A stretch of DNA of 37,583 nucleotides from IMG/VR virus record IMGVR_UViG_3300047476_002081, positions 1 through 37,583 of that record. One strand, 5' to 3'. Source of the stretch: a virus. The translations under genes were made by a program, and so were the position numbers. Below, piece by piece: positions 1 through 37,583 of this stretch (positions are counted from its first letter, which is position 1; every line of letters starts with the position of its first letter). The notes below the pieces were generated by a model. That model had not been told where the DNA came from. It saw nothing but the letters and a program-made list of their open reading frames with translations, and made no database searches.

Positions 1-2
1 AG

Positions 3-95
3 GCTCGGAAATTCATCATCAAAAAGTCTATGCAAGTTGATGAGTATCTGAATCGAAAGGCGCAGCGCAAAAATGAAAGCAAAAGCCAAACCTAA
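3..95 (+). CDS. C-terminal end of an upstream gene (partial)
   Basis: A frame that is open from the left edge ends at TAA 93-95 and encodes about 30 residues rich in Lys, Arg and Gln. It overlaps the start of the recombinase gene by 23 bases, the kind of tight packing seen throughout the window. Too little is present to assign a function. It is called from the open frame and the neighbour spacing only, so it could be chance. Confidence 0.4.
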   Translation, partial: ARKFIIKKSMQVDEYLNRKAQRKNESKSQT

Positions 96-1293
96 AGTTA
101 AAATCACTCAATCTCAAGAATCAAAGCAGTTAGAACGCAATCAAAAAGAACAATCATTATTAGCTGACATTCAAAAAAAATTCGGTGAAGGCATCATAGG
201 CAAAGCAGGTGACATCGGTTATCGGTCTTTGCCTCGTTTGCCTACGGGGTTATTTGCGCTTGACCTTGCTCTAGGCGGTGGGTGGGCTAAGCATCGCATG
301 AATATCATTTGGGGATCACAATCGAGTTGTAAAACTTATCTCATGCTAAAGATGATTGCCCTTGTTCAAAAGCTTGAATTTTATACAAACCTTCCATTTG
401 ATGGGACGGGCAGAAAATATAAAATTGCTTATGTCGATGTTGAAGGCGCACTAGACTTTGATTGGGCTACAAAGATTGGAGTTGATCTTTCCGACTTATA
501 TTATGTTAGGCCGGAATCAGCGGAACAAGCTGCTGACATTGTCGAAAGTCTTTTTTCATCAGGGGTATTCGATATTGTCGTTTTGGATTCACTTGCAGCT
601 ATGACGCCTGAAGCGGAGTTAGATGGAGACATGACTGATCAGCAGCCTGGATCACACGCAAGAGTTAACAACAAGATGTTTCGCAAAGTGCAGGCGAGCA
701 TGAATGCGATTTACAATAAAGACGGTGAAGAAGCGCCTACATTCTTTGTTATCAATCAAGAGCGACATAAGTTTGGAGTGACGTTTGGCAGCAATAAAAC
801 AAAGCCAGGGGGTAGAGGTCAAGACTTCTATTCGACTATGGAGCTTCATACCTATTCAAAAGGCATGCAGTATTTTGATAAAGAGCATACGATGCCTAAG
901 TTTGGTCTGTTTGGGTTTAAAGTTGAAAAGAATAAAGCAGCACCGCCAAAGGTTGAGGGGAGCTTTATGTTGGCTGTAGCTGATGATCCTGAAGGCAGTT
1001 TTCAAGCAGGGCAATTGCAAGAGATAGAATCGGTAGAGATTTATGCAGAGCGTTTAGGTGTTTTTAAGCAAATAGACAAAACATCTTGGACGATGTTTGA
1101 TGAGAAATATAAACGTAAAGGCGATCTCATTGCGCATTGGTATCAAAATGAAGAAAATTTTGCAAAACTCAAGCGTGCTCTTTTAAAGCGCTTATTTCCG
1201 AAAGTTTTCACACATGAAGAAACCAAAAAAGGACGATCCTCTGAAGCATTGGCGCCAGAAGATTCGTCAACCGAAAACGAGCGAGAGAGTTGA
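73..1293 (+). CDS. UvsX/RecA-like recombinase
   Basis: An ATP-dependent strand-exchange protein that would form filaments on single-stranded DNA during phage recombination, repair and recombination-primed replication. The core follows RecA: P-loop GSQSSCKT at residues 81-88, the segment VDVEGALD matching RecA AEHALD with its catalytic Glu, Walker B IVVLDSLAAMTP, and an L2-like region with FFVINQERHKFGVTFGS. The P-loop has Cys86 where RecA has Gly; T4 UvsX also lacks that Gly (GPSKSFKS), so this looks like the UvsX style rather than decay. The first 45 residues are basic and low in complexity. At 406 residues it is slightly longer than RecA. A nuclease gene overlaps its 3' end by 80 bases. The start has only a weak AAGG upstream. 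Confidence 0.92.
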   Translation: MKAKAKPKVKITQSQESKQLERNQKEQSLLADIQKKFGEGIIGKAGDIGYRSLPRLPTGLFALDLALGGGWAKHRMNIIWGSQSSCKTYLMLKMIALVQKLEFYTNLPFDGTGRKYKIAYVDVEGALDFDWATKIGVDLSDLYYVRPESAEQAADIVESLFSSGVFDIVVLDSLAAMTPEAELDGDMTDQQPGSHARVNNKMFRKVQASMNAIYNKDGEEAPTFFVINQERHKFGVTFGSNKTKPGGRGQDFYSTMELHTYSKGMQYFDKEHTMPKFGLFGFKVEKNKAAPPKVEGSFMLAVADDPEGSFQAGQLQEIESVEIYAERLGVFKQIDKTSWTMFDEKYKRKGDLIAHWYQNEENFAKLKRALLKRLFPKVFTHEETKKGRSSEALAPEDSSTENERES

Positions 1294-1627
1294 ATCGTCT
1301 TCTTATACAGTACAATCTCATGAACAAGAGATAGCAGAATCCCTTGGCGGTAAAGCGCATAAGGGTTCTGGTCGATTAATGGGTTATAAGTCTGATGGTT
1401 CGACTGACAAGTATCAGATTGAATGTAAGCAGACAGCTAAGGATTCATTATCGGTTAAGTCGGAATGGCTAGAAAAGATCAGCTATGAAGCTTATCCAAA
1501 TGGCCGGATTCCTTTAGTCTCTTTAAGATTTTTAAATATTCTTGATCCTCTTGTATCTCAGGACTGGATAGTGATTCCTGCGACTGAGTTTAAGCGTTTG
1601 ACAGAACTCACAGAATTCCCGACTTGA
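1214..1627 (+). CDS. PD-(D/E)XK nuclease, Hjc-like
   Basis: Probably a small endonuclease for DNA junctions or recombination intermediates. Residues 36-72 read like the PD-(D/E)XK core: a conserved Glu helix (HEQEIAESLGG), a G-S-G-R turn, Asp65, then IECKQT with Glu70 and Lys72. The following WLEKISYEA helix and the PLVSLRF strand match small phage and archaeal-type resolvases of this fold. At 137 residues the length suits Hjc-like enzymes. The gene starts inside the recombinase gene, in another frame, with an 80-base overlap and no clear ribosome binding site. The first 30 residues are basic and may not all be translated. The nuclease fold is fairly sure; the substrate is inferred. Confidence 0.68.
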   Translation: MKKPKKDDPLKHWRQKIRQPKTSERVESSSYTVQSHEQEIAESLGGKAHKGSGRLMGYKSDGSTDKYQIECKQTAKDSLSVKSEWLEKISYEAYPNGRIPLVSLRFLNILDPLVSQDWIVIPATEFKRLTELTEFPT

Positions 1628-1701
1628 CAGAGTTTTCATTTCTGTTTTAAATCACCTTCATTGATCAAAAAAATAAAGAAAACAAATAGATAGGTATATG
1701 G

Positions 1702-1720
1702 GCACTCTTTTTTGCAGTGC
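1702..1720 (+). other. Short hairpin upstream of the RuvC-like gene
   Basis: GCACT and AGTGC form a 5-bp inverted repeat around a 9-base, T-rich loop. It has no trailing T-tract, so it is not a good terminator. It sits 38 bases before the preferred GTG start of the resolvase gene. The 130 bases between the nuclease gene and that start hold nothing else recognised. Confidence 0.3.
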
Positions 1721-1758
1721 TCATGGAGAGCTATCGATCTTTGGGGTGGGTTGACGCT

Positions 1759-2301
1759 GTGGGTGTCTTTGTTGGGCTAGATTTATCTTTAACTTCAACA
1801 GGTTTAGCTATTCTAGACGGGAATAGCGCGATTTGTCATAGTTTTGGATATGCGCTCAAAAAGAGCACTTCAAATGCGGAAAAAACAAAACGCTATATCG
1901 ATATTGCATCCTCTGTCATCCATTTGTTGAGGCCGTATGAATCTAAGATTCATACGATAGTGGTTGAAGAATATGCCTTTACTCAGCAAATAGCGTATGC
2001 CTGCGAACTTGGTGGGATAATAAAAAGTCAGATCTACTTGGCTTTACGCAAGTCTTATGTATCAATCCCATCAACGACTGTGCGAAAAATTCTTTTAGGC
2101 CACGCTAAGAAACTTCCAGATATTAAAGATGAGGTAGCTCGGAAACTTAATGCGTTGGGTTATTCATCTTTTTCTAATTTTGATGAATCGGATGCCTTAG
2201 CATTAGCGTATATTACTCGCAAAATATTAGATAAAGCGGTTTCGAAAGAAGAAAAGAAGTTAGCCGATTCTTTTATGCGCCAAAAGTATGGTGACAAATA
2301 A
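1759..2301 (+). CDS. RuvC-like Holliday junction resolvase
   Basis: An RNase H-fold endonuclease that would resolve branched DNA before packaging. Its acidic residues fall in RuvC order: Asp in FVGLDLSLTSTGLA near the N-terminus, Glu-Glu in TIVVEEYAF, and a C-terminal FDESDALALAYI with Asp residues on the last helix. I prefer GTG 1759, because it puts the first strand at the N-terminus as in RuvC and has GGGGTGGG 8 bases upstream. The frame is open back to GTG 1717, and ATG 1723 lacks a ribosome binding site. About 180 residues is the usual size. Its stop overlaps the next ATG (TAATG), so the two are translationally coupled. Confidence 0.82.
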   Translation: MGVFVGLDLSLTSTGLAILDGNSAICHSFGYALKKSTSNAEKTKRYIDIASSVIHLLRPYESKIHTIVVEEYAFTQQIAYACELGGIIKSQIYLALRKSYVSIPSTTVRKILLGHAKKLPDIKDEVARKLNALGYSSFSNFDESDALALAYITRKILDKAVSKEEKKLADSFMRQKYGDK

Positions 2302-2585
2302 TGGCGGCTAATTTTAAAAATCAAGTCGTCTTGAGCGGATTCACATCAGATCTTTATTGCGCAGGTCAGAAAGCAAACTTCACATTATATATTGAGGATG
2401 GACATAGAACGCTTATTCACGTCAATGTGTTTGATTCATTAGTCGAAAAGTGTAAAGAGATGAAGTTAAGATCAGGCGATTTTGTGACGGTGTGCGGTGA
2501 ATTAATGAATCGAACAATGAAATCAAGTCAAAAGATCGTGCTTGAAGTAAAAGCTCATGATATAACGAAGGATCTAACGGATTGA
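2301..2585 (+). CDS. SSB-like OB-fold single-stranded DNA-binding protein
   Basis: A 94-residue protein shaped like the OB core of bacterial SSB or PriB: an N-terminal strand NQVVLSGFTSDLY, a central strand pair with FTLYI and IHVNVFDSL, a helix EKCKEM, the turn RSGDFVTVCGEL, and a last strand IVLEVKAHDI. It has no acidic C-terminal tail like that of host SSB. ATG overlaps the resolvase stop. It lies among recombinase, nuclease and resolvase genes, which fits a role in covering single-stranded DNA. The fold call is from strand pattern only, so PriB-like or another OB protein remains possible. Confidence 0.62.
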   Translation: MAANFKNQVVLSGFTSDLYCAGQKANFTLYIEDGHRTLIHVNVFDSLVEKCKEMKLRSGDFVTVCGELMNRTMKSSQKIVLEVKAHDITKDLTD

Positions 2586-2597
2586 TTGGAGTATTGT

Positions 2598-3593
2598 ATG
2601 GACTTGGAAACGACTGAGTATACTGAGACATTTGAAGTTCAATTGCCTGAGATTGATGCGCCTACACAAACTTTAGTGACGATCGACACTGAAACAGGTG
2701 TGCATGAGGTAGAGGATCTTCCAGAAGACAACGAAGAAAACAGGGCTATTCTAAATCGTATCGACGAAAGAAAGACACACATAACGAATGAGTGGTGGAA
2801 TTTAGCAGGCGATCTATTTGAAGTACAAAAGCGATCTCTACACCGCTTAGCTGGTTATCAAAATATTGAAGATTATTTTTGCTCTATTATCGATAACACT
2901 GCTCGATATGCTTTCGATTTAACATCGATGTATAAATATTACACTGTATCTTTGCCTGTTTTGCTAGTTGATCGACCTGAAATTTATTCAGATCTAATGT
3001 CTAAAGTAAAAAGTCTTGGCGTAACCAAGGCAAAAGAAATTACTAGAGGCAAGATCAAGGATCCAGATACTTTGATTGAAGTTATCAATCAAGCGTCCAC
3101 GCCTAATCAAAACGGTCGTATTCGAACAGTTGATGAAATTAAAACTCTTATGTTGAATTACAAAGAAACAAAAGAGGCATCAGTTGGCGAATTTGAAGCA
3201 GAAAAAGAGCGTAAGGCTGAGGATGAGAAAAAGTTAGCTAATAAGAAAGAAACATTTAAATTCAAGCTACCTTTCGGCCAAGCTGAAAAAGTAAATGATG
3301 TATTGCGGTTGATCCTTACAAAGTATGGAATGGAAGATAATGACAAGGAACGCGCCTTAGCATTCTTTAGAATTTGTGAAGAATGGTCGATTGAAAATCA
3401 GGCAGATACCGAAGGTGTTCGTCCTGGCATTGAGGCTGATCTCAAACGCCTCGAAGAGATTTATTCAGTTCGCATCGTAGCTTTCCCATCTGATCGCGCT
3501 GGCAATTTGCTGTTAGACGATGAGGGTTTATCGTTTAAATTTGGCGAGGAAACTTTCAGGCAAGTTGTTGAAGTAGATGAAGATGATAAGTGA
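2598..3593 (+). CDS. Charged protein with a possible DNA-binding helical domain
   Basis: A 331-residue acidic protein of unknown function. Residues about 50-110 (NEWWNLAGDLFEVQKRSLHRLAGYQNIEDYF) have the pattern W-L-G-L-ly-ly-Gy-s-eeYf found in helical DNA-binding segments of plasmid and phage proteins. A central charged stretch (about 195-220, rich in Lys and Glu) is likely a coiled coil or linker, and a folded C-terminal part follows. ATG 2598 is chosen because GGAG lies 6 bases upstream; the frame is open from TTG 2586. It is the last gene of the recombination operon, followed by two hairpins. Confidence 0.55.
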   Translation: MDLETTEYTETFEVQLPEIDAPTQTLVTIDTETGVHEVEDLPEDNEENRAILNRIDERKTHITNEWWNLAGDLFEVQKRSLHRLAGYQNIEDYFCSIIDNTARYAFDLTSMYKYYTVSLPVLLVDRPEIYSDLMSKVKSLGVTKAKEITRGKIKDPDTLIEVINQASTPNQNGRIRTVDEIKTLMLNYKETKEASVGEFEAEKERKAEDEKKLANKKETFKFKLPFGQAEKVNDVLRLILTKYGMEDNDKERALAFFRICEEWSIENQADTEGVRPGIEADLKRLEEIYSVRIVAFPSDRAGNLLLDDEGLSFKFGEETFRQVVEVDEDDK

Positions 3594-3609
3594 TTGCAAT
3601 AGGAAGCAG

Positions 3610-3640
3610 TAGTTAAGCGGATTAAGAGCACGTTTAACTA
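3610..3640 (+). other. Hairpin downstream of the recombination operon
   Basis: TAGTTAAGCG at 3610-3619 pairs with CGTTTAACTA at 3631-3640 over 10 bp with one G-T wobble, around an 11-base loop. It starts 16 bases after the stop of the preceding gene. There is no run of T after it, so it may be an RNA processing or attenuation element rather than a terminator. A second, stronger hairpin follows 12 bases later. Confidence 0.5.
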
Positions 3641-3652
3641 TTAGAGGGATTA

Positions 3653-3685
3653 AACCTTGGTCTATACTATCTATAGGCCAAGGTT
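3653..3685 (+). terminator. Strong hairpin, probable terminator between modules
   Basis: AACCTTGG (3653-3660) pairs perfectly with CCAAGGTT (3678-3685). Inside it CTATA (3662-3666) pairs with TATAG (3672-3676) around a 5-base loop, giving about 14 bp with one wobble. The downstream ATTTA is only a short T-rich tail. Its place between the recombination operon and the next transcription unit supports termination or RNA processing. Confidence 0.5.
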
Positions 3686-3689
3686 ATTT

Positions 3690-3707
3690 ACTGAATTTAA
3701 TTTCAGT
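3690..3707. promoter_or_regulatory. Palindrome copy A (ACTGAA-N6-TTCAGT)
   Basis: ACTGAA TTTAAT TTCAGT is a perfect 6-6-6 inverted repeat ending 14 bases before the start codon at 3722, just upstream of the ribosome binding site AAAGGGGAAG. The same palindrome recurs at 7512, 10632, 21857 and 28994, each time between genes. It could be an operator, part of an unusual promoter, or a small mRNA hairpin beside the ribosome binding site. Confidence 0.6.
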
Positions 3708-3721
3708 CTAAAGGGGAAGCA

Positions 3722-4150
3722 ATGTCTTGTTTTTTAGACGTTTTTTTTCAAAAATCCCTAACAATAGAGGCAGTGGTAAATCGCATGGGATGTAATAAAA
3801 CTATTAATTTAGTGCAATGCGATACAGGTCCAAAACTCAATTTCGTTTTAAAAGATTGTGACAATTCTAGCTTTTTAACGGGTGTGTCAGGTGTGAAACT
3901 ATTCATGACTAGATCACATTCTGGTTGTGGCTCAGGCGAAGATTGCCTCATATCGAATGAAGGGCATGAAAGCCTTTCGGGCGTTGATCCATCGCAAGGT
4001 AAATGGACATACATATTGCAAGAAGGCGATGTATCGGGAGCTGGTACATATTTTGGCGAATTGACTGCTTATTATGATGATGGCTCATGTGAAACATCAT
4101 TTCAGCCAATTCGAATCTTTGTAAGAGAGAGTTGTAAACCATGTTGTTAG
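3722..4150 (+). CDS. Probable baseplate protein with BppU N-terminal-like domain
   Basis: A 142-residue protein whose body follows the N-terminal domain of phage baseplate upper proteins: TINLVQCDTGPKLNFVLKDCD, then TGVSGVKLFMTR, then KWTYILQEGDVSGAGTYFGELTAYYDDGS and a closing strand IRIFVRE. It is unusually rich in Cys, including a C-terminal CKPCC. In known cases this domain anchors tail or receptor-binding proteins to the baseplate; here the protein is the domain alone. ATG 3722 has a strong ribosome binding site AAAGGGGAAG. An internal ATG at 3785 would begin right at the conserved domain but has a poorer site. It overlaps the next gene by 10 bases. Confidence 0.58.
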   Translation: MSCFLDVFFQKSLTIEAVVNRMGCNKTINLVQCDTGPKLNFVLKDCDNSSFLTGVSGVKLFMTRSHSGCGSGEDCLISNEGHESLSGVDPSQGKWTYILQEGDVSGAGTYFGELTAYYDDGSCETSFQPIRIFVRESCKPCC

Positions 4151-4539
4151 ATGAAAAAGGCAATCCGCTTCACGTACAGAATTTTGATCAACTCGGAAGA
4201 ATTCTCTATCAGGATTTTAAAAACGGGCTTGTTGTCAGGGCTGGCAACATCTTTGAAGCCAGAACTGTTAAAGGACACACGAATTTAATCGTAGCTATGC
4301 GCGTATTAAACGGTCATATGTATTATCTTCATGGTGACAAGGCTCGAAAGGTTCGAGTAGAAGAATTTGCTAGAGCCATAGAATATGGTGATTTGATTCC
4401 AAGAGCTGCAACAGAAATTGATACAGAAAGACTTTCGATGTGCGCAATTGGTTTGGATGCTATTGCGAATCGTCGCACTGCTGAAGAAACGATTGATTTT
4501 TACGGTGAAGGCGCTGCTGAAAGATTTATGAGTAGCTGA
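4141..4539 (+). CDS. Conserved-looking phage protein, unknown function
   Basis: A 132-residue soluble protein I do not recognise. It has a hydrophobic beta pattern in residues 20-60 (GLVVRAGNIFEARTV and NLIVAMRVLNGHMYYL) and a helical C-terminal half with IGLDAIANRRTAEETIDF. No signal peptide, membrane segment or cysteine cluster is present. Its ATG lies inside the end of the baseplate-domain gene, so it is probably co-translated with it and may be a small structural partner. Confidence 0.5.
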   Translation: MLLDEKGNPLHVQNFDQLGRILYQDFKNGLVVRAGNIFEARTVKGHTNLIVAMRVLNGHMYYLHGDKARKVRVEEFARAIEYGDLIPRAATEIDTERLSMCAIGLDAIANRRTAEETIDFYGEGAAERFMSS

Positions 4540-4550
4540 GGTCTAGATAG

Positions 4551-4754
4551 ATGCAAACAGAAGTTGTTTTGAAGTTCAAATTACCAGAAGATGAGTTTGC
4601 TTATAATCTTTATTATAAACAAGCTCAAGCATTTTACGAGACATTGAATCAGTTAGAAAAATTCATTTTTAATAGCGAATCAAAAGACATGAATATTTTT
4701 GATATTCAGTGTTTTTATAATGATTTAAAGAAGCAAACAGGAATACAGATTTGA
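4551..4754 (+). CDS. Small protein, unknown function
   Basis: A 67-residue acidic protein, probably mainly helical, with aromatic residues Tyr and Phe spread through residues 15-60. There are no recognisable motifs. GAGG lies about 9 bases before the ATG. Its stop overlaps the TTG start of the next gene, so the pair is likely translationally coupled. Confidence 0.45.
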   Translation: MQTEVVLKFKLPEDEFAYNLYYKQAQAFYETLNQLEKFIFNSESKDMNIFDIQCFYNDLKKQTGIQI

Positions 4755-4975
4755 GTAACAAAATTCAAGCATTAAATAAAAAGCCAAGGCGCGTAGCTTT
4801 AAATGATCAGCTAGTAACTGATGAAAGAGGTAGACAACAGTTTGTAGAGCTTAGAGATGAGCTAGAAAAATTAGAAATTCCTAAGCGCAATCGTTATTAT
4901 GCAGTTCTTCAATTGCTTAAAGCGCTCAAGGCTGAAAGACGACTTTGGAGAGTAGATGGAAGCATCATCGATTAG
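4751..4975 (+). CDS. Small basic protein, unknown function
   Basis: A 74-residue, highly charged protein that starts with TTG overlapping the stop of the preceding gene. The C-terminal half (RNRYYAVLQLLKALKAERRLWRV) looks like amphipathic helices with a basic face, which could bind nucleic acid or a partner protein. Its last 20 bases overlap the start of the RmlC gene, so it belongs to the same translational chain. No family was recognised. Confidence 0.45.
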   Translation: MSNKIQALNKKPRRVALNDQLVTDERGRQQFVELRDELEKLEIPKRNRYYAVLQLLKALKAERRLWRVDGSIID

Positions 4976-5486
4976 CCAATTATTTTTAGACGATGGATTG
5001 CCTATTGATGGCGCTTATACTTATAAGCGACAAATCTATGATGATAATCGCGGAAAGTTTTCAACACTTTTTGCTGGAAAAAATTTAGAGCAATTACAAA
5101 TCAACACAAGTTTCTCTAAAAAAGGTGTTTTTAGGGGTTTTCATTATAGTGTAGGACATCCAGAAACAAAGTATGTGACAGCGATTAATGGAATAATAGT
5201 TGATTATATTTTAGATATTCGCAAAGAAAGTCGGACTTACGGTAGAGTAGCGGGTGTTTATCTTTCTGAAGATTTGGGTATTTGTATTCCATCAGGATGT
5301 GCGCATGGTTTTTGTGCGGTAACGGATGCGACGATTGTTTATGCGACAACTAAAGTTTGGGTGCAAGATGAGGATCGCGGTTACAATCTTTATAGCAAAT
5401 CGATATATGATCAGGTATTTACTGAGCCGATGAATAATCTGATAATTAGTGATCGGGATAGAAATTTGCCACATTTTTTTGTTTAG
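4956..5486 (+). CDS. rmlC: RmlC-type dTDP-4-dehydrorhamnose 3,5-epimerase
   Basis: Catalyses the third step of dTDP-L-rhamnose synthesis, epimerising dTDP-4-keto-6-deoxyglucose at C3 and C5. The cupin signature is clear: GVFRGFHYS with Arg60 and the catalytic-type His63, Lys73 in ETKYVTAING, the DIRKES turn, IPSGCAHGFC with His117, Tyr129 in VYATTK matching the active-site Tyr, and IISDRD at the C-terminus where the family has LSEKD. At 176 residues it is close to the usual 180-185. GGAG lies 5 bases before the ATG, inside the preceding gene. RmlB is encoded 14 kb away at 19279. No RmlA or RmlD is present here, so those must come from elsewhere on the phage or the host. A related 3,5- or 3-epimerase specificity is possible. 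Confidence 0.88.
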   Translation: MEASSISQLFLDDGLPIDGAYTYKRQIYDDNRGKFSTLFAGKNLEQLQINTSFSKKGVFRGFHYSVGHPETKYVTAINGIIVDYILDIRKESRTYGRVAGVYLSEDLGICIPSGCAHGFCAVTDATIVYATTKVWVQDEDRGYNLYSKSIYDQVFTEPMNNLIISDRDRNLPHFFV

Positions 5487-5497
5487 GACTACTGATA

Positions 5498-6052
5498 ATG
5501 GAAATACGGTTAAAGGTAGAGGATTCTATTTGTGAGATTTCTGGTGAACCAGAAAAAGCTTTGATCAAACTTCAGAGTGAGAATTTCGAGACTCCTTGGA
5601 TGGGGTTGGAGGCATTAAATAAAGCACAAGATATTTTAAGATCAATATTGGGCACAAAAAAAAAGCCTCAAACAATAGATAACGCGGATAATCTTTTACA
5701 AGAACAAAATCCAGCAACATCAAGTGTTGCACAGAGTCCAGAGCCGTCGATACCAACATTTCCAATTGATTCGATCAGATCATCGAGCAGATCAAATCAA
5801 TTGACTCCGCAAGAGATTGAAGACTTAAAAGCATTCCAAAATGATTTAGTTGAATTAATAGAAAACCCACCACAAATGAATGATTCATCATCATCAGGCG
5901 ATGGTTTAAGTGAGAAAGACATAAGGGGGCTGATCAGTGATCACCATCGTCGATTTCGAGATCCATCAGCGCTTTTTCCAATTTGCTCGCGAGTTTTGGG
6001 TATGTCTAAAGAAAGATTTGATCAGATCATTAAAATGATTAAGCGGGGTTGA
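5498..6052 (+). CDS. Two-part protein with a Pro/Ser-rich linker, unknown function
   Basis: A 184-residue protein with a small N-terminal domain (1-55, beta then helix), a disordered middle rich in Pro, Ser and Gln (about 60-110, and 125-135), and a helical C-terminal part (SEKDIRGLISDHHRRFRDPS through MSKERFDQIIKMIKRG). The basic C-terminal tail might bind nucleic acid. AGGA lies about 9 bases before the ATG. It is followed at once by the next gene. No family was recognised. Confidence 0.45.
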   Translation: MEIRLKVEDSICEISGEPEKALIKLQSENFETPWMGLEALNKAQDILRSILGTKKKPQTIDNADNLLQEQNPATSSVAQSPEPSIPTFPIDSIRSSSRSNQLTPQEIEDLKAFQNDLVELIENPPQMNDSSSSGDGLSEKDIRGLISDHHRRFRDPSALFPICSRVLGMSKERFDQIIKMIKRG

Positions 6053-6053
6053 T

Positions 6054-6305
6054 GTGCGGTATAGAAAAAAACCAGTGATCATAGAAGCATTGCAGTGGAC
6101 AGGGTTTTTAACTCCGAAGCACCAAGAGTTTTTCGGAGAGTTTATTGATGCATTGGCTGTAGATAAATTTGATTTGCTCATTCCAACACTAGAAGGCGCT
6201 CTACGTGCATCGCATGGTGATTATATTATAAAGGGTGTCAAGGGTGAGTTTTACCCGTGTAAGCCAGATATTTTTGAGCTTACATATGATTTAGTTGAGG
6301 ACTGA
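6054..6305 (+). CDS. Small phage protein of the PGDYI/GEFYPCKPDIF type
   Basis: An 83-residue protein of a kind common in tailed phages: an N-terminal YRKKPVIIEALQW and a C-terminal HGDYIIKGVKGEFYPCKPDIFELTY. Its function is unknown; the fold appears to be a small beta domain. The start is GTG, two bases after the previous stop, with GGGG about 6 bases upstream. A second, shorter relative is encoded on the minus strand at 16506-16748, so the phage carries two copies of this domain. Confidence 0.72.
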   Translation: MRYRKKPVIIEALQWTGFLTPKHQEFFGEFIDALAVDKFDLLIPTLEGALRASHGDYIIKGVKGEFYPCKPDIFELTYDLVED

Positions 6306-6306
6306 C

Positions 6307-6540
6307 ATGGCAGAAGAAGTCACATTGATTGAAGGTCCAGTCTATCAATTCGTATCGATGCTTTCAGGCAGTTATTATGTAAAAAAAGAGATGATATCAG
6401 GCAAAACACTTGTTGATGGGTATCAGAATAGAGAGATTATTTATCATCGAACGAGTTATTCTGATTCATTATCAGGAGAGTATGAGACATTGTTTGAGAT
6501 TCCATTTGGATTAGAAGCAGTGTCAGGTGATGAGTATTAG
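6307..6540 (+). CDS. Small acidic protein, unknown function
   Basis: A 77-residue acidic protein with a beta-rich pattern and many Tyr residues. ATG 6307 is chosen because GAGG lies 6 bases upstream; the frame is open from TTG 6295. It follows the preceding gene by one base, so the two are probably co-translated. No motif was recognised. Confidence 0.45.
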   Translation: MAEEVTLIEGPVYQFVSMLSGSYYVKKEMISGKTLVDGYQNREIIYHRTSYSDSLSGEYETLFEIPFGLEAVSGDEY

Positions 6541-6561
6541 AATATTTAAGAGGTATTATCT

Positions 6562-6960
6562 ATGCGATTTGGTGTTTTAGTTTCTATTTTAGTTTTATTT
6601 GTTTCTTGTAAGAATGAAAAAGTCTCGTTTGAGACAGCGGAAGAATCTCGAAAAGTAGCTAGGGAAAATTCTGGAGTTTTAGCTAGGCAGTTTAGAGCTG
6701 AAATGAAGATGGATGATTATGATCTTATGCTACGTGGTGATTCAACTATTACGATTGATTGCCCACAGGGGGACGGTTGGGCTTCGATCGACATGTTAAA
6801 TAAAAAGACAGGTGAGACTGTTAAATTAAAGTGCTCGACAATATCCGCTGGCATAGGCTGTTTGCTCGACTCAGACTTTAAGCAGCGAGCACAATATGCA
6901 AATAAGGAAGGCAATTGCGACAAGGACGTTCCTCATCCATTGCCAAAAATCATGAACTGA
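6562..6960 (+). CDS. Predicted lipoprotein
   Basis: A 132-residue exported protein. The N-terminus is a short type II signal peptide, MRFGVLVSILVLF, followed by the lipobox LFVSC with the lipid-anchored Cys at position 16. The mature part is soluble and contains four more Cys (CPQGDGW, KLKCST, GCLLDS, NCDKD), which could form two disulfides in the periplasm. It belongs to no family I recognise. A second lipoprotein with the same LFVSC lipobox is encoded at 7894. Phage lipoproteins often act in the envelope, for example to block superinfection, but nothing here proves that. Confidence 0.68.
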   Translation: MRFGVLVSILVLFVSCKNEKVSFETAEESRKVARENSGVLARQFRAEMKMDDYDLMLRGDSTITIDCPQGDGWASIDMLNKKTGETVKLKCSTISAGIGCLLDSDFKQRAQYANKEGNCDKDVPHPLPKIMN

Positions 6961-7049
6961 AAAGTCTCAATTTAAAAAAGGCTTCGGCATAAAGCGGCTT
7001 GGCATGTATGATTGATGTATACACAAAATCAGTCATATAAAGGCTTACT

Positions 7050-7472
7050 ATGCGTGATTATAATAGCGCAGCGAGTTATGGTAGTAATTACGAATATAGT
7101 CTTTTTTTGACGCAATCAAGTAGCTTTGCTTTAACATTTTCGGGTAGAGATCGCGTTATATATGTTTTTGCAAAGATTGGTTTTGTTGAGCAGCGTCCAG
7201 TTTTGTATTTTGATGCGAAGGACTATATTGTTTTAGAAAAGAACGATAAGCCTAAGCCGGATGTTGACGAAGCGAGTTTGATAAGGGCGATAGTAGTCAA
7301 AGGTTCTGAGCAGTTTGAGAGTTTTTACATTCGAACGGATCAGAAAGACGATTTATTCATTACGTCACCAACTGACAACTATGCTGTCAAAGAGACTCAC
7401 CAAACAATAACTTTGCCCTTAAAAGTGAAAATAGTTTCATTAGATGAATATTTTGAAGCAATAAACGGTTAA
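7050..7472 (+). CDS. Beta-rich protein, unknown function
   Basis: A 140-residue soluble protein with alternating hydrophobic strands (FALTFSGRDRVIYVFAKIGF, RPVLYFDAKDYIVL, LPLKVKIVSLDEYF). It looks like a compact beta domain; no catalytic motif is visible. AAAGG lies 7 bases before the ATG. The 89 bases upstream contain the near direct repeat GGCTTCGGCAT and GGCTTGGCAT, and no gene. It is followed by the regulatory segment at 7493-7528. Confidence 0.45.
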   Translation: MRDYNSAASYGSNYEYSLFLTQSSSFALTFSGRDRVIYVFAKIGFVEQRPVLYFDAKDYIVLEKNDKPKPDVDEASLIRAIVVKGSEQFESFYIRTDQKDDLFITSPTDNYAVKETHQTITLPLKVKIVSLDEYFEAING

Positions 7473-7492
7473 ACTGATATCTCTCAAGGGAA

Positions 7493-7508
7493 AACTGTAT
7501 TGACAGTT
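7493..7508. promoter_or_regulatory. Inverted repeat over a TTGACA box
   Basis: AACTGT (7493-7498) and ACAGTT (7503-7508) form a 6-bp inverted repeat around ATTG. The same bases contain a perfect -35-like TTGACA at 7500-7505. Seventeen bases further on lies TTCAGT, a poor -10, which is the right arm of the palindrome at 7512. The segment looks like a regulated promoter of the gene at 7555, but the -10 is not convincing. Confidence 0.4.
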
Positions 7509-7511
7509 CCG

Positions 7512-7528
7512 ACTGAATTAATTTCAGT
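7512..7528. promoter_or_regulatory. Palindrome copy B (ACTGAA-N5-TTCAGT)
   Basis: ACTGAA TTAAT TTCAGT is a perfect inverted repeat with a 5-base centre, 26 bases before ATG 7555. TTGACA lies 6 bases upstream of the left arm. On the minus strand copy D at 21857 has TTGACA 4 bases upstream of its palindrome, followed by the same CGACTGAA, so the two sites share more than the palindrome alone. Confidence 0.6.
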
Positions 7529-7554
7529 TGAGGATATTTTCAAAGGAGATGTCT

Positions 7555-7872
7555 ATGCGTTTATTGGTTATAGGTGAAGACATCAAGTTAAAGGAATCAG
7601 AGTTTGATAAAATAATTCAAACTGTTTTTTATCCGATGATTGATGGCATCAAAGAGATAGCCATTTTAAATGCAACAGGTCCAGAGATTCAAACCGTGAA
7701 ATGGGCAAAGCAATTTAAGATTCCATACATCGGTTTTCTTTACTCGGAAGAAACAGCAATAGACTATGCTGACTGCGTAGTTTATATTGGAAAAAACAGC
7801 GAAGATTCTAATTTATTGCTGGCTTGTGATGAGAAGCGGAAGCGTAAGATCATTTATAAGGTAGCTGCTTAA
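7555..7872 (+). CDS. Rossmann-type protein, SLOG/DUF2493-like
   Basis: A 105-residue protein reading as one small alpha/beta domain: MRLLVIGEDIKL at the first strand, IAILNATGPEIQTVKWAKQ in the middle, then YADCVVYIGKNSEDSNLLLACDEKRK and a final strand. This order (strand-G turn, A-x-G with a following W-A-K helix, then an alanine/aspartate strand and a helix with conserved polar turn) resembles YspA/DUF2493 members of the SLOG superfamily, which bind nucleotide-like ligands. ATG 7555 has AAAGGAG upstream; the frame is open from TTG 7528. The fold is likely; any ligand is inference. Confidence 0.48.
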   Translation: MRLLVIGEDIKLKESEFDKIIQTVFYPMIDGIKEIAILNATGPEIQTVKWAKQFKIPYIGFLYSEETAIDYADCVVYIGKNSEDSNLLLACDEKRKRKIIYKVAA

Positions 7873-7893
7873 TATAGAATAGGGGAGATAGTT

Positions 7894-8790
7894 TTGATAT
7901 TCAGAACAAAAATCATATTTCCCCTTATGTTTTTAATGCTTTTTGTTTCATGCAAGAAATCAGAGAGAAAAGATCAGGTATCAATTTCTGATGATTTACG
8001 TGAGAAAGTAAAAGCCAAAAGGAATTTATATCTTTCGCTTCAGCATGAAGCATTAAACGAGCATGGTTACGCTCATAAAAAATGTGACAGTATTGGTTTT
8101 ACAGCTTTATGCAAAGCATCTCAGGGGTGTAAGGATGCTAATCTTTATGCATCTGAAGATAATGGCCGTTGGTATCGTTCGCCTGAGAAGGATTGTTTTG
8201 ATAAAGGCGAAAGCAAGTCAGATATCAGTAAAGACATGGCTTTAATGTTGTTCATTGCTTTTTACGAGACTAAAGACTTAGATGCGCTTCATCGTTTTAG
8301 ATCTTATGCTGAAGCTAATAATTACATTATGGGTAGACCATCTGATAATGCTGAAGGTATTTCAAGAGTTTTGATGACTCCTGGCCTTATTCTCACGATG
8401 CAAAGGCTTGATAAGAAGTTATCAGGTTTGGAGGTTCCTGCTGATCCTGATGATTCAGATCGAGCACTTCCTGTTATTAACAAAGGTTTTCAGGCGCATT
8501 TAGACATACTTTCGATATGGTTAAATGGCGAGCTGACTGGAAAAGTGAGTAGTAGCGATCAATTTGTATTACGATCTCAAGTAGAGAGACAGCCAAGGAA
8601 CGCTTTATTTCAGGCTGTATATCATTTATACGAGGACGGAGATCAAACGAAAGCATTTGAGATTCTAGCTGATGAGAATCTTTTTCCATCGGATAGATTA
8701 CCCACAAGCAAGGATCGCTGTGAGGAATACTTGTTTCAAAGGGATTTTGGCGCAGACTGGCAATCTTGCGACGAGGAACAAGTACAGTAG
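7894..8790 (+). CDS. Predicted lipoprotein, 298 residues
   Basis: An exported protein with a type II signal peptide (hydrophobic PLMFLMLF, then LFVSC with the lipidated Cys near position 20), the same lipobox as the gene at 6562. The mature part is long, soluble and mainly helical, with Cys pairs around residues 64-87 (HKKCDS, ALCKASQGCKD, KDCFDK) and near the C-terminus (DRCEEYLF, WQSCDEE). The start is TTG, supported by GGGGAG 6 bases upstream; this also gives the basic Arg and Lys before the hydrophobic core. No family was recognised. It probably sits on the inner face of the outer membrane or in the periplasm. Confidence 0.68.
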   Translation: MIFRTKIIFPLMFLMLFVSCKKSERKDQVSISDDLREKVKAKRNLYLSLQHEALNEHGYAHKKCDSIGFTALCKASQGCKDANLYASEDNGRWYRSPEKDCFDKGESKSDISKDMALMLFIAFYETKDLDALHRFRSYAEANNYIMGRPSDNAEGISRVLMTPGLILTMQRLDKKLSGLEVPADPDDSDRALPVINKGFQAHLDILSIWLNGELTGKVSSSDQFVLRSQVERQPRNALFQAVYHLYEDGDQTKAFEILADENLFPSDRLPTSKDRCEEYLFQRDFGADWQSCDEEQVQ

Positions 8791-8826
8791 ATTTTTTAAT
8801 GGGTAGTTTTTTTGTAGGATTAAAAG

Positions 8827-8967
8827 ATGAATGATTTTTTAGAAGCGATGCAGGATGGACATACAATTATTTTGATTGGTAAGTTCATGGTTATGTTTTT
8901 TATGGGTTATTTTTTTGGAGCATTGCTAGGTATTTCTTACAGCAAAGACAAAGAAAAGAGAAAGTAG
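8827..8967 (+). CDS. 46-residue single-span membrane protein
   Basis: A short gene with AGGA 7 bases before the ATG. After about 12 polar residues comes a hydrophobic span (about residues 13-37, including FMVMFFMGYFFGALLG), then a basic tail KDKEKRK. The topology is N-out, C-in by the positive-inside rule. It could be a holin-like or regulatory membrane peptide; no family was recognised. It lies between a lipoprotein gene and a polytopic membrane protein gene. Confidence 0.55.
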   Translation: MNDFLEAMQDGHTIILIGKFMVMFFMGYFFGALLGISYSKDKEKRK

Positions 8968-8994
8968 CATAAGGTATAGCATAAGGTATCACAA

Positions 8995-9441
8995 ATGAAT
9001 GACTTAACTCAGATATTTTATATGTTAGTAGTTTTTGAGATTAAGAAATTGATATGTGATTATCCGATTCATCCTACGTTTATATTAAAACATTTTTATG
9101 AAAACTCTTATAAGGCGATGTTTGTAAACTCGTGTGTTCATGCATTTGGAACTTTTTTAATATGCATGCTTATGACAAATGCTGAGTTACCGTTATCTAT
9201 TATGCTTTCATTTTTAGATTTCACACTTGATATGCTTTTGAGTGCGGTTAGAGCGAAATCTATTTTCATTGCTCAGTTTAAGCCATTAGGCGCTGAAGAA
9301 TTCTTAGCATCGACTGCAAAGGAAAGGTTAGAACATAGGATATATTGGGGACTTTACGGATTAGATCGAATGGGAAGACAACTCATCATTTTTGGAATTG
9401 TGTATTGGCTTTGTTATATGGGTGTTGTTTGGATGATGTAG
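8995..9441 (+). CDS. Polytopic membrane protein, possibly DUF3307-like
   Basis: A 148-residue membrane protein with hydrophobic segments near 8-22, 47-60, 66-85 and 128-147. The arrangement VFEIKKLICDYPI, then FVNSCVHAFGTFLI, then FLDFTLDMLLSAVRAK loosely follows DUF3307 phage membrane proteins, which have an H/D-rich pattern and a K at the end of the third helix. That similarity is weak. It directly precedes a methyltransferase gene. A role in the host inner membrane is likely, its activity unknown. Confidence 0.5.
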   Translation: MNDLTQIFYMLVVFEIKKLICDYPIHPTFILKHFYENSYKAMFVNSCVHAFGTFLICMLMTNAELPLSIMLSFLDFTLDMLLSAVRAKSIFIAQFKPLGAEEFLASTAKERLEHRIYWGLYGLDRMGRQLIIFGIVYWLCYMGVVWMM

Positions 9442-9484
9442 GGTATAGGTGTTTTGTTATTCGATACTAACAAGGAGATTCCCG

Positions 9485-10081
9485 ATGGTGTGGTCTTTAG
9501 GTATTGGTGACATTCATTCTAAGATGTTTCCTGGTCGTGATGATGCGAGACGTGGCGAATTATATTTATCGGTTTTAAATCGATATAAGGCCGATCATTC
9601 AAAGAAGTGTCTTCAAGTTGGGGTTTCGACGTTAGTAAACCACAAGTACAGTGAAAATTTCACATCGATAGATCTTTACGATCAGCGTTCATGTATTGAC
9701 GTAAGGTGTGATTTAGCGAAGACTCCGTTCAATGATGGAGAGTTTGACTTTATTGTTTGCAATGCGATTTTAGAGCATGTGAAAGATCCGTTTGCTTGTG
9801 CTGCTGAGATGTATCGGATTGCGAACACTGGTTGTGAGGTTTGGATTGAAGTCCCGTTCATTCAGCCATTTCATCCGACTAAGAAGCGTTATGAAGATTC
9901 TGACGGATTTTTAGCGGAACATTTGAATCAGAGTTCTGATACGTATGGAGACTTTGACCATGGTGGAGATTATTGGCGATTTACTCCGCAGGGAATTACT
10001 CTGCTTATGCGGCCATTCAAATATCGCGAGTTAATGTTGATTCAGGACGGTGGAATTGCTTACTACGGGGTGAAGGAATAG
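9485..10081 (+). CDS. SAM-dependent methyltransferase (class I)
   Basis: A 198-residue enzyme with the order of a Methyltransf_11-type fold: CLQVGVS at motif I (42-48), the acidic strand end SIDLYD, then CDLAKTPFNDGEFDFIVCNAILEHVKDP (motifs III-IV, 75-102) and the strand WIEVPFIQPFHP. The C-terminal GGDYWRFTPQGI is typical of methyltransferases found in glycan clusters. ATG 9485 has GGAG 7 bases upstream; the frame is open from GTG 9449. The glycine-rich motif is reduced (QVGVS rather than xGxGxG). With RmlB and RmlC in the window, a sugar substrate is a reasonable guess. Confidence 0.75.
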   Translation: MVWSLGIGDIHSKMFPGRDDARRGELYLSVLNRYKADHSKKCLQVGVSTLVNHKYSENFTSIDLYDQRSCIDVRCDLAKTPFNDGEFDFIVCNAILEHVKDPFACAAEMYRIANTGCEVWIEVPFIQPFHPTKKRYEDSDGFLAEHLNQSSDTYGDFDHGGDYWRFTPQGITLLMRPFKYRELMLIQDGGIAYYGVKE

Positions 10082-10094
10082 ATTCGGTAACAGC

Positions 10095-10121
10095 GAACTA
10101 TTCGAAAAAATCAAATAGTTC
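10095..10121. terminator. Hairpin between convergent genes
   Basis: GAACTATT (10095-10102) pairs with AATAGTTC (10114-10121) around an 11-base loop; after one mismatch CAG and CTG extend the stem. It sits between the stop of the methyltransferase gene (+) and the stop of the lipoprotein gene (-), where a bidirectional terminator is expected. T-tracts are weak on both sides. Confidence 0.5.
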
Positions 10122-10136
10122 ACTGTCACTCATTTG

Positions 10137-10556
10137 TTAGTCGTCATTGTCGTCGTCGTTATCATCGTTACATTTATCATCATCACCATTTTTTCCTTTG
10201 CCTTTTTTAAGAATCATTTCTTCAGGATGTTGCAAAGGAATTTGATAATTCCGATAAAAATTCCAATAGTCGAAATACCAAGCATAACCATAAGAAAAAT
10301 CATTCCTGTTAGCATCGTAAGAATCCCCCCTATAGTAAAAAGCAGTACAATCGTCGTCGTCGCCATCATCGCCATCGTTATCGTCGTTATATTCATCATC
10401 ATAATCATCCGTGGGCACTGGTTGATCAGATGGGGTAGGTTCGTCGTTTGATTGTTCAGGGTATTGATAAATTGGTTGCATTGGTTGAGGTTTTGATTCA
10501 TAGCCGCATGCGTAGAGCAGTAGGCAAAGGCAAATAGAAGCATTAGTTCGTGTCAT
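10137..10556 (-). CDS. Asp/Asn-rich predicted lipoprotein
   Basis: A 139-residue exported protein. The signal peptide ASICLCLLL ends in the lipobox LLYAC, with Cys17 as the lipid site. The mature part has a Pro/Gln-rich spacer, an acidic run of Asp, Glu and Asn (about 50-70), an aromatic middle rich in Tyr, Trp and Phe (about 72-105), and a second acidic run at the very C-terminus. Such acidic runs could bind calcium or mimic a polyanion. GAGG lies about 8 bases before the ATG. A long open frame on the opposite strand is just the complement of the acidic repeats. No family was recognised. Confidence 0.65.
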   Translation of the reverse strand: MTRTNASICLCLLLYACGYESKPQPMQPIYQYPEQSNDEPTPSDQPVPTDDYDDEYNDDNDGDDGDDDDCTAFYYRGDSYDANRNDFSYGYAWYFDYWNFYRNYQIPLQHPEEMILKKGKGKNGDDDKCNDDNDDDNDD

Positions 10557-10631
10557 AGTCCTATCCTCGCAGGCAAAGTGTGTTTGTGTGTGTCGATATA
10601 GCTTACAACATTTAGATTAAAAAAGAAATTG

Positions 10632-10649
10632 AATGAACTTGACTTCAGT
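10632..10649. promoter_or_regulatory. Palindrome copy C (AATGAA-N6-TTCAGT)
   Basis: AATGAA CTTGAC TTCAGT matches the repeated palindrome in 11 of its 12 arm bases. It agrees closely with copy E at 28994 (AATGAA ATTAAC TTCAGT), sharing the same imperfect left arm. It lies in the 137-base gap between two minus-strand genes, 76 bases upstream of the lipoprotein start. The rest of that gap shows no gene. Confidence 0.5.
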
Positions 10650-10693
10650 TGGACAGCAGAAGCAGAGGACTTTAAAAAAGGGAATTTATCGCG

Positions 10694-11557
10694 TTATTTG
10701 TTGCTACTGATAGAGATGGAAAATGTTTTTTCGGTTGGAATAAGGTAGCCAGATATAGTTTGTTGATAGTTAAGGCCAAGTGATGAGTTTATTTCATAGA
10801 ACCAAACTATCGAAGTATCTAATGAATTTGCGAGTGTTTGAAAGTTTCCTATAAAGCTTTTTCTTTGGGTAATAGCTATATCGAAAAGAAAGACATCGAT
10901 ATCAGTTCTAGCAGATAATCCATAAGAAAAATCATAATAGCCGTTAGCGATTTTAGTGCTGATGGGAAGACCTATTTGAATTTTTGATCCAATGAATGGA
11001 GTAAGCGCAAGATCAAGAAAGAATGAATCGTTAGGATTTTTGATTGATTTAATTTCTTCTTGGCTAAAGGATTTTCCGAGAGCGAGACTAAAATCGAAGT
11101 TAGAGAAATTAAGTGAGAAGCCAGCGACGATGGATCCAGGATTATATTTTTCGGTTTGATTGTCGAAGTAACATCCGAGATTATTAATTTCTATTTTGGC
11201 TTTTTGTTCGTCTTCAAAGCTAAGTCCAAGACTGGTGAGATCGAGTGATGAGAGAGTATTTGTGCGGTATGCGCTAGCGTTTATGAATAGATTATATTTT
11301 CTCTTCGAAGATTTAGAATAGCCGATGCTAATGGCTTCGATGATTTCAGTTATGCGAGCATCGATGCCATTATCGATGCCATTGATTTGAAGTTGTGGGC
11401 AATTTTTAGCGAAATCGTCTAGGAGTGGTATTAGTTTACCGTTTTGGTCAAGAAAAGCTTCGCGTGCGGTATTTTGATAGGACGCGGTTATAGAAGCAGA
11501 GAAGCAGTTAATACTATTAAAGATGAGTAGTGTAATAATGGATAGCTTGATGATCAC
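10694..11557 (-). CDS. Exported beta-rich protein, possible outer-membrane barrel
   Basis: A 287-residue protein with a Sec signal peptide (LSIITLLIFNSINCFSASI, cleavage likely near residue 22). The mature part alternates polar and hydrophobic residues in many short strands (for example KYNLFINASAYRT, IVAGFSLNFSNFDFSLALG, YYDFSYGLSART, FDIAITQRKS, GLNYQQTISGYLI), as in small outer-membrane barrels. It ends FSISISSNK, so the terminal aromatic signal is not ideal. The start is GTG with AGGA 7 bases upstream. A phage-encoded barrel could alter receptors or permeability of the host outer membrane. A periplasmic beta protein is the alternative. Confidence 0.6.
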   Translation of the reverse strand: MIIKLSIITLLIFNSINCFSASITASYQNTAREAFLDQNGKLIPLLDDFAKNCPQLQINGIDNGIDARITEIIEAISIGYSKSSKRKYNLFINASAYRTNTLSSLDLTSLGLSFEDEQKAKIEINNLGCYFDNQTEKYNPGSIVAGFSLNFSNFDFSLALGKSFSQEEIKSIKNPNDSFFLDLALTPFIGSKIQIGLPISTKIANGYYDFSYGLSARTDIDVFLFDIAITQRKSFIGNFQTLANSLDTSIVWFYEINSSLGLNYQQTISGYLIPTEKTFSISISSNK

Positions 11558-11585
11558 AATATATCCTGAGTTCTTTTAAGCTTTC

Positions 11586-11618
11586 AAAAAAAGAGCACGC
11601 GATAAACTCGCATGCTCT
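11586..11618 (-). terminator. Intrinsic terminator, minus strand
   Basis: Read on the minus strand, AGAGCA-T-GCGA pairs with TCGC-G-TGCTCT (11 bp with one T-G wobble, 5-base loop), followed at once by seven T. This is a textbook intrinsic terminator lying after the Gln-rich gene (stop at 11700). It separates that gene's transcript from the barrel gene further along. Confidence 0.85.
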
Positions 11619-11699
11619 ATACAGATAAGGAGCCAAAACGGAAATCTAAGAAGTAACTAACTAGAAAGGCAGTATGCTATGAGTTTGCTTAATAATCAA

Positions 11700-11969
11700 T
11701 CAGTTTGAAGAAGACGATTGCTGTGCTTGTTGTTGCAATTGTTGTTGTTGCAACTGCTGCTGTTGCAGTTGTCTTTGAGCGCGTCTTTGCTGGATACGTT
11801 GACGAATACGCTGGATGATGGCTCTTGGTCCGATTCTTCCTAACAAGCCTTGAGGTTGTTGTTGCACTTGAGATGATTGCGACGATTGAGACAAAGGAGA
11901 TGCGATAGCGCATTCAAATGAAGCGAATAGCAATGTAACGATGAGCATAATTTTTTTGAATAATGACAT
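11700..11969 (-). CDS. Secreted Gln-rich repeat protein
   Basis: An 89-residue exported protein. ATG 11969 is preferred because GGAG precedes it and it gives a clean Sec signal peptide (MSLFKKIMLIVTLLFASF, cleavage probably after AIA); the frame is open from 12011. The mature part is Ser/Gln-rich, then very basic (RIRQRIQQRRAQRQ), then a Gln/Leu repeat (LQQQQLQQQQLQQQ), then Ser. It would be a small basic periplasmic or surface protein. It faces the plus-strand gene at 12110 across a 140-base divergent region. No family was recognised. Confidence 0.6.
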   Translation of the reverse strand: MSLFKKIMLIVTLLFASFECAIASPLSQSSQSSQVQQQPQGLLGRIGPRAIIQRIRQRIQQRRAQRQLQQQQLQQQQLQQQAQQSSSSN

Positions 11970-12109
11970 AGATGCTCCATGAAAAAGGTTAAGAAGGAAA
12001 CGATAAGCCATAATAGCATCTTATTGCCTGTTAATCAATAATCTGATTGCCCTTGATCTGACTTTGTAATAAAGACCGTTAGATAATCAACATTGGATTG
12101 GAGTTAAAT

Positions 12110-12436
12110 ATGTTAGGTGTAGTTTTTGTATTAGATTCGGTTCGAGCAGCTATTATGAACGATCCTTCTTATGCTGGAACATATACTAAAGCTTGCTATC
12201 AAGAAGAATGCATAGAGATTGACCGCACGTTAAGGATTATAGACAAAGATGGAATGGAAAAACTGCCTGATATCGATCCTAACTCTGGTATGAATTTAAA
12301 AGAGTTGATGCAAGATAGTTTACGTGCTGGTTTAGGTGCGTTTTCTCGTGGCGGTAGAGGAAAAGTCAGAGTTAATGTAGAGCATAACGGGACAAAAGTA
12401 GAAGTTGAGATAGAGATTGAAGTTAATAAGAAGTAG
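12110..12436 (+). CDS. Small protein, unknown function
   Basis: A 108-residue protein. ATG 12110 has GGAG 6 bases upstream; the frame is open from TTG 12098. The N-terminal half is mixed (MLGVVFVLDSVRAAIMNDP). A Gly-rich turn, FSRGGRGKVRVNVEHNG, is followed by a strongly amphipathic strand VEVEIEIEVNKK. Two Cys occur at CYQEEC. It is divergent from the secreted Gln-rich gene and overlaps the next gene if that one begins at TTG 12417. Not recognised. Confidence 0.45.
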   Translation: MLGVVFVLDSVRAAIMNDPSYAGTYTKACYQEECIEIDRTLRIIDKDGMEKLPDIDPNSGMNLKELMQDSLRAGLGAFSRGGRGKVRVNVEHNGTKVEVEIEIEVNKK

Positions 12437-12650
12437 TGATCAATACACGATAGATGTAACGCTCCATTGTTTTGATGAGAGCGTTTCATTCAGGCTTCAT
12501 GTCGAGAAAGATGTATTCGACAAGATTTCAGAAAACGATGTAAAAGAAAAAAGTGAATATCTGAAGGTTCTCTATCCGAAGTATTACAAAAGGCGTGAAG
12601 ACTTTGATGCAGCGGTTATCCGTTTTAAAGGACTGCCAAGGAAACTTTAA
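12417..12650 (+). CDS. Small protein, unknown function
   Basis: Up to 77 residues from TTG 12417, which overlaps the preceding gene by 20 bases; no better start is visible in frame. The pattern YTIDVTLHCFDESVSFRLHV gives a beta hairpin, and the rest is helical and basic. The exact start is uncertain because there is no clear ribosome binding site. No motif was recognised. Confidence 0.38.
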   Translation: MKLIRSSDQYTIDVTLHCFDESVSFRLHVEKDVFDKISENDVKEKSEYLKVLYPKYYKRREDFDAAVIRFKGLPRKL

Positions 12651-12655
12651 TTAGC

Positions 12656-12889
12656 ATGTTTTATAGCGAAAAGACCAATAGCATTGAAATCACGAATGAT
12701 GCTGATTATGAAGAATCATCGGCATTATTAAAGGCATTGCAAACACAGCCATATGTTCCTGATCATCCTGTTCTTGCTCATTGGCAAAAAGCAAAAGCTA
12801 TAGATTCGATTCGTTTGTCTTTGCATGTGGCAATTGAATTTGTGCCGCTATTGATGCAGGCTATGATTAATTATTTGGAAAAAAACTGA
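12656..12889 (+). CDS. Small helical protein, unknown function
   Basis: A 77-residue protein, acidic at the N-terminus and helical at the C-terminus (IRLSLHVAIEFVPLLMQAMINYLEKN), where the last helix is hydrophobic enough to bind a partner or membrane. AAGGAAA lies about 11 bases before the ATG. It closes the gene cluster before the palindrome-rich region at 12889-13082. Confidence 0.42.
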   Translation: MFYSEKTNSIEITNDADYEESSALLKALQTQPYVPDHPVLAHWQKAKAIDSIRLSLHVAIEFVPLLMQAMINYLEKN

Positions 12890-12902
12890 AAACAATTGTT
12901 TT
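12889..12902. repeat. 14-bp perfect palindrome AAAACAATTGTTTT
   Basis: AAAACAATTGTTTT overlaps the stop codon of the preceding gene. It is AT-rich and could be a weak terminator or an operator. It is the first of three palindromes in the 193-base gap upstream of the ParB-like gene. Confidence 0.4.
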
Positions 12903-12947
12903 ATCAAACTCATTTTGCTAGTTTTTTTTAGTTCAATCCTTCTCTTT

Positions 12948-12959
12948 AACTGGCCAGTT
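12948..12959. promoter_or_regulatory. Palindrome AACTGGCCAGTT, copy 1
   Basis: A perfect 12-bp palindrome upstream of the ParB-like/methylase operon. The identical 12 bases recur at 18714-18725, in another intergenic region. The context suggests a protein-binding site shared by two transcription units. Confidence 0.55.
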
Positions 12960-12966
12960 TACCCAA

Positions 12967-12984
12967 TGTCATTGCGCAATGACA
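12967..12984. promoter_or_regulatory. 18-bp perfect palindrome TGTCATTGCGCAATGACA
   Basis: TGTCATTGC and GCAATGACA form a perfect palindrome 7 bases after the AACTGGCCAGTT site and 98 bases before the ParB-like gene. It has no loop, so it is more like a dimer-binding operator than an RNA hairpin. The rest of the gap up to GGAG at 13072 holds no gene. Confidence 0.55.
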
Positions 12985-13082
12985 CGGTATCAAAAGGTTA
13001 CGGTTTTCAAGCGACAGCTTAAATCAAATGATCTTAGGGGGAGTTGGATTGAACACCTAAATGGCAAGTGGAGTTCTGATAA

Positions 13083-13643
13083 ATGGAAATATCGCGTGTT
13101 TCGATAGACTTATTGTTAAATGATCCTTCAAACGCTAGATTGCATGACAAAGAGAATTTAGCTGCGATCAAAGGTTCTCTAGCCAAATTCGGGCAACAAA
13201 AGCCTATAGTCATAACTAAAGAGGGTGTAGTTGTAGCAGGCAATGGTACACTCATGGCAGCTCGTGAGTTAGGTTGGACAGCATTAAATGTTGTTTATAC
13301 AGAGTTATCGAGCACTGAAGCCATCGCGTTTGCGATAGCTGATAACCGTACAGCGGAATTAGGAACATGGAATAAGGATGTTTTAGGCAAGCAATTGCTG
13401 GGTTTGTCGCGTGAAGGGTTTGGAATTGCAGATATCGGTTTTGATCCTAAAAAATGGATTAGAAGCGGCTCTGATGACAGTGTTTTAAGTAACGAAATAG
13501 AATTCAAACCTAAATTACCATCAGACGAAGAAAAAGAGAAAAAAGACAAAAAACTAACTTTAGTAGTCGAATGCAAGAGCGTGGAAGATTTAGAAGACTT
13601 ATTTTCAGAGTTAAATGAGCGAGGATTTAAGGTCAAGATATGA
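13083..13643 (+). CDS. ParB/Srx-like domain protein coupled to a DNA methylase
   Basis: A 186-residue protein. Residues 1-105 form a ParB N-terminal (ParB/Srx) domain: LLLNDPSNARLHDKENLAAIKGSLAKFGQQKPIV, then GVVVAGNGTLMAARELGW, where GNGT replaces the GERR box of chromosomal ParB, then EAIAFAIADNRTAEL. Such proteins with G-N-x-T are common beside phage DNA methyltransferases. The C-terminal 60 residues are charged and end in a small beta-alpha unit. GGAG precedes the ATG. It overlaps the methylase gene by 4 bases (ATGA type), which supports a joint role in DNA modification. Whether it binds or hydrolyses nucleotide is not known. Confidence 0.75.
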   Translation: MEISRVSIDLLLNDPSNARLHDKENLAAIKGSLAKFGQQKPIVITKEGVVVAGNGTLMAARELGWTALNVVYTELSSTEAIAFAIADNRTAELGTWNKDVLGKQLLGLSREGFGIADIGFDPKKWIRSGSDDSVLSNEIEFKPKLPSDEEKEKKDKKLTLVVECKSVEDLEDLFSELNERGFKVKI

Positions 13644-14623
13644 GTGATTATGGCATTCCATATATGGGATCAAAAGCCAAGATAGCTCCAAGCATTTGCA
13701 TGGCGCTACCGAAGGCGACTCATTTTTATGACCTGTTTGGCGGTGGTTTTTCGATGACTCACTGCATGCTTGAGCGTTTTCCTCATAAGTATTCACATTT
13801 TCATTACAATGAAATCAAAACCGATATAGTCGATATAGTTAAGCGCTCTATTCAAGGTGAGTTTAACTACGCTGCGTTTAAGCCGGAGTGGGTTTCACGC
13901 GAGGATTTTTTTGCAAAGAAAGACACGGACGCTTATATCAGATGCATTTGGTCTTTTGGGAATAATCAGAGAAATTATTTATTCAATCCTGATATAGAAG
14001 AATACAAAAGATCCATGCATCAAGCAGTGGTGTTTGATGAATTCGATGAGTTAGCAGCAAGCACTTTAGGCTTTAAAAAGTGGCCGTCCATTGCTAAAAC
14101 GATTAAGCAAAAGAGAATTTATTTAAGACAAAAAATAGAGCATTATAGGGTGACGGAAATACCTAAGTTTTTACATAAGTATTTGAGCCAGTCACAGCTT
14201 AGTCAGTTACATACGATAGACAATCTAAGAAAATTACAGCAATTGGAGCGATTGCAGCAATTGGAGCAATTGGAGCGATTGGAGCAATTGGAGCAATTGG
14301 AGCAATTGGAGCGATTGGAGCGATTGGAGCGATTGTCGTTTTACTCTGATAGCTATGAAAAAATAGAGATACTCCCTAATTCAGTTGTTTATTGTGATAT
14401 ACCATATAAAGGTACAGCCGATTACGGCAATGATTTTAACCATAAAAAATTCTTTGACTGGGCATCCTCACGTAATTTTCCAGTTTACATATCTGAGTAC
14501 AATATTGGCGACGATAGGTTTAAGGGTGTTTACTCCATTGGTAAAAGAGTGTTACTCAACGATAACGATAAAAAATTAATCAAAAGCGAGAAGCTATATT
14601 GGAATGGTGTAAAGAATGTCTAG
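13640..14623 (+). CDS. Dam-type adenine-N6 DNA methyltransferase with a QLE/RLE repeat insert
   Basis: A 327-residue enzyme of the MethyltransfD12 type. Residues 6-16 (IPYMGSKAKIA) match the K-rich SAM-binding start; motif I is FYDLFGGGFSMT (29-40). Motif IV is D253-I-P-Y256 in YCDIPYKGTADYG, in place of the usual DPPY. Between them, residues 201-232 consist of the tripeptide Q/R-L-E repeated ten and a half times, encoded by a 9-bp DNA repeat, in the place where target recognition is expected. It may form an extended helix. The substitution of the second residue of DPPY is tolerated in other families, so activity is likely but not assured. It probably marks phage DNA against restriction. It overlaps the ParB-like gene upstream and the next gene by 8 bases. 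Confidence 0.82.
   Translation: MSDYGIPYMGSKAKIAPSICMALPKATHFYDLFGGGFSMTHCMLERFPHKYSHFHYNEIKTDIVDIVKRSIQGEFNYAAFKPEWVSREDFFAKKDTDAYIRCIWSFGNNQRNYLFNPDIEEYKRSMHQAVVFDEFDELAASTLGFKKWPSIAKTIKQKRIYLRQKIEHYRVTEIPKFLHKYLSQSQLSQLHTIDNLRKLQQLERLQQLEQLERLEQLEQLEQLERLERLERLSFYSDSYEKIEILPNSVVYCDIPYKGTADYGNDFNHKKFFDWASSRNFPVYISEYNIGDDRFKGVYSIGKRVLLNDNDKKLIKSEKLYWNGVKNV
14240..14335 (+). repeat. 9-bp tandem repeat inside the methylase gene
   Basis: Ten full units and one partial unit of C(A/G)ATTGGAG run head to tail, in frame, encoding Gln/Arg-Leu-Glu. Six units read CAATTGGAG, three read CGATTGGAG and one CGATTGCAG; the last 6 bases are CGATTG. Because the unit is a multiple of three, copy-number slippage would change the length of the protein but keep the frame. 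Confidence 0.95.
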
Positions 14624-14903
14624 ATTTGGACATCCTCGTATAAAATTGGAAAACAGCTTAGACACTTTGAAGTTCATAGGCCGAAATTCTGTGACTGAAG
14701 CTGTAGCTAAGATGCTGACAATGACACGCGATGAATTGTTAGAGGCTACCAAGCGATCGGAAGCAACGATTGCAGAGGTGATGGTTGGCTCCATTATAGT
14801 TAAGGCGATTGAAGAATCAGATCATGCGAAGATGAATACTTTGCTTAGTTATATCGCGGCCAAACCGCACAATAAAAAGAAAAGAGATAATTCGGTTGAT
14901 TAA
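14616..14903 (+). CDS. Small helical protein, unknown function
   Basis: A 95-residue, mostly helical protein starting 8 bases inside the methylase gene. The segment RDELLEATKRSEATIAEVMVG, then IVKAIEESDHAKMNTLLSYIAAKP, resembles the C-terminal half of small phage DNA-binding proteins that contain a gieegD-x-r-L-LL-i-gk pattern, but this is weak. The tail is basic. It may bind DNA near the modification genes. Confidence 0.45.
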   Translation: MSRFGHPRIKLENSLDTLKFIGRNSVTEAVAKMLTMTRDELLEATKRSEATIAEVMVGSIIVKAIEESDHAKMNTLLSYIAAKPHNKKKRDNSVD

Positions 14904-15354
14904 GATCAAAAAATCTCCTACAGCGGATTCGCGTACATGTAATACTGATGAAGTAAGCAAAAAACAATTATTAGCTTCAACTGAATTACATTTATCCGAT
15001 ATAAAAGCTGGCTTTGCTTTTTTCATAGAGAAAATGAAATGGCAGGCTGACTATCATGATCAATCAAAGCTCACGCATATTGATGATTTTTATCGTAACT
15101 TTAAAACAAAATTCAAAGAGCGTGATTGGTGGGATTACCATCAAAAAGTAGAGCGTCATCATTTTCACGATCCGAAATACGTTCCAGAAGATGTTAACTT
15201 GATCGATGTTCTTGATCAGATAATTGATGGCGTGATGGCGGGTATGGCTAGATCAGGTAGTTATCGCTTTGAGCCATTTTCAAATGATTTATTGCAGAGA
15301 GCCTATGAAAATACTATCAAGCTTCTATTGGAGAATGTAACAGTAGAGGATTGA
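14896..15354 (+). CDS. HDxSK-type phage protein (DUF5662-like)
   Basis: A 152-residue protein with YHDQSK near residue 55, followed by a long spacer, YHQKVERHHFHDPKYV, and a helical C-terminal half beginning with VNLIDVLDQIIDGVM. The pairing of H-D-x-S-K with a later H-x-x-x-H-H is shared by a family of phage proteins of unknown activity and suggests a metal site in a helical fold. The start is TTG 14896, overlapping the previous stop; no later start would keep the N-terminal helix. The function is unknown. Confidence 0.52.
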   Translation: MIKIKKSPTADSRTCNTDEVSKKQLLASTELHLSDIKAGFAFFIEKMKWQADYHDQSKLTHIDDFYRNFKTKFKERDWWDYHQKVERHHFHDPKYVPEDVNLIDVLDQIIDGVMAGMARSGSYRFEPFSNDLLQRAYENTIKLLLENVTVED

Positions 15355-15358
15355 TAGG

Positions 15359-16120
15359 ATGAACGACACATCGAATGACATATCCGACATATCTGGCCTA
15401 GTAGCATTTATTGATTTTGAGACAACGGGTTTGGATCCAAATGTAGATAAAGCGGTTGAATTTGCTTGTGTGCTTTATTGCCCTACAACAAAACGCTATA
15501 TCACGTCAGAAGAATACATTTTTAATGTTTACCCAGATGATCAACAAAAAGCTATGCTAGACAGCCTTTGTCAGATTGACGATAGGGTTATAGCTCTTTC
15601 AAAATATGCTAAATATGCATTGAATGACTTTGATCGGCTTTTGTGTTTTGAGCTTTTGAGGCAAGACAAGATTTTTTATTTCATCGCGCATAATGCAGCA
15701 TTCGATGCAGCTTTTTTGCAAAAGCTAATACCGAAAGCGCTTTTCGAGTCGATCAGTTGGATTGATTCGATGAATGATTATCCTTTCGACGCAAAAGTGC
15801 GGTCAAAAAGTCTTTCTCATATTGCGGCTGACTACGGGTTTTTAAATCCATTCGCGCATCGTGCTTTATCTGATTGTCTAACGCTGATGGAGATCACTAA
15901 GCGCATGGACTGGACAAAGATTGTTGATTACGCAAATCAACCGTCTTATCTCGTGCAATCGTTAGAGCCGTTCGAAAAGAAAGATGAGGTCAAGAAAGCA
16001 GGTTTTAATTGGAATCCTGAAAAGAAGGCTTGGTTTAAGAAAATGCGACAAGCAGAATTGGATAAGAACACGCTGCGAATAAAGGTTATAGAAAGTTACT
16101 ACGCATCTTGCCAGCCATGA
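15359..16120 (+). CDS. DEDDh 3'-5' exonuclease, DnaQ-like
   Basis: A 253-residue exonuclease of the DnaQ/RNase T superfamily. ExoI is FIDFETTG (Asp19, Glu21), ExoII is FIAHNAAFDAAFLQ (Asp116), ExoIII is HRALSDCLTLME (His167, Asp172), so all DEDDh residues are present. The C-terminal 50 residues (EPFEKKDEVKKAGFNWNPEKKAWFKKM) form a small domain with the K-x-x-G-F-x-W-x-x-x-x-K-x-W pattern often fused to phage nucleases, possibly binding nucleic acid. ATG 15359 follows the previous stop by 4 bases. It could proofread, repair or degrade DNA ends; a stand-alone role in recombination fits the rest of the window. Confidence 0.87.
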   Translation: MNDTSNDISDISGLVAFIDFETTGLDPNVDKAVEFACVLYCPTTKRYITSEEYIFNVYPDDQQKAMLDSLCQIDDRVIALSKYAKYALNDFDRLLCFELLRQDKIFYFIAHNAAFDAAFLQKLIPKALFESISWIDSMNDYPFDAKVRSKSLSHIAADYGFLNPFAHRALSDCLTLMEITKRMDWTKIVDYANQPSYLVQSLEPFEKKDEVKKAGFNWNPEKKAWFKKMRQAELDKNTLRIKVIESYYASCQP

Positions 16121-16148
16121 TAGTATGCTTAGCAAAGTAGTTGAGTGA

Positions 16149-16247
16149 ATGAAGATAGTTTTTATTTTTTTGGTACTCTATTTGTTTGGAGAAATGCTGT
16201 TGATTTTTGCAGCAATAGTATTTGTTTTTTATTTTCCATTTATATAG
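16149..16247 (+). CDS. 32-residue membrane peptide (tentative)
   Basis: A short frame almost entirely made of a hydrophobic span (VFIFLVLYLFGEMLLIFAAIVFVFYFPF) with one Lys near the start and one Glu in the middle. There is only a weak GAG upstream of the ATG. Its hydrophobic composition is unlike its soluble neighbours, which argues for a real peptide. A frame-shifted reading of the same bases would merely extend the next gene upstream. Confidence 0.35.
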   Translation: MKIVFIFLVLYLFGEMLLIFAAIVFVFYFPFI

Positions 16248-16259
16248 ATGGGTTTTTCA

Positions 16260-16489
16260 TGAACACACGGAACACACTGGACAGGCTGAAGGTCTTATTC
16301 GAAGAGCGTTACATGGAGCATCACGATATCGACCGATGGAATGAGGCGATTGAAAATGAATGGCCAAAGATCCTGAATCTGATTGAGGCGGGTGATGCGC
16401 TTGCGAGCAACTTGAAGCCTGAATTAAATTATGAGGACGTGCTTCATCTTTTAATAAGATGGGATGCAGCACGAAAGGCTCTCGGTTGA
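16260..16489 (+). CDS. Small protein, unknown function
   Basis: A 76-residue helical, acidic protein with two Trp-containing helices (IDRWNEAIENEWPKIL and LHLLIRWDAARKAL). ATG 16260 is preferred to the distant GTG 16145, because the extension would be hydrophobic and unlike the rest, and a separate peptide gene fills that space. Base composition is a little richer in G and C than its neighbours. The function is not recognised. Confidence 0.5.
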
Positions 16490-16505
16490 GCTGGTATTCA
16501 TGTAG

Positions 16506-16748
16506 TTATGATTTATCTACTAATTTATAACTACTTTCAAAATTATCTCTATTGCAGATATAGACTTCTCCAAAAATATTTTGCATTAAATAATCTCCAG
16601 CTTTGCCATTAATTAAACCTTTTTCAGTTTCGATAAAAAAGTTTTCATCTATTTTTAGAGCTTTAACATAGAGTTGAAAACCTTTTGTGTGCCTTTTTGA
16701 GTATGATTTCATTTCAGGTAGGTTATCTTCATTATATTTTTTAACCAT
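16506..16748 (-). CDS. Small phage protein, second copy of the PGDYI-type domain
   Basis: An 80-residue protein whose C-terminal half, GKAGDYLMQNIFGEVYICNRDNFESSYKLVD, parallels [28 protein letters not shown] in the protein encoded at 6054. The role of this family is unknown. The ATG overlaps the stop of the methyltransferase gene by 8 bases, so it is the last gene of a three-gene minus-strand operon. Confidence 0.62.
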   Translation of the reverse strand: MVKKYNEDNLPEMKSYSKRHTKGFQLYVKALKIDENFFIETEKGLINGKAGDYLMQNIFGEVYICNRDNFESSYKLVDKS

Positions 16749-17469
16749 TGAAGATCCATATGCGGTTTAGCTCATGATTTTTGGTTCTTGATATTAAGGA
16801 ACGGTTTTCAAATTCAATATGATTAAGTTTTAAGATTCGTTTCGTTTGGTGAATAGGTATGCTACCAATCAAGATATAGCGTTTGCAATTTTTGATAATG
16901 TGTTCTTCATCGACTCCCCATTCAGATCCCATAATATCAGTTCCATCGTTTTTAAAGCTTTGCGTGATCCAAGAGCCAATTACGGTGTGCGGTTTGTATT
17001 TGGCGATAGCTTCGGATGCTTCTAGTTTTTCAACGTCTTTGCCGTAGGTGATGCGTGGTTGTTTTGCTGTGTCGTATTTGTCTTTTACTGAGGGATCATC
17101 TTGAATCATTGAATCTGTCATTTTGATACCTAGATGATATCCTAGCCAGCCATTTCCAGCGCCAATCTCGATAGCATCAGACAGATCACATTCAGTCAAA
17201 ATGATGTCCTTGATTAAATCAATAGATTCAAGCGTAGGTAAAAAGTATTGAGCTTTCCAGTGTAGGAATGCCCTAAGTTCTTCCCAAGGCTTAGCGAGCC
17301 AGAAATCAGCTTCCTTGATGGTTAATTTCTCATCGACTATCAGTCTATCATTGTCCCAATAGTTTTTGTGGTATTTGACCAGATTGATGCCGTGTTGATA
17401 GTGCTGCTGTCCTGTTAATAGTTGAGCAGCTAGGGCTTGCATTAAATATTGGTTGTCAAAAACATTCAT
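16741..17469 (-). CDS. SAM-dependent methyltransferase-like protein
   Basis: A 242-residue protein with motif I AIEIGAGNGWLGYHLG (99-114), a classic class I glycine motif, followed by an acidic strand end IKMTDS and a later HTVIGSWITQ where motif IV would be. The C-terminal half ends with IGSIPIHQTKRIL and a basic tail. The N-terminal 90 residues are helical and may form the lid that chooses the substrate. The substrate is not evident: neither the N/D-PPY of DNA methylases nor a protein motif is present. Its start overlaps the upstream gene by 4 bases. Confidence 0.65.
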   Translation of the reverse strand: MNVFDNQYLMQALAAQLLTGQQHYQHGINLVKYHKNYWDNDRLIVDEKLTIKEADFWLAKPWEELRAFLHWKAQYFLPTLESIDLIKDIILTECDLSDAIEIGAGNGWLGYHLGIKMTDSMIQDDPSVKDKYDTAKQPRITYGKDVEKLEASEAIAKYKPHTVIGSWITQSFKNDGTDIMGSEWGVDEEHIIKNCKRYILIGSIPIHQTKRILKLNHIEFENRSLISRTKNHELNRIWIFNG

Positions 17470-17873
17470 ATCGAACGAACTCCGTTTAAGATACCAGAAA
17501 ATTCAGGTAATGGGTGTCCTTCCAGGCAATGGTATAGATGCAGGCAGTAGGGATTTAAGTTTACATGTAATTCACGAGGGGGAAGTACACTGATAGCGTA
17601 ATTGTTTTCACCTATGAACAAATTTTTTACCAAAACAACTTCATCATGTGTAGGGATTCTTTTCTTGTGAGCTAAAGAAACATGTAACCAAAGTTTATTA
17701 TCACTAGGGTTTTCTATAGAGGAAATAACTGAGAGAGGCATTGAAAGATGTATGAATCTAATTCCATCTAGTCTCGTTTCTACTAGCCTAAAAATACCGT
17801 GAATATCACCGATATGGGATTGTACAAGTTTTAGTTTGTCCATTATAAGTCTTGAGTGAGAAATGATTTTCAT
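17466..17873 (-). CDS. DUF7694-like phage protein
   Basis: A 135-residue protein with the signature KLWLHVSLAHKKRIPTHDEV, then LVKNLFIGENNYAISVLPP, then HVNLNPYCLHLYHCLEG. This matches phage proteins that read WlHVSvS-RlPtweel-vK-lFig-a-qvlPp-yVN-LHLW; their function is unknown. ATG 17873 has GGGGGG about 9 bases upstream; the frame is open from 17897. It is the first gene of the minus-strand operon and is divergent from the gene at 17994. Confidence 0.62.
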   Translation of the reverse strand: MKIISHSRLIMDKLKLVQSHIGDIHGIFRLVETRLDGIRFIHLSMPLSVISSIENPSDNKLWLHVSLAHKKRIPTHDEVVLVKNLFIGENNYAISVLPPRELHVNLNPYCLHLYHCLEGHPLPEFSGILNGVRSI

Positions 17874-17938
17874 TAAAAAAATCCCCCCTTTTAGCACGCC
17901 AAAAAAACAGATAGCGTGACTGTATTAAATTTTAATTC

Positions 17939-17967
17939 TTGCAATGTTTTGAAAACCAGAATAGATA
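17939..17967 (+). promoter_or_regulatory. Possible sigma70-type promoter
   Basis: TTGCAA followed after 17 bases by TAGATA. The -35 agrees at 4 of 6 positions and the -10 at 3 of 6, so this is a weak candidate. It lies in the divergent region and would start transcription about 20 bases before ATG 17994, which fits the later start choice for that gene. Confidence 0.28.
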
Positions 17968-17993
17968 TGACTTTCAAAATAATAATAGCGAGT

Positions 17994-18656
17994 ATGATTA
18001 TGCGTTTAACGACGAAACAATCTAATTTAATTTCTGATTTACGCAGTGGAATTTCACATTTAAAAGCAACATATCCAGAAAAAAAGAAATTTAAATTAAA
18101 GGAAGTTTTGTGTGCTGCTGGTCATGAAGATGGTCAGATAAAGCTCTATCAACTTTTAAAAAGCTTTGCTCGCAAGCGCGACATTGAAAATATAAAAGCC
18201 ATTCATTCTTTATTTTCTTCGGTAAATGTAGATGTAAAGCCGTTAAGAAGTATTATGGAAAATATTGAATTTAATTCTGGTGAAGTAAAAACTGAATCAG
18301 TTGACTTTAAGAAAAAGAAAAAAGGAAAGATAGAAATAGAAAAACTAGATATATCAATAGAAGAAAATGAATCAGTAGATATAGCTGGATTAGCAGACGA
18401 TGATTATTCTCAAGCGGATCAAACCCAATCTACAGCGATACAAGTTTTAGAAAAGTCGGATGAGATGTTTAATAATGATTTAGAAACTTATAGGCCGTCG
18501 TTATTAAAAGAGGATAGAATTGTGATGCCTCAACATCATAAAAAAGATGAGATTCATTGTTTAGCAGAAATTTTGCATTTATTAGCTACTTTCAGTCAGC
18601 AGAAGCGTTCATCTATTTTGGCGAGCGCTGAAAGCTTTTATCAGATTGGCATGTGA
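17994..18656 (+). CDS. Charged protein, unknown function
   Basis: About 220 residues from ATG 17994 (ATG 18000 is equally possible; the frame is open from GTG 17916). The N-terminal third is basic and helical (RLTTKQSNLISDLRSGISHLK), then comes a Lys-rich stretch (KKKKKGKIEIEKLDI) followed by a long acidic, disordered segment, and a helical C-terminal part (CLAEILHLLATFSQQKRSSIL). It may be a DNA- or RNA-binding regulator. It follows the divergent region shared with the minus-strand operon. No family was recognised. Confidence 0.42.
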   Translation: MIMRLTTKQSNLISDLRSGISHLKATYPEKKKFKLKEVLCAAGHEDGQIKLYQLLKSFARKRDIENIKAIHSLFSSVNVDVKPLRSIMENIEFNSGEVKTESVDFKKKKKGKIEIEKLDISIEENESVDIAGLADDDYSQADQTQSTAIQVLEKSDEMFNNDLETYRPSLLKEDRIVMPQHHKKDEIHCLAEILHLLATFSQQKRSSILASAESFYQIGM

Positions 18657-18713
18657 TAAAATGATTGAAAGTCTTGTTAAATGTATATTATTGTTGAAGT
18701 AACAGTTTCAACG

Positions 18714-18725
18714 AACTGGCCAGTT
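18714..18725. promoter_or_regulatory. Palindrome AACTGGCCAGTT, copy 2
   Basis: Identical to the 12-bp palindrome at 12948-12959. It lies 58 bases after the stop of the preceding gene and 150 bases before the next start. Twelve bases identical and palindromic at two intergenic places suggest a shared binding protein. Confidence 0.55.
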
Positions 18726-18816
18726 TTCTGCTGCATTGGCCAAAAGCAGTAGAATAGAACTTACGACGTGTCCAGGTTATGCTGACACAAATGTTTTTTC
18801 TGGTTGGGATTGTTAG

Positions 18817-18840
18817 AAGGTCGCTAAGGCGGCCTTTTTT
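18817..18840 (+). terminator. Intrinsic terminator
   Basis: AAGGTCGC (18817-18824) pairs with GCGGCCTT (18829-18836) around the 4-base loop TAAG, 8 bp with one T-G wobble, and the stem runs straight into a T-tract ending at 18840. It ends transcription before the gene at 18865, whose ribosome binding site lies 12 bases downstream. Confidence 0.88.
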
Positions 18841-18864
18841 ATTTATCTTTGTGGAGCTTTTTAA

Positions 18865-19101
18865 TTGTATCAAGCAGGCGACATGGTTTTATGGTCTTAT
18901 AGATATGGGAAAGTAAAGGCGTTAATACCATGCTTGATTGAAAGCGTGAGCACTTATAAATATCGGATTGCTTATGTCGATAGTGATGGGAATAGAAAGG
19001 TGACGAGTGTTTTAAAGGAGAATATTATGCGGCCATTGCGGAAGGGTGAGCCGTTAGCTATTTCATCATCGCAAAAGATTTTTTTGATAGAGAGTGAGTA
19101 A
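18865..19101 (+). CDS. Small SH3-like beta-barrel protein
   Basis: A 78-residue protein reading as one small barrel: YQAGDMVLWSYRYGKVKALIPCLIESV, then YKYRIAYVDSDGNRKVTSVLKENIMRPL. The G-D-x-V opening, the central strands and the final L-x-x-x-x-I-x-P pattern are typical of SH3/KOW/Tudor-like domains that bind nucleic acid or peptides. The start is TTG with GTGGAG 9 bases upstream; ATG 18883 would cut into the first strand. It comes directly after a terminator, so it needs its own promoter or read-through. Confidence 0.5.
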   Translation: MYQAGDMVLWSYRYGKVKALIPCLIESVSTYKYRIAYVDSDGNRKVTSVLKENIMRPLRKGEPLAISSSQKIFLIESE

Positions 19102-19113
19102 CGGAATAAAAGT

Positions 19114-19269
19114 ATGACTTATTTTAAATCTGACAGCAAAGTTTTTGGGATTGAAAAAGATATGCATGAGTCGATCTATCGTATTTATTTCGATAGGCAA
19201 GAGATTTGGAAATGTAGAGCAAATAGTTATATGAATGCGATTTCAAAATTCAAATATTATTATGGGTAG
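19114..19269 (+). CDS. 51-residue protein, unknown function
   Basis: A short frame filling the gap before the RmlB gene, with GGA about 9 bases before the ATG. It contains alternating basic and aromatic residues (IYRIYFDRQEIWKCRA and SKFKYYYG). Its stop lies 9 bases before the RmlB start and inside the region of that gene's ribosome binding site, consistent with one operon. Confidence 0.48.
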   Translation: MTYFKSDSKVFGIEKDMHESIYRIYFDRQEIWKCRANSYMNAISKFKYYYG

Positions 19270-19278
19270 GGTGATAAA

Positions 19279-20277
19279 ATGAAAGTCATGGTAACAGGCG
19301 GTTATGGTTTTATTGGTTCATCACTTGTAAGAAGTCTTCTAACTAAAGGCTATGAAGTTCATGTTGTTGATAAACTTACTTATGCGGCTGATATTGATAA
19401 TCTTCCGCGTGATCCTTTTATTAAACCGCACTTTGTTGATATTTGTGACCATGATGAAATTATGAAAATAATGAAATATGAAAACATCGTTAGAGTTTTT
19501 CATCTTGCTGCTGAAAGCCATGTTGATCGAAGTATTGAGTCACCTAAAAAGTTTTTTGAAACAAATGTTATGGGGACTTTTTCTTTGGCTGAAGCCTTCA
19601 GAAAACACTATAAAGATATGTCTAAGTCAGAGCGAGACGACGCTATTTTTTTACATGTTTCAACTGATGAAGTGTTTGGCGAAACAACTTTGGATGGTCC
19701 ATCGTTTACTGAGAATACTGCTTATCATCCAAGGAGTCCTTACGCTGCAAGCAAAGCAGGATCAGATCATTTGATTTCAAGTTATCGCCACACATACAAG
19801 TTGCCAATGATTATAACTAATTCATGCAACAATTATGGCCAAAGACAAAACGAAGAAAAGTTAATTCCAAAAATTATTTCTTTCGCTTTAAATAATGAAC
19901 CAGTGCCCATCTATGGCAATGGACTTCAAGTCAGACAATGGATATATGTTGACGATCATGCCGACGCTTTAATATTTCTTAGTGAGAATGCTCGTCCTGG
20001 AAATTATATGATTGGCGGTGATTATATTTTAACGAATCTAGAGATTATTCATGCGATCGAAGAGGTTTGGGGACGTGAAATAGCCACGGAGTTTGTTGAA
20101 GATAGACCTGGACATGATGTGTGTTATAAGGTTGACGATAGTAAGTTAAGGGGTATGTATTGGGAGCCAAAGGTTTCTCTTAGAGAAGGACTCGATCGCA
20201 CGATTAAATTTTACAAGCAAAAGGCTATTGATCTTGCTGCTAAAAATGTAGCGATTCCTGAAGGGGTTTTGTTTTGA
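19279..20277 (+). CDS. rmlB: RmlB-type dTDP-glucose 4,6-dehydratase
   Basis: Catalyses the second step of dTDP-L-rhamnose synthesis, turning dTDP-glucose into dTDP-4-keto-6-deoxyglucose with bound NAD. A full-length (332 residue) extended short-chain dehydrogenase: GGYGFIGS (7-14) binds NAD, LAAESHVDRSI at 77-86, STDEVFG with Thr129, Asp130 and Glu131 in the active site, and Tyr155/Lys159 in SPYAASKAGSDHL. The substrate loop NNYGQRQNEEKLIP and the segment IYGNGLQVRQWIYVDDHADA are also conserved, as is DRPGHD. In related enzymes NNYGPYQFPEK and VRDW occur, so a few loop residues differ. AGGGTGA precedes the ATG. Its product is the substrate of RmlC encoded at 4956. Confidence 0.93.
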   Translation: MKVMVTGGYGFIGSSLVRSLLTKGYEVHVVDKLTYAADIDNLPRDPFIKPHFVDICDHDEIMKIMKYENIVRVFHLAAESHVDRSIESPKKFFETNVMGTFSLAEAFRKHYKDMSKSERDDAIFLHVSTDEVFGETTLDGPSFTENTAYHPRSPYAASKAGSDHLISSYRHTYKLPMIITNSCNNYGQRQNEEKLIPKIISFALNNEPVPIYGNGLQVRQWIYVDDHADALIFLSENARPGNYMIGGDYILTNLEIIHAIEEVWGREIATEFVEDRPGHDVCYKVDDSKLRGMYWEPKVSLREGLDRTIKFYKQKAIDLAAKNVAIPEGVLF

Positions 20278-20292
20278 TGATAAAGGATAAAT

Positions 20293-20700
20293 GTGATTGA
20301 TTTTAGAAAATACACTTATTCAGGTATTTGTGAGAAGGCGAGGGTATTTGCAGAGCTGCCAGAAAACATCATTCGACTTGATCGTATGAAAGGGATAGCT
20401 TCTGGTCAATTAAATCCAGTTGGCGATAATTCATCTTATGTATTTAAAATAAATGATTGTCGAGTAGTTTATTCAGTGGAAGAGCATCCTCAAAGAGATG
20501 GTTCGATTCGTTTGTTGAGGCACTGTTCGTTTTCCAGTCCGACTGAAAGTGAAGATAAAGATTTTTTTGATAAGCTGCTTGGTTATCTCGGCTTTGATGT
20601 TAGTTTGCCTATGCGTACTTATCTTGAAGAAATAGGTAAATCAAAAACAGCAATTAATTTTATACAGGAATTAGATGTTCGCAAACAATTGGAGACGTAA
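20293..20700 (+). CDS. Protein of unknown function in the RmlB operon
   Basis: A 135-residue protein beginning with GTG, with AAAGGA 5 bases upstream. A central beta segment reads SSYVFKINDCRVVYSVEEHPQRDGSIRLLRHCSFSS, and the C-terminus is helical. I do not recognise it. It starts 16 bases after the RmlB stop and its own stop is joined to the next ATG (TAAATG), so it belongs to the same transcript. Confidence 0.48.
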   Translation: MIDFRKYTYSGICEKARVFAELPENIIRLDRMKGIASGQLNPVGDNSSYVFKINDCRVVYSVEEHPQRDGSIRLLRHCSFSSPTESEDKDFFDKLLGYLGFDVSLPMRTYLEEIGKSKTAINFIQELDVRKQLET

Positions 20701-20823
20701 ATGACTGAAGAAGATAAGCTTAGAATTATAGAAAAATTCATAGAAACCGCCTTAGATGGAATGCACAATTTTCCGGTGGAATTTAATATAAATCTTGAAA
20801 ATATTGAGGATTTATTTGCGTGA
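20701..20823 (+). CDS. 40-residue protein, unknown function
   Basis: A short acidic peptide encoded immediately after the previous stop (TAAATG), which suggests translational coupling. It consists of a helix (EEDKLRIIEKFIETALDGM) and a second segment (FPVEFNINLENIEDLFA). No motif was recognised. Confidence 0.5.
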   Translation: MTEEDKLRIIEKFIETALDGMHNFPVEFNINLENIEDLFA

Positions 20824-20840
20824 GATGTTGAGGTAGCATC

Positions 20841-21056
20841 ATGAAACAATATGTTTGGACATGTGATTTCTGTGACAAAAAAGAAGCTGGTAATATATTG
20901 CCGCGAAAGTTCTATCAGGTGGAATGTCAGGTTAAAGCAAGAGAAAAGTCAACTACGTATGAAATTCTTATATGTCTTGATTGTTGGGATCAGACTATAG
21001 ATCCTAGTCCTAAAGGTCTTTTAAGAAGATTTTTAAAAAACATATTTCGTAGTTGA
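20841..21056 (+). CDS. Small zinc-ribbon-like protein
   Basis: A 71-residue protein with two Cys pairs, CDFC (8-11) and CLDC (46-49 region), spaced as in a zinc ribbon, around the strand ILPRKFYQVECQV. The C-terminal tail is basic (KGLLRRFLKNIFRS) and could touch nucleic acid. Its last 47 bases overlap, tail to tail, the minus-strand gene at 21010-21132. Confidence 0.58.
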   Translation: MKQYVWTCDFCDKKEAGNILPRKFYQVECQVKAREKSTTYEILICLDCWDQTIDPSPKGLLRRFLKNIFRS

Positions 21057-21132
21057 GGATATCGAAAGGGTTAGTATCTTTTTTCCAAGGGCATTTGGTG
21101 CATTGTATTTTTCGTTTTAATTCGTTTGTCAT
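21010..21132 (-). CDS. 40-residue CTKCPWKK protein, possibly truncated
   Basis: A short minus-strand gene whose ATG overlaps the TGA of the upstream gene (ATGA), so it is probably translated with it. The segment IQCTKCPWKKDTNPFDI strongly recalls a group of small phage proteins with C-x-x-C-P-W followed by a D-P-x-D-I turn. Those usually continue with a further Cys or His; here the protein instead ends in FLKIFLKDL. A 3' truncation or frameshift by the convergent plus-strand gene, with which it shares 47 bases, is possible. Confidence 0.5.
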   Translation of the reverse strand: MTNELKRKIQCTKCPWKKDTNPFDILNYEICFLKIFLKDL

Positions 21133-21479
21133 GATTTTCCTTCGATATTTTTCAAGAATTTAAGATTGCAAATGCATCCTTGATGATTGCAAAACCTTTT
21201 TGTTTTTTTTATTCCCATTTCTTTTTGTGCCAAGCATGTTATTTCAAGATCCAGTCCAGCTTTCTGATTACTAAAAGCAAATATCCAGCCTTTTTTCTGA
21301 AGCGATGCTACAACTCCACCAACGGAGCGCTTATTTATTTGTAGGCTTTTAGTCAAATCTTCGACCATCACATAATATTTACCCTGACTACTTAACTCCC
21401 ATATCGCTGGCCAGAAAATCTTTTCAAGATTAGTTTTTAATGGGATTAATTTGCCATTCAAATTTGGATTAGCTTTCAT
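21129..21479 (-). CDS. Winged-helix-like protein with a Cys cluster
   Basis: A 116-residue basic protein. The segment YVMVEDLTKSLQINKRSVGGVVASLQKKGWIFAF looks like a helix-turn-helix with a following wing, as in small winged-helix DNA-binding proteins. Near the C-terminus CNHQGCICN could bind metal. It overlaps the genes on both sides by 4 bases. A regulatory role is an inference. Confidence 0.5.
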   Translation of the reverse strand: MKANPNLNGKLIPLKTNLEKIFWPAIWELSSQGKYYVMVEDLTKSLQINKRSVGGVVASLQKKGWIFAFSNQKAGLDLEITCLAQKEMGIKKTKRFCNHQGCICNLKFLKNIEGKS

Positions 21480-21790
21480 TCGATATCTTTCAGGAAATTC
21501 AGGACATCATTATAGTCCATTTCCCATGTGTCATTTTGTATTGTGGCTATTTTGACTTCTTTAAATGCCTGATAGTATTCGAGGGCTTTTTTGCTTTTAT
21601 AGCCAAGCTGATGAACTAGGATTGCGAGGGCTAGTTGTGCTGGTCCCGATCCGCTATATCCCCAATTAAAGCCATCTGGTGAGTGATTGATAAGCCAGTT
21701 GCAGGGATCAAGGGATTTCCCATCGTGTCGAAAGACTTCGCAGGTATTATGAGTTCTTATGCCTTTATACTTTTTTGGCTTAGCAAACAT
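21476..21790 (-). CDS. DUF6166-like phage protein
   Basis: A 104-residue protein with KYKGIRTHNTCEVF at the N-terminus, HSPDGFNWGYSGSGPAQLALAILVHQLG in the middle, and YYQAFKEVKIATI then WEMDYNDVLNFL at the end. The W-G-Y-x-G-S-G-P-A-Q-L-A-L-A-I-L segment is the hallmark of this family, which is common in phages and plasmids and has no known function. AGGA precedes the ATG. It is the first gene of the three-gene minus-strand set and is divergent from the gene at 21961. Confidence 0.7.
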   Translation of the reverse strand: MFAKPKKYKGIRTHNTCEVFRHDGKSLDPCNWLINHSPDGFNWGYSGSGPAQLALAILVHQLGYKSKKALEYYQAFKEVKIATIQNDTWEMDYNDVLNFLKDIE

Positions 21791-21856
21791 ATTATCCTCT
21801 CAAACATCTACGCCATATAGCGTGATTATCCTTTTTTTACTCAACATGCATACTGG

Positions 21857-21874
21857 ACTGAAATCAATTTCAGT
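21857..21874. promoter_or_regulatory. Palindrome copy D (ACTGAA-N6-TTCAGT), divergent region
   Basis: ACTGAA ATCAAT TTCAGT, and with flanking bases a 20-bp perfect inverted repeat from 21856 to 21875 (9-bp arms around CA). It lies between divergent genes starting at 21790 (-) and 21961 (+). On its right, minus-strand TTGACA lies 4 bases away; on the plus strand the promoter-like TTGTCA begins 3 bases after the repeat. Confidence 0.65.
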
Positions 21875-21877
21875 CGT

Positions 21878-21906
21878 TTGTCAATACTGTTATTTGTCGC
21901 AGTAAT
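21878..21906 (+). promoter_or_regulatory. Probable sigma70-type promoter
   Basis: TTGTCA (21878-21883, 5 of 6 to consensus), a 17-base spacer, and AGTAAT (21901-21906, 4 of 6). Transcription would start near 21913, 48 bases before ATG 21961. The ACTGAA palindrome lies directly upstream of the -35, where an activator or repressor could act. Confidence 0.45.
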
Positions 21907-21960
21907 CAACTAAAATTGGTCTAGACAATATGCCTTACTAAATAGCGTGAAGGAGTTGAT

Positions 21961-22038
21961 ATGCGGAATCTTCTCAGTTTTGTGCTATTTTTGATTTTGG
22001 ACGTTATAGACAATTGGTTGGAAGGCTTTTTTTTGTGA
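21961..22038 (+). CDS. 25-residue membrane microprotein
   Basis: A very short frame with an excellent ribosome binding site (AGGAG 5 bases before the ATG). The peptide is hydrophobic (LLSFVLFLILDVI) with a terminal DNWLEGFFL, so it may insert in the membrane or act as a leader peptide for the gene at 22052. It lies at the head of the right-hand operon. The strong ribosome binding site is the main evidence. Confidence 0.48.
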   Translation: MRNLLSFVLFLILDVIDNWLEGFFL

Positions 22039-22051
22039 GGCATTAGATATT

Positions 22052-22405
22052 ATGCAGATAGGTGTTATCGGTACACGTTATTCAGCTTTATCGTTTATAG
22101 ATAAGTTACCACTTGATGATGTTGGCGTTCATCTTTCGCTAAAAGATAATTCAGCAGATATGGATTATCTTTTAATTTTAATCGATCAAACGAATGTTTC
22201 AGAAATCATCGAGAATTTAACTTCAATTTGGGATAATCATAAAGATAATTTGATTGTATGCTGCTTAGACGACATTGCTTATGATGCTTTTTCAGCGGCT
22301 CCTGATACTCTTTATACTTGGTGGACCATAACAGTTGATCAGGCATTAGAGTTGATTAAATTAAGAGTAAAACCGATTGTAAACAGTCAAGACTTACAGG
22401 TATGA
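22052..22405 (+). CDS. Small alpha/beta protein, unknown function
   Basis: A 117-residue protein with an apparent Rossmann-like pattern: QIGVIGTRYSALSFIDKLP, then YLLILIDQTNVSEIIENL, then LIVCCLDDIAYDAF, then TLYTWWTITVDQALELIKL. It recalls a nucleotide- or sugar-binding fold and may be related in shape to the protein encoded at 7555, but no family can be named. Confidence 0.42.
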   Translation: MQIGVIGTRYSALSFIDKLPLDDVGVHLSLKDNSADMDYLLILIDQTNVSEIIENLTSIWDNHKDNLIVCCLDDIAYDAFSAAPDTLYTWWTITVDQALELIKLRVKPIVNSQDLQV

Positions 22406-22461
22406 TCAAAATTATTCATTAATCAAACGACAAGTTAATGCAGATAGCGAAAGGGCTAAAT

Positions 22462-22614
22462 ATGCTTTTGAGAGAAGTTAAAGGCGAAAATGAACAAAAT
22501 GAACATGAAGAAGAAACAAGCGTCAATGTTGGCGATAAAAAAATTACTATCAAAGTCCAAGACAACAGCGAATCAACCAATCAACCAGGAAAAAGGCAAC
22601 TCCTTTGCGAGTAA
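22462..22614 (+). CDS. 50-residue acidic protein overlapping the zinc-finger gene
   Basis: A frame with AAGGG 6 bases before the ATG. It encodes an acidic, polar peptide (REVKGENEQNEHEEETSVNVG then KKITIKVQDNSESTNQPGK). It overlaps the zinc-finger gene in a different frame for 125 bases. It has the better ribosome binding site of the two. Either both are translated or ribosomes shift from this frame into the next. Confidence 0.4.
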   Translation: MLLREVKGENEQNEHEEETSVNVGDKKITIKVQDNSESTNQPGKRQLLCE

Positions 22615-22765
22615 GCTAGATATTGATTGCAACTTTTGTGGTCGAAATTCTAAACACAAAAACATTTATATGGTCGCTGGAAATGGTTTAGCTATATGTA
22701 ATTTTTGTGTGCAATTTGCTTCTGAGTATATTGATAAAATGAAAAGAGATTCAAACGAAATATGA
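22490..22765 (+). CDS. ClpX-type C4 zinc-finger protein
   Basis: A 91-residue protein whose C-terminal half reads DCNFCGRNSKHKNIYMVAG, then GLAICNFCVQFASEYI. This is the pattern of the N-terminal zinc-binding domain of ClpX (CSFCGK, GP-x-V-x-IC-x-x-C-x-x-x-x-x-x-I). The N-terminal 40 residues are basic and low in complexity. No ATPase domain follows. In ClpX this domain dimerises and binds adaptors and some substrates; a free copy made by a phage might modulate the host ClpXP protease, which is inference. ATGA overlap joins it to the next gene. Confidence 0.68.
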   Translation: MNKMNMKKKQASMLAIKKLLSKSKTTANQPINQEKGNSFASKLDIDCNFCGRNSKHKNIYMVAGNGLAICNFCVQFASEYIDKMKRDSNEI

Positions 22766-22893
22766 GAATTATAATTTACTTTTTTGTTTTTATGTGCGGT
22801 TGGATTGCTAGTTATTTTTTTCAAGTCAAAGTTATACGTGAATTGAATTCTGAGGTTTTGCGATTAAAAAGAGAGATCGAATATAAACGATAG
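22762..22893 (+). CDS. 43-residue membrane-anchored coiled-coil peptide
   Basis: The ATG overlaps the stop of the zinc-finger gene (ATGA). Residues 3-20 form a membrane span (IIIYFFVFMCGWIASYFF), followed by a short charged helix with heptad-like leucines (VIRELNSEVLRLKREIEYKR). The layout resembles a small inner-membrane spanin subunit, though it is shorter than usual. No lysis genes were identified beside it. Confidence 0.55.
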   Translation: MRIIIYFFVFMCGWIASYFFQVKVIRELNSEVLRLKREIEYKR

Positions 22894-22904
22894 GGGTTTG
22901 ATTC

Positions 22905-23318
22905 ATGGAAAATCTAGAAGAGATTCTCAAAGATATTTCAAAGCTGTCTACTCAAAAACAAGAGATATACAATTCTTTTTTGATGCCTTGGAATATAGTC
23001 AAAGGAGAAAAACTAGGAATATTGGATTCACTTGTTGATTCTAATATTCAACAAATCATAGATTTTCTTTGTGCTGATATCGCTAAGTTAAAAACTGGCT
23101 TGCAAATCATGACAGATAAAAACATTTCGACTCAAGATGCCTTGGCAAAAGAAAAATTGATATCTTCATCTTTACAAGATTCTCTTGAGAGTCAACAGAA
23201 TGAATTTTCAGACCTAACTGAAAGATATGAATCTTTAGTCGCGCAAATAGAAAATCTTGAAAAAGAGTTGTTGAATGCAAGAACTAAAAAATCAAGAAAA
23301 AGAAACAAAGCAGTTTAG
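22905..23318 (+). CDS. Coiled-coil protein, unknown function
   Basis: A 137-residue protein with a helical N-terminal part (ENLEEILKDISKLSTQKQEIY) and a long coiled coil in the second half (LISSSLQDSLESQQNEFSDL through AQIENLEKELLNA), ending in a very basic tail (RTKKSRKRNKAV). It might be a scaffold-like or assembly factor given its place ahead of the packaging genes; the evidence is only structural. It overlaps the next gene by 44 bases. Confidence 0.45.
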   Translation: MENLEEILKDISKLSTQKQEIYNSFLMPWNIVKGEKLGILDSLVDSNIQQIIDFLCADIAKLKTGLQIMTDKNISTQDALAKEKLISSSLQDSLESQQNEFSDLTERYESLVAQIENLEKELLNARTKKSRKRNKAV

Positions 23319-23472
23319 TTTTCAATCGATGACTTTAAATGGAAAGAAGGTCATCGATCTTCGTTTATTTGAGAATTATGGTTATACGGGATATGTTGAT
23401 AATGTAAAAATGTTTTGGGATATAAATGGAAACACTGGTAAAGGCCAACATTGGGCATTGCGAAGTAGATGA
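23275..23472 (+). CDS. Small protein, unknown function
   Basis: A 65-residue basic protein beginning inside the preceding gene and overlapping the next by 47 bases. It has an aromatic middle (LFENYGYTGYVDNVKMFWDI). The ribosome binding site is weak (GAG about 9 bases upstream). Sandwiched between two overlapping genes, its reality rests on the uninterrupted frame and sensible composition. Confidence 0.38.
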   Translation: MQELKNQEKETKQFSFQSMTLNGKKVIDLRLFENYGYTGYVDNVKMFWDINGNTGKGQHWALRSR

Positions 23473-23707
23473 TATTAATAGTTTGCTAAATAGATCTTAT
23501 AGAAGAATACAAGCCTATTATGATTTCTATAGGATATCTTCAGAAGACTTTTTATTTTTTGAAAAAGAATCGCCATCATTATTTAAAGCTATTGATTCTA
23601 TCGAAGACACTCCGCTATTGAAGCTTGAAGAAATGGAGATAATTTGCAAGAAATGGGTAGAAAATTATCATTCATTGTTTAAAAGGCGAGCTTATTTTAG
23701 AAAGTGA
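23426..23707 (+). CDS. Small protein, unknown function
   Basis: A 93-residue acidic, helical protein with several aromatic residues (YRRIQAYYDFYRISSEDFLFFE) and no recognisable motif. Its stop overlaps the GTG 23704 that opens the next frame. It is the third in a chain of overlapping small genes upstream of the packaging module. Confidence 0.45.
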   Translation: METLVKANIGHCEVDDINSLLNRSYRRIQAYYDFYRISSEDFLFFEKESPSLFKAIDSIEDTPLLKLEEMEIICKKWVENYHSLFKRRAYFRK

Positions 23708-23712
23708 TCATT

Positions 23713-24618
23713 ATGATAGAAAGCAATCAAGATCAAGATTTAGATGATAGTGCAGAAAATACAACAAATGAAATAGACAATGTCGGTAGCGAAGCAGTCT
23801 CAGGTGAAGCAGTATCAGGTGGCGAAGTAATTCCTTCTGGCGGTGATACGCTGTTCCAATTTGATCCTTTAGATACGATGTCTCGAAAAAGGCGAGCTAA
23901 AAAACTAGAGTCGTTGGAATGCTGGCCGCAAGTAAAACACATGCTAGACAATAGCAAACCAAAAGCTGAGATTGTTCATTTCATTCAAGTTACTCGTAAA
24001 GAATTTACTCAAGTCAAGCCTCAGACATTAAAAGGGATGCTTCATCACTGGCTTTCAAGCGCAACGAATAGATCTCGCTTAGTTGATCATCGAATTCCTG
24101 TTAGGCATCTCAATCTTATAAATTCAAATCAAGACAGAATTGATCCTATTGATGCAATGAATATGCTTTTTGCAATTCAAATGGATCGCGTACTTATCGA
24201 TTATGAAAAAGAACGTCAAAGGCAATCTACGAACAAAACAACAACTGCCTCTCTTAAACTCGCTATGGATATGGTTAAAGCATTAGATAGCCTTCAAACA
24301 GAGGTTCATAGTCATACCGTTAAAGTGACAAATACTTCATCGACGATTGAGCAAAAAATTGATGGAAGCTTAGCGCAAATGGATCGTATGAAAAAGATTT
24401 TTGAAGAAAGATGGGGAAAGCAAGCAGCGCAAGTTATGCTTAACGATGAAAGTCGCAACAAAATATTTAATGCAATTTCAAAAATAAGAAAAACATCTTC
24501 AGAAAGCTTTTCACAAATAATAGAACAAAACACAACAATAGCTAAGCGTGTAATCCAGGAAACAACATATCGTGATGATAGCGATGATAATAACTCAGAA
24601 ATTATCGATGTAACGTAA
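23713..24618 (+). CDS. Possible terminase small subunit or packaging accessory protein
   Basis: A 301-residue protein two genes before the large terminase gene. The N-terminal 50 residues are acidic and disordered. The middle (LECWPQVKHMLDNSKPKAEIVHFIQVTRKEFTQV) looks like a helix-turn-helix-like DNA-binding region, and a long helical section follows, ending in an acidic tail. Position and layout (DNA-binding part, then helical oligomerisation part) fit a small terminase subunit, but the sequence alone does not establish it. ATG 23713 is used; GTG 23704 would add three residues. Confidence 0.4.
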   Translation: MIESNQDQDLDDSAENTTNEIDNVGSEAVSGEAVSGGEVIPSGGDTLFQFDPLDTMSRKRRAKKLESLECWPQVKHMLDNSKPKAEIVHFIQVTRKEFTQVKPQTLKGMLHHWLSSATNRSRLVDHRIPVRHLNLINSNQDRIDPIDAMNMLFAIQMDRVLIDYEKERQRQSTNKTTTASLKLAMDMVKALDSLQTEVHSHTVKVTNTSSTIEQKIDGSLAQMDRMKKIFEERWGKQAAQVMLNDESRNKIFNAISKIRKTSSESFSQIIEQNTTIAKRVIQETTYRDDSDDNNSEIIDVT

Positions 24619-24640
24619 TCTAATAATTGTGAGGGGACAT

Positions 24641-25516
24641 ATGAGCAATCAGCCTGAAACAAAAACTATCAGTGTGCATGGCTTAGAATGCACTGTTGAA
24701 AAAAGATTTTGTGCAGGCGGTTGTGGAAAAGAGTTTTGGGTTTTTCCTGAAAGCAAAGCGAAACATGCTAGAAGTGATTGTCTATATGTTTGCAATGTGC
24801 CTATAAACGAAATACCAGAATACATAATGAAAAGGTTCGATAGCGAATATACGCTTGATGTATCAAGAATTAATGTTGATGATGAGAAGAAGAGATACGC
24901 TAAACAAACTCTATTCAACAGATCGAATGTAGTTTCTGATGAAATAAAAAAAAACAAAAGGGAAGAAAGAAAAGAAAGAAAAGAAAAGGATATCATACTG
25001 AAGAATGCTAGACAGTCATTTAGATGGAATAGAGCGATAGAACGAGTTAAAAAGATAATAAAGAACAAATCAAAGCTCCCGCGTTATCGAGAAATAGTCG
25101 CTATCATTGCCAAATCAGTAGTAACGAATAAAAAGAATTTCAGTATTAAATGTTTTTCTAGTCAAGCAGGATTAGATAGAAAAACATTACAAACATGGCT
25201 GTGCGTTAAATACGACATAATAAACAAGATAGAGGGATATGATGGTAATTTCCTGGCTGCGAGAAGGACGCGAGACATCGTAAGGAAGAATAATAAGCAA
25301 GACATTTCAGAAATCTATCAAAAGGAAAAAGAAAAATGTCTTCAAAAAAAACTAGAAATAAAAACATCAAATCAAAGAAAAAAACAGACACAAACAAATC
25401 AAAAAGACATTTTACACTTGAACAAAGAAGACAAATCGAATGGCTTATCGACAACAAACAGCGATGGAAAAATGAAGACTTATCGTTTGAAGATAAAGTT
25501 AAAATATGTTTCTTGA
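24641..25516 (+). CDS. Basic protein with an N-terminal Cys cluster, unknown function
   Basis: A 291-residue, very basic protein. Near the N-terminus FCAGGCGKEFWVFPES, with a later SDCLYVCN, resembles a zinc-binding motif as in HNH-associated or zinc-finger proteins. The middle is Lys/Arg-rich helical. FSSQAGLDRKTLQTWL near residue 175 looks like a helix-turn-helix. The last 60 residues overlap the next gene in a different frame for 181 bases and are of less natural composition. GAGGGGAC lies just before ATG 24641; the frame is open from GTG 24629. It may be a nucleic-acid-binding regulator. Confidence 0.45.
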   Translation: MSNQPETKTISVHGLECTVEKRFCAGGCGKEFWVFPESKAKHARSDCLYVCNVPINEIPEYIMKRFDSEYTLDVSRINVDDEKKRYAKQTLFNRSNVVSDEIKKNKREERKERKEKDIILKNARQSFRWNRAIERVKKIIKNKSKLPRYREIVAIIAKSVVTNKKNFSIKCFSSQAGLDRKTLQTWLCVKYDIINKIEGYDGNFLAARRTRDIVRKNNKQDISEIYQKEKEKCLQKKLEIKTSNQRKKQTQTNQKDILHLNKEDKSNGLSTTNSDGKMKTYRLKIKLKYVS

Positions 25517-25632
25517 TGAGGTATGAAGGCGTATTCATAGATTTAAAGTATGGTGAATTGATATTGTCGAGTTTAATGGCTGAAGTTGAACGTCAATTGG
25601 ATAATTCATATGATCGTCACAGACAAATTTAA
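25336..25632 (+). CDS. Small basic protein upstream of the terminase gene
   Basis: A 98-residue protein with a Lys-rich N-terminus and a helical remainder (RHFTLEQRRQIEWLIDNKQRW, then EDKVKICFLMRYEG, then ELILSSLMAEVERQLD). AGGA precedes the ATG. It overlaps the preceding gene by 181 bases and the terminase gene by 23 bases. A small DNA-binding packaging factor is possible; no family was recognised. Confidence 0.45.
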   Translation: MSSKKTRNKNIKSKKKTDTNKSKRHFTLEQRRQIEWLIDNKQRWKNEDLSFEDKVKICFLMRYEGVFIDLKYGELILSSLMAEVERQLDNSYDRHRQI

Positions 25633-27883
25633 GTCTTATTCTCTATTCACATTTCAAGAGCTTCAAGAAAGTATAACGCAAGACATTGAGAATATGACCG
25701 ATGCTGAGCGTGCGGTTTTTTTTGAGATGCTTTCTAATCCTAGTTTAGAAAGCGATCTAACCGCACTAGAGTTAGATCGTGATATGGTTTCAGTGGAGCA
25801 ATGGATTGAAGACGATTATTACATGGGTAGTTTGGGTAAATCTATTTACAAGCCATGGAAAGATGATTTAATAGAACTCTTTGATTCAGGCCAATACGAT
25901 ACTGCAATTATTCAAGGCGGTATTGGCTGTCTTGCTGGTGAAACTCTTGTGCAGATGGCTGATGGAGATTTAAAACGGCTTAAAGACTTAAATGGCAAAT
26001 CAACTCATATTTTAGCATTTGATAAACCTAATTTGGCTGTTGGCGTTCATAACGGCTTTAAACTTCTTTATGAGATAAAATTAAAAAATGGTTTGATCAT
26101 TAAGGCTACTTCAGAACATAAATTTATGACTCAGGATGGCTGGACTAGAACAGATCAATTAGATATCAATAGGCACAAAATAAAATCACCAAGATTAATT
26201 AAAACTGTCCCTACCGAGTTTTTAATATCATTTGATCAAGCTAGATTTCTTGGCGCTTTATTTTCATGTCAAAGAATAGTTAAGCGAGATAATGGTTATC
26301 TTATTTTTAGGCACGATAAAGATAAAATCGATACGCTGGCATTTTTGGCTGATAAAGTAAATGTCAAGAATAGTAGGTATAATGATTTGTCTTTGTTTTT
26401 TGCTGACTCAGATATTAAAAGTTTTATGTCTATTTTTGATATAGACAATTTATTAGATACTAAAAAAATACCATCAAGAATATTAAAGTCAGATAATTCT
26501 ATTTTAGCAGCATTTTTATCTGGTCTGAGTTTAAATGCTGTTCTTGAAAAGAATATAGCCAGAACTATGTTTTCGATTAGCTACTTCTTTTCAAGCAAAT
26601 CATTTTGTGAAGAAATTCAATTGGCTTTTAGACGATTTGGAATAAGGTTTAAAAGTTTTCATTGCAGTCAAGGCAAGAACAAAACAAGAAGAATCTGTTT
26701 GGAAATAACAGCAAAAGACAGCCTGATAGATTTTTATCAGAATATAGGTTTTGTTCAGGATTCAATGCGAATTAAATTAAAAGAGTTCATACCGCTTATA
26801 GAATTAAAGCTAAATAGAGTTAGGTTAGATTTTATACCTACAACTTATAAAGAATTGGTGAGTTGGTGTAAAAGGCATAAATGCGATATATGGAAACAAA
26901 AAAGCTATTGGTTATCTGGTAAATCAAAAGATCTTTATGCCAGTTATAGAGAAGTCAAATCTGTGATTGATCATTATCCACATATGATTTGTCATGCGTG
27001 GGAAATACAATTTGATCCTGACAGTTTTTGGGATGATGTCGTTTCTATTAAAGAAGCTGGATATGAGAATTGTTATGACCTAGTTGTGCCTGATGAGAAT
27101 TGTTATTTATCGAATGGCATTCTTTGTCATAATTCTGGAAAATCGACGTTTTCTCATTTAGTAGTTTTGCGCATGCTCTATGAAGCATCATGCCTTAAAA
27201 ATCCAGCTATAAGTTATGGTCTAGCAGCTAATTCAGTTATTGGATTTTGTTCATTAGCTAAATCAAAAGAGACAGCTAGACGCGTAGTATTTGATCAAAT
27301 AGCCGCTAAAATACAAGAATCGCCATATTTTAAATACGACTTTGCTCCACTAAAACCTTTAAAAGATGAAATTATATTTCCAAAAGGTTTAGCTATTATT
27401 TGCGGTTCATCGACTGATACATCAATCATTGGTATGAACATATTTGGCGGCATTATTGATGAAGTTAACTTTTGGGGAAAAGTAAAAAAGAGTAATGCTA
27501 GCTTTACAAAGAATTGGGGATCAGAAAGTAAATCAGGTCGCCTATTCGATTCGGTTCGTCGAAGGATGAAATCTCGCTATGTAAAAAAAGGTAAATTACC
27601 TGGCATTATTATGCTTATTTCATCTAAAACAACAAAAGATAGTTTAACAGAGCAATTCATAAGAAAAGAGCAAGCTCTAGGTAATAAATCAACATTCGTT
27701 AGAGATCGATCAATTATTGAGATGAAAAGAGGTTCGTTCTCATCTAAGACATTTAGAGTTTTAGTTGGAACTACAGACTATGTTTCAAGGATTATTGGCG
27801 ACACAGAAGAAATTAAAGACGAAAATGCTTTAATAGTAGAAATACCCGAAGACTTCAGAGTCGATTTTGTAAACAAAATATAA
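25610..27883 (+). CDS. terL: Terminase large subunit, ATPase part, interrupted by an intein
   Basis: The DNA-packaging motor ATPase. The precursor has 757 residues: N-extein 1-106, intein 107-508, C-extein 509-757. After splicing GGIG joins SGKST to make the P-loop GGIGSGKST. Walker B is GGIIDEVNFW with Asp617 and Glu618. The C-extein goes on with LPGIIMLISSKTTKD (motif III region) and FRVLVGTTDYVSRI. The frame ends in TAA TAA at 27881-27886, but the nuclease half continues in the same frame from 27887. The protein would thus lack its nuclease domain unless the stops are bypassed. ATG 25610 is preferred; the frame is open from TTG 25586. The start overlaps the preceding gene. Confidence 0.9.
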   Translation: MIVTDKFKSYSLFTFQELQESITQDIENMTDAERAVFFEMLSNPSLESDLTALELDRDMVSVEQWIEDDYYMGSLGKSIYKPWKDDLIELFDSGQYDTAIIQGGIGCLAGETLVQMADGDLKRLKDLNGKSTHILAFDKPNLAVGVHNGFKLLYEIKLKNGLIIKATSEHKFMTQDGWTRTDQLDINRHKIKSPRLIKTVPTEFLISFDQARFLGALFSCQRIVKRDNGYLIFRHDKDKIDTLAFLADKVNVKNSRYNDLSLFFADSDIKSFMSIFDIDNLLDTKKIPSRILKSDNSILAAFLSGLSLNAVLEKNIARTMFSISYFFSSKSFCEEIQLAFRRFGIRFKSFHCSQGKNKTRRICLEITAKDSLIDFYQNIGFVQDSMRIKLKEFIPLIELKLNRVRLDFIPTTYKELVSWCKRHKCDIWKQKSYWLSGKSKDLYASYREVKSVIDHYPHMICHAWEIQFDPDSFWDDVVSIKEAGYENCYDLVVPDENCYLSNGILCHNSGKSTFSHLVVLRMLYEASCLKNPAISYGLAANSVIGFCSLAKSKETARRVVFDQIAAKIQESPYFKYDFAPLKPLKDEIIFPKGLAIICGSSTDTSIIGMNIFGGIIDEVNFWGKVKKSNASFTKNWGSESKSGRLFDSVRRRMKSRYVKKGKLPGIIMLISSKTTKDSLTEQFIRKEQALGNKSTFVRDRSIIEMKRGSFSSKTFRVLVGTTDYVSRIIGDTEEIKDENALIVEIPEDFRVDFVNKI
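25928..27133 (+). mobile_element. Intein with a decayed LAGLIDADG endonuclease, in the terminase P-loop
   Basis: A 402-residue intein. Block A begins with Cys107 (CLAGETLVQMADGD), block B contains TSEH (167-170), block F/G is CYDLVVPDENCYLSNGILCHN with His507-Asn508, and the +1 residue is Ser509, so all splicing residues are present. Between them lies a homing endonuclease domain whose two LAGLIDADG helices have become FLGALFSC (213-220) and FLSGLSLNA (302-310). Both have lost the acidic metal-binding residue, so cleavage is probably dead while splicing is kept. It sits between Gly and Ser of the Walker A motif, where failure to splice would destroy packaging. Confidence 0.93.
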
Positions 27884-27886
27884 TAA

Positions 27887-28984
27887 ACGTTAAGAGACAT
27901 TGCTGGTATATCGACTCTTGCTATTTCAAATTTTATATCAAAAGTTGAAAAAATAAATGAAATGGTTGATCCATCAAGGGTTCATCCTTTCTCATGTCCA
28001 TTTATGCCAGATCCTACTACATGGGATAGTCGTAGAAACTACCATATGAATTGGGATGCTTTGGCTATTCGTTTAGATAACGGTGATTGGAAACCAAGAT
28101 TGAATCCTGAAGCTGCTAGGCATGTTCATTTTGATCCAGGGTTCACAGGCGATAGTTTTGGTTTAGCGATTACTCATGTTGGTGGGTTTGTTCCAGTTGA
28201 GCAAAGCGGTGAGATAATTGAATACAAGCCATTGTTTATTATTGATTTCATACTAGAAATAAAAGGCTCTAAAGAAGAAGAAGTATTGAATCATAATGTT
28301 AGAAAGCTTTGTTATGAGTTTGTTGCTCATGGTTTTCATTTGGCTGAATTTAGTACGGATACATATCAAAGTAGAGAGATGATTCAGCAATTAGAGCAGC
28401 AAGGATTTAAAGCAGGGGTTTATTCTGTTGACACTGGCATTTCTTCGCGTGGTGAAAATGTTGTAACGGATGCCGTTGGTAAAATTCCAAAGGCAAAGCA
28501 AGCGTATTGGTATTTTCGTTCTGCAATTTATGAGGGCAGGGTAAAATGTTATGATTATCCAAGATTCCTTGGGGAATTAAGACGATTAGAAGAAGGTCCA
28601 GACAAAATAGACCATCCAGAAGGTGAAAGCAAAGATTTAGCCGATGCAGCGTGCGGTTCGATTTGGACTTTATATCGAGCTAAATATACGGGGGACGTTC
28701 TTATGCCGAGCAGGGGAATAAGTGAATCTGCAACGGGTATAGGTGAAACATTGTTAGATTATCAGCAGAGTTTAATTGAAGGCGATAATGTTTTAATAAC
28801 AAAACAGCTTCACAATGATGAAATCTCTGATGTTAATCCTAGCCAATCTGAGAAGAAGGTTTATCATAAGAAAAAACCTGTTACGCTGTCTCCATCATAT
28901 AAAAAAGTATCTGCTAATGGATCGGTATCGGATATGCGTCAAGGGCATGAGTATGATGTGGAAGCTTATATTCAGCGCGGCTAA
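27887..28984 (+). CDS. terL: Terminase large subunit, nuclease part, split from the ATPase by tandem stops
   Basis: The nuclease that cuts the DNA concatemer. From 27887 the frame reads TLRDIAGISTLAISNF, which matches the sequence that follows the ATPase domain in intact terminases (aLRDIaGvst). It has an RNase H-like core: HFDPGFTGDS (Asp58 counted from ATG 27962), EFSTDTYQS (Asp133) and KDLADAACGS (Asp225/228). The only visible start is ATG 27962, which has no ribosome binding site and would skip the first 25 codons. The frame is the same as that of the ATPase part. The C-terminal 90 residues are a polar tail. Read-through, re-initiation or a broken gene are all possible. The nuclease identity is secure; its expression is not. 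Confidence 0.8.
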   Translation, partial: TLRDIAGISTLAISNFISKVEKINEMVDPSRVHPFSCPFMPDPTTWDSRRNYHMNWDALAIRLDNGDWKPRLNPEAARHVHFDPGFTGDSFGLAITHVGGFVPVEQSGEIIEYKPLFIIDFILEIKGSKEEEVLNHNVRKLCYEFVAHGFHLAEFSTDTYQSREMIQQLEQQGFKAGVYSVDTGISSRGENVVTDAVGKIPKAKQAYWYFRSAIYEGRVKCYDYPRFLGELRRLEEGPDKIDHPEGESKDLADAACGSIWTLYRAKYTGDVLMPSRGISESATGIGETLLDYQQSLIEGDNVLITKQLHNDEISDVNPSQSEKKVYHKKKPVTLSPSYKKVSANGSVSDMRQGHEYDVEAYIQRG

Positions 28985-28993
28985 TTTTTCGTG

Positions 28994-29011
28994 AATGAAA
29001 TTAACTTCAGT
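28994..29011. promoter_or_regulatory. Palindrome copy E (AATGAA-N6-TTCAGT)
   Basis: AATGAA ATTAAC TTCAGT, one base away from the perfect inverted repeat, ends 14 bases before the portal start codon. It shares its imperfect left arm and most of the centre with copy C at 10632. Its spacing to the start codon equals that of copy A before the baseplate-domain gene. Confidence 0.55.
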
Positions 29012-29025
29012 ATTGGATAAGTCAT

Positions 29026-30699
29026 ATGGGTATAGCTGGCAATAGTTTGGATCTTATTAGAACAGTCTTTAAGCGTAATAATGTCTTACCTGTTTCAGAT
29101 CGATATTACGATGCTGTTGCAAGGTCATCTGTCGCTATGGCTGGCAATCCAGGGATTATCACCAGTGGAAATAGTCATATTTCTGACTCCGTCCGAATTG
29201 AAGAAGATTTGATGAGTCGATATGCAGATTATGAATCTATGGATGCTTTTCCTGAACTCGGTGCAGCGTTAGATATATTTGCTGATGATGCAACGGTTCA
29301 AGATGTCTTGACTGGTAAAAGCCTTTGGTTTGAATCTGATGATGAATCAGTTGATTTCATTTTGAATGAAATGGTCGATGTTAATTTAAAGTTGGAAAAT
29401 GATTTATGGGGAATTACTCGATCTCTTTGTAAATCTGGTAATGAATTTTTAGAACCTATTGTCTTAGACAATTCAGGTATCATCAAACTCAATCATATTC
29501 CACCGCCTTGGATTAGACGCATAGAAGATCTTAATGGGATTCTATATGGCTACATTCAAGATCCAGGAATGCAGTTTACTATCGATACACAAACATTTTT
29601 AGATCGTTTAAAGAACAAAACTGCTGGCGCAATGGAAATTCCTGATTATTCATCGAACATGTTAGAAGTCTATGAACCATGGGAAATCGTTCATATGCGT
29701 TTAAGATCACGATCAATGCGTGATCTTTATGGTTTCAGCGTGCTTGAAGCAGCGCGATATGCTTGGAAGCGTTTAGAGCTTATGGAAGATGCGATGCTTA
29801 TGTATAAAGTAACTCGCTCACCACAGCGCTATGCTTTTTATGTTGATGTTGGAGATGTGCCGCCTAACGGAGTAAAAGGTTTTTTAAATAGAATTAAAAA
29901 CGAATTTAAGAAATCTAAGTTTATCGATCCTCAAAGTGGAAAGCCTAATTTTAGATATTCACCGCTTTCAGCAGAAGATGATTTTTTCTTGCCAGTTAGA
30001 AAAGATCGTAAGGGAACTGAGATAGAGGTTTTAGCTGGTCCTGAAGGTCAATCAGTTGAAGATGTCGAATACTTTTTAAATAAAGTTTTTGCTGCTCTTA
30101 AAATTCCAAAATCATATTTAGGTGCTGATGAAACCGTTGGCAGGGCTAATTTAAGTCAACTTGACGTTCGCCTATGTCGAACTGTCATGCGTATCCAGCG
30201 TGAAATCAAAAACGGTATGAGACAGCTAGCACGAGTTGATTTAGCCGCAAAAAATATCGATCCTGATCGAGTATCATTTGATCCCTTTATGGTTATCCCA
30301 TCAGGTGCTTTTGAATTAGCTCAAGTTGAAGTTGAAAAAGCTAAGTTAGAATTAGCTTCGCAATATCGTGACGCAAAGTTTTCTGAATATTGGATTTTCT
30401 CTAAAATAATGGGTTTATCTGATGAAGAAATACTACAGATTCAGAAGCAGCGCGTTAGGGAAGGGGAAGGTGACTTCACAGCAGAAGATGCTGGTCTTAC
30501 TCGTGATGCACTGCCCAGGTTGGTCGATAACGCGCAGGCTAATTATGATAGAAGGGCTGACAGATATCAAAATAAGATCTTGGATGAAATCTCACAGGGC
30601 AATACCAATCTTAGCCGACGACTCAGAGAGGTCAAACTACTTACACAGGACATTAGATCATCTCTCAGGAATCAGAAACGATTCAATGGACGAAAATGA
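29026..30699 (+). CDS. Portal protein, T4 gp20-like
   Basis: The 12-subunit ring at the head vertex through which DNA passes. The 557-residue protein carries RIEEDLMSRYADYESMDAFPELGAALDIFADDAT near residue 65, typical of T4-type portals, then a core with IPPPWIRRIEDLNGILYGYI, VYEPWEIVHMRLRSR, GFSVLEAARYAWKRLELMEDAMLMYKVTRSPQR, and the later FFLPVRKDRKGTEIEVLAGPEG and LKIPKSYLGADET, all familiar from gp20 relatives. GGATAAG precedes the ATG. It follows the terminase, as expected. The C-terminal 60 residues are charged and helical. Confidence 0.9.
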   Translation: MGIAGNSLDLIRTVFKRNNVLPVSDRYYDAVARSSVAMAGNPGIITSGNSHISDSVRIEEDLMSRYADYESMDAFPELGAALDIFADDATVQDVLTGKSLWFESDDESVDFILNEMVDVNLKLENDLWGITRSLCKSGNEFLEPIVLDNSGIIKLNHIPPPWIRRIEDLNGILYGYIQDPGMQFTIDTQTFLDRLKNKTAGAMEIPDYSSNMLEVYEPWEIVHMRLRSRSMRDLYGFSVLEAARYAWKRLELMEDAMLMYKVTRSPQRYAFYVDVGDVPPNGVKGFLNRIKNEFKKSKFIDPQSGKPNFRYSPLSAEDDFFLPVRKDRKGTEIEVLAGPEGQSVEDVEYFLNKVFAALKIPKSYLGADETVGRANLSQLDVRLCRTVMRIQREIKNGMRQLARVDLAAKNIDPDRVSFDPFMVIPSGAFELAQVEVEKAKLELASQYRDAKFSEYWIFSKIMGLSDEEILQIQKQRVREGEGDFTAEDAGLTRDALPRLVDNAQANYDRRADRYQNKILDEISQGNTNLSRRLREVKLLTQDIRSSLRNQKRFNGRK

Positions 30700-30739
30700 T
30701 CAAGAATGATGTATACTTTTTACATGAGGGAAAAATAGT

Positions 30740-31510
30740 ATGTCTTTAAAGTATCTAAATGAGACAAACAGTCTTGCTTTGAAAGTTATGGATCATGCTG
30801 CTGGCCTTGTAGTAGAGGCAGCGGACAATAACGCTTGGAAGCAAGCTGAAAAAGCCGCCAATAGCGGAGACTATCTTGATCGATTGATAGGGATAGCTAA
30901 AGCATTCAAAATGAAAAACGAATTAGATATTTTGATGGCATTATCCAAATATCATCATGCAGTTGGGCATAAGCCAAGAGGCTCGGATGATTTGATTGAT
31001 AGAGAAATTGGTTATCGAATGGTTTATCAGCTAGACGCTTTGAAGCCAACCGAAGATCAATGGCGCATGGTAGTTTGGGGTTTGCCTTATGATGCGCTTA
31101 AGGATGCTGCTGATACTGATCTAACAGTGTATCGACGTGATAAAAAAGAAGATGATTCCGAAGGTGAAGGTGAAGGTGATTCAAATGAGGGAAATATTGA
31201 ATGGGGTTTCGATTTAACTTCATTTGAAAATGCCAAAAACTTTCTCAAGCTTCTAAAAGGGCTTGGCATGAAAGACAAGCCGAGTCGAAGTAAAGATGGT
31301 TATTTTATATGGAGTGGTCCTGGCATTACCATGACCACAGGCAACGATCCTATTAGCGGAGCCTATCATAACAATAATCGGGAAAATGAAGTTGGTTATG
31401 CGAGCTATATAGGTTTAGAAGGAAAGCCTTCTTTAGTCAAAAAAGCAGTAGCTTATATTCGAAAATTTGATCCAAAAGATGAATCTCCGAATAGTCGAGA
31501 TTTCATCTAG
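30740..31510 (+). CDS. Protein of unknown function beside the portal gene
   Basis: A 256-residue soluble protein. The N-terminal half is helical (ALKVMDHAAGLVVEAADN, GDYLDRLIGIAKAFKMKNELDILMALSKYHHA). A central acidic stretch (about 138-150, Asp/Glu/Gly/Ser) is disordered, and the C-terminal third has Gly, Tyr and Trp in what appears to be a small beta domain. It lies where many phages have head scaffold or assembly proteins. No family was recognised. Confidence 0.5.
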   Translation: MSLKYLNETNSLALKVMDHAAGLVVEAADNNAWKQAEKAANSGDYLDRLIGIAKAFKMKNELDILMALSKYHHAVGHKPRGSDDLIDREIGYRMVYQLDALKPTEDQWRMVVWGLPYDALKDAADTDLTVYRRDKKEDDSEGEGEGDSNEGNIEWGFDLTSFENAKNFLKLLKGLGMKDKPSRSKDGYFIWSGPGITMTTGNDPISGAYHNNNRENEVGYASYIGLEGKPSLVKKAVAYIRKFDPKDESPNSRDFI

Positions 31511-31522
31511 AAAGGAAATGCC

Positions 31523-31771
31523 GTGAGCAACCGCAGCGTATATGTAGGAAATTTAAGTTTTGATGTTCAATCTCAAGAATTGGCAGAGCACTTTGATAAA
31601 GCTGGTCGGGTTGTTTACGCTAAAGTTGTTTGTGCTCCAGGTCAAAAACAGCACAAAGGATTTGCTTTTGTTGAATATCAAACTGAAGAAGACGCTTTGA
31701 ATGCTGTCAAAGTTTTTCATGATACGTTTATGAAAGGCCGAAGAATTCGAGTTGCTTTAGCGACTAATTGA
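31523..31771 (+). CDS. RRM-type RNA-binding protein
   Basis: An 82-residue protein made of a single RNA recognition motif. RNP2 is VYVGNL (6-11), RNP1 is KGFAFVEY (45-52), and the order strand-helix-strand-strand-helix-strand is complete (LAEHFDKAGRVVYAKVV and EDALNAVKVF helices). The start is GTG with AAAGGAAA upstream. Similar stand-alone RRMs are known in cyanobacteria and several other bacteria, where some are induced by cold, but they are rare in phages. It would bind single-stranded RNA. It lies between virion genes and directly before a gene starting at 31789. Confidence 0.9.
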   Translation: MSNRSVYVGNLSFDVQSQELAEHFDKAGRVVYAKVVCAPGQKQHKGFAFVEYQTEEDALNAVKVFHDTFMKGRRIRVALATN

Positions 31772-31788
31772 TCAAGGAAGATAATCAT

Positions 31789-34173
31789 ATGACTAAAATA
31801 AGTGTTTTTAATCAGGATATAGATACAAGTCTATCAAACAATGCAGATCCATTTCTTAATCGAGAAACTATAGCAGTACCTTATACGACTATCGTTAATA
31901 GAGAATACGTAACAGACTTTAGTAGAGACTTATCGCCTAGACTTGGGGTGGAGAGATTTCATTTTTTAGATCTCGTTGAAATAAAAGGCGAGTATGGTCC
32001 AAACGGTGAGAGAGTTTTTAAGCAATCATATGACAAACAAAATGCTGTGCGTGCGGTTGGGAATTTTTCATTTGTTAATAATGCTAATGGTACTCATTGG
32101 CAATCTAATTCAACTGTAACTGATTTTGTTGAAATAGTATTTTATGGAACCGGCTTGAATATTCTAGCCGCTAATAGTGATGGAACACGGGATGCGCGAG
32201 CGACAGTTGATGGAGCATCTGAAGGCTCTAACTTTATGCCGACTGCAAGTATTTCTACTTTAATTCAAGGTCGAAATTATCCTAAAAACGAAGTCATTAA
32301 TGTAGTGAACGGACTTACACTTGGTTTGCATACAGTTAAGATAAGAAATCAAAGCTGGCTTAGGATTAGTGGTTATGAAGTTTTAAATACTACTTCTACT
32401 TTGCAATTGGTTCCTGGAACATCTTTTAAAGGATCAAAGCGCTTATATAAATCAGCATTATCGACCGCTGCATATGATTCGGTTTTTGAATCTGGCTCAT
32501 TAGGAACTAAAGGTGGGCATGTAGTTGTTTATCAAAAACCAGATGGAACGATAGCTAAAGCTGTTACAGCAACAAATGCGACACAAACAGTTTTGCCTTC
32601 AGTCACGCGAGTCAACGAAGTTGAAGTAGTTCGATTTAATTGGCGTGATTTTGGTACTTCTCGGACAGATGATTTTAGTAGTTTAACAACTTCTGCATCA
32701 AACAGAGCTTATACTTTAGATGATGGAATGACGACTTTAGTTGGCAACAGTATATCTCAGTTTACTAGTTCAGGTTTTGATACCTTGAATTTACAAGGTG
32801 CTGGTTCATTCGTTTCTATTACATTTGTAGGAACTGGACTTGATTGGATTGAAATTGCTAACGGTACATTAGACACACACAACGTCACACTTGATGGCGC
32901 AGCGATTGGTAGCATATCAGGTGCTAATACTACTGGTTTGAGAAAGATTGTATCTGGTTTGCCGTATGGAACTCATACGATAAGAGTCACAAGGCCAGCG
33001 GCATCTTCAAACTCTCTTTTACTTACTCACTTTATTGTTTATGCTCCAACAAAGCCAGCTATACCAAGTGGTGCGGTTGAATTAGCTAGTTATTATATAA
33101 TGGCTACTTATGCTAACGACACTGCTTCACCAGTTGTTTCGACCGATTCAAATTCTACGGGTGTATTGCGTAAATCATGTTTAAGAGAATTTTTATATAC
33201 AGGAGCTTCATGGCTTTTAGATACATTTTCGACGGCTTATAAAAGTGGTTTCGGAGCGTATAATTCAGCAGCAACAACCGATTACGTTGAATATACCTTC
33301 ATCGGTACTGGTTTTAATTTAAATTCAACAGGCGGTACAGGCGGTGGAGCTACAAGTTGGACTTTATCATTGAATGGTCCAGCCAACACAAATTGGTCAT
33401 CTTACACAACATCTATTTTGGTAGGTGGAACTGCTGCTACATGGGTAAATACTACGGGTGTTCTTAGTATTCCAATCAATGCTAGTAGATTTAAGCTTTG
33501 CGTAAGTGGTTTACCATTTGGTAAGCAAACGGTTCGTTTAACAAAGACATCTGGTGCTTTTGCTTCGTATTTTGAAGGCTTTGATATCATCACACCGATT
33601 CATGCTCCTAGATATGATGATTTCAATAGATTGATTGGCAGTTGCGCTACTCTTGGTTTGCTCAATCAGTTTCCTAAAGAGATAGATGGATCTAATGTTC
33701 CTTTAGCTACACTAGCTGGTGCGCAAGGAGCTTATAAGGCTGGTAAAGCGCCTGGTGTGACTAATGGCGATGCTATTGCTGCGGGATATATAGGCGAGAT
33801 AAAATATGCTACATACACAGTGGGTAGTATATCGAACGGCTCAAATTTATCTGGAAATGGTATTACTCTTACTTCTGGTTTATGGTCTGTTTCTGTTTAT
33901 TTTATGGTTGGAAATACGGCTCCAACTAATTTTATTGGATTTATTTCTACTTCAGTCGGAGGTGCGGCAGCGTCTTCACCAGTGACGGGCATAACAACAA
34001 CGCGTCGTTTCATTGATGCAGGCAATACATCGAGCGAAGGAACCGTTGAATCTGCTCATAATTTATGGAACGTCAACGGTAGTGCCCAATTATATCCGAC
34101 TGTGAATATATCGACTCCAGTTTCTTCGACCTATATTGTCTATTGGTCTATATGGGCAGTTCGCATAGCCTAA
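31789..34173 (+). CDS. Large modular virion protein with three jelly-roll-like repeats
   Basis: A 794-residue, Thr/Ser/Gly/Asn-rich, beta-rich protein, probably exposed on the particle (tail fibre, decoration or adhesin). A module recurs three times, each opening with V-E-I/S-x-F-x-G-T-G-L/F (residues about 114, 342 and 500) and closing with G-L-x-x-G-x-H/Q-T-V/I-R/K (about 180, 390 and 580). This pattern resembles carbohydrate-binding jelly rolls that occur in tail and adhesion proteins. The C-terminal 150 residues form a different beta domain. ATG 31789 has AAGGAAG 8 bases upstream; the frame is open from TTG 31768. The spacing between modules varies. Sugar binding is inference. Confidence 0.65.
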   Translation: MTKISVFNQDIDTSLSNNADPFLNRETIAVPYTTIVNREYVTDFSRDLSPRLGVERFHFLDLVEIKGEYGPNGERVFKQSYDKQNAVRAVGNFSFVNNANGTHWQSNSTVTDFVEIVFYGTGLNILAANSDGTRDARATVDGASEGSNFMPTASISTLIQGRNYPKNEVINVVNGLTLGLHTVKIRNQSWLRISGYEVLNTTSTLQLVPGTSFKGSKRLYKSALSTAAYDSVFESGSLGTKGGHVVVYQKPDGTIAKAVTATNATQTVLPSVTRVNEVEVVRFNWRDFGTSRTDDFSSLTTSASNRAYTLDDGMTTLVGNSISQFTSSGFDTLNLQGAGSFVSITFVGTGLDWIEIANGTLDTHNVTLDGAAIGSISGANTTGLRKIVSGLPYGTHTIRVTRPAASSNSLLLTHFIVYAPTKPAIPSGAVELASYYIMATYANDTASPVVSTDSNSTGVLRKSCLREFLYTGASWLLDTFSTAYKSGFGAYNSAATTDYVEYTFIGTGFNLNSTGGTGGGATSWTLSLNGPANTNWSSYTTSILVGGTAATWVNTTGVLSIPINASRFKLCVSGLPFGKQTVRLTKTSGAFASYFEGFDIITPIHAPRYDDFNRLIGSCATLGLLNQFPKEIDGSNVPLATLAGAQGAYKAGKAPGVTNGDAIAAGYIGEIKYATYTVGSISNGSNLSGNGITLTSGLWSVSVYFMVGNTAPTNFIGFISTSVGGAAASSPVTGITTTRRFIDAGNTSSEGTVESAHNLWNVNGSAQLYPTVNISTPVSSTYIVYWSIWAVRIA

Positions 34174-34238
34174 CGATCCAGGTCTGTATGCTACCTGTGT
34201 AAGCTGGAATACTATATCTTAAGGAAAAGGCATTAATA

Positions 34239-36428
34239 ATGAATAACAAAAAAATAAGTAATAACGCATTTAAAGCGAGTGATATTCATAGACTTGTAGA
34301 ATTGACAGAGAATTATTTCCATGAGGATAAAGATTTTACTCTTTATGAACTTTTAAAAATGGATCAATCAGCCATGATTAAGGCTGTTAGGTCTATGGAT
34401 GTTTTAAAAGATAAACCGCGTCTTAGTAAGCTTGTATTTGAAGGCATTGCTCAAATAAAACAGATCACTAGTCATGGTGGGAAGGTTCATAATCAAGAGC
34501 TAAAAGCGCTTGAGAAAGTTTTTTCATTCAAAGATGTGCAGGCTGCAATTTCGGAAGCACTTCAAGCTTACAATAAGAAAATTGGTTATGATCCAATTTC
34601 TATGAATCAAAAAGATTCGGTTGAAGAACGGATGATCTCAGGCACGGCTGGCAATCTCAACTTTAAGCCTCGTGGCAATGGTCAAAGCGCAAGAAAGACG
34701 ATGAAGCCAGATGATGAGAAACGCTTAGCTGTTTTAAAGGCTCAGCTTTTAACTACGCCTTTGGCTCAAAAGCAAAAGGTTATGGATCAGATTCAAGCTA
34801 TTCAGGCTCGTTATGAGTCAAAAGAATTGTCTGTTTACGTTGAGATTGATGATGATGGCAAGATAACCAGGATGGATACTGAAGCTTTTAGAAAAGCTAT
34901 AGGTGGTCCCCGTACTGGCTTTGCTCAGGATTGGGTGGACAAGTATAACAAGGAAAAGGGTAAAAAAATGGCTCGCCTTGTTTATGCAAAGAATGGAAAA
35001 GAGATTGGTCGCACAGTAAAAGAATCAAAAGGCAAGTGGGCAAAGCTTGCAGAGTCGCATTTTCAGAACAAGGCTAAATATGAGTCGCGTTATTTCAATG
35101 AAGGCAAGGAGGAAATAGCGTTAGCAATTAAAGAAAAAATGAAGGCAGCAAAGAGTGAATATAATGTATTTCCAAATGAGATCAAAAGAAACCTGACAAC
35201 AGGTGAAATGGTCTATTTACATTATTCAAGAGATGCTGATATGGCTCTTGCCAATCCTAATTATGGAATGAGAGCAAAGATTGTTGCCATGACTAATAGT
35301 ATTATGGTTCTAAAAATCAATCCTGCTATCGTTAATAACAAAGAAGGGAAACTGATTGATCAGCATGGGTTTCTTGCCTTTCCAAAGAATAAAAAAATAC
35401 GAGGATTGGCAAGCATTTATGTCTATGACTTCCTTGCAGGTAATAGTACGGATGCAAACCTCGGCCTTGTGTTCATTGGATCAATGAGTTCTCATTTGAT
35501 CGAATCAGTCAAAAGAGAAACCAAAGACTTCATCAAGGGTTCCATATTTGCTGAGGATTCAAAACTTAACGAAGGCGGTCCTGGTTCTGGTGGAGCGAAT
35601 AGACCACTTCGCAATATGAAGATGCCATTGAGTCCTTTTATTTCAGTCGGCACTCGCAAGGGTATTTTGCAGAATATGCCATTTGACCTTGAAGATGTGC
35701 CATTGAATGCAATTACGCATGTAGCTCAAAGACGGTTTGTTCCATCGAAGGTTTCATCGTTGGTCAAAAATGCGGACGTTGTATCAAAAAAACCCGTTTG
35801 TCTTTTAAAGATCCCGTCAGAAAATTGCTATCATGTGATGGATGGACATCATCGGTTTTTAGCCGCGCAAAAATTAGGCTTAGAGACGATCCCAGCGCGA
35901 GTGTGGGTAAAGTTCGAGACACCGTTAGAGGATGAGGCTAGCGATGAATTGGACGGCTTGGAAGCGGTAGCCATTGAAAACGAGATACCATCTGATACCG
36001 CACATACAGAAGAACCTACGCCAGAAGCGTCACCTACATCGAATGAAACTCCAATGGGACCATCTGCTACGCCAATAGATGAACCAGCGCCTTTAGTTGA
36101 ACCAGTCAGTGATTCACAGCCAAGTCAAGATGCTCCAATAGAAAGTCCAATGGATGCTCCTTTAGACGCTCCAACAGATCAAGCAGCTACAGGCGAAACT
36201 GATGTTGAAATCACTGTCCCTGTGCATGAGCATTTTCAGACAGTGTGCGAAAAATGCGATGATGTAATGGAATCGTGCGGTTGTACTAATGAAGATTTAG
36301 TGCAAGCGAGTATTGTTTCTGAAAAGTCAGTTTGTGAGGCTTGCAAAGAAAACTCATTTGTTCCTACGCTAGAGCAGGCTTTGCGCTCTATGCATTTGAG
36401 TCAAAAGAAATTATCATATTTAATCTGA
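34239..36428 (+). CDS. Multidomain protein with a ParB/Srx-like domain, virion or assembly related
   Basis: A 729-residue protein. The first 130 residues are helical. Residues about 170-300 are basic and contain GFAQDWVDKYNKEKGKKMARLVYAKNG, then a domain to about 435. A Gly/Pro-rich linker EGGPGSGG starts at 445, as in phage proteins joined to head-assembly modules. A ParB/Srx-like fold follows: RFVPSKVSSLVKN, KKPVCLLKIP, and the DGHHR box (535-539) with FLAAQKLGLETIPARV. A disordered stretch rich in Pro, Ser and Thr spans about 590-660. Cys pairs occur at 670-690 (CEKC, CGC) and 699 (CEAC), possibly binding zinc. It follows the portal cluster, so a role in head assembly or as an injected protein is possible. 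Confidence 0.6.
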   Translation: MNNKKISNNAFKASDIHRLVELTENYFHEDKDFTLYELLKMDQSAMIKAVRSMDVLKDKPRLSKLVFEGIAQIKQITSHGGKVHNQELKALEKVFSFKDVQAAISEALQAYNKKIGYDPISMNQKDSVEERMISGTAGNLNFKPRGNGQSARKTMKPDDEKRLAVLKAQLLTTPLAQKQKVMDQIQAIQARYESKELSVYVEIDDDGKITRMDTEAFRKAIGGPRTGFAQDWVDKYNKEKGKKMARLVYAKNGKEIGRTVKESKGKWAKLAESHFQNKAKYESRYFNEGKEEIALAIKEKMKAAKSEYNVFPNEIKRNLTTGEMVYLHYSRDADMALANPNYGMRAKIVAMTNSIMVLKINPAIVNNKEGKLIDQHGFLAFPKNKKIRGLASIYVYDFLAGNSTDANLGLVFIGSMSSHLIESVKRETKDFIKGSIFAEDSKLNEGGPGSGGANRPLRNMKMPLSPFISVGTRKGILQNMPFDLEDVPLNAITHVAQRRFVPSKVSSLVKNADVVSKKPVCLLKIPSENCYHVMDGHHRFLAAQKLGLETIPARVWVKFETPLEDEASDELDGLEAVAIENEIPSDTAHTEEPTPEASPTSNETPMGPSATPIDEPAPLVEPVSDSQPSQDAPIESPMDAPLDAPTDQAATGETDVEITVPVHEHFQTVCEKCDDVMESCGCTNEDLVQASIVSEKSVCEACKENSFVPTLEQALRSMHLSQKKLSYLI

Positions 36429-36455
36429 AGGACATTAACATTTTGAGGTATATTC

Positions 36456-36770
36456 ATGTTTAATTTAGCAAAGAAGAATCAGCTATTTACAGAAGGCAAA
36501 TTTCAGTTGAGTGAGTTATTGGATCGTCAAGATCTAAAAGATTTAGCTCCTGAAGTAGCAGAAGAAATTCTTTCATCTTTAGCCATTGTAGTAGCGAAAG
36601 CTTATGAGGAACAAAAAGGCGAGCCTGTTGCTGATGAAAAAGAATTAGCGCAATTGGTTATGGCTTCTCTTAAATCACTTTACCGTATGCGATCAAGCAT
36701 TTTAATGGCATCGCGTAAAGTAGTTAGAAATCCAAAGTTAGCTCAATCAAAATTAAAACGAAGTCTTTAA
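36456..36770 (+). CDS. Small helical protein, unknown function
   Basis: A 104-residue helical protein with an amphipathic pattern (LLDRQDLKDLAPEVAEEILSSLAIVVAKAYEEQ, then LAQLVMASLKSLYRMRSSI) and a basic C-terminal tail. It may be an assembly or scaffold-like factor. It is the last gene before a pair of terminators. No family was recognised. Confidence 0.48.
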   Translation: MFNLAKKNQLFTEGKFQLSELLDRQDLKDLAPEVAEEILSSLAIVVAKAYEEQKGEPVADEKELAQLVMASLKSLYRMRSSILMASRKVVRNPKLAQSKLKRSL

Positions 36771-36823
36771 TAGTCTTTATTTTTGGTTTAGAATTATCTT
36801 TCTTCCAGTTGTTGATTTTTGTT

Positions 36824-36856
36824 AACCCTTATCATCCTGATGAGGGTTATTTTTTT
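36824..36856 (+). terminator. Intrinsic terminator of the packaging/structural unit
   Basis: AACCCTTATC (36824-36833) pairs with GATGAGGGTT (36839-36848) over 10 bp with one wobble, around the loop ATCCT, followed by A and seven T. It lies 53 bases after the last gene of the structural run. This is a strong rho-independent terminator. Confidence 0.9.
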
Positions 36857-36926
36857 AAATTGATTCTTGTTTTCTCTCTAAATAATAGATTATAAAAACA
36901 CTATAGATCCCACTTTTTATATTTTT

Positions 36927-36958
36927 GCTCTTATCTTTTAGGGGTAAGAGCAATTTTT
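36927..36958 (+). terminator. Second hairpin with T-tract, beside the next start codon
   Basis: GCTCTTATC (36927-36935) pairs with GGTAAGAGC (36943-36951), 9 bp with one wobble, and is followed by AATTTTT. It ends at the first ATG (36959) of the next gene, so it may act as a terminator for incoming transcripts or as a leader structure that holds the GGGG in its 3' arm. No other gene is present in the 188-base gap. Confidence 0.55.
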
Positions 36959-37381
36959 ATGGTGCACATGATGGCTAGATTAAAGAAGTGCTGTGTTGTC
37001 TGTGGTTGTCGCATTAAGTCTAGTTACAAAGCAAAGACATTGACTTGTGATAAAACGGAGTGTCTAGAGATTTTTAATAAGAAGTTTTCAGAAGCGGAAA
37101 TATCGGAAATGAAAAGGATGGATTTAATTTTTGATCGAGAGCAAACCACAGCAGTCTTGTCGGGATCTCAGAGCGAATATATCAAATGGCTTTGCAAGAA
37201 TAAATTAAAGCGTAGCGATTATGAGTTTATAGATGCAAGGCAGATATCTATTTGGACTGATGAATTTAAAAGTCCTCGCGATAAGTTTATTGTTTTAAAA
37301 GACGTTTTATCATTGAAAGAGTGGCAAAGGTTTTTAGTTTATTTTGAAAAGCATGGAACAGAATTAATTATGGAAGGATAA
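36959..37381 (+). CDS. Zinc-ribbon protein, unknown function
   Basis: A 140-residue protein. The N-terminus has CCVVCGCR, followed 15-20 residues later by LTCDKTECLEIF, a likely zinc ribbon. The rest is helical and charged, with IKWLCKNKLKR and a DKFIVLKDVLSLKEWQRFLVYF segment. It may be a small DNA- or RNA-binding regulator. Three ATG codons occur close together (36959, 36968, 36971); the first lies in the T-tract of the upstream hairpin, so a start at 36968 or 36971 is as likely. Confidence 0.5.
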   Translation: MVHMMARLKKCCVVCGCRIKSSYKAKTLTCDKTECLEIFNKKFSEAEISEMKRMDLIFDREQTTAVLSGSQSEYIKWLCKNKLKRSDYEFIDARQISIWTDEFKSPRDKFIVLKDVLSLKEWQRFLVYFEKHGTELIMEG

Positions 37382-37386
37382 ACAAA

Positions 37387-37583
37387 TTGTCAAAAAAGAT
37401 TAGATACATAGTTGATATGGATCTAAGGGATGGAAACCTAGAAGTAATCACTGAATTAAAACGATTAAAAGATGCGATTGAAGATCTTTTGAAATTAGAG
37501 AACAAAAGATGTGTTCAGTATTATTTGGATGGGATGAGTATGAAGCAGTTTTTAGAGCATGGTAAAGAGATCCAAGCGAAGTT
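37387..37583 (+). CDS. Start of a gene cut by the right edge (partial)
   Basis: A frame that opens with TTG, with AAGGAT 7 bases upstream, and runs off the window after 65 codons. The visible part is helical and charged (KRLKDAIEDLLKLENKR, then GMSMKQFLEHGKEIQ). It follows the zinc-ribbon gene by 5 bases and is probably in the same operon. The function is not recognised. Confidence 0.5.
   Translation, partial: MSKKIRYIVDMDLRDGNLEVITELKRLKDAIEDLLKLENKRCVQYYLDGMSMKQFLEHGKEIQAK

Follow-up and report, generated by a model that had tools for sequence, protein, structure and literature searches.

How should the large terminase gene (terL) of a phage be read when two consecutive stop codons stand in its frame and the sequence of its family goes on directly behind them? 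The gene in question lies in the window, by which we mean the whole stretch of 37,583 nucleotides that was analysed (IMG/VR virus record IMGVR_UViG_3300047476_002081). A first-pass annotation, made from the letters, had presented it as a split terminase and had listed four options (programmed read-through, re-initiation to make a two-part terminase, a recent double lesion, an assembly error), none of which it chose. If the stops were real and the gene functional, the locus would imply either efficient read-through of a double UAA or a terminase motor built of two chains. Our analysis suggests instead that an ordinary, intein-bearing TerL has probably been hit by a recent double nonsense change or carries an error in the consensus.

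Results

The terL frame opens at ATG 25610, ends with the TAA at 28982-28984 and is interrupted by TAA TAA at 27881-27886, directly after ...FRVDFVNKI. TLRDIAGISTLAISNF follows the stops in the unchanged frame. The parts of the gene are:

25610..28984, plus strand: reading frame of the large terminase, interrupted at 27881-27886
25610..25927, plus strand: N-extein of TerL, up to GGIG of Walker A; the start matches the relatives' MI(I/V)(T/S)D(K/R)FKSYSLF
25928..27133, plus strand: intein of 402 aa in Walker A (GGIG/C...HN/SGKST; Pfam PF14890 Intein_splicing, E 6.5e-14)
27134..27880, plus strand: C-extein before the stops, the rest of the ATPase domain (identity 82% to L003, 77% to L004)
27881..27886, plus strand: TAA TAA in place of Glu-Glu, residues 249-250 of the structural model, where the last ATPase helix (248-256) begins
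27887..27961, plus strand: 25 family-like codons from the stops to the first in-frame ATG, 21 of the 25 residues being identical to L003
27962..28984, plus strand: open frame from ATG 27962 (model residue 276), the nuclease domain minus its first 10-15 residues, without a Shine-Dalgarno sequence

The span is covered in alignment by the intact TerL proteins of relatives (1094 and 1129 aa), the read-through product agrees in its fold with TerL structures, and a portal gene (phrog_213, E 1.6e-56) adjoins terL at 29026-30699 in a late-gene and packaging module. Walker A and Walker B are both present (GGIG/SGKST across the intein; IIDEVNF), and the family alignment shows conservation of K2, D108 and E109 as well as of the acidic residues D333, D339, D408, D492, D500 and D503 of the RNase H-like nuclease. 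By the standard code, the two domains do not come to lie on one polypeptide since TAA TAA ends the ATPase part, whereas the relatives are continuous.

What the first-pass annotation had called the ATPase half is really an N-extein, an intein and a C-extein, the Walker A intein having been overlooked. Its description of the site itself held up well. Family sequence goes on past an in-frame TAATAA, as seen both in the letters and by tblastn; the stops fill the places of two residues in a gap-free alignment, so that no frameshift is needed; the region of TLRDIAG matches the continuation of the ATPase domain without a gap; the sole downstream start, ATG 27962, has no ribosome binding site and about 25 family-like codons precede it; and TAA is a normal stop elsewhere, where it terminates other homology-supported frames, including terL at its own end. 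The heading of a split terminase claims more than the evidence shows.

The intein has the features expected of the Hint fold, namely the PF14890 match, a Cys1 and the HN/S junction, from which splicing is predicted; it also contains the degenerate LAGLIDADG-like motifs LGALFSC and LSGLSLNA. Its insertion site in Walker A is common to the inteins of the window, L003 and L004, while the TerL of L150 has no intein there. No link between the intein and the stops is apparent.

Several related inserts were observed in the records of relatives. Antisense in the TerL Walker A intein of L003 (4211-5044, minus strand) lies an open frame of 277 aa; it includes the HNH-like stretch VVHHIDENPRNNDPENL and has the look of an endonuclease gene placed inside the intein on the opposite strand. 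The TerL proteins of L150 (3001-5949) and L148, both without the Walker A intein, carry a long insert of HNH type (C...FVHN/S) behind DTYQ in the nuclease domain. The portal protein of L004 (7032-9611, 859 aa) carries two small intein-like inserts, CLSLDTKIPV...FVKN/S and CLVPETKVV...YVHN/S, both of which are missing from the window portal of 557 aa. The TerL-like frames of L119 and L120 contain three in-frame TGA codons and possibly belong to phages reading TGA as tryptophan.

The nearest records have an uninterrupted TerL, of 1094 aa in L003 and 1129 aa in L004. With the protein of L003, tblastn aligned 27038-28981 of the window as one piece (68% identity, no frameshift), and the only stops inside this alignment are the pair at 27881-27886. 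Relatives read N-L-E-E-S-L-R-D at the site, the window K-I-stop-stop-T-L-R-D, and the Glu-Glu codons are GAAGAG (L003, L122), GAGGAG (L004, L149) or GAGGAA (L152). The residues at the site vary across the wider TerL family; six named phages (Rhodobacter RcZahn, Vibrio KarBoss and SIO-2, Rhizobium RHph_TM16 and RHph_TM21B, Pseudomonas SM1) align there without a gap and have other residues. When 87 further viral and MAG TerL loci were aligned, a stop at the site occurred in none of the 86 that cover it, nor in another 16 loci on contigs partly shared with this set. That close relatives might keep TAATAA, a check proposed in the first-pass annotation and a usual test of recoding, was thus not borne out: the two close relatives and all of the approximately 100 aligned TerL loci have sense codons. 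An exact-pattern scan of the viral collection, in which the records most similar to the window may be missing, found neither TAATAA before an xLRDIAG motif nor any closer relatives.

The sequence behind the stops has diverged as coding sequence does. Compared with L003, the 25 codons before ATG 27962 show 6 differences in the first codon position, 0 in the second and 17 in the third, the differences in the following nuclease part are likewise mostly in the third position, and beyond the stop 27 of 28 positions conserved in the family are retained. The excess of third-position differences together with the retained residues indicates that constraint lasted until recently, and coding-type divergence in the codons between stop and ATG makes an old two-part terminase appear unlikely. 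On the branch of the window, the relative change in the second half is 1.6-fold, a non-significant value as the bootstrap 95% interval (0.9-2.9) includes 1. All six consensus columns around the stops, with the stops counted, differ in the window (permutation P 0.005), in a neighbourhood where adjoining columns are also fast. Judged from these substitutions, the cluster of window-specific changes and the slight excess in the second half could hint at a longer-standing relaxation.

To locate the stops in the protein, we used an AlphaFold2 model of the C-extein (mean pLDDT 84), in which both stops were read as Glu for the fold only. Model residues 249-250 open helix 248-256, the last one of the ATPase domain. 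In alignment, structures of isolated ATPase domains (P74-26, T4 gp17) cover the model from residue 1 to 260-266, those of isolated nucleases (G20c, RB49, Sf6, SPP1) from residues 260-267 on; the stops lie about 12 residues before the boundary between the domains and ATG 27962 about 12 residues inside the nuclease. With the stops in an ATPase helix and the ATG inside the nuclease domain, neither product is a clean domain: according to the model, the upstream product would lack the last ATPase helix, the product from ATG 27962 the first 10-15 nuclease residues. The halves therefore do not resemble a two-gene terminase, in which each would be a complete domain with its own start. A sequence search against solved structures (PDB) gave no match to a terminase, but the fold comparison did.

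We found no signal that would carry ribosomes over or around the stops. The tRNA search, which covered the window and the records of five relatives, the genome being incomplete, detected no tRNA in either; as applied to the relatives, it was positive in 14 of 14 control genomes. The RNA fold after the stops (z -1.3, with 24 of 200 shuffles as good) is not beyond chance. ATG 27962 has no Shine-Dalgarno match, while a match of at least 4 bases precedes 21 of the 39 window genes. A frameshift or bypass was rejected, since the alignment is gap-free and in the same frame and, by inspection, no in-frame pair of take-off and landing codons spares LRDIAG. The stops also form TATAAT at 27879-27884, with no -35-like partner at standard spacing. 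A new internal promoter was rejected as well: 27500-28400 contains no promoter-like site, and TATAATAA is no more frequent than chance predicts (3 occurrences, 3.9 expected). Our literature search found no paper on a split terminase or on a two-gene arrangement of ATPase and nuclease.

The quality of the remaining window was assessed by tblastn of the relatives' open frames. In approximately 35 frames supported by homology, internal stops are limited to the terL pair, so that none of the others has an internal TAA; further internal stops were confined to shadow frames and to regions upstream of starts. The window frames stop at TAA in 12 cases (the terL pair counted once, terL's own end included), at TGA in 17 and at TAG in 8. 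TAA terminates ten other homology-supported frames besides terL at its homologous end, and several of these ends match those of relatives (e.g. 22612, 28982, 36768). For the window, we rejected an alternative genetic code with TAA as a sense codon, since genes terminate in TAA where their homologues end. The hexamer TAATAA is not enriched (45 found, 52.8 expected), and since 4 other genes also end in tandem stops, a tandem stop by itself says little: what is unusual about this TAATAA is its place, not the hexamer.

Two further features of the window were observed. A gene for 132 aa at 6559-6957 shares about 90% identity with the corresponding gene of L041, compared to 37-76% for most other genes, which suggests recent exchange or strong constraint. 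At 14250-14400, a run of LEQLERLEQLEQ repeats lies in a DNA-methylase-like protein (gene 13640-14623).

Discussion

We consider it likely that the TerL of this locus is an ordinary, intein-bearing one in which two codons have recently mutated to stops or the consensus sequence is in error. Following this reading, the gene would be a normal phage terL of the lineage with an intein in Walker A, in which two adjacent Glu codons (GAA/GAG pairs in the nearest relatives) now appear as TAA TAA, two G-to-T changes sufficing to turn GAAGAA into TAATAA, and it would not be a programmed split. As written, it should give rise to an intein-containing ATPase fragment in which the last helix is missing, and to no nuclease half that is properly made. 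A phage with exactly such a sequence should not package DNA without help, and we infer that no recoding rescues terL. In favour of this reading count the sense codons that all of the approximately 100 TerL loci have at the site, Glu-Glu being encoded by the nearest relatives. Against it count that a random lesion or error is less expected to leave two adjacent stops than one, that the other compared frames of the 37.6-kb window are clean, which speaks for a good consensus quality, that a phage common enough to be assembled should have its essential genes intact, and that the window-specific cluster of changes at the site and the slight, non-significant excess in the second half could point to a relaxation of longer standing. 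With adjacent stops in an essential gene and an otherwise clean sequence, no ordinary account fits comfortably. Of the four options listed at the outset, the recent double lesion and the assembly error are hence the favoured ones, while no support was found for read-through or re-initiation. Between a true lesion and a sequence error the chances are about even, an error or a rare variant being slightly likelier as a population dominated by terL-null free phage should not persist.

But could the stops be real and the motor work nevertheless? This would require two tandem TAA to be decoded late, or two separately translated halves to act together around a spliced, intein-bearing ATPase fragment, and we regard it as unlikely. 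The first route supposes that a suppressor tRNA, from the phage or from its host, decodes both TAA, or that they are decoded in a host with altered termination, to give full-length TerL late in infection. The unbroken frame and family sequence with coding constraint right after the stops agree with it, as does the variability of the replaced residues across the wider family, by which many residues would be tolerated; the window is moreover a fragment, so that a tRNA might lie elsewhere or in the host, and recoding has been proposed in a terminase gene before (phage Hau3, PMC5009743). Its cost is that TAA also ends many window genes, terL among them, at homologous ends, and that two consecutive stops multiply the loss. 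Given, in addition, the missing tRNA in the window and the relatives' records, the absence of unusual RNA structure downstream and stops that no relative keeps, functional read-through appears improbable.

The second route, a stop at TAATAA followed by a restart at ATG 27962 or an earlier rare start and assembly of separate ATPase and nuclease, fares worse and is in our view very improbable. No further stop interrupts the frame between ATG 27962 and its end, the signature residues of the nuclease are retained in it, and tandem stops do close 4 other window genes; however, both halves are cut inside a domain (the ATPase before its last helix, the nuclease within its first 10-15 residues), the ATG has no Shine-Dalgarno, coding constraint is seen in the 25 codons that a restart there would leave untranslated, and a split terL is found in no relative. 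In T4, the ATPase and the nuclease each remain active once the two domains are separated, but DNA translocation is abolished (PMC9958956), a result to which a two-chain motor, if true, would stand in contrast.

Least probable by a small step is a decaying prophage or helper-dependent phage with terL as a real, fixed pseudogene, for which speak the two inactivating codons side by side, the window-specific cluster of changes around the site and the slight, non-significant 1.6-fold excess in the second half, and against which stand the intact state of all other compared genes, the lack of a noticed integrase in the window and the 27 of 28 family-conserved residues kept in the second half. It is a special case close to the double nonsense change or consensus error preferred here, kept apart as it predicts TAATAA to be real in a stable lineage. 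The present evidence mainly advises caution: in-frame stops in conserved metagenome genes should be compared with relatives and with reads before recoding is proposed.

Comparison with known systems

The read-through product shares its two domains and their order with the large terminases of HK97 (6z6d), T4 (gp17, 3cpe) and P74-26/G20c. Its model gives VIA-align Z values of 16-17 to the G20c nuclease and T4 gp17 and of 14-15 to the P74-26 ATPase domain; it differs from these solved structures in sequence (about 12% identity) and by the two stops in the last ATPase helix.

The terminase gene of Streptomyces phage Hau3 is similar in that a recoding event, translational bypassing, was proposed within it (PMC5009743). 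There, a UUA codon and bypassing are involved, whereas the window has two in-frame TAA, no alignment gap and, by inspection, no take-off and landing pair that keeps LRDIAG.

The inteins TerL1-a and TerL1-b of mycobacteriophages (PMC5050341) likewise sit in the P-loop of TerL, start with Cys1, end in His-Asn/Ser and match PF14890. In contrast, the window intein belongs to another phage lineage and is inserted before SGKST, TerL1-a between Lys and Thr.

Closest to the locus as a whole are nonsense-disrupted gene copies or consensus errors in metagenome phage contigs, in which one gene has stops, the flanking homology is intact, relatives have sense codons and the rest is clean; where the usual case has a single stop, the window has two next to each other. 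Disruption of a known gene by nonsense codons is a familiar kind of finding, as is an intein placed in Walker A of TerL.

Follow-up and report, generated by a model that had tools for sequence, protein, structure and literature searches.

The window, i.e., the whole stretch of DNA analyzed here, is a 37,583-base virus fragment from IMG/VR, and its gene for the large terminase subunit (TerL) is interrupted in the P-loop by an intein that is probably still selected to splice although its nuclease is very probably dead, a reading held with good confidence. At the same site, other terminases have no intein, an intein with an intact LAGLIDADG nuclease, or an intein with an HNH nuclease gene on the opposite strand. 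The inteins with an antisense HNH very likely form a widespread class of the TerL P-loop, in which the nuclease has its own start and often a ribosome binding site, the sense frame stays stop-free only for splicing, and the window copy stands as a LAGLIDADG rival. The P-loop of phage TerL would be a heavily contested homing site, where the window intein sits at full length. In the rival design, a Hint domain is encoded in the TerL frame and a separate HNH gene is nested on the opposite strand of the uninterrupted intein ORF.

The ORF at 25586–27883 encodes the ATPase part of TerL together with an insertion of 402 codons (25928–27133, plus strand) that ORF analysis shows to be stop-free and in the TerL frame. 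The initial annotation had placed an intein inside the Walker A motif at these positions, and its coordinates proved exact: the insertion scores above cutoff with Pfam Intein_splicing (E 1.1e-14) and with NCBIfam intein_Nterm (E 2.5e-7), and it also matches the PDB structures of the Ssp and Npu DnaB inteins. Upstream, the N-extein extends from the TerL start codon (ATG 25610; alternatively TTG 25586) to the GGIG of Walker A (25610–25927, plus strand) and is homologous to L001-L013 and L025-L031. The limits of the intein itself, from Cys1 to His401-Asn402, are given by Pfam, NCBIfam, the DnaB mini-inteins in the PDB, and intein-free homologues. Splicing block B reads TSEH (residues 61-64, 26108–26119, plus strand), its T61 and H64 being kept across a four-member intein alignment, and the C-terminal splicing blocks (residues 356-402, 26993–27133, plus strand), delimited by the end of the Pfam profile and a PDB alignment over 364-401, finish with ILCHN. 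All the splicing residues (Cys1, T61-S-E-H64, H401-N402, and Ser+1) are present. Since the intein is flanked by GGIG and SGKST, its excision rebuilds GGIGSGKST, and the same seam is found uninterrupted, as GGIGSGKS, in the intein-free homologues L011, L012, L025, and L026, which bears out the earlier reading of intact splicing residues and a restored motif. Judged from its sequence, the window intein should splice, and it would still be selected to do so because only splicing rebuilds GGIGSGKST.

Inteins of the same family are inserted between the same two residues in L003-L006 (35% identity to the window copy) and L028/L029 (27%). Only about five distinct members of this family are known, and a search of 50,697 phage records with the window-type intein gave no match. 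The nuclease part was examined with an AF2 model (mean pLDDT 63 overall, mostly 80-90 in the first LAGLIDADG half), which Foldseek relates to an intein with a double LAGLIDADG fold (matches to TliVMA 7qss, E 6.7e-9, PI-PfuI, PI-SceI, and I-DmoI); the Pfam LAGLIDADG_3 profile remains sub-threshold, at 20.7 bits for a cutoff of 22.5. The two motif helices are found in the model at residues 102-112 and 190-199, and both have lost their acid. Motif C, FLGALFSCQ (residues 107-115, 26246–26272, plus strand), has C114 (26267-26269) at the position of the catalytic Asp, and motif E, FLSGLSLNA (residues 196-204, 26513–26539, plus strand), has N203 (26534-26536), as placed by alignment with the intein of L029. 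The latter, an independent and intact relative, keeps Asp in both acid columns within the motifs WVGMVTADG and YLRGLFLDA; at the same TerL site, L003, and likewise L005, shows Ala and Ser in these two columns of the alignment. The lack of a catalytic acid in both helices, noticed at the outset from the window sequence alone, is thus confirmed both by the model and by comparison with inteins at the same site. No HNH is hidden in the other frames of the window intein, where the longest minus-strand ORF has 94 aa. The homing nuclease is very probably dead on this sequence evidence, and the intein would be unable to home by itself because its LAGLIDADG nuclease has lost both catalytic acids. Its intact splicing residues and its two losses relative to L029 agree with the original proposal of an intein kept for splicing but unable to home. 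Within the homing cycle, it would have reached the stage of degeneration, its nuclease domain being kept for folding or splicing and not for cutting.

Why such a domain should be retained at full length can be accounted for in several ways. Conservation within the intein is lowest in the nuclease halves (window vs. L003: 22-29% identity, compared with 52% in the N-terminal splicing block), while the homing endonuclease (HEN) region of L003-L005 is still constrained in its one divergent tract (dN/dS 0.27-0.34). We infer that the domain serves as a structural scaffold, a role that this constraint fits, although the argument relies on a single tract because so few family members are known; such a role has been described in the literature as a mutualism between HEN and splicing domain. 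WhiA is a LAGLIDADG relative that turned into a transcription factor, and reuse of the dead domain as a DNA-binding regulator of this kind would agree with the residual constraint in L003-L005 and with the preservation of the whole domain in two lineages devoid of the acids. However, a regulator of this kind is improbable here, given the low conservation of the nuclease halves, a domain for which no target is known and whose retention is more simply explained by scaffold constraint. Still less probable is residual nuclease activity, whether based on other residues or limited to nicking: although the LAGLIDADG fold as a whole is kept, the helices, which otherwise align with those of the intact L029, have no acid at either position, and the PhoVMA intein, which lacks the active-site aspartates, was inactive (PMC8966425). 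Retention as a scaffold accordingly remains the preferred reading of the domain.

Besides the intein, TerL of the window is affected by two adjacent in-frame stop codons (27881–27886, plus strand), which lie between the ATPase and nuclease parts and which were overlooked in the initial annotation. They follow the C-extein, i.e., the ATPase part from SGKST to the first end of the TerL ORF (27134–27880, plus strand), which is 78-82% identical to L001 and L003 and matches the PHROG terminase large subunit. The frame is open at this position in all 13 of the 13 first-found relatives, the stops being unique to the window among those examined. Beyond them, conserved TerL sequence resumes in the same frame and continues to 28984, and the nuclease part (27887–28984, plus strand; first ATG 27962) was identified by tblastn to relatives and 338 phage records. 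Conservation is high in the first 25 codons past the stops (pN 0.09 vs. L001). TerL of the window thus has GGIGSGKST, once joined, and IIDE, with the nuclease part in frame behind two stops. All the other window genes for which the 55-kb and 95-kb relatives have a homologue are without an in-frame stop, and a reading of TAA as sense therefore finds no support; no tRNA genes were found within the window. No Shine-Dalgarno sequence precedes ATG 27962, a feature present in only 7 of the 26 window genes, and a promoter and terminator scan around TerL gave nothing exceeding shuffles. A frameshift in the gene before TerL, considered for the overlapping ORFs 24629-25516 and 25336-25632, was discarded since relatives share the same overlap. 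The stops may be an assembly artefact, a lesion of recent date, or the result of gene fission, in which case the nuclease would form a chain of its own. The interrupted TerL of this record possibly makes no normal packaging motor and, if the stops disable the packaging gene, selection to splice may have ended recently. Elsewhere in the window, the gene at 34239-36428 has about 146 extra codons (35097-35534) compared with its G002 relative, upstream of a ParB-like match; no intein motifs were seen in the translated extra segment.

The position of the intein had also led to the suggestion that splicing acts as a switch delaying packaging. A P-loop ATPase needs an intact Walker A, and because this motif is restored only by splicing, packaging ATPase activity should indeed require it, so that this part of the proposal stands on general knowledge of P-loop ATPases. 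The further step, according to which the intein is kept in order to hold back packaging until redox or stress conditions permit, can draw on this dependence and on the Cys nucleophile, which is redox-sensitive in principle from what is generally known of inteins. Against it stands the patchy occupancy of the site in close relatives. TerL proteins 82% identical to that of the window (L001/L002/L007) carry an unrelated intein between the same two residues, and terminases 63-67% identical have none there. Nearest neighbours in the TerL tree differ in what occupies their P-loop: the window, with its degenerate LAGLIDADG, is beside L001 with another intein, L008 with another intein is beside L011 with an empty site, and L029 with an intact LAGLIDADG is beside L027, again empty. 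Unrelated or absent inteins in such close relatives form, as far as the sequences compared can tell, the pattern of a mobile element rather than that of a conserved regulator, and a mobile element accounts for the preference for the P-loop without regulation. Moreover, ready splicing was observed for those mycobacteriophage TerL inteins that were put to a laboratory test (PMC5050341). The splicing switch draws no support from these comparisons and is given little credence. A side observation concerns L011 and L012, in which the P-loop site is empty and the nuclease part of TerL is interrupted by a different intein with an HNH-like segment (DTYQ/C...HN/SRE, slashes marking the junctions).

The unrelated inteins at the residue pair of the window have an architecture of their own. 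Those of L001/L002/L007, L008-L010, and L013 contain no nuclease in their own frame; inside them, the opposite strand shows a 280-298-codon ORF in which HTH domains and HNH_3 score above the Pfam cutoff. Representative copies lie at L001 4858-6000, L008 1769-2941, and L013 4927-6000, the HNH being opposite to the TerL strand in each. The same arrangement, with the antisense HNH placed between the N- and C-blocks of an intein whose sense ORF is uninterrupted, was found at 45 distinct loci among L066-L128, collected by scans with the HNH alignment after duplicate removal and with the requirement that both splicing blocks lie in one ORF. It is shared by L001, L008, and L013 and is not that of the window copy. 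The insertion point of the 45 loci is nearly always between G and S of the P-loop, with a few between K and T, and the hosts recognized by Pfam are terminases. A first scan of genome contigs with the antisense-type C-terminal splicing block gave no relatives; another scan with this block revealed more such inteins, in unrelated terminases. L057 and L058 constitute a natural gain/loss pair: their TerL proteins are near-identical and interrupted at the same site, in L057 by a mini-intein of 135 aa (3198-3602) without the nested gene and in L058 by an intein of 289 aa (2736-3602) with a nested antisense HNH. In addition, the nuclease part of TerL is interrupted in L055 (2288-3043) and L060 (4529-5302) by a second intein (CFVAGT...HNCD), which holds an HNH-like ORF on the same strand in another frame, resembling the ShiLan insertion but within an intein.

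Long antisense ORFs are known to be common opposite genes in some registers, and the nested ORF could in principle be a mere chance open frame of this kind. Such an origin is extremely improbable in view of the specific HNH_3 and HTH homology, which extends to free-standing annotated HNH genes, and of the selection acting on the frame. In 10 close pairs, six of which are drawn from four sequences and are hence not all independent (an eleventh was saturated), dN/dS is 0.15-0.33 in the antisense frame and 0.92-1.72 in the overlapping sense frame, i.e., purifying selection is seen in the antisense frame only. Among L001, L008, L013, and L032, pairwise comparison shows most variation at antisense position 3, which equals sense position 2. 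A Shine-Dalgarno sequence lies 4-15 nt upstream of the start codon closest to the HNH start in 23 of the 45 loci but at only 72 of 1329 starts in the background (5.4%), which also speaks for a gene. The two frames keep one shared register in 45/45 loci, and the sense frame contains no stop where about 6.8 per locus are expected after synonymous shuffling of the antisense codons, a result that is partly ascertainment, as both splicing blocks in one ORF were a selection criterion. No strong HNH loci with splicing blocks on broken frames were seen in the HNH scan, however, and because stops and broken-frame loci are both absent despite the ascertainment, the sense frame is, by its sequence, held open though its amino acids are unconserved. 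A model of the sense product based on 36 sequences predicts well-defined Hint halves (pLDDT 89-97) that match the NpuDnaB intein (TM-score 0.86 by target length, rmsd 1.8), whereas residues 101-250, opposite the HNH gene, have a mean pLDDT of 38-61. The latter segment would be, on this model, a structureless filler that leaves with the intein. We infer that homing is carried out by the antisense HNH.

Public annotation overlooks TerL inteins in several cultured phages, among them Pectobacterium phages of the Ymer genus. The HNH has matches in the Pectobacterium phages Ymer, Abuela, Sabo, Koroua, Amona, Pappous, and Taid and in the Dickeya phage Setonix. In Taid (L032) and Ymer (L062), TerL is annotated as a hypothetical protein, reads GFG/C...HHN/TGKS (slashes again at the junctions), and has an unannotated opposite strand; the paper on the Ymer genus makes no mention of an intein or HNH. 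In Pseudoalteromonas phage PHS3 (L061), the HNH is annotated and the annotated TerL is cut to the part that follows the intein, while the P-loop and intein absent from this annotation can be read in the TerL frame without interruption. The antisense-HNH class explains some seemingly truncated terminases. In the T4-type portal gene adjoining TerL, G003:C1:7462-10011 and G005:C1:7117-11400 each show three collinear matching pieces within a single ORF, and the two breakpoints that they share suggest two inteins in each portal. With regard to inteins in general, they are normally viewed as a single fusion protein of a splicing domain and a nuclease. In the antisense class, nuclease and splicing are placed on opposite strands, which makes separate expression and evolution possible at the cost of the constraint of overlapping genes. 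This class makes it testable how a selfish gene hides antisense in an essential gene and is also a source of new Hint domains.

Compared with known systems, the window copy is another degenerate-nuclease intein of an already known sort. The closest parallel, PhoVMA, the VMA intein of Pyrococcus horikoshii, has lost its active-site acids and kept the scaffold, and its nuclease is inactive (PMC8966425). Like the window intein, it resides in an ATPase and retains a LAGLIDADG scaffold in which both motifs are without active-site acids; it differs by its archaeal VMA host and a partly truncated motif E, the window helices being full length with C and N. The mycobacteriophage inteins TerL1-a and TerL1-b also lie in the P-loop of a phage TerL, TerL1-a between K and T and TerL1-b one residue away, and those tested spliced, two of them cutting intein-free DNA (PMC5050341). 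In contrast, the window intein is inserted between G and S of GxxG/SGK and has a degenerate nuclease.

The antisense-HNH design is apparently undescribed: a search of mainly open-access literature, with few subscription journals or preprints, revealed no intein containing an antisense nuclease. Fractured genes, in which split inteins flank a free-standing nuclease gene, are similar in that a nuclease gene lies between intein halves, but their intein halves belong to two separate polypeptides, whereas the sense ORF of the antisense class is continuous in 45/45 loci. Antisense homing endonuclease genes are known from nuclear group I introns of myxomycetes, where the nuclease gene is likewise opposite to a self-splicing carrier; since the carrier there is an RNA intron located in rDNA, no protein reading frame has to be kept free of stops (PMC9548176). 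In the ShiLan insertion, an HNH that is a distant relative of the antisense HNH is hidden in another frame of a phage gene whose own frame stays open (PMC11855218), as in the antisense class though not in the window copy. Yet the ShiLan HNH is on the same strand, without a splicing domain or ribosome binding site, while that of the antisense class is on the opposite strand, inside a real intein, and often provided with a Shine-Dalgarno site.
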